A stretch of DNA of 64,000 bases from Dehalococcoidia bacterium (GTDB lineage: Bacteria; Chloroflexota; Dehalococcoidia; GIF9; AB-539-J10), in the NCBI GenBank assembly GCA_030602785.1, contig JAUVZB010000003.1, positions 46,295 through 110,294 on the forward strand, written 5' to 3'. The translations under genes were made by a program, and so were the position numbers. Shown in pieces: positions 1 through 64,000 of the stretch (its first letter is position 1; each line of letters begins with the position of its first letter). The notes beneath the pieces were generated by a model. That model saw only the letters and a program-made list of their open reading frames with translations, was not told the origin of the DNA and did not search any database.

Positions 1-217
1 TCAGAAAACGGCACCTGTGTCCACAATGTCGCGGACCGCTCAAGCCGGACACATCCGCCGAAGCTCATCCGCTCCGGTGTCCCTGCGCCACGTCCTTTGA
101 CAGTCTCGGGCCAAGATGGTAGCGTACGTCGAACGCGTCCCGCCCCCAACGAAACGGATGCCAACCCGGCCAAAGGTACGGGCGCTGTCGCATGTAGACT
201 AAGGAGGAACTCAATTC

Positions 218-793
218 ATGGCAACACGACTGGAGAGGAAGTACGAACAGGGCACACACATCGCGGAGTACGTGGACGAGGTTCCGCCTCTGGGCGAAGA
301 CAGAAAGACTATCTTCCTTCCCGAAACCGATGTGTTCAAGATGGTCGAGTTGGGCGGCCGGACCCTGGGCATATTCCTGACCGAGGTGCTCGCGCCGCTC
401 GCCGAGAAGTATGGCGATGACGTATGGGAGATAGGGCGCAAGGCAATGTACGAGGTTGGCCAACGCCGCGCCCCCACCATGCAACGCAGAATGAAGATCG
501 ACGACCTGAGCGACGCCCGGTGCCTCGGCCGAATCATGGACCTCGAGGACAACAACGCCGGCGTGCGCGGCGAGTGGGTCGAGTATGGAAAGAAGCGGGC
601 GGTGAAGCACGAGTACGAGTGTCCGCAGGCCAAGCCTTACGAGAGGTGCCCGAAAATCTGCACCGTCCTGCTTGAGGCGATGGAGCAAGGTACTTTCGCT
701 GCGCTCGGGGTCAAGGTCAAGACGCCCATCATCACGAAGGTGCTCCCCGAAGGCGCCCCTTACTGCGAGGTCGTCGTCGAGCTGGAAGACTAG
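218..793 (+). CDS. conserved hypothetical protein, possibly L-2-amino-thiazoline-4-carboxylate hydrolase-like
   Basis: 191 aa ORF preceded by AAGGAGG-like RBS; Cys-containing C-terminal half (YECPQAKPYERCPKIC); followed by a strong terminator hairpin. Family guess only. Confidence 0.6.
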   Translation: MATRLERKYEQGTHIAEYVDEVPPLGEDRKTIFLPETDVFKMVELGGRTLGIFLTEVLAPLAEKYGDDVWEIGRKAMYEVGQRRAPTMQRRMKIDDLSDARCLGRIMDLEDNNAGVRGEWVEYGKKRAVKHEYECPQAKPYERCPKICTVLLEAMEQGTFAALGVKVKTPIITKVLPEGAPYCEVVVELED

Positions 794-805
794 TTCATAC
801 TCAAA

Positions 806-831
806 GTGCCCGGCCCTCACGGGCCGGGCAC
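806..831. terminator. bidirectional intrinsic-terminator-like hairpin between convergent genes
   Basis: Perfect 11 bp stem GTGCCCGGCCC-TCAC-GGGCCGGGCAC between convergent CDS ends at 793 and 869. Confidence 0.7.
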
Positions 832-868
832 TTCTCCCAATAATCCAATCGCCGGTTGAACAAGCGCC

Positions 869-1363
869 CTATTTCTCGTTGTCCAGTATCATCTGCGCCA
901 CCAGCCGGGCCGCCCGTCCAGGCACATAGCTGCAGCGCTTGTAGCCGTCCATCTTCACGAACTCTTTCGCATCCTCCGGACTCGCGAGGTTCAGTTCCTT
1001 GCCGAACCGTTGCTTCACGATATCCCGGCACATGACCGTTCCGAATTCCTTCTCGAACTGCTTGCAGAACTTCCGGCCGTAGGCTATCGCCCGGAAGAAG
1101 CCGTCCATGTCCTTGGGGTCCTCGCGGCCGTACACTATGCCTATGGCCATCAAGCCACCGACTACGCCTCCACAAGTCTCGCCCCGCAGTGCAATCCCCG
1201 GCATCGCCGTGGCGGCCTTGTATGTCTCCGCGTTTCCGAAGCCGAACTGCTCCTGAAGCGCCCTGAGGCAGCCCTGGGAACAGCAGCCGGACTCAATCTC
1301 GTATTCCCCTGCCTTTCTCTCAACCTCATCCAGAATCTGCTCTCTCGTTTGCTGAGCGGACAT
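869..1363 (-). CDS. C_GCAxxG_C_C family (putative redox) protein
   Basis: ESGCCSQGCLRAL...GIALRGETCGGVVGGLMAIG...CRDIV cysteine pattern typical of the C_GCAxxG_C_C family; start MSAQQ. Confidence 0.8.
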   Translation of the reverse strand: MSAQQTREQILDEVERKAGEYEIESGCCSQGCLRALQEQFGFGNAETYKAATAMPGIALRGETCGGVVGGLMAIGIVYGREDPKDMDGFFRAIAYGRKFCKQFEKEFGTVMCRDIVKQRFGKELNLASPEDAKEFVKMDGYKRCSYVPGRAARLVAQMILDNEK

Positions 1364-1492
1364 TATCAACTCCTCCTCTCTGTCGCGACGGGCATCTGAC
1401 GCCGACAATAGCCGCACTACAACGCCACAGCATGGCGGAAAAGGGCGGCCTTTTCAAGTGCCTGGACTCGTCCACATCAACCCGAACACGTG

Positions 1493-1519
1493 TTGACAGT
1501 CCCGAGTGCATCGTATAAT
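1493..1519 (+). promoter_or_regulatory. candidate sigma70 promoter for inositol-phosphate synthase gene
   Basis: TTGACA-15 nt-TATAAT about 290 nt upstream of the ATG at 1810. Confidence 0.4.
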
Positions 1520-1809
1520 GTTGAAGAGTTGTAGAAACGCCGGGCTGTGCCGGCGGCAGTGGCAACCAAACCACTTGGTTATGTCGCATTTCAAATGGTC
1601 CGCAATCGTCGCACCACGCAGTAGACCCTTCACCACAAGCCAGGGGCCGGGGTCTTCGACAAGGGAGCAAGGCGACACGGTACCAGCCGCTCTCTGTGCG
1701 GGAACCACCGTTCCGGTGGCCGGGATTGGCACGAAGCGCCATATCACACTGTGAGCCAGAGGAACGCGTAGACGGACCAGGAAGAACCAGAGGCAAGGAG
1801 GCAGACAGA

Positions 1810-2928
1810 ATGGGAAGTGTGAACGTTGCGATCATAGGAGTGGGCAACTGCGCGTCATCTCTCGTGCAGGGCGTCCACTACTACCGCGAGGCCAAGCAGG
1901 ACGAGTTGATTCCGGGTCTGATGCACACGGTACTCGGGGGCTATCACATATCCGACATTAACTTCGTTGCGGCTTTCGACATCGACAAGAACAAGGTCGG
2001 AAAGGACCTCGCGAAGGCAATCTACTCCCCACCAAACAACACGTTCAAGTTCTGCGATGTTCCAAAGACCGGGGTCAAGGTCGATCGCGGCATGACGCAC
2101 GACGGCCTGGGCAAGTATCTCTCGCAGATAATCGAGAAAGCTCCCGGGCCCACGGCGGACATTGTGGGCGTTCTCAAAGAGACGAAGACCGACGTTGTGG
2201 TGAACTACCTTCCCGTGGGGAGTGAAGAGGCGGTCAAATGGTACGCCGAGCAGGTTCTCGCTGCCGGGTGCGCGTTCATCAACTGCATGCCGGTGTTCAT
2301 CGGACGTGAAGCCTACTGGCAGAAACGGTTTGCGGACAGGGGTCTGCCGGTAATAGGCGATGACATCAAGTCCCAGGTCGGCGCCACAATAACTCACAGG
2401 GTATTGACAAGGCTGTTCAGAGATCGCGGCGTGAAGCTTGAGAGAACCTATCAGCTCAATTTCGGCGGCAACACCGACTTCCTGAACATGCTCGAACGCG
2501 AGCGACTCGAGTCAAAGAAGATCTCGAAGACCAATGCCGTTACGTCACAGCTGGACTACGATCTCGGCGCTGAGAACATACACGTGGGACCCAGTGATTA
2601 CGTGCCGTGGCTTCAGGACCGCAAGTTCTGCCACATCAGGATGGAAGGCCGGACGTTCGGCGATGTTCCTCTGCTCATCGAGATGAAGATGGAGGTGTGG
2701 GATAGTCCCAACTCGGCTGGCGTGGTGATTGACGCCATTAGATGCAGCAAGTTGGCACTTGACCGCGGGCTGAGCGGCACCATTGTAGGACCCGCGTCCT
2801 ACTTCATGAAGTCACCACCGGTTCAGTTCTCAGACGACGAAGCCCACCGAAGGACGGAGGAATTCATCAGCGGCGAGTGCCAGGAAGAGCCTGTGACGCT
2901 GCCCGCACCATTTCTTGCTGCAGAATAG
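1810..2928 (+). CDS. ino1: inositol-3-phosphate synthase (myo-inositol-1-phosphate synthase)
   Basis: [25 protein letters not shown] nucleotide-binding N-terminus; [26 protein letters not shown] motifs. Confidence 0.92.
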
Positions 2929-3006
2929 GCTCAAGTCCATGCTGCATTGCAGGCATTGAATACACTGGACGGGGGCCCGCCAGCGCGGGCCCATCGTACG
3001 TCAGGG

Positions 3007-3600
3007 ATGGCAAATCTACCGGAACTCAGAAAACACATAGGCACTCGCCTCTCGCGGCCGCTGGTCGCCGCACTCCGGCGTAGCCGGGTGTCGCCGAACA
3101 TGCTCACGGTGGCCGGCACCGCCATCACGCTTGTTGCAGCATGGCTGGCATCCGACGGGAGGTTCCTTGCAGCGGGGATAGTCCTTTTTGTGGCTGCCCT
3201 CTGCGACCTGACCGACGGAGCACTCGCACGTGCGACAGGCCGCTTCTCTTCGTTCGGCGCAATCCTGGACTCCACAAGCGACCGTGTCTCCGAGGCGCTG
3301 CTTCTCGGGGGTCTATCGCTCTGGTTCGTCAAGACCGGCAACATGAGCGGTGCTCTCGTTTGCTATGTCGCGCTGGTCAGCTCGTTTCTGGTGAGCTATC
3401 TGCGAGCGCGAGCCGAGGGCCTTGGAATCGAGTGCTCGGTCGGTTTGTGCACTCGCCCGGAGAGGGCTATAGTATTCACGCTTGGCCTATTGACAGGCCT
3501 CGTGTTCGTTGCGGTCTGCATCGTCGGATTCTTTGCGTCCGTGACCGTCATCGAGCGACTTGTCTATCTGTGGCGGAAAGGAAAGGAGACGGGAATCTGA
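3007..3600 (+). CDS. CDP-alcohol phosphatidyltransferase family protein (phosphatidylinositol-phosphate synthase-like)
   Basis: D-G-A-R/D motif: LCDLTDGALARATGRFSSFGAILDSTSDR; multiple TM segments; adjacent to ino1. Confidence 0.88.
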   Translation: MANLPELRKHIGTRLSRPLVAALRRSRVSPNMLTVAGTAITLVAAWLASDGRFLAAGIVLFVAALCDLTDGALARATGRFSSFGAILDSTSDRVSEALLLGGLSLWFVKTGNMSGALVCYVALVSSFLVSYLRARAEGLGIECSVGLCTRPERAIVFTLGLLTGLVFVAVCIVGFFASVTVIERLVYLWRKGKETGI

Positions 3601-4877
3601 TGTCAGTCGTCGCTCTAGTTGGAGGGCAGTGGGGAGACGAGGGAAAAGGCAAGGTAATTGACTCCCTTGCCGCCAAAGCCGATATGGTGGTGCGTTTCGC
3701 AGGTGGCGACAACGCAGGCCACACTACGGTGAACCCTCACGGCACCTTCAAGCTTCACCTCATTCCTTCGGGCATCTTCTACGACAACGTCGCATGCGTC
3801 ATAGCGAATGGCGTCGTCGTGAATCCAGCCGTCCTCCTCCGCGAGATCGCAGAGCTGCGAGAACACGGAGTGGGAAGCCACAATCTTGTGGTGAGCGACA
3901 GGGCACATGTGATAATGCCCTACCACACCCTTCTGGATGGCCTTGAGGAAGAGCGCAGGGGAAGTAGTGCCATCGGGACGACACGGAGAGGCATCGGCCC
4001 CGCGTTCGTGGACAAGGTCGCCCGCACAGGAATCAGGGTCGGCGATCTGCTTGATGTCGACGGATTCCGATCAAGACTCACCAGTGTCATGGAGCAGAAG
4101 AACGCGCTGCTCACATCCATGTACGGTCATGCCGCATTGCCGCTGGACGAGATTCTCGAACAGTACGTCGACTACGGAAAACAGTTGCGGCAGTACATCA
4201 GGGACACTCTTCCGATTATCCATGATGCGATCCGGCGCGGTGACAGGATTCTGCTGGAGGGAGCTCAAGGGGCACTGTTGGACACTGATTTCGGCTCCTA
4301 CCCCTTCGTTACGTCATCCTCCCCGCTTTCGGGAGGGGCAACCATCGGCACGGGTATCGGCCCGACCCATATCGAAGGTGTCATCGGCGTATTCAAGGTC
4401 TATGCCACGCGCGTGGGCGGCGGCCCGATGCCAACCGAGCTTGAAGACGAGACTGGCCACTTCATCCGGGAGAAAGCCGGAGAGTACGGAGCCACCACAG
4501 GCAGACCACGACGGTGCGGCTGGTTTGACGCCGTGGCAGGCAGATTGAGTGTCCAGGTCAACGGGATGACCGAAGTCGCCCTCACTCACCTCGATATCTT
4601 CGATGGCTTCAAGTCCATCAAGGTATGCACCTCATACCGCATGGATGGAGAGCGCGTCACTTCGTTCCCCACCAGGATCGAGATGCTGCAGAAATGCGAG
4701 CCCGTATACGAGGAGTTCCCGGGTTGGGACGAATGCACCGAAGAGATTGGAGACTTCTCCCTCCTTCCCCCGAATGCCCAGGAATACATTCGCACCATCA
4801 GCAGGCTGCTGGGATGTCCGGTGAGTCTGCTCTCGATAGGGCCCAAGAGAGAACAGATGATTGAGATCAGGCCCTAG
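3600..4877 (+). CDS. purA: adenylosuccinate synthase
   Basis: MSVVALVGGQWGDEGKGKVIDSLA ... GDNAGHT ... ATTGRPRRCGWFDAV; ATGA overlap with the upstream gene. Confidence 0.96.
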   Translation: MSVVALVGGQWGDEGKGKVIDSLAAKADMVVRFAGGDNAGHTTVNPHGTFKLHLIPSGIFYDNVACVIANGVVVNPAVLLREIAELREHGVGSHNLVVSDRAHVIMPYHTLLDGLEEERRGSSAIGTTRRGIGPAFVDKVARTGIRVGDLLDVDGFRSRLTSVMEQKNALLTSMYGHAALPLDEILEQYVDYGKQLRQYIRDTLPIIHDAIRRGDRILLEGAQGALLDTDFGSYPFVTSSSPLSGGATIGTGIGPTHIEGVIGVFKVYATRVGGGPMPTELEDETGHFIREKAGEYGATTGRPRRCGWFDAVAGRLSVQVNGMTEVALTHLDIFDGFKSIKVCTSYRMDGERVTSFPTRIEMLQKCEPVYEEFPGWDECTEEIGDFSLLPPNAQEYIRTISRLLGCPVSLLSIGPKREQMIEIRP

Positions 4878-4916
4878 AGGACCTGCTCTCGCTGCAGCCA
4901 GCCGGCTCCACAACGG

Positions 4917-5819
4917 TCACCTATCGGCAGGGATAGGGAGATCTATCTTGTAGCCCCTAAGAGTCGTCACTATCGTGTCGGCCGTCCTGTCGTCCGGCTC
5001 ACACAGCGGTAAGCGAGTTCCCCCGACACGGAATCCCAAGTGATTCATCGCATACTTGAGCGGAATCGGGTTCGCAATCAGGAACAGCGCGCTGATAAGC
5101 GGGAGCAGGTGACGATGGATTGTTGCCGCCTCCTCTGCCTTGCCTGCAAGGACCTTGTTCATCATGTCCTTGACCTGCACGCCAACCAGATGGGTCGCGA
5201 CGCCAACCACTCCGTACCCCCCGAGAGCCATCAGCAGCAGGGTGTCACCATCATTGCCACTATAGACCAGGAAGTCATCTGCAACGCCCTCGATAATCTC
5301 CGATATCTGGCGGAAGTCAGCGCTTGCCTCCTTGACTCCCACGATGTTGTCGACCTTGCTGAGCCGTATGACGGTGCCCGCTGCGAGATTGCATGAGGTG
5401 CGAGAAGGCACGTTGTACATGATGCAGGGAAGACCCGTTGCGCCGGCAACAGCACTGAAGTGCCGGTAAAGGCCTTCTTGCGTCGGCTTGTTGTAGTACG
5501 GGACAACGAGAAGACACGCGTCCACTCCAATTCTCTCCGCCTCCATGGTCAGCTCGATGCTCTCTCTCGTGCTGTAGTTGCCTGTACCAGCAACGACAGT
5601 GCCACCACTTCCGAGCTCCTGCTTCACCTCGCCAAACAGGCGCAGCTTCTCATCGGTGCTCAGGGTGGGCGACTCTCCGGTTGTTCCACTCACCAACACT
5701 CCATCGCTTCCGGATTGCACAAGTGCTCGAGCAAGTTTCCGCGCCTGCGCATAGTCGACTTCCCCCCTCTCATCAAAGGGGGTAACCATCGCTGTGAGCA
5801 GTCTCCCAAGTCTCTGCAT
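4917..5819 (-). CDS. dapA: 4-hydroxy-tetrahydrodipicolinate synthase
   Basis: GRLLTAMVTPFDERGEVD...GTTGESPTL...YNVPSRTSCNL. Confidence 0.95.
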   Translation of the reverse strand: MQRLGRLLTAMVTPFDERGEVDYAQARKLARALVQSGSDGVLVSGTTGESPTLSTDEKLRLFGEVKQELGSGGTVVAGTGNYSTRESIELTMEAERIGVDACLLVVPYYNKPTQEGLYRHFSAVAGATGLPCIMYNVPSRTSCNLAAGTVIRLSKVDNIVGVKEASADFRQISEIIEGVADDFLVYSGNDGDTLLLMALGGYGVVGVATHLVGVQVKDMMNKVLAGKAEEAATIHRHLLPLISALFLIANPIPLKYAMNHLGFRVGGTRLPLCEPDDRTADTIVTTLRGYKIDLPIPADR

Positions 5820-5820
5820 A

Positions 5821-6858
5821 TCAGGGTCTCCTCTTCTTCGACTTGATCCAGTCCCGCCTCAGTCCTTCCTCAACAATCTGGACCGCATTCAGGGCGGCTC
5901 CTTTGCGCAGGTTGTCGCACACTATCCACATGGATAGCGAATTCGAACGGGATGCATCCCGCCTGATACGTCCTACGAAGACATGATTCAGTCCACTCGC
6001 AGCCCACGGCTGTGGATAGAAGCTGACGCTCGGGTCGTCAAGTATCCTCACGCCCGGGGCCTGAGCCAGCACCCTCCTTGCCTCCTCCGGCCCTATCGCA
6101 GAGTCGAATTCGACATTGACGGATTGGCTCTGACCGAAGTACACCGGCACCCTGACACAGGTTGCCGCAATGCCGATGGCCCCGGTTTGCAGTATCCTTC
6201 GCGTCTCTTCGACGATTCTCCACTCCTCTTTCGTGTGTCCGTCGTCCAGGAACACGTCTACTTCCGGTAGCACGTTGAACGCTATCTGATGAGAATACAT
6301 GTGCGGGCAGACCCTGCGGCCCTCAAGGACTCGCTTGGCCTGTGCAGTGAGCTCTTTGAGAGCCACCGCCGTGCCGCTGGACGACACAGACTCGTAGGTG
6401 CTGACGATTATTCTCTTGATTGGATTCACCTTATGGAGCGGGTAGAGAGCCACCACCAGCTGAATCGCGGAGCAACCGGGGTTCCCAATGACTCCCTTGT
6501 GACGCGCTATGTCATCAGCATTCACTTCCGGCACAACCATGGGAACAGACTGATCGGAGACAAACACCCCGCTATCATCGACGACAACCGCACCTGCCTG
6601 CACAGCGGATGGAATGAATCGACGGCTTGCGTCAGCTCCGTCGCAGAAGAATGCGACACCGACCTCACGGAAGGAATCCGACCTCACCTCCTCCACCTCA
6701 ATCCGCTGATGCCTGAAGAAGAACTCGGATGAACGACTTCGCTCGCTATCCAACAGCCTCAACGAGGCCACGGGAAACCGTCGCTCCTCCAGTATCTTAA
6801 GAAGCTCCTGCCCGACAAGCCCTTCAGCGCCGATTATGGCGATGTCGACAGCGTCCAT
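5821..6858 (-). CDS. asd: aspartate-semialdehyde dehydrogenase
   Basis: GAEGLVGQELLKILEERRFPV...GNPGCSAIQLV...STYESVSSSGTAV. Confidence 0.94.
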   Translation of the reverse strand: MDAVDIAIIGAEGLVGQELLKILEERRFPVASLRLLDSERSRSSEFFFRHQRIEVEEVRSDSFREVGVAFFCDGADASRRFIPSAVQAGAVVVDDSGVFVSDQSVPMVVPEVNADDIARHKGVIGNPGCSAIQLVVALYPLHKVNPIKRIIVSTYESVSSSGTAVALKELTAQAKRVLEGRRVCPHMYSHQIAFNVLPEVDVFLDDGHTKEEWRIVEETRRILQTGAIGIAATCVRVPVYFGQSQSVNVEFDSAIGPEEARRVLAQAPGVRILDDPSVSFYPQPWAASGLNHVFVGRIRRDASRSNSLSMWIVCDNLRKGAALNAVQIVEEGLRRDWIKSKKRRP

Positions 6859-6863
6859 AGCTC

Positions 6864-7661
6864 CTACAGGCCAAGCAACTCGTCAAGACCCAGCACGAGA
6901 CCCGTCCTCTTCACGGCCTCTTTCACAGCGAGGACAACACCCGGCATGTACGATTCGCGGCTCGTCGCGTCATGACGCAGGAGCAGTGTCTGGCTCTTGC
7001 CACCGAACAACACTTCCTGTGAAGCCATCATGCCGGGCATCCGAACGCTATGGATTGCGATGCCACTGACCTCTCCCCCTCTTGCCCCGGCAAGCATTTC
7101 CTTCTCCGTGGAAGGATACTTGAACCGGGATCCTCGCGCTTCCGCCATCAGCCTCGCAGTCGTCATGGCCGTGCCGGAAGGCGCGTCGAGCTTCTTGTCG
7201 TGATGCATCTCGATTATCTCGGCATTCTCGAAGAACCTCGAGGCCGTCTTGGCGAGATGCATGAGGAGCACTGCGCCGAGGGAGAAGTTCGGGGCCACGA
7301 TAGCCGAGACCTCGTGTTCGTCACACAGGCTCCGTATCTCGTCCAGGTCCGCCTCAGACAACCCGGTTGTCCCGATGACCATGTTGACCTTCAGTGGCAG
7401 TGCGATGCGCGTGGATTCCATGGCCACCTGGGCGCGGGTGAAATCAACAATGACGTCAGGGCACGCCTTCTCGATAAGATCCCCCAAGTTGGAGGAGAAG
7501 GGAATCAGGTCTGGCGTCTCCGGAGCGGGCAAATAGGGCTGGGGCGCCTTCTCTTCCACGGCTCCCACGAGTCGCAACCCGAAATCCGCAAGGACGGCGC
7601 GGGCCACCTCCTGCCCCATCCTGCCCAGAGCACCATTGACCACGACACGTATCAGCGCCAT
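6864..7661 (-). CDS. dapB: 4-hydroxy-tetrahydrodipicolinate reductase
   Basis: IRVVVNGALGRMGQEVARAV...EMHHDKKLDAPSGTA; operon with asd/dapA. Confidence 0.95.
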   Translation of the reverse strand: MALIRVVVNGALGRMGQEVARAVLADFGLRLVGAVEEKAPQPYLPAPETPDLIPFSSNLGDLIEKACPDVIVDFTRAQVAMESTRIALPLKVNMVIGTTGLSEADLDEIRSLCDEHEVSAIVAPNFSLGAVLLMHLAKTASRFFENAEIIEMHHDKKLDAPSGTAMTTARLMAEARGSRFKYPSTEKEMLAGARGGEVSGIAIHSVRMPGMMASQEVLFGGKSQTLLLRHDATSRESYMPGVVLAVKEAVKRTGLVLGLDELLGL

Positions 7662-7700
7662 AGAACCCCCCGAACAACCAATCACTGCCTGCGGGGCAGG

Positions 7701-9908
7701 CTACCTGTCGCGTCCAGAGAAACGCCTGGGACCACCTTGCGAGCGGGGAGGTCGCTCACGTGACTGCTCGGGCGAGCGATGAGGTCTCGCCGAGCCCCCT
7801 CCTCCTATCTGTCCAGGCTCAGAGTCCTCCCGCGCCCCGGGTAGGGCTGCCCTGCGGGACAGGTTGATCCGCCCCAGGCTGTCAATCTCAATGACCTTGA
7901 CGGTCACCTCGTCGCCCAGGTCCACTTCGTCCCTGACAGTAGGAACCCTGTGGTCCGCGAGTTCGCTGATGTGTACGAGACCTTCCTTCCCGGGAAGAAT
8001 CTCAACCATAGCTCCAAAGTCAAAAACACGAGTCACCTTCCCCGTGAATATGTCGCCGAGCTTCGCCTCACGGGTCAGGTCTCCAACCATCTTGATGGCA
8101 CGCTGTGTGCTTTCTTCATTCGAAGAGCCGATCATGACCCTGCCGTCATTCTTCACGTCTATGGTGGCCTTCGTTTCCTCGATAATGGCGCGGATGTTGC
8201 GGCCACCCGGCCCGATGAGCGCCCCAATCTTCTCTACGTCAATCCTGAGTTCAATAACCCGCGGAGCAAATGGACTCAGTTCCGGTCTGCTCGCGCTGAT
8301 TGTCTCGGCCATCTTGCTCAGAATCGACAGCCGCGCCCCACGTGCCTGGGCAAGCGCCTCGCCGAGGATGCCCGGGTCAATACCCTGTAGCTTGATGTCG
8401 AGCTGCAGCGCAGTAATGCCTTCAGCCGTCCCCGCAACCTTGAAGTCCATATCGCCGAGGGCATCTTCCATACCCTCTATGTCCGTCAGAATGACGCGGC
8501 CTCCATCCTCTCCACTGATTACGCCCATGGCTATACCCGCCACCGGAGCCTTTATGGGCACACCGGCATCCATCAGGGAAAGAGTCGAGCCGCACACGCT
8601 CGCCATCGAGGAACTGCCATTCGAACTGAGTATCTCAGACACGAGTCGCACCGTATACGGGAACTCCTCCTCCGAAGGCAGAACAGGCGAAATAGCCTTT
8701 TCCACAAGCGCACCGTGCCCGATCTCCCTGCGACCAGGCATGCGCAGCCGCTTCACCTCCCCGGTGGAGAACGGAGGGAAGTTGTAGTGGTGCATGAACC
8801 GCTTGGTATCAGCGAGTCCGAGGCCATCCAGCAATTGCTCCTGTCTCTCAGACCCCAGGGTCGTTATGGTAAGAGCCTGTGTCTGACCTCGCGTGAACAG
8901 GCCGGAACCGTGTACGCACGGTAGCAAGCCAACTTCGGTCGTGATAGGTCGAATCTCATCGTATCTGCGGCCATCAACATGCTGCTGAGTGCGCAGTATG
9001 TGCTCACGAACGTGCTTCCTGAGCTCGGACTGATACACGTAGACGACTTCGTCCTCGGGATAGGTTTCCGCCCATTTACTCAGCACCTGCGCCTTCAGCG
9101 CCTCCAGGGCATCGGACCTGCTCGCCTTGCCGGTCTGCTCAAGCGCACCCGAGAGCCTCTCCTTGAGTAGAGCTGCAACATCAGCCACGAGGTCCTCAGC
9201 CACCTCACGAGTAGAGACAGCGGCCTTCTCCACGCCGCACGCGGCCGTCATTTCATCCTGAAGGCCGATAATCTCGATATTGGCCTGGTGTCCGAACTGT
9301 ATCGCCTGCAGCACGATCTCTTCGCTGACCTCGCTCGCGCCAGCCTCCACCATGACAACCGCATCGCGGGTGCTCCCCACGACGATATTGAGAAGGCTTT
9401 CAGGGACAAGGGCCATGCTCGGGTTGAGCACCAGCTCGCCATCGACATAGCCGACGTGTACGGCAGAAACCGGGCCCGCAAAAGGAATATGCGACATGGA
9501 GAGCGCAGCGGACGCTCCGATGAGAGCACAGGTGTCGGGATTGTTCTCCTTGTCCGCAGACAGCACCGTTGCAACGACCTGAGTCTCCCTGCCAAAACGC
9601 TTGGACAGGAGAGGCCTCAGGCAGCGGTCAACGACGCGACAGGTGAGTGTTGCGTCCTCAGTGGGTCGCCCCTCACGCCTGATGAAACTCCCGGGAATCT
9701 TGCCCGCAGCATAGAGTTTCTCCTCGTAGTCCACCGTCAAAGGAACGAAGTCCATCCCTCCGACGGCCTCTGAGGCAGCGCAGACGGTAACGAGAACAAT
9801 GGAATCACCGTAGCGGACCAGCACGGACGCATCTGCCTGTTGGGCAAGCCGGCCCGTTTCGAGACTGAGTGGGCGCCCGGCGACCAAGCGCTGTACCTGT
9901 TGTAACAT
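7701..9908 (-). CDS. pnp: polyribonucleotide nucleotidyltransferase
   Basis: Two RNase PH-like domains, KH (IGALIGPGGRNIRAI) and S1 domain (GDIFTGKVTRVFDFGAMVEI). Confidence 0.97.
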   Translation of the reverse strand: MLQQVQRLVAGRPLSLETGRLAQQADASVLVRYGDSIVLVTVCAASEAVGGMDFVPLTVDYEEKLYAAGKIPGSFIRREGRPTEDATLTCRVVDRCLRPLLSKRFGRETQVVATVLSADKENNPDTCALIGASAALSMSHIPFAGPVSAVHVGYVDGELVLNPSMALVPESLLNIVVGSTRDAVVMVEAGASEVSEEIVLQAIQFGHQANIEIIGLQDEMTAACGVEKAAVSTREVAEDLVADVAALLKERLSGALEQTGKASRSDALEALKAQVLSKWAETYPEDEVVYVYQSELRKHVREHILRTQQHVDGRRYDEIRPITTEVGLLPCVHGSGLFTRGQTQALTITTLGSERQEQLLDGLGLADTKRFMHHYNFPPFSTGEVKRLRMPGRREIGHGALVEKAISPVLPSEEEFPYTVRLVSEILSSNGSSSMASVCGSTLSLMDAGVPIKAPVAGIAMGVISGEDGGRVILTDIEGMEDALGDMDFKVAGTAEGITALQLDIKLQGIDPGILGEALAQARGARLSILSKMAETISASRPELSPFAPRVIELRIDVEKIGALIGPGGRNIRAIIEETKATIDVKNDGRVMIGSSNEESTQRAIKMVGDLTREAKLGDIFTGKVTRVFDFGAMVEILPGKEGLVHISELADHRVPTVRDEVDLGDEVTVKVIEIDSLGRINLSRRAALPGAREDSEPGQIGGGGSARPHRSPEQSRERPPRSQGGPRRFSGRDR

Positions 9909-9910
9909 CC

Positions 9911-10180
9911 CTACCTCCTCAAGCCCAGCCTGCCAACCAGAGAGCGGTACCGCTCGCTGTCAATCCTGTCGAGATACGACAGCAACCGGCGACGTCGACC
10001 AGCCAGTCTCAGAAGAGCTCGCCGGGTATTGTGGTCATGCTTGTTTGCTTCCAGATGTGCGGTCAGGGCTTTGATTCTCTGCGACAGGATTGCCACCTGT
10101 ACGTCAACAGAGCCCGTATCGCCGTCCTTCAGCGCATACTGATTGATAAGTTCTTTCTTCTTGTTTTCCACCTGCGACAT
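9911..10180 (-). CDS. rpsO: 30S ribosomal protein S15
   Basis: 89 aa, DTGSVDVQVAILSQRIKALTAHL...DHNTRRALLRLAGRRRRLLSYL. Confidence 0.96.
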   Translation of the reverse strand: MSQVENKKKELINQYALKDGDTGSVDVQVAILSQRIKALTAHLEANKHDHNTRRALLRLAGRRRRLLSYLDRIDSERYRSLVGRLGLRR

Positions 10181-10211
10181 AATGGCCGATTATAGCACAG
10201 GCCTACCTGCA

Positions 10212-10240
10212 TTGACCACACAGAGCCAGCCCACTATAAT
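10212..10240 (+). promoter_or_regulatory. sigma70 promoter for purF
   Basis: TTGACC-17 nt-TATAAT immediately upstream of the ATG at 10259; ATTATA (TATAAT on the minus strand) at 10189 suggests a divergent rpsO promoter. Confidence 0.65.
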
Positions 10241-10258
10241 CACATCCAAAGGCCCTTC

Positions 10259-11638
10259 ATGCACGAGAGCTGCGGCATCTTCGGTGTCTTCGCCCCCGGT
10301 CTGGACATAGCGCGACTAGTGTTCTTTGCGCTGTTCGCGCTACAGCACCGTGGGCAGGAATGCGCAGGCATCGCTGTCACCGATGGCGATGACCTGGAAG
10401 TCCGCGCCAACCCGGGCTTGGTCTCCCAAGTCTTCGATGAAGACGACCTGGCGGCACTTCGAGGATTCGCAGGCATCGGCCATACCTGCTATTCCACCAA
10501 CGGTTCCCGTCAGCCCGCGACTCCACAACCGATTGTGGAGCGCAGCGGCCCCTGGAGACTGGCAGTCTCGCACAATGGAAACATCACGAACTCGGCCGCC
10601 CTTCGACATGAACTCGAGGAGAGAGGACTGACCTTCCACTCCGACAGTGACGCGGAGGTAATCGCCAAGCTGATTATCGTGTCACGCGGTGCCACGTGGC
10701 AGGAGAAGTTGTCACACGCTGTGAAGCGTCTCCAGGGGGCCTACTCCATGGTGCTGCTGACTCCGGAGATGCTCATTGCCGCCCGCGACCCGATGGGGGT
10801 GCGACCGCTTTGTCTCGGCTCCCTGAATGGCGGCTGGGTCGTCGCCTCAGAGAGTTGTGCCCTGGACCACATAGGCGCGGACTATCACCGCGACATTCTC
10901 CCGGGCGAACTCCTCTTCCTGGAGTCCAACCAGTCATCCCTCGTCCAGCCGAGGAACGGCAGGCGCGCCTTCTGTGTCTTCGAGCATATCTACTTCGCCA
11001 GGCCGGACAGCACCATCGAGGGCCGCCTCGTCTACCAGGCCCGCCTGGCGATGGGAGCAAGGTTGGCACAGGAACACCCTGTGGATGCCGATATCATAGT
11101 CGGAGTACCCGATTCCGCCACGGCGGCAGCCATCGGCTACGCACATGCCGCTGGTATCCCCTATCGAGAAGGCCTCCTGAAGAACCGCTACGTCGGCCGG
11201 ACGTTTATCTCCCCGGACCAGCGACTGCGGGACCTTCGCGTGCAACTCAAGTTCAACCCTCTGGCCAGCCTCATCAAAGGCAAGCGTCTTGTCGTCGTGG
11301 ACGACAGCATAGTCCGAGGCACAACAACCCCCCACGTCGTGAGCCTGCTGCGGCAGGCGGGGGCGCGCGAAGTCCATCTCAGGATATGCGCCCCACCTCT
11401 CCGCCATCCATGTCCCCTCGGAGTTGACATGGCATCGGCGTGGGAACTGATAGCATCGAGAATGAGTGTGCCGGAAATCAGGGACTACGTCGGAGCCGAC
11501 TCACTCGGCTATTCGAGCCTTGACGGCCTCATCGAGTCAGTAGGGCTGCCTCGAGACCTCCTCTGCCTCGCTTGCTTCGACGGGGACTACCCTCTGCCGG
11601 TACAGATAGCGCTATCCGGACTTGCAGCCGAGAACTGA
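10259..11638 (+). CDS. purF: amidophosphoribosyltransferase
   Basis: MHESCGIFGVFAP (Cys nucleophile region), HNGNITN, VVDDSIVRGTTT PRPP motif. Confidence 0.96.
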   Translation: MHESCGIFGVFAPGLDIARLVFFALFALQHRGQECAGIAVTDGDDLEVRANPGLVSQVFDEDDLAALRGFAGIGHTCYSTNGSRQPATPQPIVERSGPWRLAVSHNGNITNSAALRHELEERGLTFHSDSDAEVIAKLIIVSRGATWQEKLSHAVKRLQGAYSMVLLTPEMLIAARDPMGVRPLCLGSLNGGWVVASESCALDHIGADYHRDILPGELLFLESNQSSLVQPRNGRRAFCVFEHIYFARPDSTIEGRLVYQARLAMGARLAQEHPVDADIIVGVPDSATAAAIGYAHAAGIPYREGLLKNRYVGRTFISPDQRLRDLRVQLKFNPLASLIKGKRLVVVDDSIVRGTTTPHVVSLLRQAGAREVHLRICAPPLRHPCPLGVDMASAWELIASRMSVPEIRDYVGADSLGYSSLDGLIESVGLPRDLLCLACFDGDYPLPVQIALSGLAAEN

Positions 11639-11639
11639 C

Positions 11640-12677
11640 ATGAAGTCAAATCGAAAACGGAATCACCCGGCCCATTCCTACGCGACCGCAGGAGTCGACG
11701 TAGAGAACGCCGATTCGGTCAAGGCCCAAATTCAGCAGTCACTGGGCACGACGCTTGACGGCCGGACGCTGGGAGTCGGTTCTTTCGGCTCCCTGTTCCA
11801 CCTCAAGGACTACGAGGACCCCGTTCTCGTCTCCAGTTGTGACGGAGTAGGCACGAAGCTGAAGATCGCCGCGCTGCTCGGCCGAAACCAGAGTGTGGGA
11901 CATGACATTGTGAACCACTGCATCAACGACATCTTGTGCTCCGGCGCGATGCCTCTCTTCTTCCTCGACTACGTGGCAATGGACAGGTTGGACTCGACTC
12001 AGGTGGCAGACATCGTCTCCGGTCTTGCCGGAGCCTGCCGCGAGAACGGCGTCGCGCTCATAGGCGGCGAGACAGCGGAGATGCCCGGCTTCTACACGAA
12101 AGGGCTGTACGACCTCGTGGGGTTCCTCGTCGGGGTAGTGGAGCGCCGCAACGTGATTGACGGCCGCTCCATCGAGGTCGGCGACGTGCTTCTAGGTCTT
12201 CCATCCTCGGGCCTTCACACGAACGGCTACTCGCTCGCCCGCTCGGTATTCGACATCGACCGGGACCCCCGCCAGCTCGACAGGTATTTCCCAGAGCTGG
12301 GGCGGACACTGGGGGAGGAACTCCTGGAACCGCATCGCCCGTATCACAGGCTCCTCGGGCCCTCGCTTGGCAACATCAAGGGTCTGGCACACATAACCGG
12401 AGGAGGCTTCGTGGGTAACGTGCCGCGAGTCCTGCCCGCCGGGCTGGCAGCCCACATCGCCCGCGGCTCGTGGAAGGTTCCCCCCATATTCCAGCTCATA
12501 CAGAGTGTGGGGGGAGTTGACGCCGACGAGATGTACCGCGTGTTCAACATGGGCACAGGCATGGTCATCATCGCGTCCCGGGAGCAGGCAGCGCAACTGG
12601 CACAGGATATCCCGAATGCGTACACTATCGGCAGTATCGTTCGCCACAAGAGCGGCGAGCGAGTAATCCTGGACTGA
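11640..12677 (+). CDS. purM: phosphoribosylformylglycinamidine cyclo-ligase (AIR synthase)
   Basis: YATAGVDVENAD...SCDGVGTKLKIA...GGETAEMPGFY...GLAHITGGGFVGNVPRVLP. Confidence 0.96.
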   Translation: MKSNRKRNHPAHSYATAGVDVENADSVKAQIQQSLGTTLDGRTLGVGSFGSLFHLKDYEDPVLVSSCDGVGTKLKIAALLGRNQSVGHDIVNHCINDILCSGAMPLFFLDYVAMDRLDSTQVADIVSGLAGACRENGVALIGGETAEMPGFYTKGLYDLVGFLVGVVERRNVIDGRSIEVGDVLLGLPSSGLHTNGYSLARSVFDIDRDPRQLDRYFPELGRTLGEELLEPHRPYHRLLGPSLGNIKGLAHITGGGFVGNVPRVLPAGLAAHIARGSWKVPPIFQLIQSVGGVDADEMYRVFNMGTGMVIIASREQAAQLAQDIPNAYTIGSIVRHKSGERVILD

Positions 12678-12687
12678 GGGAGGAAGA

Positions 12688-14211
12688 ATGCGGGCCATTC
12701 TCAGCGTTTCAAACAAGACAGGGGTGACCGATTTCGCACGGGGCCTCCGCGAGATTGATGTCGCACTGTACAGTACGGGCGGCACGAAGAAAGCGATTGC
12801 TGAGGCAGGGGTGGAGGTATCGAGTATCTCGGAGCTCACCGGCTTCCCGGAGATACTTGATGGCCGGGTCAAGACGCTCCACCCGGCGGTGCACGGAGGC
12901 ATACTCGCCCGCCGCGACGTGCCAGACCACATGGCGGCCCTGGAGAAGACCGGCATCGCAACAATCGATCTGGTGGTCGTCAACCTCTATCCGTTCCTCG
13001 AAACAGTTACGCGCAGCGGCGTCACGTTGGAGGAAGCCATCGAGAACATCGACATCGGCGGACCCACGATGATTCGTTCCGCCGCAAAGAACTGTGACTC
13101 CGTCATCATTGTCGTGGACCCCGAGGACTATGGTTGGGTTCTTCAGCAACTGAAAGATGGACAACTGGGCGCCGAGAGCCGTAGGAAGCTTGCCCAGAAG
13201 GCATTCCAACACACTGCGTCCTACGACACCGCCATCGCGCAATACCTCTCCGAAGAGACGTTCCCGGAGCACATGAGCATCGCGCTCGAGAAGGCATACG
13301 GTCTGCGCTACGGGGAGAACCCCCGGCAGCAAGCCTGCTTCTACACTGCTGTGGACGTGAAGGCGCGGGACAAGGGTCTCGGAGCCCTGGTCCCTCTTAG
13401 CGGCCCTGAGGTGTCCTTCAATAACCTGCTCGACTTCGACTCCGCCCTGGCCACCCTTGCGGCGTTCTCACAGCCGACCGTGGCCGTGTTGAAGCACACC
13501 AACCCTTGCGGATTGGCGAGCAGGGAATCCCTGGCGGAATCGTACCGCCTGGCCCTTTCGGGCGACCCTGTTGCGGCATTCGGGGGCGTGGTGGCAAGCA
13601 ACAGACCAATAGACATGGAGACGGCAGAAGAGATAAACAAGATGCATTTCGATGCCGTAATCGCGCCCGATTTCTCGACCGAGGCCATGGCTCTGCTCTC
13701 CCAGAAGAAGAGCCTGCGGCTCGTCAAGGCGCCATTTCCCGAGGCGGAGGACGAACAGCTGGAGTTCCGGCACGTACGAGGTGGCTTTCTCGTCCAGAGC
13801 CGGGACTTCGTGAGTGAAGAGGAGTTGACGCCGAAGACCGCCTCGAAACGAGCGCCCAGCTCTGCCGAACTCGAAGATCTGCGCTTCGCGTGGAGAGCCG
13901 TCAAGGCAGTCAAATCCAATGCAATAGTACTCGCGAAGGACTCTGTGCTCGTCGGCATGGGAGCAGGCCAGCCGTCCCGTGTCGAGGCGGTAGCCATCGC
14001 TCTCAAGAGAGCAGGGGACAAGGCCTCCGGTGCGGTTCTCGCAAGCGACGCCTTCTTCCCGTTCGCAGATGGCGCCGAACTGGCCCTCGAGGCCGGAGTC
14101 ACCGCAATCATCGAGCCGGGCGGCTCCGTCAGAGACAACGAGGTCGTGGAAACTGTCGACAGCCACGGCGCCACAATGGTCTTCACCGGCATGAGGCACT
14201 TCAGACACTGA
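12688..14211 (+). CDS. purH: bifunctional AICAR transformylase / IMP cyclohydrolase
   Basis: AILSVSNKTGVTDFARGL...DGRVKTLHPAVHGGIL...LRYGENPRQQA...VLKHTNPCG. Confidence 0.97.
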   Translation: MRAILSVSNKTGVTDFARGLREIDVALYSTGGTKKAIAEAGVEVSSISELTGFPEILDGRVKTLHPAVHGGILARRDVPDHMAALEKTGIATIDLVVVNLYPFLETVTRSGVTLEEAIENIDIGGPTMIRSAAKNCDSVIIVVDPEDYGWVLQQLKDGQLGAESRRKLAQKAFQHTASYDTAIAQYLSEETFPEHMSIALEKAYGLRYGENPRQQACFYTAVDVKARDKGLGALVPLSGPEVSFNNLLDFDSALATLAAFSQPTVAVLKHTNPCGLASRESLAESYRLALSGDPVAAFGGVVASNRPIDMETAEEINKMHFDAVIAPDFSTEAMALLSQKKSLRLVKAPFPEAEDEQLEFRHVRGGFLVQSRDFVSEEELTPKTASKRAPSSAELEDLRFAWRAVKAVKSNAIVLAKDSVLVGMGAGQPSRVEAVAIALKRAGDKASGAVLASDAFFPFADGAELALEAGVTAIIEPGGSVRDNEVVETVDSHGATMVFTGMRHFRH

Positions 14212-14247
14212 TTCCTGGAACGTCCAACGGAGGCGCAGCGCAGACGC

Positions 14248-15774
14248 ATGGCAAGAGCCGTACTTGCAGTCGACCTACTTAGAGGATTCCTCGAGGAAGG
14301 ACACCCTCTGTTCTGCGGTGCCCGTGCGCGCAGAATCATCCCTCACGTTCAGGACATGTTCACAGCTGAGCGTGAGCGCGGCTCGCATATCATCTGTGCC
14401 TGCGACAGACACACACCAGATGATCCAGAGTTCAAGCAGTTCCCCCCCCACTGCATTGATGGAACTGAAGAGGCCGAAATCGTGCAGGAACTCGCGGATT
14501 ACCCTGAGACAACGATAGCAAAGCAGCATTTCAGTGCATTCTCCGGCACCAATCTGGACCAGCTGTTGCAGCAGTTGCACGTAGACACACTGGTTGTGTG
14601 TGGCGTGTGCACGGACATATGCGTGCTGCACACGGTAGCGGACGCCAGGGACCGGGGCTACACAGTGGAGGTCCCCGGCAATTGCGTCGCATCTTTCGAT
14701 GAGAAGAACCATGCTTTCGCACTGGGGCACATGGAGAATGTCCTTGGAGTCACTATCACGTCCGAAAGCGTCCGGCCGCCTACGCCAGAGTGGAACATCC
14801 CTGACAGCTGGCTCAAGGGCGACACGGCCGACGTGTACTTCCTCCGTACAGTGGAGATACTGAAGAGAGAGGGCATCAACCCTGTCACAACCATGGAGAT
14901 ATTCCCACAGCGTGACGGGATTCTGTGCGGAATCGAAGAAGTGAAGGCATTGCTGAGACACGTGCTGCCCGACAAGGGCGCTGAAGTCTGGGCGCTGGAA
15001 GAAGGCCAGCCGATTGCCAAGAAGGAGGTAGCTCTCCGAATCACCGCACCATACCAGAGTTTCGGCGCATACGAGACATGCTACCTGGGGATTCTCGCTC
15101 ACTGCAGCGGGTGGGCAAGTGCTGCGAGAGAGTGCATTCAGGCCGCTAGAGGTATACCGGTACTGAGCTTCGGAGCACGCCACGTGCATCCTTCTACTGT
15201 GGCTGTGATGGAGTACTCTGCAGCCGTCGGCGGATGCAGCGGCTGTGCGACCACTGCGGGAGCCCGTCTCGCAGGCAAGGACCCCGTGGGAACCATCCCT
15301 CACGCACTCATCATAATCATGGGGTCCACGGCAGCAGCGACCCTGGCATTCGACAGGGCGATGAATCCGGAGTTGCCACGAATCGCGCTCGTTGACACGT
15401 TTGAAGATGAAGTGCGTGAGAGCGTGGCAGTAGCGAAGGCGATGGAAGGCCGACTCTTCGGAGTAAGACTCGACACACCGTCGGAAAGGGGCAGGGTGAC
15501 TGCAGACCTCGTCAAGGAGGTCAGGGCGTGGCTCGACCTCGAGGGATTCAAGGACATTCGGATTGCCGTGAGCGGAGGACTGGACCCTGACAGAATCCGC
15601 TACTTCCTCGAAGCCGGATCTCCCGTCGACCTCTTTGCCGTTGGAAGCTATGTCAGCGACGCTCGGCCGCTGGACTTCACCGCAGACCTGCATGAAGTCG
15701 ATGGCAGACCCATTGCCAAGCGAGGCAGGATGCCCGGCGTCACCCCCAGCCCCAAACTCAGGCGTATCCTCTAG
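14248..15774 (+). CDS. nicotinamidase (isochorismatase-fold) - nicotinate phosphoribosyltransferase fusion protein
   Basis: N-terminal ~180 aa isochorismatase-like (VDLLRGF, KQHFSAFSGTNLDQLL, VVCGVCTDICVLHT); C-terminal ~320 aa NaPRTase-like (FGARHVHPSTVAVMEYSAAVGGCSGCATTAGA, GVRLDTPSERG, VSGGLDPDRI). Confidence 0.88.
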   Translation: MARAVLAVDLLRGFLEEGHPLFCGARARRIIPHVQDMFTAERERGSHIICACDRHTPDDPEFKQFPPHCIDGTEEAEIVQELADYPETTIAKQHFSAFSGTNLDQLLQQLHVDTLVVCGVCTDICVLHTVADARDRGYTVEVPGNCVASFDEKNHAFALGHMENVLGVTITSESVRPPTPEWNIPDSWLKGDTADVYFLRTVEILKREGINPVTTMEIFPQRDGILCGIEEVKALLRHVLPDKGAEVWALEEGQPIAKKEVALRITAPYQSFGAYETCYLGILAHCSGWASAARECIQAARGIPVLSFGARHVHPSTVAVMEYSAAVGGCSGCATTAGARLAGKDPVGTIPHALIIIMGSTAAATLAFDRAMNPELPRIALVDTFEDEVRESVAVAKAMEGRLFGVRLDTPSERGRVTADLVKEVRAWLDLEGFKDIRIAVSGGLDPDRIRYFLEAGSPVDLFAVGSYVSDARPLDFTADLHEVDGRPIAKRGRMPGVTPSPKLRRIL

Positions 15775-16092
15775 ACACAGTGTGCAACAGCCGACACGAG
15801 CGTCCACAGACATCGCTGGCTGCCCGACATCGAGCCACCCATCCCACGGGAACCAGCGTCGCTCCAGAGAGAGAATGATGGGTCGCGTCCAGGAGGCAGG
15901 ACTTCCCCTTCTTCGGCTTCATGGCAGACATGCTCCGGCGTGGATGCTCCGAGAGCGGCCGGCCTCGCACCACAAATCACTTCAGCCCTCGTACTCGACT
16001 TCGGCTCTGGCAGGATGCTACAGCGCCTGGCCGAGAGGACAATGTCACGCGCAACGGGCGGGAGTCGGCGATTCCTGAGGTAGTGTTGTCAA

Positions 16093-16566
16093 ATGACATG
16101 GCTTGATGTCGCGGTGACGGTCACCATATGCCTTCTTGCCGCATTCGGGTTCTGGAAGGGCATAGTCAGGGCAATCATCGGCATTGCCGGGTTGCTTGGG
16201 GCGATACTACTTGCGGGCTCGCTCCATCGGCAGGTGGCTGCAATGCTGTGGCCTTCCGGAGGGACATGGTCTCTGATTGCGGCCTACGCCGTCATACTGA
16301 TTGCGGCGCTCATTATGGCAGCGCTTCTCGCAGCGCTGCTGTCGCATCTCATCCATATGACGGCGCTCGGGATAGTCGACCGCATCGTCGGCCTTGCAAC
16401 GGGAGCAATCGTCGCCGCCCTTGGATGGGCGCTGCTTCTGGCGCTACTGGTGCCGCTGAGTACCGGTCTCGCAGACCTCGTATCACAGTCACCAGTCGTT
16501 CGACTGCTGCTCGACTGGAGTCTGACGGTCAACTGCCTGCCTGCTGACCCCGGACACGCAATGTAG
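16093..16566 (+). CDS. CvpA family membrane protein
   Basis: Four hydrophobic segments; WLDVAVTVTICLLAAFGFWKGIVRAIIGIAG typical CvpA N-terminus. Confidence 0.75.
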   Translation: MTWLDVAVTVTICLLAAFGFWKGIVRAIIGIAGLLGAILLAGSLHRQVAAMLWPSGGTWSLIAAYAVILIAALIMAALLAALLSHLIHMTALGIVDRIVGLATGAIVAALGWALLLALLVPLSTGLADLVSQSPVVRLLLDWSLTVNCLPADPGHAM

Positions 16567-16584
16567 GTCGGGCAGACCGGGGTC
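16546..16584. terminator. hairpin between convergent cvpA-like and trx genes
   Basis: GACCCCGG...CCGGGGTC 8 bp inverted repeat. Confidence 0.4.
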
Positions 16585-16613
16585 GGAGAGGGACAGCCTG
16601 CTGCCGGCAGCCG

Positions 16614-16946
16614 CTACTGCTGCTCGCCGAGCGCAGCGTCCAGTATCTTCTTGAGTTCTTTCTTCGGCTTAAGGCCAACCAATTGCTGCACAGGTTCCCC
16701 GTTCTTGAAGATGAGCATGGTTGGAATTGCAGCAATGCCGTACTTCGCCGCTATCATGCTGTTGTCCTCAACATTGACCTTGGCGAAGCCCACTTTGCCA
16801 TCGTATTCCTTCGCAAGCTCTTCGATTACCGGGGCCGCAGCGAGACAGGGAGCACACCATTGCGCCCAGAAATCTACGAGAACCGGAGTGTCCGACTGCA
16901 ACACGGCAGTCTGGAAACTCTCTTCACCGTCTATGGCCTGTACCAT
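16614..16946 (-). CDS. trxA: thioredoxin (WCAPC active site)
   Basis: VLVDFWAQWCAPCLAAAPVIEELAKEYDGKVGFAKVNVEDN...GIAAIPTMLIFKNG. Confidence 0.92.
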   Translation of the reverse strand: MVQAIDGEESFQTAVLQSDTPVLVDFWAQWCAPCLAAAPVIEELAKEYDGKVGFAKVNVEDNSMIAAKYGIAAIPTMLIFKNGEPVQQLVGLKPKKELKKILDAALGEQQ

Positions 16947-16947
16947 G

Positions 16948-17742
16948 TCAACTAACCTCCTCGTTATCGGGTGAGACACCCTCGCCAAGCAACCGCCTGG
17001 CCCCACGCGTCGTATATGTTGCCACCGTGTCCTCGCTCTCGCATTTCAACTCGACAGTTGCGTGCAGGCTTCTCAGAACATCCGCAGGACACGACTGGTA
17101 TCTCTCGGCACGGCCGTACCACACTGGAGCATCTGTCTCTAGCAGCAATCGCTCAAGTGGAGCCGCTCGAACGGCTCGCCTGTGCTCCTCGTGGTATTCG
17201 GCAGCGGGAGTCGCAGACACATAGTAGCCAGCATCTATTATACCCCGCAGCACGCCGGCAAGGCCAGTGAACCAGTGAAACACGGCGCTGGACGTTCCCG
17301 ACTCAACAACCAGACGGAGCGCATCGGTCCAGGCATAGCGACTGTGTACAAGGACCGGGCGCTGTCGTCGCCTGGCCAGTGACAGCAGCTCCCCAAGGAC
17401 CTCTTTCTGAAATTCTTTCGGAACGTCCGTGACCGTCCTCTTGTGATAGTCAAGACCGATTTCGCCGACCGCATAGGACGTCTCAAGATTGTCCTCAATG
17501 AATGCCAACTCCCGTGAAATGCGTGCCGCATCGAAACCAACGAGATGACAGGGATGAAGTCCGAGGGCCGGATACACGAATCCCCTCCAGCGCTCGGCGA
17601 TACGAAGGATATTCTCGTTCGAGGGCATGTCGGTTCCCACGGCGATAACACCGACCACGCCGGCTTCGCGAGCCCGGTCGAGGCAGGAATCGACTTCATC
17701 AATCTGATCCAGGTGAGCATGAGTGTCAAAGACTGCGCTCAC
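16948..17742 (-). CDS. tatD: TatD family metal-dependent hydrolase
   Basis: FDTHAHLDQIDEV...GEIGLDYH...PVLVHSR...LLLETDAP. Confidence 0.92.
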   Translation of the reverse strand: MSAVFDTHAHLDQIDEVDSCLDRAREAGVVGVIAVGTDMPSNENILRIAERWRGFVYPALGLHPCHLVGFDAARISRELAFIEDNLETSYAVGEIGLDYHKRTVTDVPKEFQKEVLGELLSLARRRQRPVLVHSRYAWTDALRLVVESGTSSAVFHWFTGLAGVLRGIIDAGYYVSATPAAEYHEEHRRAVRAAPLERLLLETDAPVWYGRAERYQSCPADVLRSLHATVELKCESEDTVATYTTRGARRLLGEGVSPDNEEVS

Positions 17743-18050
17743 CTTGCCCCCTCCTCGCGCATTCCTCGCTGCAACGCCAGCCCGTCGGCAGTCGGCTCAT
17801 ACGCATAGATAGAGCCACGACCGCCGGCGTCGCGGCTGATCATGCGGGCTTGAACGAGCACACGCAGCATGGTCTCACCGAAGTATCCGGTCAGTTGGAG
17901 ATAGTGATCCGGAACCGGTCGTCCCGTTTCTTCGTACCTGGAGCATATGCGCGTGAGCAACCCTGCGGGCTCCTCATCGAGGCTGCGCACGAGTTCCCGC
18001 ATGCTGTCGGTCTGATGGATTTCCTCCACGAATTCCTCGAATGCCGACAT
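17739..18050 (-). CDS. conserved hypothetical protein
   Basis: 103 aa ORF with 4 bp overlap upstream of tatD; winged-helix-like C-terminus. Confidence 0.55.
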   Translation of the reverse strand: MSAFEEFVEEIHQTDSMRELVRSLDEEPAGLLTRICSRYEETGRPVPDHYLQLTGYFGETMLRVLVQARMISRDAGGRGSIYAYEPTADGLALQRGMREEGAR

Positions 18051-18163
18051 CGCTCCCCCTTCCCCGCGCTTGCGGCAGGTCAGATATTCTAGTCGCTGTG
18101 GCACATCGCGGCAAACCACGAGCACGATTGACAGGCCATTTAGGCACTGCTACTGTAGGGCAC

Positions 18164-18523
18164 ATGCCGAGGCAGGAGGACAGGACAACGAGCTACGAGA
18201 GAGAGCTTCTGAAGGGAAGTACCGATGGTCTGGTCTTGAGCGTTATCAGCGACAGGCCAACGTACGGATACGAACTCATCAGGGAACTGGAGAGGCGGAG
18301 CAGCGGGTACTTCCACTTCCGTGAAGGCACGCTCTACCCTGCGCTCCACAGGATGGAAAAGGACGGCCTCATCGAGGGGAGATGGCAGACCCTTCCGGGC
18401 GGACAGGAGCGGCGCTACTACTACATAACCACCAGAGGCACCGAGGCGCTCTCGCGCCGGCGAATTACGTGGAGCAACTTCGTGGCCGCTGTCAGGTCCG
18501 TGCTGGAGGCCAAGGCTGCCTGA
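18164..18523 (+). CDS. PadR family transcriptional regulator
   Basis: GLVLSVISDRPTYGYELIRELERRSSGYFHFREGTLYPALHRMEKDGLI...ERRYYYITTRGTEAL. Confidence 0.93.
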   Translation: MPRQEDRTTSYERELLKGSTDGLVLSVISDRPTYGYELIRELERRSSGYFHFREGTLYPALHRMEKDGLIEGRWQTLPGGQERRYYYITTRGTEALSRRRITWSNFVAAVRSVLEAKAA

Positions 18524-18533
18524 TAGAAGCCAG

Positions 18534-19421
18534 ATGCACAGGAAGCTGGGCGACTACGTATCTGCACTGTGCGGCAGCCTGAGAATCGACTCGCGCGCTC
18601 GCCAGGCAATCGACAGGGAGTTCCGGGCGCACCTTGAAGACCTCTGCCGCAATCTGAGATGGAGCGGCCTGAGCGAAGAGGAAGCCAGCGACACAGCCAT
18701 TGAATCCTTCGGGAACGCTCAACTGATTGCACAGGGCCTGCTCCGCGTCCACTCCAGGGGAACCTGGCAGGACGCCTTCCTGACATCATTGCCACATCTG
18801 CTGGTGGCCATGCTTCTCACGGTATGCTTCCGCTATGGTGTTGCCTGTGGCATTGCCTGCGTGCTGGTCACAGCCGTGGGCCTCTATCACGCGGTGTCGC
18901 GCAGAGCACCGTCCTGGTCCTTCAGCTGGCTGGGCTACTGCCTGCTCCCATTCATCATCGCTGTGTTCCTGTTGCTGGACGCAACCAGGTGGTGGACTAT
19001 ACTGGGCGTCGCGTACATACCCTGCGCCGTTCTCCTCGTTGTGTACATCATCAAATTGACGGCATCCCGGGACGTACTTTACGTCTCGCTCATGCTGGCG
19101 CCGTGGGTGGTCATCTTCGCCTGGTGCATGGCGACACAACGCTTCGGAGACCTGCAGATGGGGCACATTGACTCCTACGAGCTTCGTGTGCACGCGCGTG
19201 AACTTGTGGGCAGCTTCGTTGCCCTGGCGATATCAAGTTTCGTGTTCGTGCGAATCGCTACGCGGTGGGGGAAGGCACTTGCACTGATTGTCCCGCTGGG
19301 CGTCGTCCTCGCCTACGTGACGCTACGGTGTTGGGAGGGGGCTTCACTGTGGAGGTGGCTTGTTGCAGCGCTGGCGCTTGTGCTGATATCTGCACCAACG
19401 TTGCGAGAGTTCATGGAGTAG
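18534..19421 (+). CDS. membrane protein with permease-prefix-like cytoplasmic N-terminus
   Basis: N-terminal helix-rich domain (EFRAHLEDLCRNLRWSGLSEEEASDTAIESFGNAQ) plus several TM segments; coupled to padR. Confidence 0.75.
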   Translation: MHRKLGDYVSALCGSLRIDSRARQAIDREFRAHLEDLCRNLRWSGLSEEEASDTAIESFGNAQLIAQGLLRVHSRGTWQDAFLTSLPHLLVAMLLTVCFRYGVACGIACVLVTAVGLYHAVSRRAPSWSFSWLGYCLLPFIIAVFLLLDATRWWTILGVAYIPCAVLLVVYIIKLTASRDVLYVSLMLAPWVVIFAWCMATQRFGDLQMGHIDSYELRVHARELVGSFVALAISSFVFVRIATRWGKALALIVPLGVVLAYVTLRCWEGASLWRWLVAALALVLISAPTLREFME

Positions 19422-19435
19422 AAGGGTCGCCGGGG

Positions 19436-20491
19436 TTACTCCTCTCCCCACATCCCAGCTTGTTTGGACGTCCTCCGAGTATAGGGCAGCCCCAGATGCT
19501 CGTAGGCCCGGCGCGATGCAACGCGCCCTCTAGGAGTCCTGTCCAGGAAGCCAAGCTGCAGAAGGTATGGTTCGTACACGTCCATGATGGTATCAGCGTC
19601 CTCGCCAACCGAGGCAGCTATCGTGTCCAGCCCTACGGGCCCACCATCGAACTTCTCGATGATGGTGAGAAGAACCTTGTGGTCAATCCCGTCCAGGCCC
19701 GCAGAGTCTATCTCGAGACGCGCGAGTCCCTCTCTTGCCGTCTCCTCGGTTATCCTGCCGTCCGCGACGACCTGCGCGAAGTCCCGGAGCCTTCTGAGCA
19801 ACCGGTTGGCCACCCTCGGTGTGCCTCTTGAGCGCCGCGCCACGTGCAGCAGCCCCGCTTCATCCGCGGGGATATGCATGATGGCGGCGGAACGCTTGAG
19901 TATGAGACAGATAGCCTCTTCGTCGTAGAAGTCGAGGTGGCACACAATCCCGAATCGGTCTCTCAATGGCGGACTCAGAAGGGAGTACCGTGTCGTAGCT
20001 CCGACAAGCGTGAAGGGCGGCAACGTGAGCCTCAGCCCCCGGGCGCCCGGGCCTTTGCCCAGGAAGATATCGAAGACGAAATCCTCCATGGCCGGATAGA
20101 GCTTCTCCTCGACGATCCGGCTGAGCCGGTGCACCTCGTCCACGAAGAGGACGTCGCCCTCCTCAAGGTTGGTGACAAGAGCCGCCAGGTCACCAGGACG
20201 CTCGATGGCCGGACCGGATGTCACCTTGATATTGACACCGAGTTCGGCAGCGACTATGCGGGCGAGAGTTGTCTTGCCGAGGCCCGGCGGGCCGTGAAGA
20301 ATGGTGTGATCAAGGGACTCGCCGCGCTTGCGGGCGGCAGCAATCGCTATGCTCAGGTGTTCCTTGACCTTGGCCTGGCCGATGAACTGCTCCAGACGTT
20401 GAGGACGCAGGCGGAACTCGGCGTGTGCATCCTCGACCACCGGTTCCCCTGATACTACGCGATTCTCTTCTTCTGGCGCCTTGCGAGCCAT
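19436..20491 (-). CDS. ruvB: Holliday junction branch migration DNA helicase RuvB
   Basis: [23 protein letters not shown]...[17 protein letters not shown]...[21 protein letters not shown]. Confidence 0.97.
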
Positions 20492-20540
20492 TCTACGAAA
20501 GTACGCGATTCAGTCGATTCAGCAGATGAATCCCGCGTCC

Positions 20541-24287
<3,747 letters not shown>

Positions 24288-24304
24288 TGTTTGCGGACCT
24301 CTCT

Positions 24305-27300
24305 CTACAGTTTCGCCTTGAGTCGTGGTTTCATCTCGCCCGTCATGCTTATCTTTTCTTCTTCCTCATTCAGCAGCTCGACCGCAAAACCCATGGCGCG
24401 AAGCTCCATGAACAAGACCTTGCATGCTTCCGGGATGCTCGGGCTCTGGACGTCCTCATCCTTGATAATGGACTCGTAGGCCCTGGCACGACCCACTATG
24501 TCATCGGACTTCACGGTGAGCATCTCCTGCAGGACATGAGCAGCGCCATACCCCTCCAGCGCCCACACCTCCATCTCTCCGAACCGCTGTCCCCCGAACT
24601 GCGCCTTGCCGCCAAGAGGCTGCTGGGTAATCAGTGAATATGGACCTGTGGACCTCGCGTGCACCTTGTCCTCGACAAGGTGGATGAGCTTCATCATGTA
24701 GACGCCGCCAATGGTCACCGGCTGGTCGAACGGCTCACCCGTCTTACCGTCACGTATGATCATCTTGCCGAATGTCGGAGGATAGACTCGCCGTTCCTCG
24801 TACGTCTTCCTTGCGAGGCTGCTCAGTTCCTCTTCCGAGCACTCGCGAGCCTCGATTCCGAGATCCTCAAGCCAGAGGACGAGAGCGGCTCTCTTCGCAA
24901 GACCCACGCGCCCGGTATCCATGACCTCCCGCGGGTCGAATCCCTTCTCACTCAGCCACGCGCCCATCTTCTCAAGGTCAGCCGCCATGGCAACCTTTGG
25001 GTCCAGATGAACTGCCTCTGCGCGCCACGCCATCCAGACCCTGCACAGCTCGTCCTCAATCTCGGCCGTGTTGGCTCCTCCAAATATCGGGTTAATGGCT
25101 CTGTACCCGAAAACCCTCCCCGCCCAGCCGAGATGAGATTCCAGCACCTGGCCGATGTTCATCCGGGACGGCACACCAAGAGGATTGAGCACGATATCAA
25201 CCGGCGTTCCATCGGGCAAGAACGGCATATCCTCCTCAGGGAGAACAATAGACACAACACCCTTGTTGCCGTGTCGGCCGGACATCTTGTCTCCGATAGA
25301 GAGCTTGCGTCGCTGAACCACCCACACCCGCACGAGCCGGTTCACCCCGGCGGGCAACTCGTCATGATTCGCCCTGGAGAATACCCGCATGGAGAGCACT
25401 CTGCCTCTAGCACCCGGGGGCAGTCTAAGCGAGCTGTCCTTGACATCACGCACCTTCTCGCCGAAGATGGCCCTGAGCAGTTTCTCTTCTGTGGTCGGCT
25501 CCTGCTCTCCCTTGGGCGTAATCTTCCCCACGAGAATGTCGCCGGCCCTAAGCTCGGCGCCGATGCGGACGATGCCATCTTCGTCAAGGTTGCCAAGGGC
25601 ATCCTCACTGACATTCGGAATATCCCGCGTTATCTCTTCGGGACCGAGCTTGGTGGTTCGCTCCTGAGTCTCGTATTTCTCTATGTGAATCGAGGTGTAG
25701 ACATCGTCCTTGACCAGACGGTTGCTGATTATGATGGCGTCTTCGTAGTTGTAACCACGCCAGCTCATGAACGCGCACACTACATTGCGGCCCAGGGCAA
25801 GCTGCCCTCCCTGCAGAGAGGAGCTATCGACAAGGATCTGCCCCTTCCGAACGGTATCGCCCTTGTAGACGAGTGGCCGCTGGTCTATGCACGTTCCCTG
25901 GTTGGTGCGCACGAACCGCGCCAGCTTGTGGGCGTGTGAGTCACCACGTTCATCCTGTATTACTATCTCCGTCCCGGTGACTGACGTCACGACCCCGTCA
26001 CAAGCGGCGAACAGCGCCTGCCCGCTGTAGCGCGCAACTTCTGCCTCCATTCCAGTGGAGACTAATGGAGCCTCGGGGCGAAAGAGAGGAACACCCTGAC
26101 GCTGCATATTGGAGCCCATCAGCGCTCTGTTCGCGTCATCGTGCTCAAGGAACGGGATGAGCGCTGCCGACACGCTGAATATCTGCTTCGGCGACACATC
26201 CATGAGGTCAACCTTGTCCTGCGCCTCGCGGAAATAGCGCGCCCCCCGCTTCACGTCAACCCGGTCATTGACATACTCTCCGTGAGAGTTCAGTTTGACG
26301 TTCGCCTCGGCAATGCTGTACTGCTCTTCCTCATCGGCAGTGAGATTGACCACGTCGGCGGACACGAAAGGCACAATCTTGACCGGCCGTGCGGGCAGGG
26401 CAGAGATGCGACGCGCCGCCTCCCTGGTTACACGAGTACCAGACTTGGCAACGATCGCCTCGTCTGCATCAACCACGTTCTCCTTCAAACGACGCCCGAC
26501 CAGCAAATCTGAGTCGCTGGGAAGCTCGTGTGCCACCTTGCGGTACGGGGTCTCCACGAATCCGAACTTGTTGATTCGTGCATATGTGGCAAGAGAGCCG
26601 ATAAGGCCGATGTTCGGACCTTCTGGAGTCTCGATAGGACAGATTCTCCCGTAGTGAGAATGATGCACATCCCTGACTTCAAACCCGGCGCGCTCACGAG
26701 AGAGACCTCCCGGCCCCATTGCTGAAAGGCGCCGCTTGTGTGTGAGCTCTGCCAGGGGATTCGTCTGATCCATGAACTGCGAGAGCTGAGACCTGCCAAA
26801 GAACTCCCTGATAGCAGCGGTGACAGGCCGGATATTGATGAGGGCCGACGGTGTCGCCGCCTCCGCACCCAGGATGCTCATCCTCTCTTTCACAGCCCTC
26901 TCCAGACGAAGGAGGCCGACCCGGAACTGGTTCTGAAGCAGGAAGCCGACTCCCTGCGCCCGTCGGTTGCCGAGATGGTCGATATCATCGGGAGTCTCAC
27001 GACCATTGTTGAGAAGGATGATGTGCCGCACTATCTGAAGGAGGTCGTCGGGTGTGAGACCAAGGTAGTCGGTCGGCACTTCCACGCCGAGCTTCTTGTT
27101 CAGCTTGTAGCGACCGACCTGCCCAAGGCTGTAGCGTCGGGGGTTGAACAGGAAATTGTTCAGGAGAGTCTTGGCGCTGTTGAGGCTTGGCGGCTCGCCG
27201 GACGATAGCTTCCCGTAGATATCCACCAGCGCGTCGGCCTGGTTGCTGATGTGCGAGTCCCGCGCTATGGTCGCCGTCATGTACTGACGCTCTGGCGTTG

Positions 27301-27946
27301 TGTCGACGTCTGCTACCAGAGCAAGCAGCTCCTCGTCAGTGCTGTGCCCAACGGCTCGCAGCAGCGTACTCGCGGTAAGCTTGCGCTTGCCACTCACTCG
27401 CACCGAGATAACATTCCGTCCCGACGTATCAAAGTCGAGCCACGCACCGCGCTCCGCGACCAGCTTGGCGAAGCCCAGATGCCGTCCACTAACAGGGTCA
27501 CGCGCGAGCGTGAAGTAGACCCCTGGAAAACGAGTCAGCTGGCTCACAACCACACGCTCGGCACCCGAGATTATGAACGTACCGGCATCGGTCATCAGGG
27601 GAAAGTCGCCGAAGAAGAGCTTCTCTTCCTTGATCTCGCCCGTCTCCTTGATGAGAAGTCGCACCTGGACGCGCAGTGGAGCTGAGTACGTCAACCCCCT
27701 CGCGAGGCACTCCTCCACGGAGTGCTTCGGATCATCGAACTCGAAGTCCACGAAGTGAAGTTCAAGTCTGTTGCGTGTGTAATCCTTGATGGGAGAGACT
27801 TCTTCGAAGAGCCTCCTGAGCCCCTCCTCTTGAAACCAGCGGAAGGAATCAATCTGGACCATGACAAGATCGGGAACCTCAATGACCTCCGGGTGCTTGG
27901 CGAACGAACGCACGACAGGGGTCAAAGGAACAGAAGACACAGACAT
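24305..27946 (-). CDS. rpoB: DNA-directed RNA polymerase subunit beta
   Basis: [43 protein letters not shown] rif region; 1213 aa. Confidence 0.98.
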
Positions 27947-28107
27947 AGCACACTCCTACAACGCACGTAGTCTTACGAAACAGTTACTCTCAACCGCGCA
28001 GCAAAGGGGGGAGTCAAAGAAGGGATTGGGGATAGCTAAGTACTATCATGCCGCAAACAATCACTATATCATTGACATTCAACCTCTGTCAATCTACGGC
28101 ACGAGAG

Positions 28108-30669
28108 TCAGTCCGAGTGAATGATTCTCCGCGCTCGGCCACGCAACTCATACAACGAAGCGATGGCCTCCAGCGGGGTCAAGGAGTCAACGTCCAGCTC
28201 CGCCAGGTCACCGGCCAGCACCGAATCAACTCCAAAGAGGCTCAATTGCTGCCGCGACTCGGTCTTCGCCGTCCCGGTCACGCTTGTCTGCCCTCGTGCA
28301 GACACCTCGAGTGTGTCCAGAACATCCTGCGCCCTGGAAATGACCGCCCCCGGCAATCCTGCCAGCCTCGCGACATGTATGCCGTAGCTCCTGTCCGCGC
28401 CTCCGGGCGCAATCCGGTGCAGAAGCCGGACCGTCCCACCTTCCTCAACAACCACAACGTTGAAGTTCCTGACGCGCGGCAATTGCTCGGACAGCTTCAC
28501 AAGCTCGTGGTAGTGCGTAGCAAACACCGTCTTCGCGCCCAGAGACGGGTGATTGTGGATGAACTCCGCGACCGCCCACGCGATCGAGATGCCATCGTAC
28601 GTGCTGGTTCCACGACCGATCTCGTCGAGCACGACGAGTGACCTGGGACCGGCGTGGTGCAGGATATTGGCGGTCTCAATCATCTCGACCATGAACGTCG
28701 ATTGCCCCGAGGCAAGGTCTTCCTGCGCTCCAACCCTCGTGAATATCCGGTCAATCAGGCCTATCCTAGCCGCTTCGGCCGGAACGAAGCTGCCTATCTG
28801 CGCCAGCAGAACCACGAGCGCCACCTGACGCAGATACGTGGACTTTCCCGACATGTTCGGCCCGGTCAGGATGATTATCTGGCTGTCTACGTTCGATAGA
28901 AACGTATCGTTGGGCACGAAGGCGCCACTCTCCAAACGCGCCTCGACGATCGCATGACGACCCTCGCGAATCTCGATCTCCGTACCGTCCTCAAGCACCG
29001 GCCGCACGTACCCCCGCCGGGCAGCTACCTCGGCGAGGCTGCACGATACGTCGGTGACCGCCACCGTGCGCGCAATCGAGAGGATAGCCTCAGCGTACTC
29101 GGCCACCTGGCCGCATACGTGGCGGAAGACCGATTCCTCGAGCTCGGCAATCCGCTCGCCTGCCGTCAGGATAAGGGACTCATACTCCTTCAACTCCTGG
29201 GTGAAGAAGCGTTCGGCCTCGGCAATGGTCTGCTTTCTCACATAATCCGCCGGCACGGCATGAAGATTGGAGCGGGACACTTCGATGTAGTATCCGAACA
29301 CACGGTTGTAGCCGACTTTCAGCGACTTGATGCCGGTCCGCTCGCGCTCACGCTGTTCGAGCTCAGCGAGATACCTCCGGGCGTCCTTCGACTTCCCGCG
29401 CACGGCATCGAGCTCCTCCGAGAAGCCCTCACGAATGACATCCCCGCGCTCCAGCGTGCCAGGTTCCTCGGCCAGTGCCTTCGCGAGGAGAATCACGACA
29501 TCGGGAATCGGCCGAAGCCCTGAGAGCAACTCCGTGGGCCCGGGGCCGATGGCGTCACGGAGCCCGGGAATGGCTCCCAGACCAGCACGCAGCGCCGCCA
29601 ATTCCCTCGGGGTCGTTTTCCCGGACACAACGCGGCTTTCCAGTCGCTCGAGGTCCGCAATGCGCGTCAACGCCTGGCGCGTCTCCTGCCTGACGAGCGC
29701 ATTCTCGAAGAACCATTCCACGAGCTCCTGGCGTTCATTCAAGGCAGCGAGGTCCAAGAGTGGGTGCCCGAGCCTGACGCGCAGCAGTCGGCCACCCATC
29801 GGCGTCTTCGTCTCGTCCAGTATTGACAGGAGAGAGAGATCTGCCGTTCCCCAGCGACCACCTTCAAACAACTCCAGGTTGCGTATCGTCTGCCCGTCCA
29901 GAGTCATGAAGGACCCCGTCGAGTACGTGGAGAGCGCGGTCATCTGCGGGAGCGATTCCTTCTGCGTCTCACCGAGATAGTGAACCAGCGCCCCGGCCGC
30001 CTGTATCGCACGGGGCAACCGCGAGCACCCGAAGCCTTCCAGTGTCGTAACCTTGAGATGCTCGATCAGCAGCCTGAGAGAGACATCGTGCTCGTACCAG
30101 TAGTCATCCAGTCTTGTCACCGGCCAGGCGGCCGCGTTCACCCATTCCCAGCTCTGGGGCGCGAGAAGCTCCGCAGGTTTGAGTCGCCCGAGTTCACAGT
30201 CGAGTTCGGCTACCGGTAGCTCTGTCACGGCACACTCGCCCGTACTGATGTCTGCATACGCGAGGCCCGCTCGATCACGCTCGACACACACGCTCACAAG
30301 GAAGTTGTTTGACTTGGCCTGCAGCAGGGACGGCTCGACGACCGTGCCCGGAGTGACGACACGAACAACATCGCGCTCAACCAAGCCGTTTCCGGCCGGA
30401 GTGAGTTGTTCACAGACGGCCACCTTGTATCCACGGCTGATGAGCCGTCCAAGGTAGTTGTCAAGCGCATGATAGGGGATTCCCGCCATCGGGACTCTGT
30501 TCCCCTTGCCCATCTCCCGTGCGGTGAGAACGATATCCAGCTCACGGGAGGCTATGCGTGCATCCTCGTCGAATGTCTCATAGAAATCGCCGAGGCGAAA
30601 GAAGACAACGGCTTCCGGGTATTTCTGCTTGAGGCGCAGGTACTGCCGCCTGATGGGAGTAACAGACAT
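28108..30669 (-). CDS. mutS: DNA mismatch repair protein MutS
   Basis: TPIRRQYLRLKQKYPEAVVFFRLGDFYETF, TGPNMSGKSTYLRQ, DEIGRGTSTYDG. Confidence 0.97.
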   Translation of the reverse strand: MSVTPIRRQYLRLKQKYPEAVVFFRLGDFYETFDEDARIASRELDIVLTAREMGKGNRVPMAGIPYHALDNYLGRLISRGYKVAVCEQLTPAGNGLVERDVVRVVTPGTVVEPSLLQAKSNNFLVSVCVERDRAGLAYADISTGECAVTELPVAELDCELGRLKPAELLAPQSWEWVNAAAWPVTRLDDYWYEHDVSLRLLIEHLKVTTLEGFGCSRLPRAIQAAGALVHYLGETQKESLPQMTALSTYSTGSFMTLDGQTIRNLELFEGGRWGTADLSLLSILDETKTPMGGRLLRVRLGHPLLDLAALNERQELVEWFFENALVRQETRQALTRIADLERLESRVVSGKTTPRELAALRAGLGAIPGLRDAIGPGPTELLSGLRPIPDVVILLAKALAEEPGTLERGDVIREGFSEELDAVRGKSKDARRYLAELEQRERERTGIKSLKVGYNRVFGYYIEVSRSNLHAVPADYVRKQTIAEAERFFTQELKEYESLILTAGERIAELEESVFRHVCGQVAEYAEAILSIARTVAVTDVSCSLAEVAARRGYVRPVLEDGTEIEIREGRHAIVEARLESGAFVPNDTFLSNVDSQIIILTGPNMSGKSTYLRQVALVVLLAQIGSFVPAEAARIGLIDRIFTRVGAQEDLASGQSTFMVEMIETANILHHAGPRSLVVLDEIGRGTSTYDGISIAWAVAEFIHNHPSLGAKTVFATHYHELVKLSEQLPRVRNFNVVVVEEGGTVRLLHRIAPGGADRSYGIHVARLAGLPGAVISRAQDVLDTLEVSARGQTSVTGTAKTESRQQLSLFGVDSVLAGDLAELDVDSLTPLEAIASLYELRGRARRIIHSD

Positions 30670-30748
30670 CGGAGCTATTGTAGCGCAGGACAGTCTCTGG
30701 AAACGATGTCGGCGGACTGCTATGATGCCAGAAGGAGCGCGTCTTCAT

Positions 30749-31228
30749 ATGGAAGAGGATATCTACGTTCAAATTGACAGCCGGGATGGAAGCGAGCCGG
30801 AAGGCTCCTGGTTCGAGGCCGTTGCACGCCACACGCTTGCAGCGGAGGGTGTAAGCCTGCCCTACGAGGTCAGCGTGATTGTCACGGACGAGGCAAGCGT
30901 ACACGAGTTGAACCGCACCTACCGCAATGTTGACGCGCCCACGGACGTCATAGCTTTCTACACGCAGCCGCCGGCTGGCGCCACACAGGAGTTCGTGCTG
31001 CCCCAGAACGGCGTGCGCTACCTGGGCGACATCGTAATATCCTACCCTCAGGCGGTCGAACAGGCGCTGGAGGCAGGGCACAGCGTAAAGCGGGAGCTGA
31101 CACTCCTCGTCATTCACGGCCTTCTGCACCTGCTCGAATACGACCACGAAGAACCTGGCGACGCAGTACGGATGCGAGGCAGAGAGGCATCTCTGCTGGA
31201 GGAATTCAGGGGGCGCCACTACGATTGA
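30749..31228 (+). CDS. ybeY: endoribonuclease YbeY
   Basis: ELNRTYRNVDAPTDVIAFY...GDIVIS...HGLLHLLEYDHE (HGxLHLxGYDH metal site). Confidence 0.94.
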   Translation: MEEDIYVQIDSRDGSEPEGSWFEAVARHTLAAEGVSLPYEVSVIVTDEASVHELNRTYRNVDAPTDVIAFYTQPPAGATQEFVLPQNGVRYLGDIVISYPQAVEQALEAGHSVKRELTLLVIHGLLHLLEYDHEEPGDAVRMRGREASLLEEFRGRHYD

Positions 31229-31325
31229 CGCATTCCCACTTACGGCACCTGTTCAGAGGCATAACCACTCCTCGATGAAGGCTCGGGCGGGCTACTGCAA
31301 CACAGTGTTGGTGTGGAGGTGAAGA

Positions 31326-31610
31326 ATGGCCAAATACGTGATGCTCACGACCCTCACTGACGAGGGAAGAAAGACACTGAAGGGCAACCCCGAGAGGCTC
31401 CGCGAAGTGAACAAGGAGGTCGAGGCAATGGGCGCCCGGGTTCTGGCGCAGTACGCACTGCTCGGCTCCTACGATTTCATCAACGTGCTGGAGGCACCCA
31501 GCAACGAGGACATCTCGCGGATAGCGTTCGCGCTCGGCGCACGGGGCACGCTACAGACTCTCACCATGGCAGCCATCGAGATCGAGGATCTGATACACGC
31601 TCTCAAGTAG
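31326..31610 (+). CDS. GYD domain-containing protein
   Basis: KYVMLTTLTDEGRKTLKGNPERLREVNKEVEAMGARVLAQYALLGSYDFINVLEAP. Confidence 0.9.
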   Translation: MAKYVMLTTLTDEGRKTLKGNPERLREVNKEVEAMGARVLAQYALLGSYDFINVLEAPSNEDISRIAFALGARGTLQTLTMAAIEIEDLIHALK

Positions 31611-31670
31611 GGAGTTACTCAGCCCGCCCGGGCCACAACGACAGGATTCGGAGCCGGAACCCTGCGCAAT

Positions 31671-32291
31671 TCAGAGTTCGACTCGCCGGGGATTGACCCT
31701 GCACTTCTCCGCAGCGACAATCGCCTGGATCTGTCGCACGGCCTCATCGATGCCGCCCTGCTGGCTGGTCAGAACGTAGTCGAACAGCGGCAATTGATCG
31801 TATTCCCCGGCTGCCTTGCCGAGGCGCACGGCGAGTTCCTTCGCCGTCTCACTACGACGATTCCGCAGTCTATGATCGAGCTCCCGTAACGAGGGAGGCC
31901 TGATGAAGACAAGCACGGCGCCCGGGACGGCCCGGCGAATCGTGGCGGCCCCCTGGACGTCCACCTTGACCACGACGTCGCTCCCCTTCTTCATCGCCTC
32001 ACTCACGGACCGGCGCGGCACGCCGTAGAAGTTGTCATAGACACTGGCCCACTCCAGCAGTTCGCCTCCCTCAATCATCTGCTGGAAGCTCTCGACAGTG
32101 ACGAAATGATAGTGCACACCGTCAATCTCGTTGGCTCGCTGTGCCCTGGTAGTTGCCGTAACGACGTACGAGAACGGATAGTGCAGTTCCTTCATGCGGT
32201 CAATGATGGCGTCCTTCCCTGCGCCGGAGGAGCCGGACACCACTAGAAGGAGGGCTGGAGGGTCTTCGGATCGGAAGTCATCGAAATCCAT
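31671..32291 (-). CDS. gmk: guanylate kinase
   Basis: LVVSGSSGAGKDAII...VTATTRAQRANEIDGVHYHFV...VDVQGAATIRR; start MDFDD. Confidence 0.94.
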   Translation of the reverse strand: MDFDDFRSEDPPALLLVVSGSSGAGKDAIIDRMKELHYPFSYVVTATTRAQRANEIDGVHYHFVTVESFQQMIEGGELLEWASVYDNFYGVPRRSVSEAMKKGSDVVVKVDVQGAATIRRAVPGAVLVFIRPPSLRELDHRLRNRRSETAKELAVRLGKAAGEYDQLPLFDYVLTSQQGGIDEAVRQIQAIVAAEKCRVNPRRVEL

Positions 32292-32348
32292 GACATCGTG
32301 CCAGTTGCACGCCCTCCCGGCAGGCGCGGGCTGGTGGGCCACATTGTA

Positions 32349-33734
32349 TCATGGGGCTGTGCCGCCGTTCACTCCTCCCCTGAGGACCGTGAGCAGCAGC
32401 GGAATCACGATGCTGAGACCAAGGCCGATGAGCGGCATCTGCGCCTTGAACGCAAAATCGAGGCCAGGAAGCGAACCGCAGAGCCCTGCCACTCCCCCGA
32501 CACACATACCCACAAGAGCGACGGAGCCACGAGGACGGAGCCGTCCCCCGAGCAGGCCAAGCAGAACCGGCCCGACGATGCCACCCGCAAACACTGAGTA
32601 CGCGAACATCAGCGACGCAATGACCCCCCTGAAGGACAGCGCAAGGAACAGCGCCAACAGGCCTAGCGCGGCCGTGCATACACGCGCCAGCAGGACTGCG
32701 CGCCTGTCGTCGACCGGCCGCATGCGCGCAAGTACGTCGTCAGCAAGGACAATCCCCTGCCCGAGCAGGATGCTGTCCGCGGACGACATGAGTGCCGCAA
32801 TCAGACCGACCAGGAGAACCGCAGCCACCCCGGAGGGCAGCGCGTGAGCCACGAGCCACGGCAAGGCCTCCTCGGCTACGATGCCAGGGGCAAGCGCTCT
32901 GGCAGCCAACCCCATGAACGCAACGAGACACGCGACCGGCACACTCAGCGCCGCCGCCCATAGCGCGGCCCTCCGCGCAGTAGCAGCGTCTTTCGAGGAG
33001 AATATCCTGGTGTAGATGTCCGGCCCGACGAGGTAAACGGAGCCTACCAGTACCAGCATGGTTCCCAGGTCAGCCCATCCAAAGGCCGAGCTCACCGGGA
33101 AGGAGAGGCTGCCTGGAGGCAATCCTTCAGCGAGAACGTCGATACCTCCGGCTCCGGTGAGAAGGGCTGCAACTCCAAGCGAAAGGCCCATGACAATCAT
33201 CACCGCCTGGGCCTGATCTGTGCGGATGATGGCACGCTGGCCGCCCACGACAGCGTAGACGACAAGCACTCCTGTGAAAAGGATCATCCACAGAGCGGGC
33301 GAGCCCGCACCGATAGCCGCGAGCACGCGGGCGGCGGCGACTATCTGGCCGCTCATGACTCCAGTCCAGGCCACAACGATGAGCAGCGCCGCTACGACGG
33401 ACACGCCTCTGCCGTAGAGGCGTTCCAGAAGGCCCGGCAGCGTGTAGGCATCGAACGCCCTGATTCTCGGGACAAGTGCAAGCGCCAGGACAGTCAGACC
33501 TATGGAGCCTGCGAGGCTCCACCAGACACCCGTGAGGCCTCGCTCGTACACAAGCCCGGCTACTCCGATGGTCGCCGAGCCACCAACTACGGTGGCAAGC
33601 AGTGAGCCTGCGATGCCACGAACGGACCCACGCCGACCGGCCACGAAGAACGCGTCACGGGATTCGGCCGGGCGCCTCGCGGACAGGCCAACGAGCAGGA
33701 GAAAGGCAAGGCAGGCGAGCAGTAGTAAGGTCAT
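32349..33734 (-). CDS. sodium:solute symporter family protein
   Basis: ~13 TM segments; FFVAGRRGSVRGIAGSLLATVVGGSATIGVAGLVYERGLTGVWW SSS-family N-terminus. Confidence 0.88.
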   Translation of the reverse strand: MTLLLLACLAFLLLVGLSARRPAESRDAFFVAGRRGSVRGIAGSLLATVVGGSATIGVAGLVYERGLTGVWWSLAGSIGLTVLALALVPRIRAFDAYTLPGLLERLYGRGVSVVAALLIVVAWTGVMSGQIVAAARVLAAIGAGSPALWMILFTGVLVVYAVVGGQRAIIRTDQAQAVMIVMGLSLGVAALLTGAGGIDVLAEGLPPGSLSFPVSSAFGWADLGTMLVLVGSVYLVGPDIYTRIFSSKDAATARRAALWAAALSVPVACLVAFMGLAARALAPGIVAEEALPWLVAHALPSGVAAVLLVGLIAALMSSADSILLGQGIVLADDVLARMRPVDDRRAVLLARVCTAALGLLALFLALSFRGVIASLMFAYSVFAGGIVGPVLLGLLGGRLRPRGSVALVGMCVGGVAGLCGSLPGLDFAFKAQMPLIGLGLSIVIPLLLTVLRGGVNGGTAP

Positions 33735-34661
33735 TCAGGAATCTCTATGCGTGCAGTCACCTGCCACTATTTCCACCACACTCCCGTCAGCTTGACGAAC
33801 CAGGAGGGCCCCCGTGTTGTCGATGTCCAGTGCCATGCCCACCACGGGTTCGCGCCCACCGGCAATCGAGACCTCACGCCCTGGCGTGACCGCGCACCGA
33901 CGCCACTCGTCCAGCGTGGCTGCGTCACCGAGCAGGGAGAGTCGAGCAAGAATCCCCTCTACAATAACTCTCACGAGCTTCTTCCTGTCCACGGGTGCCC
34001 CGAGAAGCTCAGCGAGGGAAACGGCGCCGGTCTGAACCCCACCCACCAGCGCGTTGGCGTTCAAGCCGATGCCGACATTCACATAGTGAACAGCATCGCA
34101 CTCAGCTTCCATCTCTGCCAGGATGCCACAGACTTTTCGGCCCGAGATAAGCACATCGTTCGGCCATTTCACCTGCGCTGGAAGCCCGTATAGCGACTCG
34201 ATGGCCGCCGCCACGGCGACGGACGCCGTGAGACTGATGCGCGGCGCCAGTGCGGGCGCGACCGCGGGGCGTGTCACCAGCGTCATGTAGACTCCACCGA
34301 CAGGAGAGGCCCACGACCGGTCAAGCCTGCCTCTTCCAGCCGTCTGCCGTTCCGCAATAATCAGCGTGCCGTTCTCGGCGCCTCTGCGCGCCAGCGCGCG
34401 GGCCAATCGCATGGTGGAGTCAATCGTGTCGACATGGTGGACACGCGATTCCCAACCAGGGAACTCTCCCGGAAGCAGGGCATCGGGTGCCGACTCGAGC
34501 CTGTATCCTTTCGCAGATGCGGCTATCTCATACCCCTGCTTCCTGAGCTCCTGGACCTGCTTCCAGACAGCCACACGGGAGATGCCGAGTTGCCTGCCAA
34601 TGGTTCCCCCCGAGACATCGCCACCATGCCTCCTCAGAGCCGCCAGAACCGAATATCGCAT
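33735..34661 (-). CDS. birA: bifunctional biotin--[acetyl-CoA-carboxylase] ligase / biotin operon repressor
   Basis: N-terminal HTH; AERQTAGRGRLDRSWASPVGGVYMT; KWPNDVLISGRKVCGIL. Confidence 0.95.
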   Translation of the reverse strand: MRYSVLAALRRHGGDVSGGTIGRQLGISRVAVWKQVQELRKQGYEIAASAKGYRLESAPDALLPGEFPGWESRVHHVDTIDSTMRLARALARRGAENGTLIIAERQTAGRGRLDRSWASPVGGVYMTLVTRPAVAPALAPRISLTASVAVAAAIESLYGLPAQVKWPNDVLISGRKVCGILAEMEAECDAVHYVNVGIGLNANALVGGVQTGAVSLAELLGAPVDRKKLVRVIVEGILARLSLLGDAATLDEWRRCAVTPGREVSIAGGREPVVGMALDIDNTGALLVRQADGSVVEIVAGDCTHRDS

Positions 34662-34790
34662 CGTTAACCTACTCCAACGGCAAGGTTAACGACACGGCCG
34701 TCAACTGTCAATCTCTCTCTGCACGGTTCCGCCCCGTGCCACCGGTGGACAAGCAGCCCCCGGAGTGGGTATGATTCGTCTGCCTCAGTC

Positions 34791-35438
34791 ATGGAAATTA
34801 CCTGGTCCGGACACTCCTGCTTCACCCTCAAAGGGAAAGGCGTCACTCTGGTCATTGACCCGTGCCCGCCCGAGTACGGATGCGTGTCCAGATGGGGCAC
34901 TCCTCAAGCCGTACTGGTGAGCCACGCCCACCACGGCCACTCCTTCACTGCCGATATTCCCGGCGCACCGCACCTCTTCCAGGGAGCGGGTGAGTATGAG
35001 ATAGGCGGCGCGTTCATCACGGGTATCGGCACATTTCACGACGACGAGAACGGCACGGAGCGCGGCAACAATACTGTCTATGTCATAGAGATGGAAGGGC
35101 TCACGCTCTGCCACCTCGGCGACCTTGGACACCCGTTGGCCGGTCACACACTCAGAGACGTCGGCAAGGTTGACGTGCTGTTCGTGCCGGCAGGCGGCGT
35201 GACGACACTCAGCGTGTCCGAAGCACGGTCGCTGGCCCGTTCGGTCCAGGCGCGCTACATACTCCCCATGCACTACCGCACAGGCGATGCACGAAGCGAA
35301 CTGGAGCCGATCGAAACGTTCCTCACGGCCATGGGCGTGCAGCAAGCGGAGTCAAGGGCGAAGCTCTCGGTAAGCCCCACGAACCTCCCGCTGGACCCAC
35401 AGGTCCTCGTCCTTTCCTGTGAGACGCGCGCCGGATAG
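34791..35438 (+). CDS. MBL-fold metallo-hydrolase
   Basis: MEITWSGHSCFTLKGKGVTLVIDPCPP...LVSHAHHGHSF...CHLGDLGHP. Confidence 0.88.
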   Translation: MEITWSGHSCFTLKGKGVTLVIDPCPPEYGCVSRWGTPQAVLVSHAHHGHSFTADIPGAPHLFQGAGEYEIGGAFITGIGTFHDDENGTERGNNTVYVIEMEGLTLCHLGDLGHPLAGHTLRDVGKVDVLFVPAGGVTTLSVSEARSLARSVQARYILPMHYRTGDARSELEPIETFLTAMGVQQAESRAKLSVSPTNLPLDPQVLVLSCETRAG

Positions 35439-35512
35439 CGGCATTGCTCCCGGACCGCTGCTTTTCCCTGCCTTTGACAACCTGAAATGGCCCTCCTACA
35501 ATTGCCGCACCC

Positions 35513-36208
35513 ATGAGCGTTGCATCGCGTCTCTACCAGCTTCAGGAGACAGACTCGCACCTCCGGGAAAAGCTTCGCTTCCTCAAGGATGCTGTTGCGC
35601 GGCTGGAGCATAACGAAGAACTCTCGCTGGCCGCCGCAGAACTTGCCACACAGCAAGACGGCCTGGAGCAGGCCCGCAAGCAGCAACGGCAGCTCGACTG
35701 GGAAGTTGACGACCTCACCGCCAAGATACTGGCTGTCAACGGCAAGCTGTACGGCGGGAGTGTCCAGAACCCCAAAGAGCTGATGAACCTGGAGCAAGAC
35801 GTGCAGGGGCTCAAGAGACACCTCAAGGTTAGGGAGGAGGTTCTTCTTGACGCGATGGGAGTCGCCGAGTCGTCCGAGGCCGGCGTTGGCTCTCTGCGGA
35901 AGCAGGTAGAGGAACTCACGGCCGCGTGGGAGCACGAGCGGGAGAGTCTGAGGCTTCAGAAGGACAACGCCGAATTGGAGATAGAACGGCTCACGCAGTC
36001 GCGCAACCTGCTCCGCAGCGAGATCGGGCCCGATGCTACGGGCCTCTACGACCAGCTCTCACGGGCAAAGGGCGCGGCCGTCGTCAAAGTGGAACTTGGA
36101 CGCTGCACGGGCTGCAATCTGACAATCCCGACCGGTCAATGGCAGAAGGCGCGGGCCGGTGAGATGGTTGGATGCGGGAGCTGTGGACGTATCCTCTACG
36201 TCGAGTAG
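35513..36208 (+). CDS. coiled-coil protein with C4-type zinc ribbon
   Basis: Long coiled coil and C-terminal CTGCNLTIP...VGCGSCGRILYV. Confidence 0.88.
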   Translation: MSVASRLYQLQETDSHLREKLRFLKDAVARLEHNEELSLAAAELATQQDGLEQARKQQRQLDWEVDDLTAKILAVNGKLYGGSVQNPKELMNLEQDVQGLKRHLKVREEVLLDAMGVAESSEAGVGSLRKQVEELTAAWEHERESLRLQKDNAELEIERLTQSRNLLRSEIGPDATGLYDQLSRAKGAAVVKVELGRCTGCNLTIPTGQWQKARAGEMVGCGSCGRILYVE

Positions 36209-36218
36209 CACGCCCGGG

Positions 36219-36248
36219 TTGACCTCCATTCCAGAACAGCCTTACACT
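36219..36248 (+). promoter_or_regulatory. sigma70 promoter of rnpB
   Basis: TTGACC-18 nt-TACACT ending 7 nt before the RNase P RNA 5' end. Confidence 0.6.
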
Positions 36249-36254
36249 TTGTCC

Positions 36255-36651
36255 GGGGCTGGTAGACTGGGTGGCTGCTCCGCGTCGAGAACGCGGGGAG
36301 GAAAGTCCGGGCTCCACCGAGCAGGGTGCTGGGTAACACCCAGGAGGGGTAACCCTACGGAAAGTGCCACAGAAACATACCGCTTGCCTCGGCAAGCAAG
36401 GGTGAAATGGCGAGGTAAGAGCTCACCGGCAGCCGGGAGACCGGCTGGACGGGCAAACCCCACCCGGAGCAAGACCAAATAGAGGGGCAGGGCCATAACC
36501 CCGTGACCTCGTGTCACAGGCAACTGGTCTGCAGTGCTCGGCTGAGGCCCCCGGGTTGGTTGCTTGACCTTGGTGGCAACATCAGGGCTAGATGGATGGC
36601 CACCACCCTCTCAGAGGGTACAGAACCCGGCTTATAGGTCTGCCAGCCCCC
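36255..36651 (+). ncRNA. rnpB: RNase P RNA (bacterial class A-like)
   Basis: P1 helix GGGGCTGG/CCAGCCCC; conserved GAGGAAAGTCCGGGCTCC, AGGGTGAAATGGCGAGGTAAGAGCTCACCGG, CAAACCCCACCCGGAGCAAGACCAAATAG and ACAGAACCCGGCTTATAGGTCTG. Confidence 0.97.
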
Positions 36652-36789
36652 TCCTTCCACGAACGATTGAGGGTCTCTCGACCTTCTGAGTTCCGCATGG
36701 CGAACTGACTCTATCCACGCACATCGTGGGTGCCAAGGGGTGAGGTGGATTGAGGCCGGCGGGTGGCGGCGGTTGGCGCGGTGGGTAGT

Positions 36790-36898
36790 CTGGTCCGGGG
36801 AATGCGGCACAAGAACCCCTGAAATGCTCATCATCTGCTGGATGCTGGGCCCGGCGCCTGGCGTCGGGGAGAGAGACAATTATGGTGTCCCCGGAACT
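36790..36898 (+). repeat. ~109 bp repeat, left copy flanking fic gene
   Basis: CTGGTCCGGGGAATGCGGCACAA...ATTATGGTGTCCCCGGAACT; diverged copy at 38334-38441; short inverted ends TCCGGGGA/TCCCCGGA. Confidence 0.7.
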
Positions 36899-37033
36899 TC
36901 GGAACTCTAGCGCTCACCGACCATGGACATGTGTTGGGACAATGTCCGCTGGAATGTCCCCCCTTGTCCAGCTACGGCTCACTCTGCTACAATTCCTAGA
37001 CAATGTCCTAGTCTTTGTTTCGGAGGCAGCGGA

Positions 37034-38185
37034 ATGTCACCACAATGGTCGGTCAGTTTCGATATGCATGTTGGAGTTGACTGTCGCGAGGTCATCGCCC
37101 TTGTTGCAGAGTGCACGGCAATGGCTGCTGTGATTCGCGCCATTCCTCTAACTCCAGGAAGGCAACAACGCATCGACCGTCTGAACATACTGCGCGCGGT
37201 GAGAGGAACGACGGGCATCGAGGGTGTCGACTTGACCGAGGAGGAAGTGGGACAAATACTCGCCACTGAGCGCAGGGCACGGTCGCTATCTCCAACGAGA
37301 GAACGTGAGGAGAAAGAAGTCCAGAACGCAAACACTCTCATGCACTACGTGGCAAGACTACTATCAGCCAATCCTGGCTACCCCCTCAGCGAAACCGTCA
37401 TTTGCAAGTTCCACGAGATCCTCACAAAGGGAATTGATTATCTTCACAACACACCTGGACGGTACCGCACATTCTCTGTGAACGCCGGCGACTACGTTCC
37501 GCCGCGTGAAGCTGAGGACGTGAGAAGACTCATGAAGGAGTTTGTCGAATGGTTCAACCAGGGGCCACCTGCCGGGTGGCCCCCAATCGTCCAAGCTCTT
37601 GTGGCTCATTTCTACTTGGTCAGCATCCATCCATTCGGTGACGGCAATGGGCGAACGTCAAGGGCTGTCGAGAGCTTCCTGCTCTACAAGGCCGGCGTGA
37701 ACGCACGTGGGTTCTATTCCCTGGCTAACTACTACTACCAGGATAGAGCCGGATATGTCCGACACCTGGACGCCGTCCGTTTCGAGACGAATGGCGACTT
37801 GACGCCTTTTGTCCTGTTCGCCCTGCGAGGTCTGAAGAGCGAACTCGCCCACGTCCACCAGATGGTCTTGGAGGCGGTCAGTTTCTACGCCTTCCGAGAC
37901 CTCGCCAGGGAATGGCTCCATGACAAGCTGGGCAGCAAGTCAGGCCAACGTATGCTCGAGTTGGTCATGGGTCTTGCGGAGTCCGTAGTGCCGGTGAGTG
38001 ATATTCGGGACGGAGGTCATCCGCTTTCGCGCCCGTACCGCAACATGACACCAAAGACCCTGACCAGAGACCTCAACTACTTGAAGGGACTCGGGCTTAT
38101 TGCTATCGAAGACGGCAAGGTTCGCAACAGGCTCGAGTTGATGGGCAGCTACCTTCCAGAGAGCCAGTTGGCGAGGGCCCTCTGA
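37034..38185 (+). CDS. Fic family protein (predicted class II, N-terminal inhibitory motif)
   Basis: HPFGDGNGRTSR canonical Fic motif; TTGIEG matches the (S/T)xxxE(G/N) inhibitory motif; C-terminal winged-helix-like region. Confidence 0.92.
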   Translation: MSPQWSVSFDMHVGVDCREVIALVAECTAMAAVIRAIPLTPGRQQRIDRLNILRAVRGTTGIEGVDLTEEEVGQILATERRARSLSPTREREEKEVQNANTLMHYVARLLSANPGYPLSETVICKFHEILTKGIDYLHNTPGRYRTFSVNAGDYVPPREAEDVRRLMKEFVEWFNQGPPAGWPPIVQALVAHFYLVSIHPFGDGNGRTSRAVESFLLYKAGVNARGFYSLANYYYQDRAGYVRHLDAVRFETNGDLTPFVLFALRGLKSELAHVHQMVLEAVSFYAFRDLAREWLHDKLGSKSGQRMLELVMGLAESVVPVSDIRDGGHPLSRPYRNMTPKTLTRDLNYLKGLGLIAIEDGKVRNRLELMGSYLPESQLARAL

Positions 38186-38333
38186 AGCCTTGGCAGACCG
38201 GTGGGTCCCCCAAGTCGCTCTAGTGTCCCTTGGCAGTACAATGCATCCGGCACTTCCTGTAGCTCAGGCCCCAGCACAAGTTACGGCTTGCGTCGGTCCG
38301 GCGACTGCCGGGCCCCTTCTTGTCCTACGGGGC

Positions 38334-38441
38334 CTGGTCCGGGAAATGCGGCACAACAGTCCTTGCGATTCCTGCGATTTGCTGGTTGCCGGCGTGGCGC
38401 GTGGAGTTGCGGCGAGAGATGAGTATGGTGTGCCCGGAACT
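38334..38441 (+). repeat. ~109 bp repeat, right copy flanking fic gene
   Basis: CTGGTCCGGGAAATGCGGCACAA...AGTATGGTGTGCCCGGAACT, same orientation as the 36790 copy. Confidence 0.7.
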
Positions 38442-38510
38442 AAGGCCTGGAGTACTGTTTAGGCGCTTGTTATCCTTCTATACCTGTATCTTGTAACCTA
38501 ATCAACAGGG

Positions 38511-38702
38511 GTGATAACGAAGCGGAAAACCATCGGACTGAGATTCCTTCTTGGTATAGCAGCGATTGCCTGCGGGCTAGCTGTCCAAGTCTTTGGCGCA
38601 TTCATCACTAAGCTAATAGGTCTCCCATTCATGGATGTGTTGTTTACCGTTGCAGGATTTGGGGTGATGGGTTTCCTAGTATATAGGTGGGCGATAAGAT
38701 GA
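38511..38702 (+). CDS. small two-TM membrane protein
   Basis: 63 aa with two hydrophobic segments; overlaps the start of the next small ORF. Confidence 0.5.
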   Translation: MITKRKTIGLRFLLGIAAIACGLAVQVFGAFITKLIGLPFMDVLFTVAGFGVMGFLVYRWAIR

Positions 38703-39031
38703 CTAACCGACTTGCCATAGCGATGATAGTCATCCTTGGCTTTGGTATAGCAGGGATTGTCGGTTACACTTTTGGCATTCAGAATAGAGCAACCGATACT
38801 GCCCCTACTCCGAGAGCAATGTCTACAGAGACAGAGCCTACACCCAGACCGCCTCAGGTGCTAGAGAAGAATATTACAGTCCCCTACTATTTGTGGTTAG
38901 ACCAACAAGCACGTGAAGAGGCACTCGACAAAGGTACTTTCCGATTCCAAGTGGAAGGTGGCAGTGAGATGCCCCCACCGTTCGCCGGACCACATCCCCA
39001 CCGAGATGGCTGTGGGCCAGCAACGGGATAG
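38700..39031 (+). CDS. small secreted/membrane protein with N-terminal TM
   Basis: N-terminal AIAMIVILGFGIAGIVGYTFG TM; 3' part antisense-overlaps the TIR gene. Confidence 0.5.
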
Positions 39032-39573
39032 GCTATCCTCCAATAGGTAATCTCACCGAAGCGGGGCCTGAATTCGATTGCAGTGGCACTGTCATCTCCA
39101 AGGTATGGTCGATGCACCCTCGTCACAATCGGAGATTGCAGGTGTATGGTCCGTCGCGGAGGCCGACTTTCTATGGCAGAGCGGACTTCCTCAATCCAGT
39201 CCGGGTTTGCCAAGTTGACGCACAATCGCACCTTGAGTGGCAATGGCACATCTCTGATTGACACTTGGTGAAGCAGTCCAATGAGAGGAAATTCCTCTCC
39301 CTTGGCTTCCAGGGCTCTATCCAGAGCATAGGCCAGTTCTTCCTTGCAGGCCTGGCTTGACAGGCTATGAGGCGTGATGAGGTAAGCCCAACCTGCAAGA
39401 GCTTCGCTGGATATCTTCTCGGCGAGCTGTTCCCACAACTTCCGGCCTGGCACAAGAGCAATTCTGTCGTACAGTGCAGGAATACCGGCAGCTACCAATT
39501 GCTGAACGAGATAGTCAAAGTCTCCCTCGGCATTATCTATCCATGCATATGTTATCCACAACGGAGTTGACAT
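38887..39573 (-). CDS. TIR domain-containing protein
   Basis: MSTPLWITYAWIDNAEGDFDYLVQQLVAAGIPALYDRIALVPGRKLWEQLAEKI...WAYLITPHSLSSQACKEELAYALDRAL resembles bacterial TIR domains. Confidence 0.85.
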   Translation of the reverse strand: MSTPLWITYAWIDNAEGDFDYLVQQLVAAGIPALYDRIALVPGRKLWEQLAEKISSEALAGWAYLITPHSLSSQACKEELAYALDRALEAKGEEFPLIGLLHQVSIRDVPLPLKVRLCVNLANPDWIEEVRSAIESRPPRRTIHLQSPIVTRVHRPYLGDDSATAIEFRPRFGEITYWRIAYPVAGPQPSRWGCGPANGGGISLPPSTWNRKVPLSSASSRACWSNHK

Positions 39574-39849
39574 GAACGTTGCTCCAATGCCTCTGTGAGG
39601 TGACGCAGTTGAACCAGCCTCTGGCTCCTCCAGGACCTAGTACCATTATAGAACCTCGCTCCCACCAAGCGAGCGGTAGACCAGACAAAGCCACTGACAA
39701 ACGTGTCATCCTGCCGCGCTGTCGGAGGCAACCTGATAGCAGCCAATCGGACTACATGGTCTTGGACGGCTACTGAAGGTTGGGGGTCAAGTGCCAGTAG
39801 GCCTTGAAGACTAGTGGCCAGAAAGCGCTTACTGTGCTTAGCTGGCATC

Positions 39850-40212
39850 CTAGTCACCGCCAGCTGGCCGGGAGTTCAGGCGGGAGTGGAGGAGGCGGAG
39901 GAAGTCGGTGAGGAGGGCGCGGTCGTCGTCGGACAGGCGTGGCCAGTCGTCTGTGAAGAAGGCTCGCAGCTCGGGCGGGAGCGGGACGTCGTCGGAGGGT
40001 GGGTCGAGAGCCTCCGGGAGATGGCCCAGGGCGCGGAGCATCTGCACCCGGGGGATGCCCAGGGCGTCGGCGAGAGATCGGGAAACGCGCATGCCGGGGA
40101 GCGATCGGCCGGTTTCGATGTGGCAGATGTAGCCGCTGCTGACGCCTATCTTGAGAGCCAACTCCCTCTGTGTCACGAGAGGTTGGAGGGCTTGCAGGTC
40201 TACCAGCCCCAC
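39850..40212 (-). CDS. XRE-family helix-turn-helix transcriptional regulator
   Basis: TQRELALKIGVSSGYICHIETGRSLPGMRVSRSLADALGIP. Confidence 0.85.
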   Translation of the reverse strand: MGLVDLQALQPLVTQRELALKIGVSSGYICHIETGRSLPGMRVSRSLADALGIPRVQMLRALGHLPEALDPPSDDVPLPPELRAFFTDDWPRLSDDDRALLTDFLRLLHSRLNSRPAGGD

Positions 40213-40274
40213 GTACAGCCGGGAAAATCTGCCAGCGAGTGCCTGGAGCGTGGATTCTGCCTGCCGCGGGTACT

Positions 40275-41114
40275 CTAGCGGCGAAACGCCACAGAGGCAT
40301 AGCCCACAACACGCGAGTAGTCTCCGGTTGTGTCCCCACTGGTTGCATACTTGAGCAGCTCAGCCCGCGTAGCCCCGAGTTTTCGGGCCGCATACATGAC
40401 GGCAGCCACCGGCCCGTAGCCACACATGGTGCATGACTCCGCACGAAGCCATCGGTACATCTCGTCGCTATCGAAACTCTCCAGAGTCGCCATGACTCCG
40501 GTATCCTTCTGGGCAGCGGACTCCGGCGGCTCGTAGTGCGTCAGGTCGGTGCTCGCTATGAGGACGACGTTTCCCACCACCTTCGACAGCGCCTCACCAA
40601 CCTCTCTCGCCGTGTCCGCGTCCTGCGCGAGCATCGCGACCGGCACAATCTGCACGGCGTCTCCGTACAGATGCTGCAGCCAGGGTATCTGCAACTCAAT
40701 ACTGTGCTCGTAGATGTGGGCGGACTCCTCCGCACGGACAATCCCGCCGAGCAGACTCGTCGCCAGGTCCTCATTCACACGCGCGTTCCCGAGCGGTGTG
40801 CTCCAGGTCCCCGACGGCCACACCGAGACCGCCGTCCCGTAGCCTGTGTGATTCGGCCCTACGATGACGGCCGTGTCAACGCGTCCGTCCCTCGCAAGCG
40901 AGCTGTAGGCATGAGCCGCAACCGGTCCGGACGCCATGTAGCCTGCGTGGGGGGCAACAAGGGCCACTATCTCCCTCGGGCCCGATTCGTTCACCTCAGG
41001 GATATCCCCCGGGCCGAGCTTGTGCCGGTAGCTCCACTCTATCTGCTCTATGAGGCCGTCCCGCGTCGAGGCATAGAAAGTCCCGGCGACGGCAGGTTTC
41101 CTCACATTCATCAC
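40275..41114 (-). CDS. AmmeMemoRadiSam system protein B (MEMO1-like)
   Basis: VRKPAVAGTFYAS...ALVAPHAGYMASGPVAAHAYSSL...VGPNHTG...EHSIELQIPWLQHL. Confidence 0.93.
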   Translation of the reverse strand: MMNVRKPAVAGTFYASTRDGLIEQIEWSYRHKLGPGDIPEVNESGPREIVALVAPHAGYMASGPVAAHAYSSLARDGRVDTAVIVGPNHTGYGTAVSVWPSGTWSTPLGNARVNEDLATSLLGGIVRAEESAHIYEHSIELQIPWLQHLYGDAVQIVPVAMLAQDADTAREVGEALSKVVGNVVLIASTDLTHYEPPESAAQKDTGVMATLESFDSDEMYRWLRAESCTMCGYGPVAAVMYAARKLGATRAELLKYATSGDTTGDYSRVVGYASVAFRR

Positions 41115-41788
41115 GCTACCTCCGGGGCAGACGGGTCTTCTTCCACGCTGCCTTCCGTTTCATCACCCCCACCGGCGGGTTTGCGCGCCTCGTCCCGCAA
41201 CCAGCGGTGAAGCTCATCCAGTGCCGGTGGCACCACGCTGAATACCTCCATGTCCTGCGGAAACTGCAGTCCATGGCCCTCCCTCACGAACAGCAACCCC
41301 ACCTCGTCAGGGCCGAGAGTGGAGTCAATCACGCCCACGGCGTGCTCGTTTCGCTTCTTCTGTGCCTGGGAGTAGAGATCACTCACCAGCTCCGCCACTT
41401 TCTTGCTCAAGAAGCCGAGCATCATGAACCTCTCCCAGTCACCCACCTCGGCCGCAAGGTCCTGCTCCTCCAGCGCCTCGAGTGCCGCATCGGCAGCGCA
41501 GCGGGTGTCGGTCAGATGGTGGCTGAACGGGTTCAGATTCTCGATGAAGGAGAGACCTTCCTCGCCGGTCTTGTGCACCGACTCGTGATACACGTGCCTC
41601 ACAGCCCCGATCTTCGACTCGAGGTTCCCGATCTGTTCCGCCACCTGTAGCCAGTAGCGCTCGCACCTCTCCTTGTATTCGGCCGGCGCACTCTCGTGCG
41701 AGTAGACGAGGAACACAACGAGCAGCTTCCTGCGGTCTTTGAAGCTCTCAGCCGGCGGCCTCTCGACTCGCGCCAGCGGTTCGCTCAC
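41111..41788 (-). CDS. conserved hypothetical protein
   Basis: Likely GTG start at VSEPLARVERPPAESFKDRRKLLVVFLVYSHESAP; overlaps the downstream memo-like gene and abuts the upstream ORF. Confidence 0.6.
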   Translation of the reverse strand: MSEPLARVERPPAESFKDRRKLLVVFLVYSHESAPAEYKERCERYWLQVAEQIGNLESKIGAVRHVYHESVHKTGEEGLSFIENLNPFSHHLTDTRCAADAALEALEEQDLAAEVGDWERFMMLGFLSKKVAELVSDLYSQAQKKRNEHAVGVIDSTLGPDEVGLLFVREGHGLQFPQDMEVFSVVPPALDELHRWLRDEARKPAGGGDETEGSVEEDPSAPEVA

Positions 41789-42117
41789 GACTGGCTTTCT
41801 TCCTTCTTCTCTTCTTCTTCCTGCCCCCATGACTGCATTGCGAGCTTGATGCGCTCCGCCAGCCGGGGGTCTGACTTGAGACGCTCGGCAAACACGGGAC
41901 AGCACTGCACCATCATGTTCTGTCCCATTGCCGCCACACTCTCGAGCACCTTCTCAATCTCAGGATTCTCCTGACCGCCCAGCATCCCACCCTGCATCAT
42001 CGTTCTGAACTGGCTGATCTCATTCGTGCCTATCTGCATGGGCATCACGCAGTTCTTGTACCAGGGACACTGCCTGCATTGCACGACAGCGCCGGCTTGT
42101 TCCATTATGTCTCCCAT
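41785..42117 (-). CDS. small Cys/Met-rich conserved hypothetical protein
   Basis: VVQCRQCPWYKNCVMPMQIGTNE...MMVQCCPVF; possible metal site. Confidence 0.6.
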   Translation of the reverse strand: MGDIMEQAGAVVQCRQCPWYKNCVMPMQIGTNEISQFRTMMQGGMLGGQENPEIEKVLESVAAMGQNMMVQCCPVFAERLKSDPRLAERIKLAMQSWGQEEEEKKEESQS

Positions 42118-42199
42118 GATGATCTACCTTCCTTGCTCAGTGAAGATTCTGACAACCCTGCTCCCTTCCTCCCGGTGACCACAGGCCACGCTATTCGAC

Positions 42200-42916
42200 T
42201 CACAGTCCTCCGAATCGCCTGGAGCGCTCTTCGTAGGCGCTCAGTGCCCTGTCGAGTTCAACCTCGTCGAAGTCCGGCCAGAGCACAGGACTGAAGTATA
42301 GCTCAGCATATGCCGCCTGCCACAGCATGAAGTTACTCAGGCGCAACTCCCCTCCGGGCCGCACAATCAGGTCGGGGTCCTGCACTCCAGCAGTGTACAG
42401 AGAGCCGGCGATTGCCTGCTCGTCAATCCCACGGTCCGCCTCCGAGGCCGAGAGAACGTCCCTGATGGCTTCCACTATCTCGGCTCTTCCGCCGTAGTTG
42501 ATTGCCAGCCCGAGTACGAGACGTTCCCCGTCGGATGTCGAGCCGGCATGCTGGAGAGCCCTCGCCAGCTCAGCCGGCAGCCGGTCAGGCTGTCCGTAGT
42601 GCCGGATACTGACGCCTGCCGATTGAAGACCGGGAACCCTGTCCCGCAGCCATCCCACCAGCAAGTCGAATATCCCTTCGACCTCCTCCTGCGGACGCTT
42701 CCAGTTCTCCGTGGAGAACATGTAGATGGTCATATACTCCACGCCGCGCGCCATCAATGCGGCGGCGATTCTCTCGACATTCGCAATCCCCTCGCGGTGC
42801 CCATCGAGTCTTGGCAGGCCGCACCGGGCAGCCCAGCGGCCGTTACCGTCCATTACGAATGCAACATGTCGGGGCCGCTTCCCCAACTCCGGCCATCCGG
42901 CTTCACGATTGGTCAT
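42200..42916 (-). CDS. uppS: isoprenyl transferase (undecaprenyl diphosphate synthase family), copy 1
   Basis: HVAFVMDGNGRWAARCGLPRLDGHREG...YMFSTENWKRP...RPGGELRLSNFMLWQAAYAELYFSPVLWPDF. Confidence 0.95.
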   Translation of the reverse strand: MTNREAGWPELGKRPRHVAFVMDGNGRWAARCGLPRLDGHREGIANVERIAAALMARGVEYMTIYMFSTENWKRPQEEVEGIFDLLVGWLRDRVPGLQSAGVSIRHYGQPDRLPAELARALQHAGSTSDGERLVLGLAINYGGRAEIVEAIRDVLSASEADRGIDEQAIAGSLYTAGVQDPDLIVRPGGELRLSNFMLWQAAYAELYFSPVLWPDFDEVELDRALSAYEERSRRFGGL

Positions 42917-43087
42917 TCTTTACCTGCCCTTCACAGGGTCTCTCGAAATCGGCCCTGCTTCAGTAGACCACAACGCGGTACTGTATTGTATCGAGTCTTC
43001 CTACTGCAACAACGTGTTCCACAATTCACCGGGCGCTTCTCGAAGCGTCCCTACACCGAATCACAACACACTTCATCCTCCCCCACG

Positions 43088-43113
43088 GGCGGACACAGAG
43101 GTCCGCCCCTACG
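43088..43113 (-). repeat. palindromic intergenic repeat (GGGCGGAC stem)
   Basis: GGGCGGAC-ACAGAG-GTCCGCCC followed by CTAC. Confidence 0.85.
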
Positions 43114-43159
43114 GGAAACAGGGCATTCCACCCTGCCATCCACGCCACACCCCCCTCAC

Positions 43160-43316
43160 GGGCACGTGCAACGTGCCCGTGGGCGCGGAGACGGTTCCAA
43201 TGTAGGGGGCAGGGGCATGCCTGCCCCGTCGCCCTGTCGTCACACAACGCCGCTAAGGCCAACACAGCCGTGAATGGCACGCTGCTCTGCGGGCGGACAC
43301 AGAGGTCCGCCCCTAC
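43160..43316. repeat. cluster of palindromic repeats with composite linker
   Basis: GGGCACGTGCAACGTGCCC (43160), GGGGCAGGGGCATGCCTGCCCC (43206), linker, GGGCGGACACAGAGGTCCGCCCCTAC (43291). Confidence 0.85.
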
Positions 43317-43503
43317 GGGAAACGGGGCAATTCCATCCTGCTGACAGTCCATCCATCTCACGGCCTCGTGGGCAGCCTCTTCTCCATGCGGACATATTCG
43401 CTGAACAGTCAGGGACGGATAGAATCGCAGACAACCAACAGTACACCACACAGGAGGTTGTGTCGCAACCGTCGTGACGCTACAATAATGCCTGTTTCCG
43501 CCG

Positions 43504-43579
43504 GGGCGGTTAGCTCAGTGGTTAGAGCGCTTGCTTCACACGCAAGAGGTCACTGGTTCAAGTCCAGTACTGCCCACCA
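43504..43579 (+). tRNA. tRNA-Val (CAC)
   Basis: Cloverleaf: GGGCGGT/ACTGCCC acceptor, anticodon loop TTCACAC, T loop TTCAAGT, encoded CCA. Confidence 0.95.
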
Positions 43580-43683
43580 TCCCTCTCCACACCTCCTACA
43601 ACCACCACTCCTGCTCTTGAAGACCGGATGAATCGCCTCCCGGAGTGTGGCCCGCTCTCCAAGGCCCACCACAACCCGGCCAT

Positions 43684-44142
43684 CTAGGACCCTGCCAGAC
43701 TCACACCGGCGATGATTCCCAACGTGATACAGGTCACTATCACGCCTGCAATCACCACGCCGATGGCGACCCCGAGGAAGGACCTTCTCCATTCCATGTT
43801 CAGAAGCCAGCTGAGTATCGTGCCCGTGTAGGCGCCTGTCACCGGCAACGGCACAGCCACAAACAGCACCAGCCCGAGCAGTCCGTATTTCTCCACTATC
43901 GGGCGTCCGCGGGACCGCACCCGCTCCAGGTACCTGTCGAAAAGCGGCAGGCGCGTCAGCACCGTCCTGTAGAACGCGACGAGGATGAGCCGCACGGGGA
44001 AGAACACGAGGATGTTCGTGACCACCGCCAGAAGGAACGTCGGGGCAGGGTCGAGTCCGAGCGCGACTCCCAGCGGTATCCCGACTCGAAGCTCGCTGAT
44101 GGGGATGGCCGACGCGAGCAGCACCCGCAGGACATCACTCAT
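43684..44142 (-). CDS. small multidrug export protein family (COG2426-like) membrane protein
   Basis: LLASAIPISELRVGIPLGVALGLDP...LLGLVLFVAVPLPVTGAYTGTILSWLL. Confidence 0.88.
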   Translation of the reverse strand: MSDVLRVLLASAIPISELRVGIPLGVALGLDPAPTFLLAVVTNILVFFPVRLILVAFYRTVLTRLPLFDRYLERVRSRGRPIVEKYGLLGLVLFVAVPLPVTGAYTGTILSWLLNMEWRRSFLGVAIGVVIAGVIVTCITLGIIAGVSLAGS

Positions 44143-44858
44143 CAGGAGGTGTCTCCTTTCGGCAGGGCGCCGAAGCGCCGACTCCGTCGCGAGTACTCCT
44201 CGAGGGCGTTGTCGACATCGGTATCGCAGAAGTCGGGCCAGAGCACGTCAGTGAAACACAGCTCCGCGTACGCGGCCTGCCACATAAGGAAGTTGCTCAG
44301 CCGCAACTCACCGCCACAGCGGACGAGCAGGTCCACATCCGGCATCCCTGCAGTGTACAGGCTGCGGGCAATCTGCTCCTCATCAACGGCATCAGGAGAT
44401 AGGCCCCTCAGCGCGAGTTCTCGCGCCGCACGGACTAGCTCCTCACGCGAGCCGTAGTCAAAAGCAAGGCAGAGCGTCAGCCCCGTATTCTCCGAGTTCA
44501 TCTCGATGGCAGCCTTCACCTTTGCCTGCAGTTCAGGGCTCAGTTGGTCGACCCTGCCGACAAGTCGCAGGCGCATGTTGTCACGCAGACAGGCCCGCGC
44601 CTCGGCCTCTATCACCGTGGACAACAGACGGAGGAGCGCGGACACCTCCGACCGGGGCCGTCTCCAGTTCTCCGTTGAGAAGGCGTAGAGCGTCAGGTAC
44701 TCGACGCCTCTGTGGGCGAACGCCTGCGCAACAGGATGTACCCTGTCCACACCCTGCTGGTGCCCCACGACCCTCGGGAGACCGCGCTTGCGAGCCCAGC
44801 GGCCATTGCCATCCATGATGACGGCCACGTGCCGTGGCGTCCGGGCAGCGGTGTTCAC
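44142..44858 (-). CDS. uppS: isoprenyl transferase (undecaprenyl diphosphate synthase family), copy 2
   Basis: HVAVIMDGNGRWARKRGLPRVVGHQQG...YAFSTENWRRP...RCGGELRLSNFLMWQAAYAELCFTDVLWPDF. Confidence 0.95.
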   Translation of the reverse strand: MNTAARTPRHVAVIMDGNGRWARKRGLPRVVGHQQGVDRVHPVAQAFAHRGVEYLTLYAFSTENWRRPRSEVSALLRLLSTVIEAEARACLRDNMRLRLVGRVDQLSPELQAKVKAAIEMNSENTGLTLCLAFDYGSREELVRAARELALRGLSPDAVDEEQIARSLYTAGMPDVDLLVRCGGELRLSNFLMWQAAYAELCFTDVLWPDFCDTDVDNALEEYSRRSRRFGALPKGDTS

Positions 44859-46042
44859 TCACTGCCTCCCACACGGGGCAGGCGTGGCCGCGCCAGCGGA
44901 CCCAGCAGCCCTCGAAGCAGGCCGGCCATGAGCGTCCGGCTGTGCCGGTCGAACGAGAACGACGGCGACTCCAACAGCTCGTCGGCTATGTGACGGCGCG
45001 CCGCCCAGTCGATGACCGTATCAACCTGGTGCGGGCTGAGATGTCCGTAGATGCGCCGGACCCGTGACCCGCGGCGCAACTCAGACCCGAAGTCGCTCTT
45101 CCAGCGCCTCTCGTATCCCGACAGCGCCTTCGACGAGAGGTCTCCCGCCGCAAGCGCCTGCCCGACGACATCCGCGCCGGCCCGCGCCGCGATGGCTCCG
45201 AAATACAGTCCGCCGCCGGTCGTCGGCTTCACCTGGCCGGCTGCATCCCCGATAACGATGAGTCCGTCCGCGTATGTGCGGCGAAGGGGCGACACCGGGA
45301 CGGGCCTCTGCGTGATGCGTATCTCGCGCTTTCTGAGCCTCCGCCGGACCTCCGGCCGCTCAAGGAAGCGGCCCGCCTGCGCCTTCGCGGCTCGGGGGCC
45401 CAGAACACCGACCCGCACGAGATGACCGCCGACCGGGACCAGCCAGGCAAACAGGCCGCGCGCCACGTCCTGAAGGAGATATATCTCCGTCTCGCTCACG
45501 TCATCCATCTCGATTTCTGCATGCGCACCCACCAGGTAGCGCTGCGTCCCGCCGAGACCTATCTGGCGGGTCAGTCCCGGCCCCACACCTCCCGCAACCA
45601 CAAGTGCACGTGCATGCACGACTTCGCGGGAAGCCGGCCCTGCCAGCAGGAGCTCGAACCCGCTGTCGCGACGGTCGATACGAAGGACAACGGTACCGGT
45701 GCGAACGTGTGCGCCCACTCCGGCAGCCCTTTCCAGCAGCCGGCGCTCAAGGAGCGCTCTGTCCAGCACCAGTGCCTGAGAAACGGGCGATTCCACCCGC
45801 AGCCTCCTCCCCGAAGGAGAGATGAAGACTGCCGAACTGGCATCTGCCACGACACACTCAGGTTCCACTCCCACGAGGTCGGCGTAGCCACTGCCAACGA
45901 CGCCCGTGCAGCATGGTGCGCTGACAGCCCCATCCTTTCTCTCAATGACAACCACGCCGGTGCCCACCGATGCGAGCAAGAAAGCCGAGTAGCTCCCGGA
46001 GGGGCCGCCGCCTATCACGGCGACATCATATGTTTCTGACAC
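44855..46042 (-). CDS. geranylgeranyl reductase family / FAD-dependent oxidoreductase
   Basis: YDVAVIGGGPSGSYSAFLLASVGTGVVVIERK; ADGLIVIGDAAGQVKPTTGGGLYFGAIAA. Confidence 0.88.
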   Translation of the reverse strand: MSETYDVAVIGGGPSGSYSAFLLASVGTGVVVIERKDGAVSAPCCTGVVGSGYADLVGVEPECVVADASSAVFISPSGRRLRVESPVSQALVLDRALLERRLLERAAGVGAHVRTGTVVLRIDRRDSGFELLLAGPASREVVHARALVVAGGVGPGLTRQIGLGGTQRYLVGAHAEIEMDDVSETEIYLLQDVARGLFAWLVPVGGHLVRVGVLGPRAAKAQAGRFLERPEVRRRLRKREIRITQRPVPVSPLRRTYADGLIVIGDAAGQVKPTTGGGLYFGAIAARAGADVVGQALAAGDLSSKALSGYERRWKSDFGSELRRGSRVRRIYGHLSPHQVDTVIDWAARRHIADELLESPSFSFDRHSRTLMAGLLRGLLGPLARPRLPRVGGSE

Positions 46043-46181
46043 TTGTTACTCTGCTCATGCCCCGCGCAAGCGCGGGCCATGTAATGCTAGTATAGCTACC
46101 GCTGCACGGCAACCCGGACCGGGAGAGGACCCTCTGTGTGAGCCTGCTGCGAGTCAGGTTCGCCACAGTCAAAGTGCGCTC

Positions 46182-46778
46182 ATGCTACCACTGGGACATG
46201 CAGGCATAACACTCGGAGTCGCTGTTGCGGCGGAAGCCCTGCGCGCACCCCGGACATCTCCTGCGTCCATCAGGGCGGCGTTCATGCCGCGGCGACCTGG
46301 CGATGCGCTCGTGTCGCTCTCACACCGGGTGGACCTGCGCGTTCTTCTCGTCGGGTCGCTCCTGCCGGACATCATCGACAAACCTGTCGGTCTCCTGTTC
46401 TTCCCCGACTTGTTCGGCACCGGGAGGCTCTTCTGCCACACGCTCCTCTTCTGCCTGCTGCTCGCCGTCATGGGAGCATGGCGCTACCGGCTCCGGCGGA
46501 CCAGTGGTCTGCTCGTCCTCTCATATGGCTCCGCCATGCACCTGGTGCTTGACGGGATGTGGAGGAGTCCCGAAACCCTCTTCTGGCCCGCCATGGGCCT
46601 CATCCTCCGAGGAGACACCCATGACCAATGGCTTAGGACCATTTTCTTAGCGCTGTTCACGCGCCCGGAGGCCTACCTGCCGGAGATTGCCGGTACTATC
46701 ATTCTTGTGCCTCTGTCGCTTGTGATCGTCCGGAGGGGCAGTCTTTCCCGCTTCCTCCGGACAGGGATTGTTGACTGA
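46182..46778 (+). CDS. YdjM-like metal-dependent hydrolase / membrane protein
   Basis: LPLGHAGITLGVAVA...LLVGSLLPDIIDKPVG...CHTLLFC...GSAMHLVLDGMW histidine/acid pattern. Confidence 0.75.
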   Translation: MLPLGHAGITLGVAVAAEALRAPRTSPASIRAAFMPRRPGDALVSLSHRVDLRVLLVGSLLPDIIDKPVGLLFFPDLFGTGRLFCHTLLFCLLLAVMGAWRYRLRRTSGLLVLSYGSAMHLVLDGMWRSPETLFWPAMGLILRGDTHDQWLRTIFLALFTRPEAYLPEIAGTIILVPLSLVIVRRGSLSRFLRTGIVD

Positions 46779-48233
46779 ATGACGACCAAGTGGCATCAAC
46801 GACTCGCCGGCGGCCTTCTGCTTGCGGCCTTGCTGTGCGGCACGTTCGGTTCCTCACCGAAGCAGACTGCAGCTCTCAGTCTCGACCCCTACGAGTACTA
46901 CCAGTTCGACTACCACATCGCGTTCAGCCACGATGAGGTCGAGCCAGGAGAGCCGTTCTCAATCAGCGTGGGCGCTGAGGTGCGCTGCATCAAGGACATG
47001 CCGTTCGGCGCGGACGAGGCCACGATAGTCGCCTCAGTTCTCGCTCGCAGCCAGGCATCAGGAGAGGAAATCACTCTGTTCGATGGCTACGAACTGACTG
47101 TGACCGACGTGCCGGACTGGCAGGGCGATCAGTACTCCATCGAGGAGACAGTGGAAGTCTCGTTTCCGGATGGCACGTCTCCGGGCACATATGACATCGT
47201 GGCGGAGCTCACGGACGTGAGCATTGATGGCTGGAATATCACGGGATTCATACCCGGGTCCTCCCGCTCCGTCGGCGCCGGGCCCATTGCATGCGTCGAC
47301 CCGGATGTCGCACCTCCTCCTCCGGCGCCCCTGCAGGGAACGCTGAGCATCTCGATTCTCGGCCATGATATCGAGCCCGGTATCGACGGAGCTGGCATTC
47401 TTGCTGAGGACGTGTATGCGGAGCTGATCGAGGGTCAGGTATCGCTGTACGTCGCTGCAGGCACGCGCTGCCTCGACGACTCGGGCTCTCCGCTCACGTA
47501 TATCTCGATTGTCAAAGACCCGACACCTGAGCCCTACGGCGAGGGCGTCGTGCTCTCTGCCTTCAAGCTGCGACCCGGGGGCGCGCGGTTCAGCCCGCCG
47601 CTGCAGATAGGCATCGCCTATGCCGCCGCAGACCTGCCGGATGGCTGCGATGCCGATGACCTTTCGGTCGCCTGGTACGACGGCGATGACGAAGAATGGG
47701 ACATGCTGAGCAGCGTTGCGGATACCCAGCGAATGACTGTGACCGCCGACACCCGCCATTTCAGCACGTTTGCACTCCTTGCGACGATTGACGACCGCGA
47801 GCCCGCCAGGTTCGTGGTCAGTGAGTTGACGGTGAAGCCCCGGGAGGTCCAGCCCCTCGGCAGAGTGGATGTCACCGTGTCTGTGAACAACACCGGCGGG
47901 AGCGAGGGGACTTACCATCTTGCACTTGAGATCAACGGCGAGACGGAGCACTCTCAAGACGTCGTGCTGCATCCCGGCGCCGGCCGGACGTTGCGATTCA
48001 CGGTTGCGCGTTCTCAACCGGGTGAGTACGAGGTCTCTGTCGGGGAACTCAGTCACAGCTTCTCCGTCCTGGGCAATTCCACCCCGGCACAGATACCCAT
48101 CGCCGGAGCCACAGCATCAGGGACGGACGATCCTTCCAGCGAGGGACTGCACCCGGTGTACGCGGTGCTGCTCGGGCTGGCGGCTGTGGCGTTCCTCTCC
48201 CTCGTTGTGCTGGTTCTAGCAAAGGTGCTGTAA
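46779..48233 (+). CDS. secreted membrane-anchored protein with C-terminal CARDB-like domain and TM anchor
   Basis: Signal peptide; FVVSELTVKPREVQPLGRVDVTVSVNNTGGSEGTYHLALEINGETEHSQDVVLHPGAGRTLRFTV CARDB-like; C-terminal TM VYAVLLGLAAVAFLSLVVLVLAKVL. Confidence 0.85.
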   Translation: MTTKWHQRLAGGLLLAALLCGTFGSSPKQTAALSLDPYEYYQFDYHIAFSHDEVEPGEPFSISVGAEVRCIKDMPFGADEATIVASVLARSQASGEEITLFDGYELTVTDVPDWQGDQYSIEETVEVSFPDGTSPGTYDIVAELTDVSIDGWNITGFIPGSSRSVGAGPIACVDPDVAPPPPAPLQGTLSISILGHDIEPGIDGAGILAEDVYAELIEGQVSLYVAAGTRCLDDSGSPLTYISIVKDPTPEPYGEGVVLSAFKLRPGGARFSPPLQIGIAYAAADLPDGCDADDLSVAWYDGDDEEWDMLSSVADTQRMTVTADTRHFSTFALLATIDDREPARFVVSELTVKPREVQPLGRVDVTVSVNNTGGSEGTYHLALEINGETEHSQDVVLHPGAGRTLRFTVARSQPGEYEVSVGELSHSFSVLGNSTPAQIPIAGATASGTDDPSSEGLHPVYAVLLGLAAVAFLSLVVLVLAKVL

Positions 48234-48246
48234 GAGCACCACGGTA

Positions 48247-48275
48247 TTGACAAAGCACTGTTGTGCGCCTAGACT
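48247..48275 (+). promoter_or_regulatory. sigma70 promoter of dockerin gene 48378
   Basis: TTGACA-17 nt-TAGACT; followed by ~100 nt leader with hairpins GGCAC-CCGGC-GTGCC and GCCTCC-GGGGT-GGAGGC. Confidence 0.65.
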
Positions 48276-48377
48276 AAGCATAGGCACCCGGCGTGCCGAT
48301 ATGGCAGGCACAACCGTCGTGTAGACCAGGAAGGACCGCCTCCGGGGTGGAGGCATAGAGGGGGAGGTGAATCGGCC

Positions 48378-49787
48378 ATGTCCGGAAGAACACACAGCGC
48401 TACCCTGAGGCTACTCAGCGCAATCATCGCCGTTCCTGTGCTCCTGCTCTCGCTATCGGTGGCAAGTGTGAGCGCCGCGGACCAGGAAGACTACAGCGCG
48501 GCGCAGATTCAAGACTGGCTCGTCGACAAGATCTCCGGCGCCACGGTTGAGATAACAGACGCCACGGTGTCTCCTAACAGCACCGACAATTACATGCTCG
48601 TGAACGGGCTAAGCCTGAACGTTCTTGGCGTCAGCATCGGCCTCAGCCCCATCAAGTTCACGTTTGACACTGCCCCTGGAACGACGAAGGTAGCGATTCT
48701 GGCCGAGCTGGAGCTTTTCGATATTTCGCCTAGACCAAAGATCGCGTGCAATGCAAGCGTCGGTTGCGAGGGGCCCGACGGGATGCTGGAGGTGACGGGC
48801 ATCGATAGCGGTAGCGTACAGATCGGCTCGTTCGAGCCCACGCTTTCGGAGGATGACCTCAACGCGATCGTCGACGTCGTCAACCAGATCATCGAGGCGA
48901 GCGGGCTGTCCGTTTCGCCGCCCGATGCCTACCTCACCGGAATCTGCGTGGTAGACCAGGGGGGCACCGACAAGCTCAAACTGACGTGGTCGGACGAGAG
49001 CGAGACATACCTGGAGCGGGGCGAACTGGAAGCCAAGATTGACGGCATGGCCGGGGCCCTGGAGACCAAAGCCACCGACTACCTTGGCGCTGAATCGCCG
49101 GAGTGGTGGGTGGACGTTGAGATACCCGTGACCCCGGGCGACGAGCTGCAGATCGACGCCGGGTTCGCCGCCTTCGACGTCACTACGTCATTGAGCGCCA
49201 CCGTGACGTTCGACGGTCTGACCGCCACCGTCACCGGCACGGAGTTCGCCGTTAACTCGAAGACCGTCACGTTCTCCGCCGAGGCGGAGGTCGGCTGCAG
49301 CGACTACGTGCCGTACATCGAGATGCAGTCCTTCGCACTTGGCAACGAATGCCCCGGCCTGCGTGACTACGTAGGAGAGGTCGAAGGGGACATACTCACC
49401 GCCATCGGTGACGCCGTCGACGATGTCGTGGAGAATACCGAACTCACGTGGCCCTTCTACAGCATCAACGCCATCACCGTCGAGAGCGAGACCGTCGCGC
49501 TGCATGAGGGCGAGGAGCCGTACCTCATCGTGGGTGATGTCGGCCTCGACGGAAGGGTGACTATGGTGGACGTACTATTCATCCTGCAGTACAGGGCAGC
49601 GCTAATAACGCTCAACGAAGACCAACTGAGGTGTGCGGACACCAACGCTGACGGCCGGGTGACAATGGCGGACGCATTGCACATCATGCAGTTCAGAGCG
49701 GACCCGGATGGAAGCCTGGGCATTCTCCACAAGCCTCTCTACGACCCGGTCTTCCATCATGGCATGATCGATCCCCTGACTCTCTAG
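48378..49787 (+). CDS. secreted protein with C-terminal type I-like dockerin
   Basis: Signal peptide; C-terminus GDVGLDGRVTMVDVLFILQYRAALITLNEDQLRCADTNADGRVTMADALHIMQFRADPDGSLGILHKPL: two Ca-binding dockerin repeats. Confidence 0.88.
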   Translation: MSGRTHSATLRLLSAIIAVPVLLLSLSVASVSAADQEDYSAAQIQDWLVDKISGATVEITDATVSPNSTDNYMLVNGLSLNVLGVSIGLSPIKFTFDTAPGTTKVAILAELELFDISPRPKIACNASVGCEGPDGMLEVTGIDSGSVQIGSFEPTLSEDDLNAIVDVVNQIIEASGLSVSPPDAYLTGICVVDQGGTDKLKLTWSDESETYLERGELEAKIDGMAGALETKATDYLGAESPEWWVDVEIPVTPGDELQIDAGFAAFDVTTSLSATVTFDGLTATVTGTEFAVNSKTVTFSAEAEVGCSDYVPYIEMQSFALGNECPGLRDYVGEVEGDILTAIGDAVDDVVENTELTWPFYSINAITVESETVALHEGEEPYLIVGDVGLDGRVTMVDVLFILQYRAALITLNEDQLRCADTNADGRVTMADALHIMQFRADPDGSLGILHKPLYDPVFHHGMIDPLTL

Positions 49788-49947
49788 CAAGAAGGCAAGA
49801 CGAGCAATACAGGCTGAGTCGAGTGAAGAGAATGTGCCGTCATCGAGTCATAGGACTGCGTCTGTTCGTCGCTGGTGCCGCACTCTCGTGGATTGCACCG
49901 TGCAGCCTGCAGTCAGTCTCATTGCCATGCAGCAATCGTGCTCTGGC

Positions 49948-50056
49948 CTAGGAGCCTGTCGGAACAATGTCCGGTCTAGCTTCAACATGTGGAAGAGACC
50001 GAACGAATGTAGCTTCAGGAGCTGGCCTACTTGGGATTGCTCGGACACGCTCCTAG
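49948..50056. mobile_element. 109 bp MITE-like element, copy 1
   Basis: Imperfect TIRs CTAGGAGCCTGTCGGA.../...TCGGACACGCTCCTAG; ~90% identical to 61605-61713. Confidence 0.75.
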
Positions 50057-50103
50057 CCTGTTTCACTTCCCGTCATGGTGCGTGTCACTGTGATCCCAGG
50101 ATT

Positions 50104-50370
50104 GGTGGTGGGTGATGTCAATTTCCACGGAAGGGTGACCATGACGAACGTACTATCCGTCCTGCAGTACAGGGGACAGCGCTACGAACGCTCGACAAGG
50201 ACCAACTGAGATGTGCCGATACAACCGCTGACGGCCAGGTGACTATGGCAGATGCATTGCACATCTTGCAGTTCAGAGCGGACCCGGATGGCACTACAGG
50301 CACTCTTTGCAAGCCACTGCATAACCCGCGCTTCCATGAAGGAACGATAGGCCCGCCAGTCGAACCCTGA
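50104..50370 (+). pseudogene. frameshifted dockerin domain remnant
   Basis: VVGDVNFHGRVTMTNVLSVLQYRG then frameshift, then DKDQLRCADTTADGQVTMADALHILQFRADPDGTTGTLCKPLHNPRFHEGTIGPPVEP*. Confidence 0.85.
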
Positions 50371-50517
50371 GCGAAATGGGTCATGTGGACCATTTGTCTA
50401 TTGACAGGAACACCAAGAATGCACCAAGATTGTATCCTGCCAGTGGACTGCGGGGCCCGGAATGCGTGAGGTGTATGGGCCCGCAGCAGCAATAGGTGGC
50501 ACTCAGGGAGGTTTCGC

Positions 50518-50973
50518 ATGGTGAACCGACCACGACTGCGAAGAGCGCCCGTGCGCGTAGCTGGTGCCATGATGGTTGTGGCCACAGCTATCCTCCTTCT
50601 GTTCGTGTCGTTGGCAATTGCCGACGAGCCGCCATATTCGGAGTTCCCTCCACCTCCTCCTTCACCTCTCACACCACCTGACTGGGAAGGCCCCCTTGTC
50701 CCATTCGAGGGTGACGTGAACTTGGATGGACGGGTGACGATGGCGGACGTGCTGGCAATCATGCAGCACAGAGCAGGTCTCTCGGTTCTGAGTGAAAGCA
50801 ATTTGGCGGTGGCGAACACCAATGATGACGCTAGCGTCACCATGGCAGATGCCTTGCACATCATGCAGTTCAGAGCCGATCCGGATGGAAGCTTGGGTAT
50901 TCTGAGCAAGCCACTCTGGGATTGGGCTTATGATGCGGATGTGCGCGATCCCCTTCTACAGAACGGGGGATAG
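50518..50973 (+). CDS. secreted stand-alone dockerin miniprotein
   Basis: Signal peptide, Pro-rich linker, then GDVNLDGRVTMADVLAIMQHRAGLSVLSESNLAVANTNDDASVTMADALHIMQFRADPDGSLGILSKPLWD. Confidence 0.85.
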   Translation: MVNRPRLRRAPVRVAGAMMVVATAILLLFVSLAIADEPPYSEFPPPPPSPLTPPDWEGPLVPFEGDVNLDGRVTMADVLAIMQHRAGLSVLSESNLAVANTNDDASVTMADALHIMQFRADPDGSLGILSKPLWDWAYDADVRDPLLQNGG

Positions 50974-51186
50974 CGAACCGGGTCCAACGCGCCGCCACCG
51001 AGCAGTCAAGCATGCCGCGCCTCCGTTCGACATACACTGAGGGGCGTTTGTCCGGCCTTCGCACGTGGTGTTGTCCCAATCGGCGCGCGCTTTGATTCTG
51101 AACTCAAGCGTCCCTGCTCGAGTCTTCTTGACGGTTGCAGTATCCTTCGTCTACTCTCCTCACATCGGCATGGGGTACACCGCCCG

Positions 51187-53091
51187 ATGCCGGTACTCCC
51201 TGCCAGTGGGAGCATCATCGTGAATAACACACAGCGCCTGTGGCGTGTCACCTCGCTTCTCGCAATTCTTCTGCTTGCATTGCCCCTTTCCATCCCTCCT
51301 CCCGTCATCGGCGCCGACCACGGTTCGCAGAGCTTCCCGTTCATGCAGCCCGATGAAGAAACCTTCCAGGAATGGATGCGGGCATATGAGTCCGCCCCGC
51401 GCATGGAGACTACTCACCGCGCAGCCGCTGCCCCGGGGGAGGGAACTTCCGTGGACCTTCTACCACACTTGGACTATGTGCCCTCCGAACGCAGCCAGGG
51501 CTGGTGTGGCAACTGCTGGGCCTGGGCGGACACCGGCTGTATGGAGATTGCAATGGATGTCCAGGAGGACATCTTTGAACGCCTTTCAATCCAATACATC
51601 AATTCATGCCAGACTCCTATCACAGGTAATCCCTGCTGCGACGGAGGATGGCTGGCATACGATTTCGTGCCTTTCTACGAGGCAACAGGCATGTGCGTCC
51701 CCTGGTCGAACGCCAACGCGCAATGGCAGGACGCGAGTGCCAGTTGCTCCGTGCCCTGCAGCAGCATAGCCACCGAGCCGCACTACGAGGTCCTCTCGAT
51801 AGATGACCTTACGGTGCCGACGCATTCGTCCGAGGGCGTGCCTGACGACGAGACGGCGGCCGCCAACATCAGGTCCGCCCTCGACCAGGGGCGCGCCATC
51901 TGGTTCGCCTTCTTCGTGCCGACGCGGACAGCGTGGTCCGCGTTTGAGAGCTTCTGGCAGTTCCAGAGTGAGGACACCGTCATCAACCTCGATGCCGTCT
52001 GCAGCGGGACCTCCCGCTACGTAGGCCACGCAGTTCTCTGCGTCGGCTACAACGACGAGGACCCGGAGAATCGCTACTGGGTCATGCTGAACAGCTGGGG
52101 CACCGCAAGCGGCAGGCCGAACGGCCTCTTCCGCATCAACATGGACATGGACTACAACGCGAGCTGCGGTTGGGCCTCGTCGTTCTACTGGCAGACGCTG
52201 GATGTGGTATTCAGCCCACCACCGCCCCCGGTCGTGACCACAAGCCCTGCTGGCAGCGTCGAGGCGACCACCGCACAGCTCAACGGCACGCTTGTGGACG
52301 ACGGAGGCGAGGAGTGCGACTGCAGATTTGAGTACGCTACTGAGAGCGGTGTTCCGTATGCCTTCTCGACAGCCTGGCAGAGCGGGCTCACGGAGGGTCA
52401 GTCGTTCCAGGCCGATATCGACACGCTCCTGCCGGGCACGCGCTACTGCTTTCGAGCACAGGCACGCAATTTCGGCGGCACGTCCAGCGGCGAGGAGGAA
52501 GTCTTCCTCACCAAGCCGTTGCCTCCCGAACAGTTCTCCGCATCCGCGACGGGCCAGGACGCTGTGGAACTCTCGTGGAGCCACGGCGCCGGGGCCGACA
52601 CGACCGTCGTGCGCGGCAAGAAGGAGACACCCCCTTCCGGGCCTGAGGACGGCTACGCCGTCCACGACGGCACAGGCACATCGTGCACCGACACGGAACT
52701 TGACCCGGGCAGCAAGTACTACTACAGGGCATGGTCCATAGCAGACGATGACGCACTCGATTCCATGTGGAGCGATGACTCCGCACAGGACTGCGCCCAC
52801 ACAATAGGCAACGGCGTCTGGATGGTGGGGGACGTGAATCTTGACGGCAGAGTGACCATGGCGGACGTGGCGTTCGTGATGCAGTATCGGGCTGGACTCC
52901 GCGAGTTCAACACGGACCAGATGAGGTGCGCCGATACAAACGCTGACAGCCGGGTGACTATGGCGGATGCGTTGCACATCATGCAGTTCAGAGCGGATCC
53001 GGATGGAAGCCTGGGCATTCTGCACAAGCCTCTCTATGACCCGGTTTTCCATCACGACCTCCTCGACCCACTCGTTCCCTGCGGCACATAG
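51187..53091 (+). CDS. papain-family (C1) cysteine protease with FN3-like repeats and C-terminal dockerin
   Basis: QGWCGNCWAWADTGCMEIAM (Gln/Cys), YVGHAVLCVGYND (His), VMLNSWGTASG (Asn); two FN3-like domains; GDVNLDGRVTMADVAFVMQYRAGL...NADSRVTMADALHIMQFRADPDGSLGILHKPLYDPVFHH. Confidence 0.92.
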   Translation: MPVLPASGSIIVNNTQRLWRVTSLLAILLLALPLSIPPPVIGADHGSQSFPFMQPDEETFQEWMRAYESAPRMETTHRAAAAPGEGTSVDLLPHLDYVPSERSQGWCGNCWAWADTGCMEIAMDVQEDIFERLSIQYINSCQTPITGNPCCDGGWLAYDFVPFYEATGMCVPWSNANAQWQDASASCSVPCSSIATEPHYEVLSIDDLTVPTHSSEGVPDDETAAANIRSALDQGRAIWFAFFVPTRTAWSAFESFWQFQSEDTVINLDAVCSGTSRYVGHAVLCVGYNDEDPENRYWVMLNSWGTASGRPNGLFRINMDMDYNASCGWASSFYWQTLDVVFSPPPPPVVTTSPAGSVEATTAQLNGTLVDDGGEECDCRFEYATESGVPYAFSTAWQSGLTEGQSFQADIDTLLPGTRYCFRAQARNFGGTSSGEEEVFLTKPLPPEQFSASATGQDAVELSWSHGAGADTTVVRGKKETPPSGPEDGYAVHDGTGTSCTDTELDPGSKYYYRAWSIADDDALDSMWSDDSAQDCAHTIGNGVWMVGDVNLDGRVTMADVAFVMQYRAGLREFNTDQMRCADTNADSRVTMADALHIMQFRADPDGSLGILHKPLYDPVFHHDLLDPLVPCGT

Positions 53092-53361
53092 GCCAGCCAT
53101 CGGTGGATGCAGGAACATCCGGAATCTTACTCCGGGGCGATTGACACACGGCGCTCAAGGCTGTGTCGTCCATGTCTTGCTTGTGTCCGTGGCCTCGGGA
53201 TGCGTTCCCTGTACTGGGCGCGCGGAGACCTCCGCAGTTCATCCCTGCCCTGCGCCGGAACAGGGGCGACCGGATAGCCTGCAAATGCAACGGGGCCATT
53301 GACGGCCTCAAGCTGCGTCTATGCGACAAAGAGGCGACTAAGTAGTCCCTGCCGGGTTTGA

Positions 53362-53560
53362 TTGATGGGCAAGAAGGAGAGGCAGTCTCAGTCTGTCGCC
53401 GTCTCTCCCTGCGCCTGCCAGCAGGTCATCTTCAAGGGCTCCCGTGCTGTGCCCGGCACCTACCAGGTAGCCATCGACGGCATGACCGGTCAGTTCCCTG
53501 TCCTCGCATCCGGCATCGTCCTCATCGCAGTTCTCATCATATCTTCAGCAAGGAATGGCA
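53362..53560 (+). pseudogene. fragment of CARDB-TM anchor module
   Basis: [52 protein letters not shown] parallels [44 protein letters not shown] of the 53725 gene. Confidence 0.7.
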
Positions 53561-53644
53561 GCCGGCTTCCATTCGGAATAAGGGGTGGCCCGAGTCGGGT
53601 CGCCCATTTTCTGCAGAATTTCGCCCAAATTCCACCGCAAGATG

Positions 53645-53673
53645 TTGACTTGTTCCAAATATGCCTATAGCAT
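53645..53673 (+). promoter_or_regulatory. candidate promoter of the cohesin scaffold gene, followed by leader hairpin
   Basis: TTGACT-17 nt-TAGCAT; then perfect hairpin AACCTAG-CTGT-CTAGGTT (53676-53693). Confidence 0.55.
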
Positions 53674-53724
53674 AGAACCTAGCTGTCTAGGTTTGGCTGC
53701 ATTTCTGTTGGTAAGGAGTGAGTG

Positions 53725-55923
53725 ATGAGCATGAAATGGGTACGCGCCCTCTCGCGGGCATTCTCAGCAACTATGGTGACCAGTCTGCTGGTTCTCACGA
53801 TGGCGATTCCCGCGGTATCCGCCGCTGACGAGGTGATCTCCGTTACAGACGTAACACTGCAGGACGGCACCCAGACGGTACAAGTCAGACTTCAGAATAT
53901 CGCCAGCCTCGGATCCATTGATTTCAAGCTCGAGTACGACACCAGCAAAGTCAAAGCCGTGGCTGTTCAGCGGGGTGCCCTCCCCATCGGTGTAGAGACT
54001 TGGGTAATCGATGATGCGGCAGGCACGGTAACTGGTATCTGGGCCTTACTTGGTGGGGTGACGGGTATCGTTGATTCCGTGTTCTTCACAGTCACCTTCG
54101 CACCGGTCACCGAATGCGCCCCGACTTCGTTCAGTCACGATAGCACTTTCTTCGACTATTCAGACGCCTCCGGTAACCCACTTGATGCGCCTACTTTCGT
54201 CATGGGTGAGTATGAAGTCCTCCCTCCCACCGTGGTATGGATTGATGATGACTTCACCGGCCCCACCGTCGATGGCGGCCATACTTGGGGCTACAACGCC
54301 TTCGACGATATTCAGGAGGGCATCGATGCCGTCTCCGCGAGCACCGTCCACGTGGCGGCGGGCTCCTACTCCGGGTTCGTCATCGCCGGCAGGTCCGGCC
54401 TTCAGGTCCTCGGCGAGGCCGGCGCGGTGGTCGACACCGCCCCCTTTGCCATCGGGCCGGGCGGCCAGTCCCTCTGCGGCATTGACGCGTCAGACAACAT
54501 CCTCGTACAGAACCTTGAGTTCGATGGCGCCGTCCTCGGTACTGGCGGCAGTTTCCGGGGCGCAGGCATATACTGCTACAACAGCAGTCGCATCACGCTG
54601 GATGGCGTGAACGTCCACGACTGCTACAACCCCTCTGACTCCCACCCCAGCTATGCCATCTACATTTCCAGCACCACGGTCGCTATCACCAATCCGAACC
54701 TCCATAACAACGAGGTCGGCGTCTACGTCGATAACGACACTGTCTCCATCACCGGCGGCAGCATCGAGGGCCTCGGCGCCTCCATTCCTTCGACCGGTAT
54801 CTGGGCCGACTTTGACGCCATTGTCAGCGTCTCCGGCACGGAGGTGTTCGACTGCTCCGACACCGGTGGTTCCGTAGCGCCCGGAGCCGGTTTCTATGAA
54901 ACCGTCGGCGCAGGCATATACGTTGCGGACTCCGCAACGGTGACCTGCACGGGCTGCTGCAAGATACACGACAACGACGGGGGCATCGTCGTGGAGAACT
55001 ACGGCCTGCTCACCGCAAACGGCAACAACATCGAACGCAACGATTGGGGCGTCGTCTGGGAGTGGTACTGGACAGGCGAGGAACCCGGAACTTCTGTGCC
55101 GCCCGACCTCGACTGCGAGGAGAACTGGTGGGGATATGCGGATGGGCCGGGGCCGGGAGGGACAGGCAATCCCGTCACCGACGGCGTTGACTTCACTCCC
55201 TGGCTTGACGGACCATGTCCGGGTGGCAACCCGGTGGGTATGAACGCCAAGCTCATAGGCGTGCCCCGCAGCGGCGAGCCCGGTCTCACCGTAGAGTTCA
55301 CCGACCTCTCCACCCCCGTACAAGGCTGCGACATCATCTCCCGGTTGTGGGACTTCGGCGATGGCGGCACCAGCACCGAGCAGAACCCTTCCCATACTTA
55401 CGACAAGGAAGGCATCTATACCGTCACGCTGACTGTGCTCGACGACTGCGGCTTCTCCGACTCCGTCACCATGAGAGCCTACATCACGGTGCGGACTGCC
55501 TACAGTGGGGACACGGCGGAGGATGCCAAGATGTCCGTCTGCTACCTCAACATCGACCCGATACATGTCCTGCAAAACCAGGAGGTCGTCATCTCCGCCA
55601 ATGTCTGCAACCAGGGCGGTGAGCGCGGCACTAAGACCGCTACCCTTATGGTCAACGGCAATGCAGAGCAGAGCCAGACCGTCAGCGTCTCGCCCGGCGC
55701 CTGCCAGCAGGTCACCTTCAGGATCTCCCGGGCCGTCCCCGGCACCTACCAAGTCGGCGTTGACGGCATGATAGGCCAGTTCAGCGTCCTCGCTCCAAGG
55801 ACCGTGACACAGAACGTGCCTACCGAGCAGGACACAGGCATCGGCACAGGAGGCATCATCGCCCTTGTTGCCGTGGCCATCGCTCTCATTGTCGGACTTG
55901 TGGTGATATTCAAGAAGGAATAG
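53725..55923 (+). CDS. membrane-anchored scaffold: cohesin + right-handed beta-helix + PKD + CARDB + C-terminal TM
   Basis: Cohesin-like N-terminus ([36 protein letters not shown]...[12 protein letters not shown]); parallel beta-helix repeats; PKD ([49 protein letters not shown]); [31 protein letters not shown]. Confidence 0.88.
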
Positions 55924-56019
55924 CTCTTTCATAGTCCACGCAACCTCAGAGGGGTGGCCCAGAGCCACCCCTCTTCCTTGTCTCCCTCCCGCACGAGGCG
56001 GGGTGGTTTCGAATGTAGT

Positions 56020-56172
56020 GGCACGTTGCACGTGCCGGGTGGGCGTGGGGTGGGTCCGGATGTAGGGGCCTAGCATGCCTGGCCCATCGCCCCTTCATCA
56101 CACAACGCCGCAAAGGCCAACACCTCCCTGAATGACACACTACCCGGCGGGAGAGGCATGCCTCTCCCCTAC
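56020..56172. repeat. palindromic repeat cluster with linker
   Basis: GGCACGTTGCACGTGCC (56020), GGGCC...GGCCC (56065), linker, GGGAGAGGCATGCCTCTCCCCTAC (56149). Confidence 0.85.
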
Positions 56173-56340
56173 AGGTACCGGCCTGCATAGAACCGCCTCG
56201 CGGCGGATGAAGGTTTCGGCAGCAGCCCACCATGTGGAATTCACGGCGCGGCCCTCCGTGTCCGCCCGTGGCAATCGGGGTGGTTGGTGGTTTCGAATGT
56301 AGTTGCACGTGCCTGGTGGACGCGGGGCGGTCCGAATGTA

Positions 56341-56504
56341 GGGGCGGACCTCAGTGTCCGCCCGCGGGGGTCAGTGCCAGGGGGTGGTTCCGATGTAGAT
56401 ACCGTTTTGCCTGACCCGTCGCCCTGTCGTCGGACAACGCCGCAAAGGCCGACACAACCGTGAACGGCACACAACCCGACGGGAGAGGCATGCCTCTCCC
56501 CTAC
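56341..56504. repeat. palindromic repeat cluster with linker
   Basis: GGGGCGGACCTCAGTGTCCGCCCGC (56341), TGTAGATACCGTTTTGCCTGAC module (56394), linker, GGGAGAGGCATGCCTCTCCCCTAC (56481). Confidence 0.85.
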
Positions 56505-56545
56505 AGATCCGCCCGTGGTGGCGGAGTGGGGTGGTTCCGAATGTA

Positions 56546-56836
56546 GGGGCACGTTGCACGTGCCCGGTGGATGCGGGGCGGTGGTTCCGGATGTAGATAC
56601 CGTCTTGCCTGTCCCGTCGCTCTGTTGCCGCACAGCGCCGCAAACGCCAACACAACCCTGAATGACACACTACCCGGGGGGCGGACACAGAGGTCCGCCC
56701 CTACGGGAAATCGAGCACTTCCACCCTGCCAACCATCGCCCACCCGACGGGCGGGCGCAGAGGCCCGCCCCTTGGGAAACAGGGCTTTCCCCCCTCTCGT
56801 CCATCCACCCCACGGGCACGTGCAACGTGCCCCTAC
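56546..56836. repeat. palindromic repeat cluster with linker
   Basis: GGGGCACGTTGCACGTGCCCG (56546), TGTAGATACCGTCTTGCCTGTC (56592), linker, GGGCGGACACAGAGGTCCGCCCCTAC (56679), GGGCGGGCGCAGAGGCCCGCCCCTT (56749), GGGCACGTGCAACGTGCCCCTAC (56814). Confidence 0.85.
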
Positions 56837-56965
56837 ATCACGAACCACACCCCACATCCACCCACAACACAGCTTGCCGTCGCAACACCCCGTACTCATT
56901 TCTTGCGTTTTGAGGCTCCTGCCGCTATAGTTATGCGCGTCAACGCACACGCGTGAGGAGCAGCT

Positions 56966-57358
56966 ATGTCAGGGAATGGTGACAGGGGCGGACTGCTGAG
57001 CGCCGGTGGCATTCTCAGCATCATTGTGGGAGTGATCGAGACCGTCGCGGGCGGGTTACTCACGGCGGTATCAGCCTTTGCGCTTCCGCTGTGGGAGCCA
57101 CAGATACCCTTTCTCCCGCGCTTCGGCAGCATCTGTCCGCTGCCACTGGACTCCACGCCGGCCCTCATTGCGGGCATCGTCATCCTGGTGTTGGGCATTC
57201 TGGCCATCATCGGCGGGGTTGCTGCCCTGAAGCGCTCCAGCTTCGGATTGGCGCTGGTTGGTGCGTTGTGTGCGTTCCTGCCCCTGAACATACTGGGCCT
57301 GCTGGCACTGATATTCGTGTCGCTTGGCTCGGGCGAGTTCGGGACAGAGGACATTTAG
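56966..57358 (+). CDS. small multi-TM hypothetical membrane protein
   Basis: 130 aa with four hydrophobic segments, RBS GAGGAGC upstream. Confidence 0.65.
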   Translation: MSGNGDRGGLLSAGGILSIIVGVIETVAGGLLTAVSAFALPLWEPQIPFLPRFGSICPLPLDSTPALIAGIVILVLGILAIIGGVAALKRSSFGLALVGALCAFLPLNILGLLALIFVSLGSGEFGTEDI

Positions 57359-57359
57359 C

Positions 57360-57446
57360 GCCGAAGTGGCGGAATGGCAGACGCGCTACGTTCAGGGCGT
57401 AGTGCCCCTTGCGGGCATGAGGGTTCAAGTCCCTCCTTCGGCACCA
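57360..57446 (+). tRNA. tRNA-Leu (CAG)
   Basis: Class II tRNA with long variable arm; GCCGAAG/CTTCGGC acceptor; loop TTCAGGG; encoded CCA. Confidence 0.96.
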
Positions 57447-57456
57447 GTTTGCTCAT

Positions 57457-57530
57457 GCGCCTGTGGCTCAGCTGGATAGAGCGCAGCCCTGCGGAGGCTG
57501 AGGTCGTGGGTTCGAATCCCACCAGGCGTA
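57457..57530 (+). tRNA. tRNA-Arg (GCG)
   Basis: GCGCCTG/CAGGCGT acceptor; anticodon loop CTGCGGA; T loop TTCGAAT; no encoded CCA. Confidence 0.95.
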
Positions 57531-57563
57531 CTTGATTTCTCTCCGCGCACCAGGCGTCACGGC

Positions 57564-57639
57564 GGGCGGTTAGCTCAGTGGTTAGAGCGCCTGTCTTACA
57601 CACAGGAGGTCACTGGTTCAAGTCCAGTACTGCCCACCA
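57564..57639 (+). tRNA. tRNA-Val (TAC)
   Basis: GGGCGGT/ACTGCCC acceptor; anticodon loop CTTACAC; encoded CCA. Confidence 0.95.
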
Positions 57640-57665
57640 CCAAACATAAGAGACACCCGGCAGAG

Positions 57666-58697
57666 CTATGCTCCGTCGTCCTGAGACAGGGGCTCAACGC
57701 CCTCCCTCACCACGAGGTAAAGATCGTCGGCAATCGCCTTGATGCCCGAGGCGCTCTCAAGCTGCGAGAGCCATGGCGAAGGCAAGGCCTCTTCACCAAG
57801 CAGCGTTCCGAGTATGGCCCCGGTTATCGACCCGGTGGAGTCGCTGTCGCCGGAGTGATTCACGGCTGCCAGCACAGCGGCCTCCCAGTCCTGCTCAAAG
57901 CGAATCGAACAGTAGATCGCTATGGCGAGCGCTTCCTCTCCAACCCATCCTTCCCCGAGCTGAGCAATCGCCTCCTGTGCCTCGACACCTTCAGAGGCCA
58001 GCCTGCGGGCTTGCTCTGCCTTCGCGAGCGTCTCCTCGTGCCCCCGCCAGCGCCTCAGAGTCTTCAACGCAGCGCTCACGCACTCCTGCAGTTCTCGCCC
58101 TTCCATCAACAGCGCAATCGTCTCGGCAAGAACACCGGCAGGCAGGTAGCCGGAGGGATGTCCGTGTGTGATTGCCGCGAACTCGACCCCGTACTGAAAC
58201 GCCTGCCCCGGAGGAAAGGATAGTCCCGCCGGCGCCACGCGCATCACGCCGCCACATCCCTTACGATTGTTGAAGGGAACATCCCACGTGCCCATGCGCC
58301 CGCTCCGCAAAGCCCAGAGACAGGTCGCGCCGGGCGCGCGGTTCATGTACGGGTTGTCCTGTGTTCGGAGCCAGACAAGGTAGCGGCGGTAGACCGCCTG
58401 CGCCGGGCGCCAGACGTCACCGTGTCTGAGTGCAAGGTACGCGTCCACGCAACCTCTCGCGGTGGCGAGGGACATCTGTGTGTCATCGGTGAACGAGCCG
58501 GCACGGAACTCGCGCCACGGTTCAAGCCCCGTGATGCCGTCCGCTTCGTATTCTTCACGTATCTCGTCGAGATTCAGGAACTCGACGGGAGCGCCGAGCG
58601 CGTCGCCGAGCGCCAGCCCGAGCAGACAGCCCTCGTACTGGCCCTGCCGGGCCCTCGAGAAAGCCGACCCCTGCCCCTCCCATGCAGCCATCGTCAT
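57666..58697 (-). CDS. ADP-ribosylglycohydrolase family protein
   Basis: YEGCLLGLALGDALGAPVEF...GSFTDDTQMSLATARG...AAVNHSGDSDSTGSITGAILG: Mg-binding motifs of the DraG/ARH fold. Confidence 0.93.
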   Translation of the reverse strand: MTMAAWEGQGSAFSRARQGQYEGCLLGLALGDALGAPVEFLNLDEIREEYEADGITGLEPWREFRAGSFTDDTQMSLATARGCVDAYLALRHGDVWRPAQAVYRRYLVWLRTQDNPYMNRAPGATCLWALRSGRMGTWDVPFNNRKGCGGVMRVAPAGLSFPPGQAFQYGVEFAAITHGHPSGYLPAGVLAETIALLMEGRELQECVSAALKTLRRWRGHEETLAKAEQARRLASEGVEAQEAIAQLGEGWVGEEALAIAIYCSIRFEQDWEAAVLAAVNHSGDSDSTGSITGAILGTLLGEEALPSPWLSQLESASGIKAIADDLYLVVREGVEPLSQDDGA

Positions 58698-58807
58698 TCA
58701 AACAGACCCTTGCAGACAGGGTGACCGCGCAGCCCGTCCGTGTAGCGCCTCTGCGCAGCCCGTCCGGGTAGCGCGTCTGCGCAACAGAGCACGCCCCTGC
58801 CGTACGA

Positions 58808-58830
58808 GCGGGTCTCGAACCCACCCCTAC
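58808..58830 (-). repeat. palindromic repeat (GCGGGT stem, CCCCTAC end)
   Basis: GCGGGT-CTCGA-ACCCAC-CCCTAC. Confidence 0.5.
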
Positions 58831-58865
58831 CAGGCCAATTACGCAACAAACTCAAGCCCGCACCG

Positions 58866-59753
58866 CTATCCACGAACCTCGACATTTGCCATCTTCTCGA
58901 ACGCCTGCACCAGGGACTGCGAGCCCTTCGACGACATGCCCTCCGCCTCGACACCATGGTAGAGCTGGTGCACGAGCGACGAAGCGGGCATGAAGACCTT
59001 CAACTCACGCGCAGCGGCCAGGACAAGGGAGAGGTCATTCTGGGAAGCGCTCACTGGGTAGCCCGTCTCGAAGTCACGGGCGAGAATCTTGGGGCCCATG
59101 TTATCCAGCTCCCATGACTGGGCAGCACCCGCGGATAGGATGCTGAGGAGTTTCTTCAAGTCGATTCCCGCCTTCGCGGCCAGCGTGAACGCCTCGCAGA
59201 CGCCACAGAGGTTGACGAAGCAGAGCACCTGGCTGCACAACTTGGCCGTCGCTCCCGCTCCGGTCTCACCGATGCGAATGATTACCCGGCCGAGTGGCTC
59301 CAATATCGGAAGCACGCTGTCGAAAGCCTCTTCGGGGCCGCCGACCATGATGACCATGTTGCCGGTCCGCGCAGCGGGGGCGCCGCCGCTCACCGGCGCA
59401 TCGAGAAAGGACGCGCCTCTCTCCTTGCATGCGCCCGCGATTCGTCCTGCGAGCGACGGCGACATCGGCGTCATGTCGACCACGATGCTTCCTTGCGACA
59501 ACCCCTCGACGACTCCGTTGTCGCCGAGATGCCACTCCTCCGCCTGTGCGCTATCATCCGCGGCCGCAATCACAACATCGACCTTCGACGCCAACTCTTT
59601 CGGCGTTCCCGCACGTGCGGCGCCACTGCGAACGCACTCCTGCACTCCGTCCTCATCGACCCCCCAGACAAGCACAGGATGGCCATATTCGAGAAGCCGC
59701 CAGCATACTGCCCTCGCAAGTGGTCCGGCTCCCACAACTCCCAGCTTTCTCAT
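58866..59753 (-). CDS. NAD(P)-dependent oxidoreductase (3-hydroxyisobutyrate dehydrogenase family)
   Basis: LGVVGAGPLARAVCWRLLEYGHPVLVW...FLDAPVSGGAPAARTGNMVIMVGG. Confidence 0.9.
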   Translation of the reverse strand: MRKLGVVGAGPLARAVCWRLLEYGHPVLVWGVDEDGVQECVRSGAARAGTPKELASKVDVVIAAADDSAQAEEWHLGDNGVVEGLSQGSIVVDMTPMSPSLAGRIAGACKERGASFLDAPVSGGAPAARTGNMVIMVGGPEEAFDSVLPILEPLGRVIIRIGETGAGATAKLCSQVLCFVNLCGVCEAFTLAAKAGIDLKKLLSILSAGAAQSWELDNMGPKILARDFETGYPVSASQNDLSLVLAAARELKVFMPASSLVHQLYHGVEAEGMSSKGSQSLVQAFEKMANVEVRG

Positions 59754-59937
59754 CGGTCAGAACCTCCTGACGTGCTCGTTGCGCCATTGTATGTCCGCGC
59801 AATGAAGTCAGCAAACCAGTGCCCATGCGCAGCAGCGGGACGCCTGCGCCTTACAGAACGGACGTCTGCTACCATAGGGCCCGGACAGGCGCGTATCACA
59901 CGTGCACAGTCGTACAGACAAACGGAAGGAGGGAAAC

Positions 59938-61020
59938 ATGTCGAGCAGTGAGATGCGCGGCAAGGTGCAGACCGTACTCGGCCCCATCGAAGCCGCGGAC
60001 CTCGGGGTGACGCTTCCACACGAGCATTGCCTCTTCGACCTCTCCATGTGGTTTCGCGAGCCCACAAGGTCAAGCGAGCGGTTCCGCGCCTACCAGCCTG
60101 TGACACTGGAAAACCTCGGCTGGGTGCGCTACCACCCGTACAACAACAGGGACAACTGGGTCATGCTGGACGAGGAGATAGCCATCGAGGAGATATCTCG
60201 CTATCGCCGTTCCGGTGGCGTTTCCATGGTCGACATGTCGAACTACGGACTCGGTCGCGACCCGGAGGCGCTTGCGCGCATATCGCGTGCGACGGGGCTC
60301 AACATCATCATGGGCTCGGGCTACTACCTCGAGCCGATGTGGCCCGCCGGACTGACTCAGGACAAGATGGTCGAGAGCATCGTGCGAGACATCACCGAGG
60401 GCGCCGACGGCACGGGCATACGGTCGGGCCTCATCGGAGAGATAGGCATCGAGCGCTTCGGGCCTGACCAGCCAATGACCGAGGGCTACCTGATGGCGCT
60501 CAGGGCCACGGCAGAGGCGCAGAAGGCCACAGGCGCGCCGGTCAACATACACCCCGGTCACAGCCCCGACTCGCCCCTGGAAATCGTCGAATACCTCGCG
60601 AAGCACGGGTCCGACGTCACACGCGTTGCTATCAGTCACATCGACCGCACCGTCTTCGACCACGGCATGCGGGTGGAGCTGGCGAAGACGGGTTGCTACC
60701 TCGAATACGACATGTTCTCATTCGAGGGCTGGCACCAGGTTCGCCACGTGCTCTCGGAGCAGAACCCGATCCCCGTGGAGGTGCCGAACGACGCGGGGCG
60801 GGTGGCGGAGATAGTCGCGCTGGTAAACGACGGCTACATCGGGCAGATTCTCATCTCGCATGACCACTGCAGCAAGCATCGCCTGATGCGCTGGGGCGGA
60901 CCGGGCTACGCGCACATACTGGAGAACATCGTGCCGCTGCTGCGGGACCGCGGGCTCACAAGCGAGCAAGTGCAGACAATCATCGTGGACAACCCGAAGA
61001 AGTTCCTGCAGTTCGTGTAG
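59938..61020 (+). CDS. phosphotriesterase family protein
   Basis: KVQTVLGPIEAADLGVTLPHEHCLFDLS (HxH), GEIGIERF, NIHPGH, SHIDRT, ISHDHCSKH. Confidence 0.9.
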   Translation: MSSSEMRGKVQTVLGPIEAADLGVTLPHEHCLFDLSMWFREPTRSSERFRAYQPVTLENLGWVRYHPYNNRDNWVMLDEEIAIEEISRYRRSGGVSMVDMSNYGLGRDPEALARISRATGLNIIMGSGYYLEPMWPAGLTQDKMVESIVRDITEGADGTGIRSGLIGEIGIERFGPDQPMTEGYLMALRATAEAQKATGAPVNIHPGHSPDSPLEIVEYLAKHGSDVTRVAISHIDRTVFDHGMRVELAKTGCYLEYDMFSFEGWHQVRHVLSEQNPIPVEVPNDAGRVAEIVALVNDGYIGQILISHDHCSKHRLMRWGGPGYAHILENIVPLLRDRGLTSEQVQTIIVDNPKKFLQFV

Positions 61021-61052
61021 CGAAGCAGGCGTCGAGCTTTCAACACGAGGCG

Positions 61053-61293
61053 GGGGCGGACCTCTGTGTCCGCCCGCCGATGGAAGGGTGGTACCGTGGT
61101 GATCCCCTGTAGGGGCAGGCTCCCATGCCTGCCCGTCGGGGTTGGGTGGTGTTCCATTGTAGGGGCGGACCTCCGTGTCCGCCCGCCGATGGAAGGGTGG
61201 TACCGTGGTAATCCCCTGTAGGGGCAGGCTCCCATGCCTGCCCGTCGGGGTTGGGTGGTGTTCCATTGTAGGGGCGGACCTCCGTGTCCGCCC
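61053..61293 (+). repeat. 109 bp tandem duplication of palindromic repeats (2.2 units)
   Basis: GGGGCGGACCTCTGTGTCCGCCCGCCGATGGAAGG... starts at 61053, 61162 and 61271. Confidence 0.95.
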
Positions 61294-61363
61294 GCCACGG
61301 GTTTGTGCACCGTCGACGGTTGGTTGTGCCAACACCTCCACCTGCATCCATCTCCCCCACCAC

Positions 61364-61435
61364 GGGCAGGCGCAGAGGCCTGCCCCTACATTCGGACCGC
61401 CTCGCGTCTACCGGGCACGTGCAACGTGCCCCTAC
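61364..61435 (-). repeat. two reverse-oriented palindromic repeats
   Basis: GGGCAGGCGCAGAGGCCTGCCCCTAC (61364), GGGCACGTGCAACGTGCCCCTAC (61413). Confidence 0.85.
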
Positions 61436-61482
61436 AGCACGAACCACGGCCATGCCCTTGCCACCCTCGCCATGAATCAATC

Positions 61483-61507
61483 TTGACATCCAAGACGGTA
61501 TCTACAT
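61483..61507. repeat. solo copy of IS110-end-associated module
   Basis: TTGACATCCAAGACGGTATCTACAT = reverse complement of the module at 63861-63885. Confidence 0.7.
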
Positions 61508-61588
61508 TCCGCGCTTCGCGCACTCCCGGCCTTCGTGAAGTGGCGCACCAACCCTGCCCTACGCTGTGTAGCCTCACCGTCAGTGTGC

Positions 61589-61624
61589 TTATTCCGACAG
61601 GCTCCTAAGAGCCTGTCGGAATAA
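61589..61624. repeat. perfect 16 bp inverted repeat at MITE end
   Basis: TTATTCCGACAGGCTC-CTAA-GAGCCTGTCGGAATAA. Confidence 0.95.
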
Positions 61625-61713
61625 TGTCCGGTCTAGCTTCAACATGTGGAAAGGACCGAAAGAATCTAGCTTCAGGAACTGGCCTATTTGGGATTACTCC
61701 GACACACTCCTAG
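61605..61713. mobile_element. 109 bp MITE-like element, copy 2
   Basis: ~90% identical to 49948-50056; TIR CTAAGAGCCTGTCGGA/TCCGACACACTCCTAG. Confidence 0.75.
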
Positions 61714-62813
61714 GGACTCGGAGGGCTCGCGACCAGCGTCGCGTATGTGAGCTTTTTCGTCTCCTCCCGCCAGTAGATAATCTCGACTTCATCACCGACC
61801 TGCGCGGCGTCTATGGCCCTGGCAAGCGCCTGCGAGTCAACAATTTCCTCTCCGGCGAACTTGATGATGATATCGCCGGGCTCGAGGCCCGCCTCGTGTG
61901 CGGGGCTGTCCGCCACTACACCGGTCACCAGTACGCCCCAGTCGACAGCGAGCTCGTATTGCTCCGCGACATACGGGTTCATCGTGTAGAGACCGATTCC
62001 CAGCCACGGTCTGACGACTCTGCCGCGCTCGATAAGGTCCACGATGATAGGCAGCGCCTGGTTGATGCTGATGGCGTAACCCATCCCCTCGACACCAACC
62101 GTGGCGATCTTGATGCTGTTTATGCCGATGACCTCGCCCGCGCTGTCCACCAGCGGTCCTCCGCTGTTGCCCGGGTTGATAGCCGCATCCGTCTGCACCA
62201 GGTCGAGCAGCGTCTGTCCCGGAGATGACTCGAGCGACACGCCGACCACACTCGCAATCCCGCTAGTCGCGCTGATGCCCATGCCGAGCGAGTTGCCGAT
62301 AGCGACGAGGGCGTCGCCTATCTGCAGTGTCGAGGAGTCGCCGATTGCGGCGGCCGGCAGACCATACTCTGCTATCTTGACGACGGCCAGGTCGGTCAAC
62401 GGATCGGTGTACACGGCGTCGGCCTCGATGTTGCGACCGTCATCCAGCGTCACCATCACGATCTTCGCCCCCTCTACCACATGGTTGTTCGTGACGATGT
62501 ACCCATCCTCGCGAATCACCCACCCTGACCCCGCACCACCCTGCGTGCTCGGGCGATTGAAGACGTCGTAGGTTGTGCTCTCTGTGCTGATGGCCACAAC
62601 CGATGGTTTCACCTTCGCCACAACCTCGGCAAGACTGGAAAGCTCCTCGCCGTGTGCCGGAGCGAACCCTGACACGCCCTCATCGACGCCGGCAGGCGCA
62701 CTCTCGGCCTCCACATCGCCCGCAGGTTGCGCCGGTGCGCAGCCCACGATAAGCAAGAGCGCCAGCACGGTAATCAACGCGTACCGCAGGCCACTTCGAT
62801 ACAGCAGTCTCAT
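61710..62813 (-). CDS. HtrA/DegP-like S1C serine protease lipoprotein with PDZ domain
   Basis: Lipobox LLLIVGC; NNHVVEGA, DLAVVKI, NPGNSGGPLVDSAG; C-terminal PDZ. Confidence 0.93.
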   Translation of the reverse strand: MRLLYRSGLRYALITVLALLLIVGCAPAQPAGDVEAESAPAGVDEGVSGFAPAHGEELSSLAEVVAKVKPSVVAISTESTTYDVFNRPSTQGGAGSGWVIREDGYIVTNNHVVEGAKIVMVTLDDGRNIEADAVYTDPLTDLAVVKIAEYGLPAAAIGDSSTLQIGDALVAIGNSLGMGISATSGIASVVGVSLESSPGQTLLDLVQTDAAINPGNSGGPLVDSAGEVIGINSIKIATVGVEGMGYAISINQALPIIVDLIERGRVVRPWLGIGLYTMNPYVAEQYELAVDWGVLVTGVVADSPAHEAGLEPGDIIIKFAGEEIVDSQALARAIDAAQVGDEVEIIYWREETKKLTYATLVASPPSP

Positions 62814-63039
62814 TCCCTGCTCCTTTCAGAACTCAGCCGCGCCACATCGCGCGGCCGCACAGTACACTATTCGCCGCATCCACTATTCCCCTCCAACCAC
62901 CCGGATGGCGCAACCGCGCCGAAGGCATGACATCGCTCTCACCGGGAGGTTCCACCGCACCCGGAAAACCACGAACATCATGATAGCAAGACAATGTGAA
63001 AGACATGTGAAGAGAGGGAAGAAACCACGGAGCCGGCGG

Positions 63040-63669
63040 CTAGATGAGCAGCTTGATGCCCGAGATGATGAACCACACGCCGAAGCCCGCAAGCACCGCG
63101 GCGCAGGCGATGAGGATTCCACGGTAGACCCCCGGGGTCCAGAAGCGCTTCGACGTGAACACTCCCCAGGAAAGGAAAGTGAGCCAGCCAAGGTCACAGA
63201 GCCAGTGCGTGACCGCAAACGCCGCAATACCGAGCAGCCCCCACGCGCCGGCGCTCAGCACAAGGGCCGCTCCCACCGTCACCCACCACACGAACCAGTA
63301 GGGATTGGCAATCGTGGCTGTGACACCGGCAAGCACACATCCCCTCGATACGTCGCGCCTGTCGTCGAACGCCTCGGGCTTCGTCCTCAATGTCGCTGCC
63401 CCCATCCAGATGAGGGCGGCCCCACCGACCAGCCCGACGGCCGCCTTCACACCCGGGACGGCCATGACAGTCGCAAAGCCGAGCGCGATGAGGGCAATCA
63501 TCGGGAACTCGACGATGCCATGGCCGAGTGCAATAAGGGCGCCTGCCTCCTTGCGCACAGCTCCCTTCGTAACCGTGACAGCCATCACCGGGCCCGGCGC
63601 AATCGTCCCGCTGAGCGATATCGCTGTGACGGTCAGCAGAAGCGGCAGCAATGAGCCCGGTTCTTCCAT
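63040..63669 (-). CDS. LysE family translocator
   Basis: SGTIAPGPVMAVTVTKGAVRKEAGALIALGHGIVEFPMIALIALG; six TM segments. Confidence 0.88.
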   Translation of the reverse strand: MEEPGSLLPLLLTVTAISLSGTIAPGPVMAVTVTKGAVRKEAGALIALGHGIVEFPMIALIALGFATVMAVPGVKAAVGLVGGAALIWMGAATLRTKPEAFDDRRDVSRGCVLAGVTATIANPYWFVWWVTVGAALVLSAGAWGLLGIAAFAVTHWLCDLGWLTFLSWGVFTSKRFWTPGVYRGILIACAAVLAGFGVWFIISGIKLLI

Positions 63670-63806
63670 ATGGTCGTCGCAGCGTAACAACAGGAAGAGC
63701 GGTCGTCAACCTGGCTTTCGCTGCAGCGCAGGTGGTCTACGATTCAGTCCGCCCGTGGAGACTGGGTAATGGAGTGTTGGTAAGGGGGATAGGCCGGTTC
63801 CCCGTA

Positions 63807-63830
63807 GGGGCCAGACCACTGCGTCCGCCC
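63807..63830 (+). repeat. degenerate palindromic repeat next to IS110 end
   Basis: GTAGGGGCCAGACCACTGCGTCCGCCCGTC. Confidence 0.6.
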
Positions 63831-63880
63831 GTCGTGGGTCGGGCCAAGGGGTGGTTCAAATGTAGATACCGTCTTGCATG

Positions 63881-64000
63881 TCAAGCTGCTATAGCTATGG
63901 CAGGGTCGAATGGGCTTCCGTTCTTGAGCACTCCGAAGATGATGTGAACGAGTTTGCGCATAGCCGCGCCCACGATGACCATGTTGCATTTGCCATAGCC
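63881..64000 (-). mobile_element. IS110-family transposase, C-terminal fragment running off the window
   Basis: Minus-strand translation GYGKCNMVIVGAAMRKLVHIIFGVLKNGSPFDPAIAIAA* resembles the IS110/IS116/IS902 C-terminus (MRKLLHI.YGVLK...PFDP). Confidence 0.85.

Follow-up and report, generated by a model that had tools for sequence, protein, structure and literature searches.

The gene cluster and its genome

In the window, which is the whole stretch of 64,000 nucleotides that was analysed and which lies on contig C118 of a draft genome of 2.57 Mb, the list of open reading frames (ORFs) places five genes of the same strand 3′ of a YdjM-like gene: A (46779), B (48378), C (50518), P (51187) and S (53722). 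All five ORFs were found at the positions given by the original prediction, which had been made from the DNA alone, and its assignment of the host to the Chloroflexota agrees with the closest named relative, MAG CSMAG_1233, which belongs to the class Dehalococcoidia. Contamination of the assembly is unlikely because the synteny with the GGR and UppS or YdjM neighbours extends to two related genomes, G049 and G048. Because the genomes are drafts, absences carry little weight at contig breaks.

Gene A (46779..48233, forward strand) begins immediately past the stop codon of the YdjM-like gene and encodes a secreted N-terminal domain, a CARDB domain (Pfam, E = 8e-5) and a C-terminal transmembrane (TM) helix (residues 462-480, TM scan), without a cohesin. 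It is a constant member of the locus, with 95% identity in G049; no B, cohesin or dockerin matches were found near gene A loci across the class. The Pfam scan of all five cluster proteins gave zero matches to glycoside hydrolase (GH), carbohydrate-binding module (CBM) and S-layer homology (SLH) domains, as had been claimed.

The cohesin of gene S

Gene S (53722..55923, forward strand) encodes a signal peptide, a cohesin (residues 41-160), a beta-helix, a PKD domain, a CARDB domain and a C-terminal TM helix (residues 712-730) followed by KKE, as assigned by Pfam, by AF2 modelling with Foldseek and by a TM scan. The ORF starts at the GTG at 53722; the in-frame ATG at 53725, which the original prediction had chosen and which has a good ribosome-binding site (AAGGAG), may be the actual start. 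No match to an SLH domain or a sortase signal was found in the cluster. A conserved DTGIGTxGII precedes the TM helix of S and could conceivably be an unrecognised sorting signal. Upstream of S, at 53382..53507 on the forward strand, lies the remnant of a second S-type anchor, a CARDB fragment with 79% DNA identity to 55668-55793 (62% for amino acids).

The cohesin module (53818..54237, forward strand) matched PF00963 in a whole-protein Pfam scan (E = 5.2e-8) with 33.6 bits, for which the cut-off is 24.1. A leave-out HMM, built from cohesins found at other loci and excluding those of the window and G049, scored the module at 37.9 bits, and none of the shuffled S sequences used as controls appeared in its output. 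For the AF2 model of this module (pLDDT 83, pTM 0.75), all 50 of the 50 PDB fold matches listed by Foldseek are cohesins; the best is 2xdh (TM 0.73, E = 1e-7), a non-cellulosomal cohesin of Archaeoglobus, and 2jh2 is also among them. A profile search of PDB sequences agrees with the fold search; as a lone sequence the S cohesin gave zero matches in the PDB, and the profile and the fold were required. The S cohesin is a genuine member of the cohesin family PF00963, and the proposed cohesin-like N-terminal domain on a membrane-anchored protein has both the profile match and the jelly-roll fold expected of the 53725 product.

Dockerin proteins and the protease

Gene B (48378..49787, forward strand) encodes a signal peptide, an internally repeated alpha/beta domain and a dockerin (residues 386-437; Dockerin_1, E = 8e-8), which together with its tail of ~30 residues spans 49521..49787 on the forward strand. 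Gene C (50518..50973, forward strand), the orthologue of which in G049 is located at L115:100-630, consists only of a signal peptide, a proline-rich linker and a dockerin (residues 65-116; Dockerin_1, E = 1.1e-6) with its tail. Gene P (51187..53091, forward strand), the start codon of which is uncertain, encodes a papain-family (C1) protease, fn3-like domains and a dockerin (residues 548-599; Dockerin_1, E = 1.2e-8), again with a tail. The dockerins of B, C and P score 32.8, 29.1 and 35.4 bits against PF00404 (Pfam cut-off 22.9), which rules out a chance EF-hand match. Each contains two F-hand repeats, in which the Ca ligands are mostly present by sequence and which are near-symmetric at the recognition helix of classic dockerins; Gly replaces Asn in loop 1 of the B dockerin, and loop 2 of the C dockerin begins with Asn, not Asp. 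A conserved tail of ~30 residues after the dockerin is common to the three proteins. The TM scan detected no TM anchor in B, C and P, all of which have signal peptides, and C-terminal TM helices in S and A. The three secreted proteins described as ending in dockerins do carry genuine ones, but these dockerins are not strictly terminal. A fourth, decayed dockerin had also been proposed and is genuine: at 50106..50371 (forward strand), a segment with 76% DNA identity to the B dockerin (direct repeat D1; 72% amino acid identity) has its frame broken by two extra bases.

The protease of gene P matches Peptidase_C1 (E = 1.4e-18) and has cathepsin L relatives in the PDB. Its predicted catalytic set, Q104, C110, H281 and N302, is complete, and P has the profile and the Q/C/H/N residues that would place it in papain family C1, as the original prediction had it. 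The AF2 model of gene B is poor (pLDDT 59); the weak fold matches of this model include CETP/BPI/LBP (E 0.01-0.04, prob <=0.30), and the B domain is possibly TULIP-like and perhaps lipid-binding.

At first sight, the decayed dockerin, the decayed S-type remnant, a second papain gene that is broken in G049, and the two substitutions in the B and C loops may suggest drift, in which cohesin and dockerin modules with little function left persist in a hypervariable surface-protein cluster. We consider this highly improbable given that all five ORFs are intact, that the papain catalytic set is complete, that the loops of three dockerins are mostly complete and their tail is conserved, and that the cohesin folds confidently.

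Other cohesins and dockerins in the genome and the order

The window cluster is not the sole cohesin-dockerin locus of its genome. Six Pfam cohesins occur in six separate ORFs, one per ORF, and none of them is a multi-cohesin scaffoldin. There are seven dockerin-like matches overall, four of which lie outside the window at E <= 0.1: one in a cohesin-dockerin protein on contig C117, two on C21, and a very weak one on C82. A protein of C21 carries a tail-type dockerin beside its own cohesin, and both G049 and G048 conserve the C3 cohesin protein, which consists of a coiled coil and a cohesin. All of these observations are compatible with a distributed network, in which the local dockerins would serve the C21, C117, C3 or C78 cohesin and the S cohesin would serve other dockerins. 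However, the S and dockerin genes are adjacent on the same strand, the cohesin and dockerin of the cluster diverge together relative to G049 (see below), and G048, which has neither an S cohesin nor a dockerin match, nevertheless has a C3-type cohesin. Because G048 keeps it under these conditions, the C3-type cohesin does not track these dockerins, and we regard a distributed network as unlikely.

Among the 84 genomes of the order, a cohesin occurs in 14 and a dockerin in 18. A recurring theme at other loci is a protein with a cohesin followed by a dockerin, plus a neighbour with a cohesin. Neither GH nor CBM domains were found among the cluster proteins or the other scanned dockerin proteins of the window genome; a GH113 domain is present on one dockerin protein elsewhere in the family (G042). 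EF-hand-like repeats are common in the secreted proteins of the order, and the dockerins might be cohesin-independent modules for Ca2+ binding, stability or oligomerisation, as could be argued from genomes such as G004 and G057 that have a dockerin but no cohesin match. We find this very unlikely for the window, where a cohesin is encoded in the same cluster and where the repeats are near-symmetric at the very helix through which classic dockerins recognise their partner; moreover, G048, which is without dockerins, is also without the S cohesin.

The same operon with other modules

A synteny search in related MAGs had been suggested as a check, and it revealed orthologous clusters with other C-terminal modules in place of the dockerins; we consider these clusters to be the most informative functional evidence. 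In the sister species G049 (CSMAG_1233), DNA identity amounts to 93.5% as far as 48532, ~155 bp into gene B, where the similarity stops. The G049 cluster is distributed over three contigs; C221 and C104 are joined by an identical overlap of 141 bp, and the link between C56 and C221 is inferred. B of G049 runs to the contig end within a GWN module ("GWNMVSVP"), C221 carries the end of a GWN protein together with a papain orthologue that is intact, and C104 carries C with a dockerin, the second papain, which is broken, and an S whose N-terminus is cohesin-like but divergent. The catalytic part of the papain orthologue is 79% identical to that of P; its C-terminus is BACON-CARDB-GWN, whereas that of P in the window is fn3-dockerin. 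In G048, both B and P terminate in GWNMVSVP modules. Eight GWN modules occur in the genome of G048, five in G049 and none in G000.

Cohesin and dockerin themselves were compared with G049. The DNA of S is similar at 53582-53822 and 54211-54427, and the similarity is absent across the cohesin; in the protein, the cohesin is 29% identical, and the flanks are 83% and 74% identical. In C, the dockerin is 32% identical vs. 65% for the linker; the signal peptide (43%) and the tail (42%) are likewise divergent. The S cohesin and the C dockerin thus appear to diverge in step, and in S and at the C-terminus of the papain the coupling modules appear to have been swapped while their carriers stayed.

In G016 (MAG AUK195), which belongs to another genus, the gene order is A, B, S, P. 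In both B and P of this genome, a 67%-identical module consisting of CarboxypepD_reg (CpdR) and 'LDYFLLCMNLYLEGW...' replaces the dockerin, and S has a different, non-cohesin N-terminal domain. The last 32 residues of the module occur in exactly two copies in the genome and are absent from seven relatives. Because both copies of this end lie in the operon, the tail is not a general sorting signal. It is not a degenerate dockerin either, as no relation was found by hhalign with a profile of two sequences only, and a cohesin at the N-terminus of the G016 S protein is unsupported (1.5 bits with the leave-out HMM). In G021, a single fused chain combines a B homologue with the CARDB-TM part of A, and in G017 the B-homologue and CARDB-TM parts adjoin in separate frames. 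For less closely related papains of the order, the available sequence mostly ends first or has no dockerin, and no further swaps were found.

These comparisons portray the cluster as an older operon with exchanged end-modules. Because G048 and G049 carry GWN on B and P, parsimony suggests that the dockerins on these two proteins are a derived state in the genus. Because the same genes bear quite different end-modules in the relatives, the cohesin socket and its dockerin plugs look like a recent addition that serves to hold proteins on the cell surface.

A probable membrane tether

The module identities, the gene order and the replacement of modules between orthologues are direct observations. 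We believe it likely that they reflect a 1:1 membrane tether, in which the dockerin-cohesin pair took over from another retention module; since each S carries one cohesin, this is the simplest reading. S would be exported and held in the membrane through its C-terminal helix, where a stalk of beta-helix, PKD and CARDB domains would display its single cohesin. B, C and P, which have no anchor, would be exported and then caught by S, their F-hand dockerins docking on the S cohesin, presumably with the Ca2+ dependence of the family, one client per S molecule. The papain-type protease, the duplicated alpha/beta protein, which perhaps binds lipids, and the small dockerin-only C would thus be kept at the cell. 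Because it has little beyond a dockerin on a linker, C might cap or compete for the S cohesin. The fusion of a B homologue to CARDB-TM in G021 indicates that a membrane-attached B exists in nature; in contrast to that covalent fusion, a dockerin would attach B non-covalently and exchangeably. The pair would perform the retention that relatives assign to other C-terminal modules, and we infer that the GWN and CpdR tails are such modules. Of the original prediction, the non-cellulosomal surface system is supported, as its cohesin is TM-anchored and its dockerin clients include a protease and no CAZyme; with one cohesin per molecule, it would not be a multi-protein machine or scaffold, and its proteolytic or adhesive function is conjectural.

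Some observations speak against the tether: the five other cohesins of the genome might be the actual partners, the tail-type dockerin of C21 adjoins its own cohesin, and the S cohesin of G049 is weak (16.4 bits with the leave-out HMM), yet C of G049 retains its dockerin. A further reading, which we put forward only tentatively, is that the operon (A, B, P, S) swaps its coupling module as a unit, with one plug per lineage and the S socket changing alongside. The plugs would be the dockerin, GWN and the operon-private CpdR tail, and the sockets would be the cohesin and, in G016, another domain. If so, cohesin-dockerin would be one of a number of connector standards that can replace one another, and an undescribed plug-socket pair would consist of the CpdR tail and the N-terminal domain of the G016 S protein, which would also be candidate connectors for protein engineering.

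Cohesins and dockerins outside cellulosomes have been on record for two decades, and what they do there is usually unclear, as nothing reveals what they replaced. At the present locus, orthologues that are nearly identical, some of them with dockerins and others without, provide a natural before-and-after comparison; therefore, the view of the dockerin as a swappable surface tether is directly testable. The tether suggests that uncultured Dehalococcoidia of this lineage hold a protease at their surface, where it would serve proteolytic scavenging.

Comparison with known systems

The cluster is a non-cellulosomal cohesin-dockerin system: both modules occur in one secretome, and cellulosomal parts are absent. 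It shares the module pair with the cellulosome; unlike the cellulosome, it has no multi-cohesin scaffoldin, CAZyme, CBM, SLH or recognised sortase anchor. This difference weakens the classification as a cellulosome, but not the proposal that docking follows the chemistry of cellulosomes. In a literature search that covered a minority of subscription journals, no published cohesin-dockerin system of this kind was found in Dehalococcoidia.

Non-cellulosomal cohesin-dockerin pairs have been described in Archaeoglobus fulgidus (2xdh) and ANME archaea, for the latter of which surface attachment was proposed (PMC9012536). As in these archaea, the single cohesin of the window occurs outside cellulose degradation, and the Archaeoglobus cohesin is the closest to the S cohesin by both sequence profile and fold. 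However, the window cohesin is carried by a TM-anchored beta-helix/PKD/CARDB protein, its predicted clients are the papain protease P, the unclassified alpha/beta protein B and the dockerin-only C, and its operon has orthologues that use other modules. Complexes built on single cohesins in Clostridium perfringens are formed by glycosidases. The single-cohesin (X82) proteins of this species (structure 2jh2; PMC12997984) similarly have one cohesin per protein and are non-cellulosomal, but their cohesins occur in secreted complexes, whereas that of the window is on a TM-anchored non-enzymatic protein.

Dockerin-bearing peptidases are known from the Cloacimonadota 'Ca. Stygibacter' (PMC8542988) and from Limousia mucinolysomes (PMC12997984), and protease double-dockerins have been reviewed (PMC12484212). 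Like P, the peptidases of 'Ca. Stygibacter' and Limousia function outside cellulose degradation; however, those systems have multi-cohesin scaffoldins and many glycoside hydrolases, neither of which is present in the window cluster. The nearest functional precedent is RflaF_05439 of Ruminococcus flavefaciens, which is papain-like (NlpC/P60), carries an X-dockerin and binds to ScaE, a cohesin anchored on the cell (PMC3573020). There, as in the pairing predicted for the window, a single anchoring cohesin holds a protein of cysteine-peptidase fold at the cell. The Ruminococcus system differs in its large cellulosome, its sortase-anchored ScaE, its NlpC/P60 rather than C1 domain and its X-dockerin. 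Thus, non-cellulosomal cohesin-dockerin pairs and dockerin-proteases are already known, and what is new at this locus is the TM-anchored single-cohesin layout without CAZymes, together with the recent exchange of modules.

Anchor terminus, downstream repeats and relatives

Immediately before the C-terminal transmembrane helix, the family of S-type anchors carries a conserved GIGTxGII-like stretch (55760-55923 in the window; homologues at loci L117 and L125), which might be an unrecognised sorting-enzyme signal. Downstream of the cluster, the intergenic segment 55995-56870 holds GC-rich direct and inverted repeats, including two copies (56149 and 56481) of a perfect 20-nt palindrome, and is closely followed by a tRNA-Leu/Arg/Val group (57360-57639).

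The GWNMVSVP module, which takes the position of the dockerin on the B and P proteins of relatives, lacks a Pfam match and forms the C-terminus of varied secreted proteins in the genus (L176-L190; G048 and the sister species, G049); it was not found in the window's own genome. The sister species also has a second papain gene, frameshifted and without a dockerin (L115:567-2043, contig C104), beside an intact one on the adjoining contig C221. Because one protein of another relative, G042, joins a glycoside hydrolase family 113 domain to a C-terminal dockerin-like match (L130:3375-7127, contig C79), CAZyme-dockerins probably exist in the same family as the window's organism.

Other cohesin proteins of the genome

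A C39-like peptidase (L109:17851-19998, contig C21) combines fn3, cohesin and dockerin domains; its cohesin scored 34.4 bits against a profile built without window or G049 sequences, and the tail following its dockerin is of the same kind as that on the window dockerins. Contig C21 further encodes an alpha-2-macroglobulin, together with a histidine kinase that carries approximately 10 PAS domains. On contig C3 (L111:2462-3631), a CdvA-like coiled coil is followed by a hydrophobic stretch, which looks like a transmembrane helix, and a C-terminal cohesin. Similar proteins occur in G049 (C35) and in G048 (C32), a genome with no dockerin matches.

On contig C117 (L110:119-6380), a beta-helix protein of 1703 aa ending in a cohesin and a dockerin precedes a 380-aa protein composed of a cohesin, Big_5 and a C-terminal hydrophobic segment, and the same pair occurs in G049 (C171). 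Such proteins could in principle be chained head-to-tail onto an anchor. The arrangement is reminiscent of the AF2375/AF2376 pair of Archaeoglobus.
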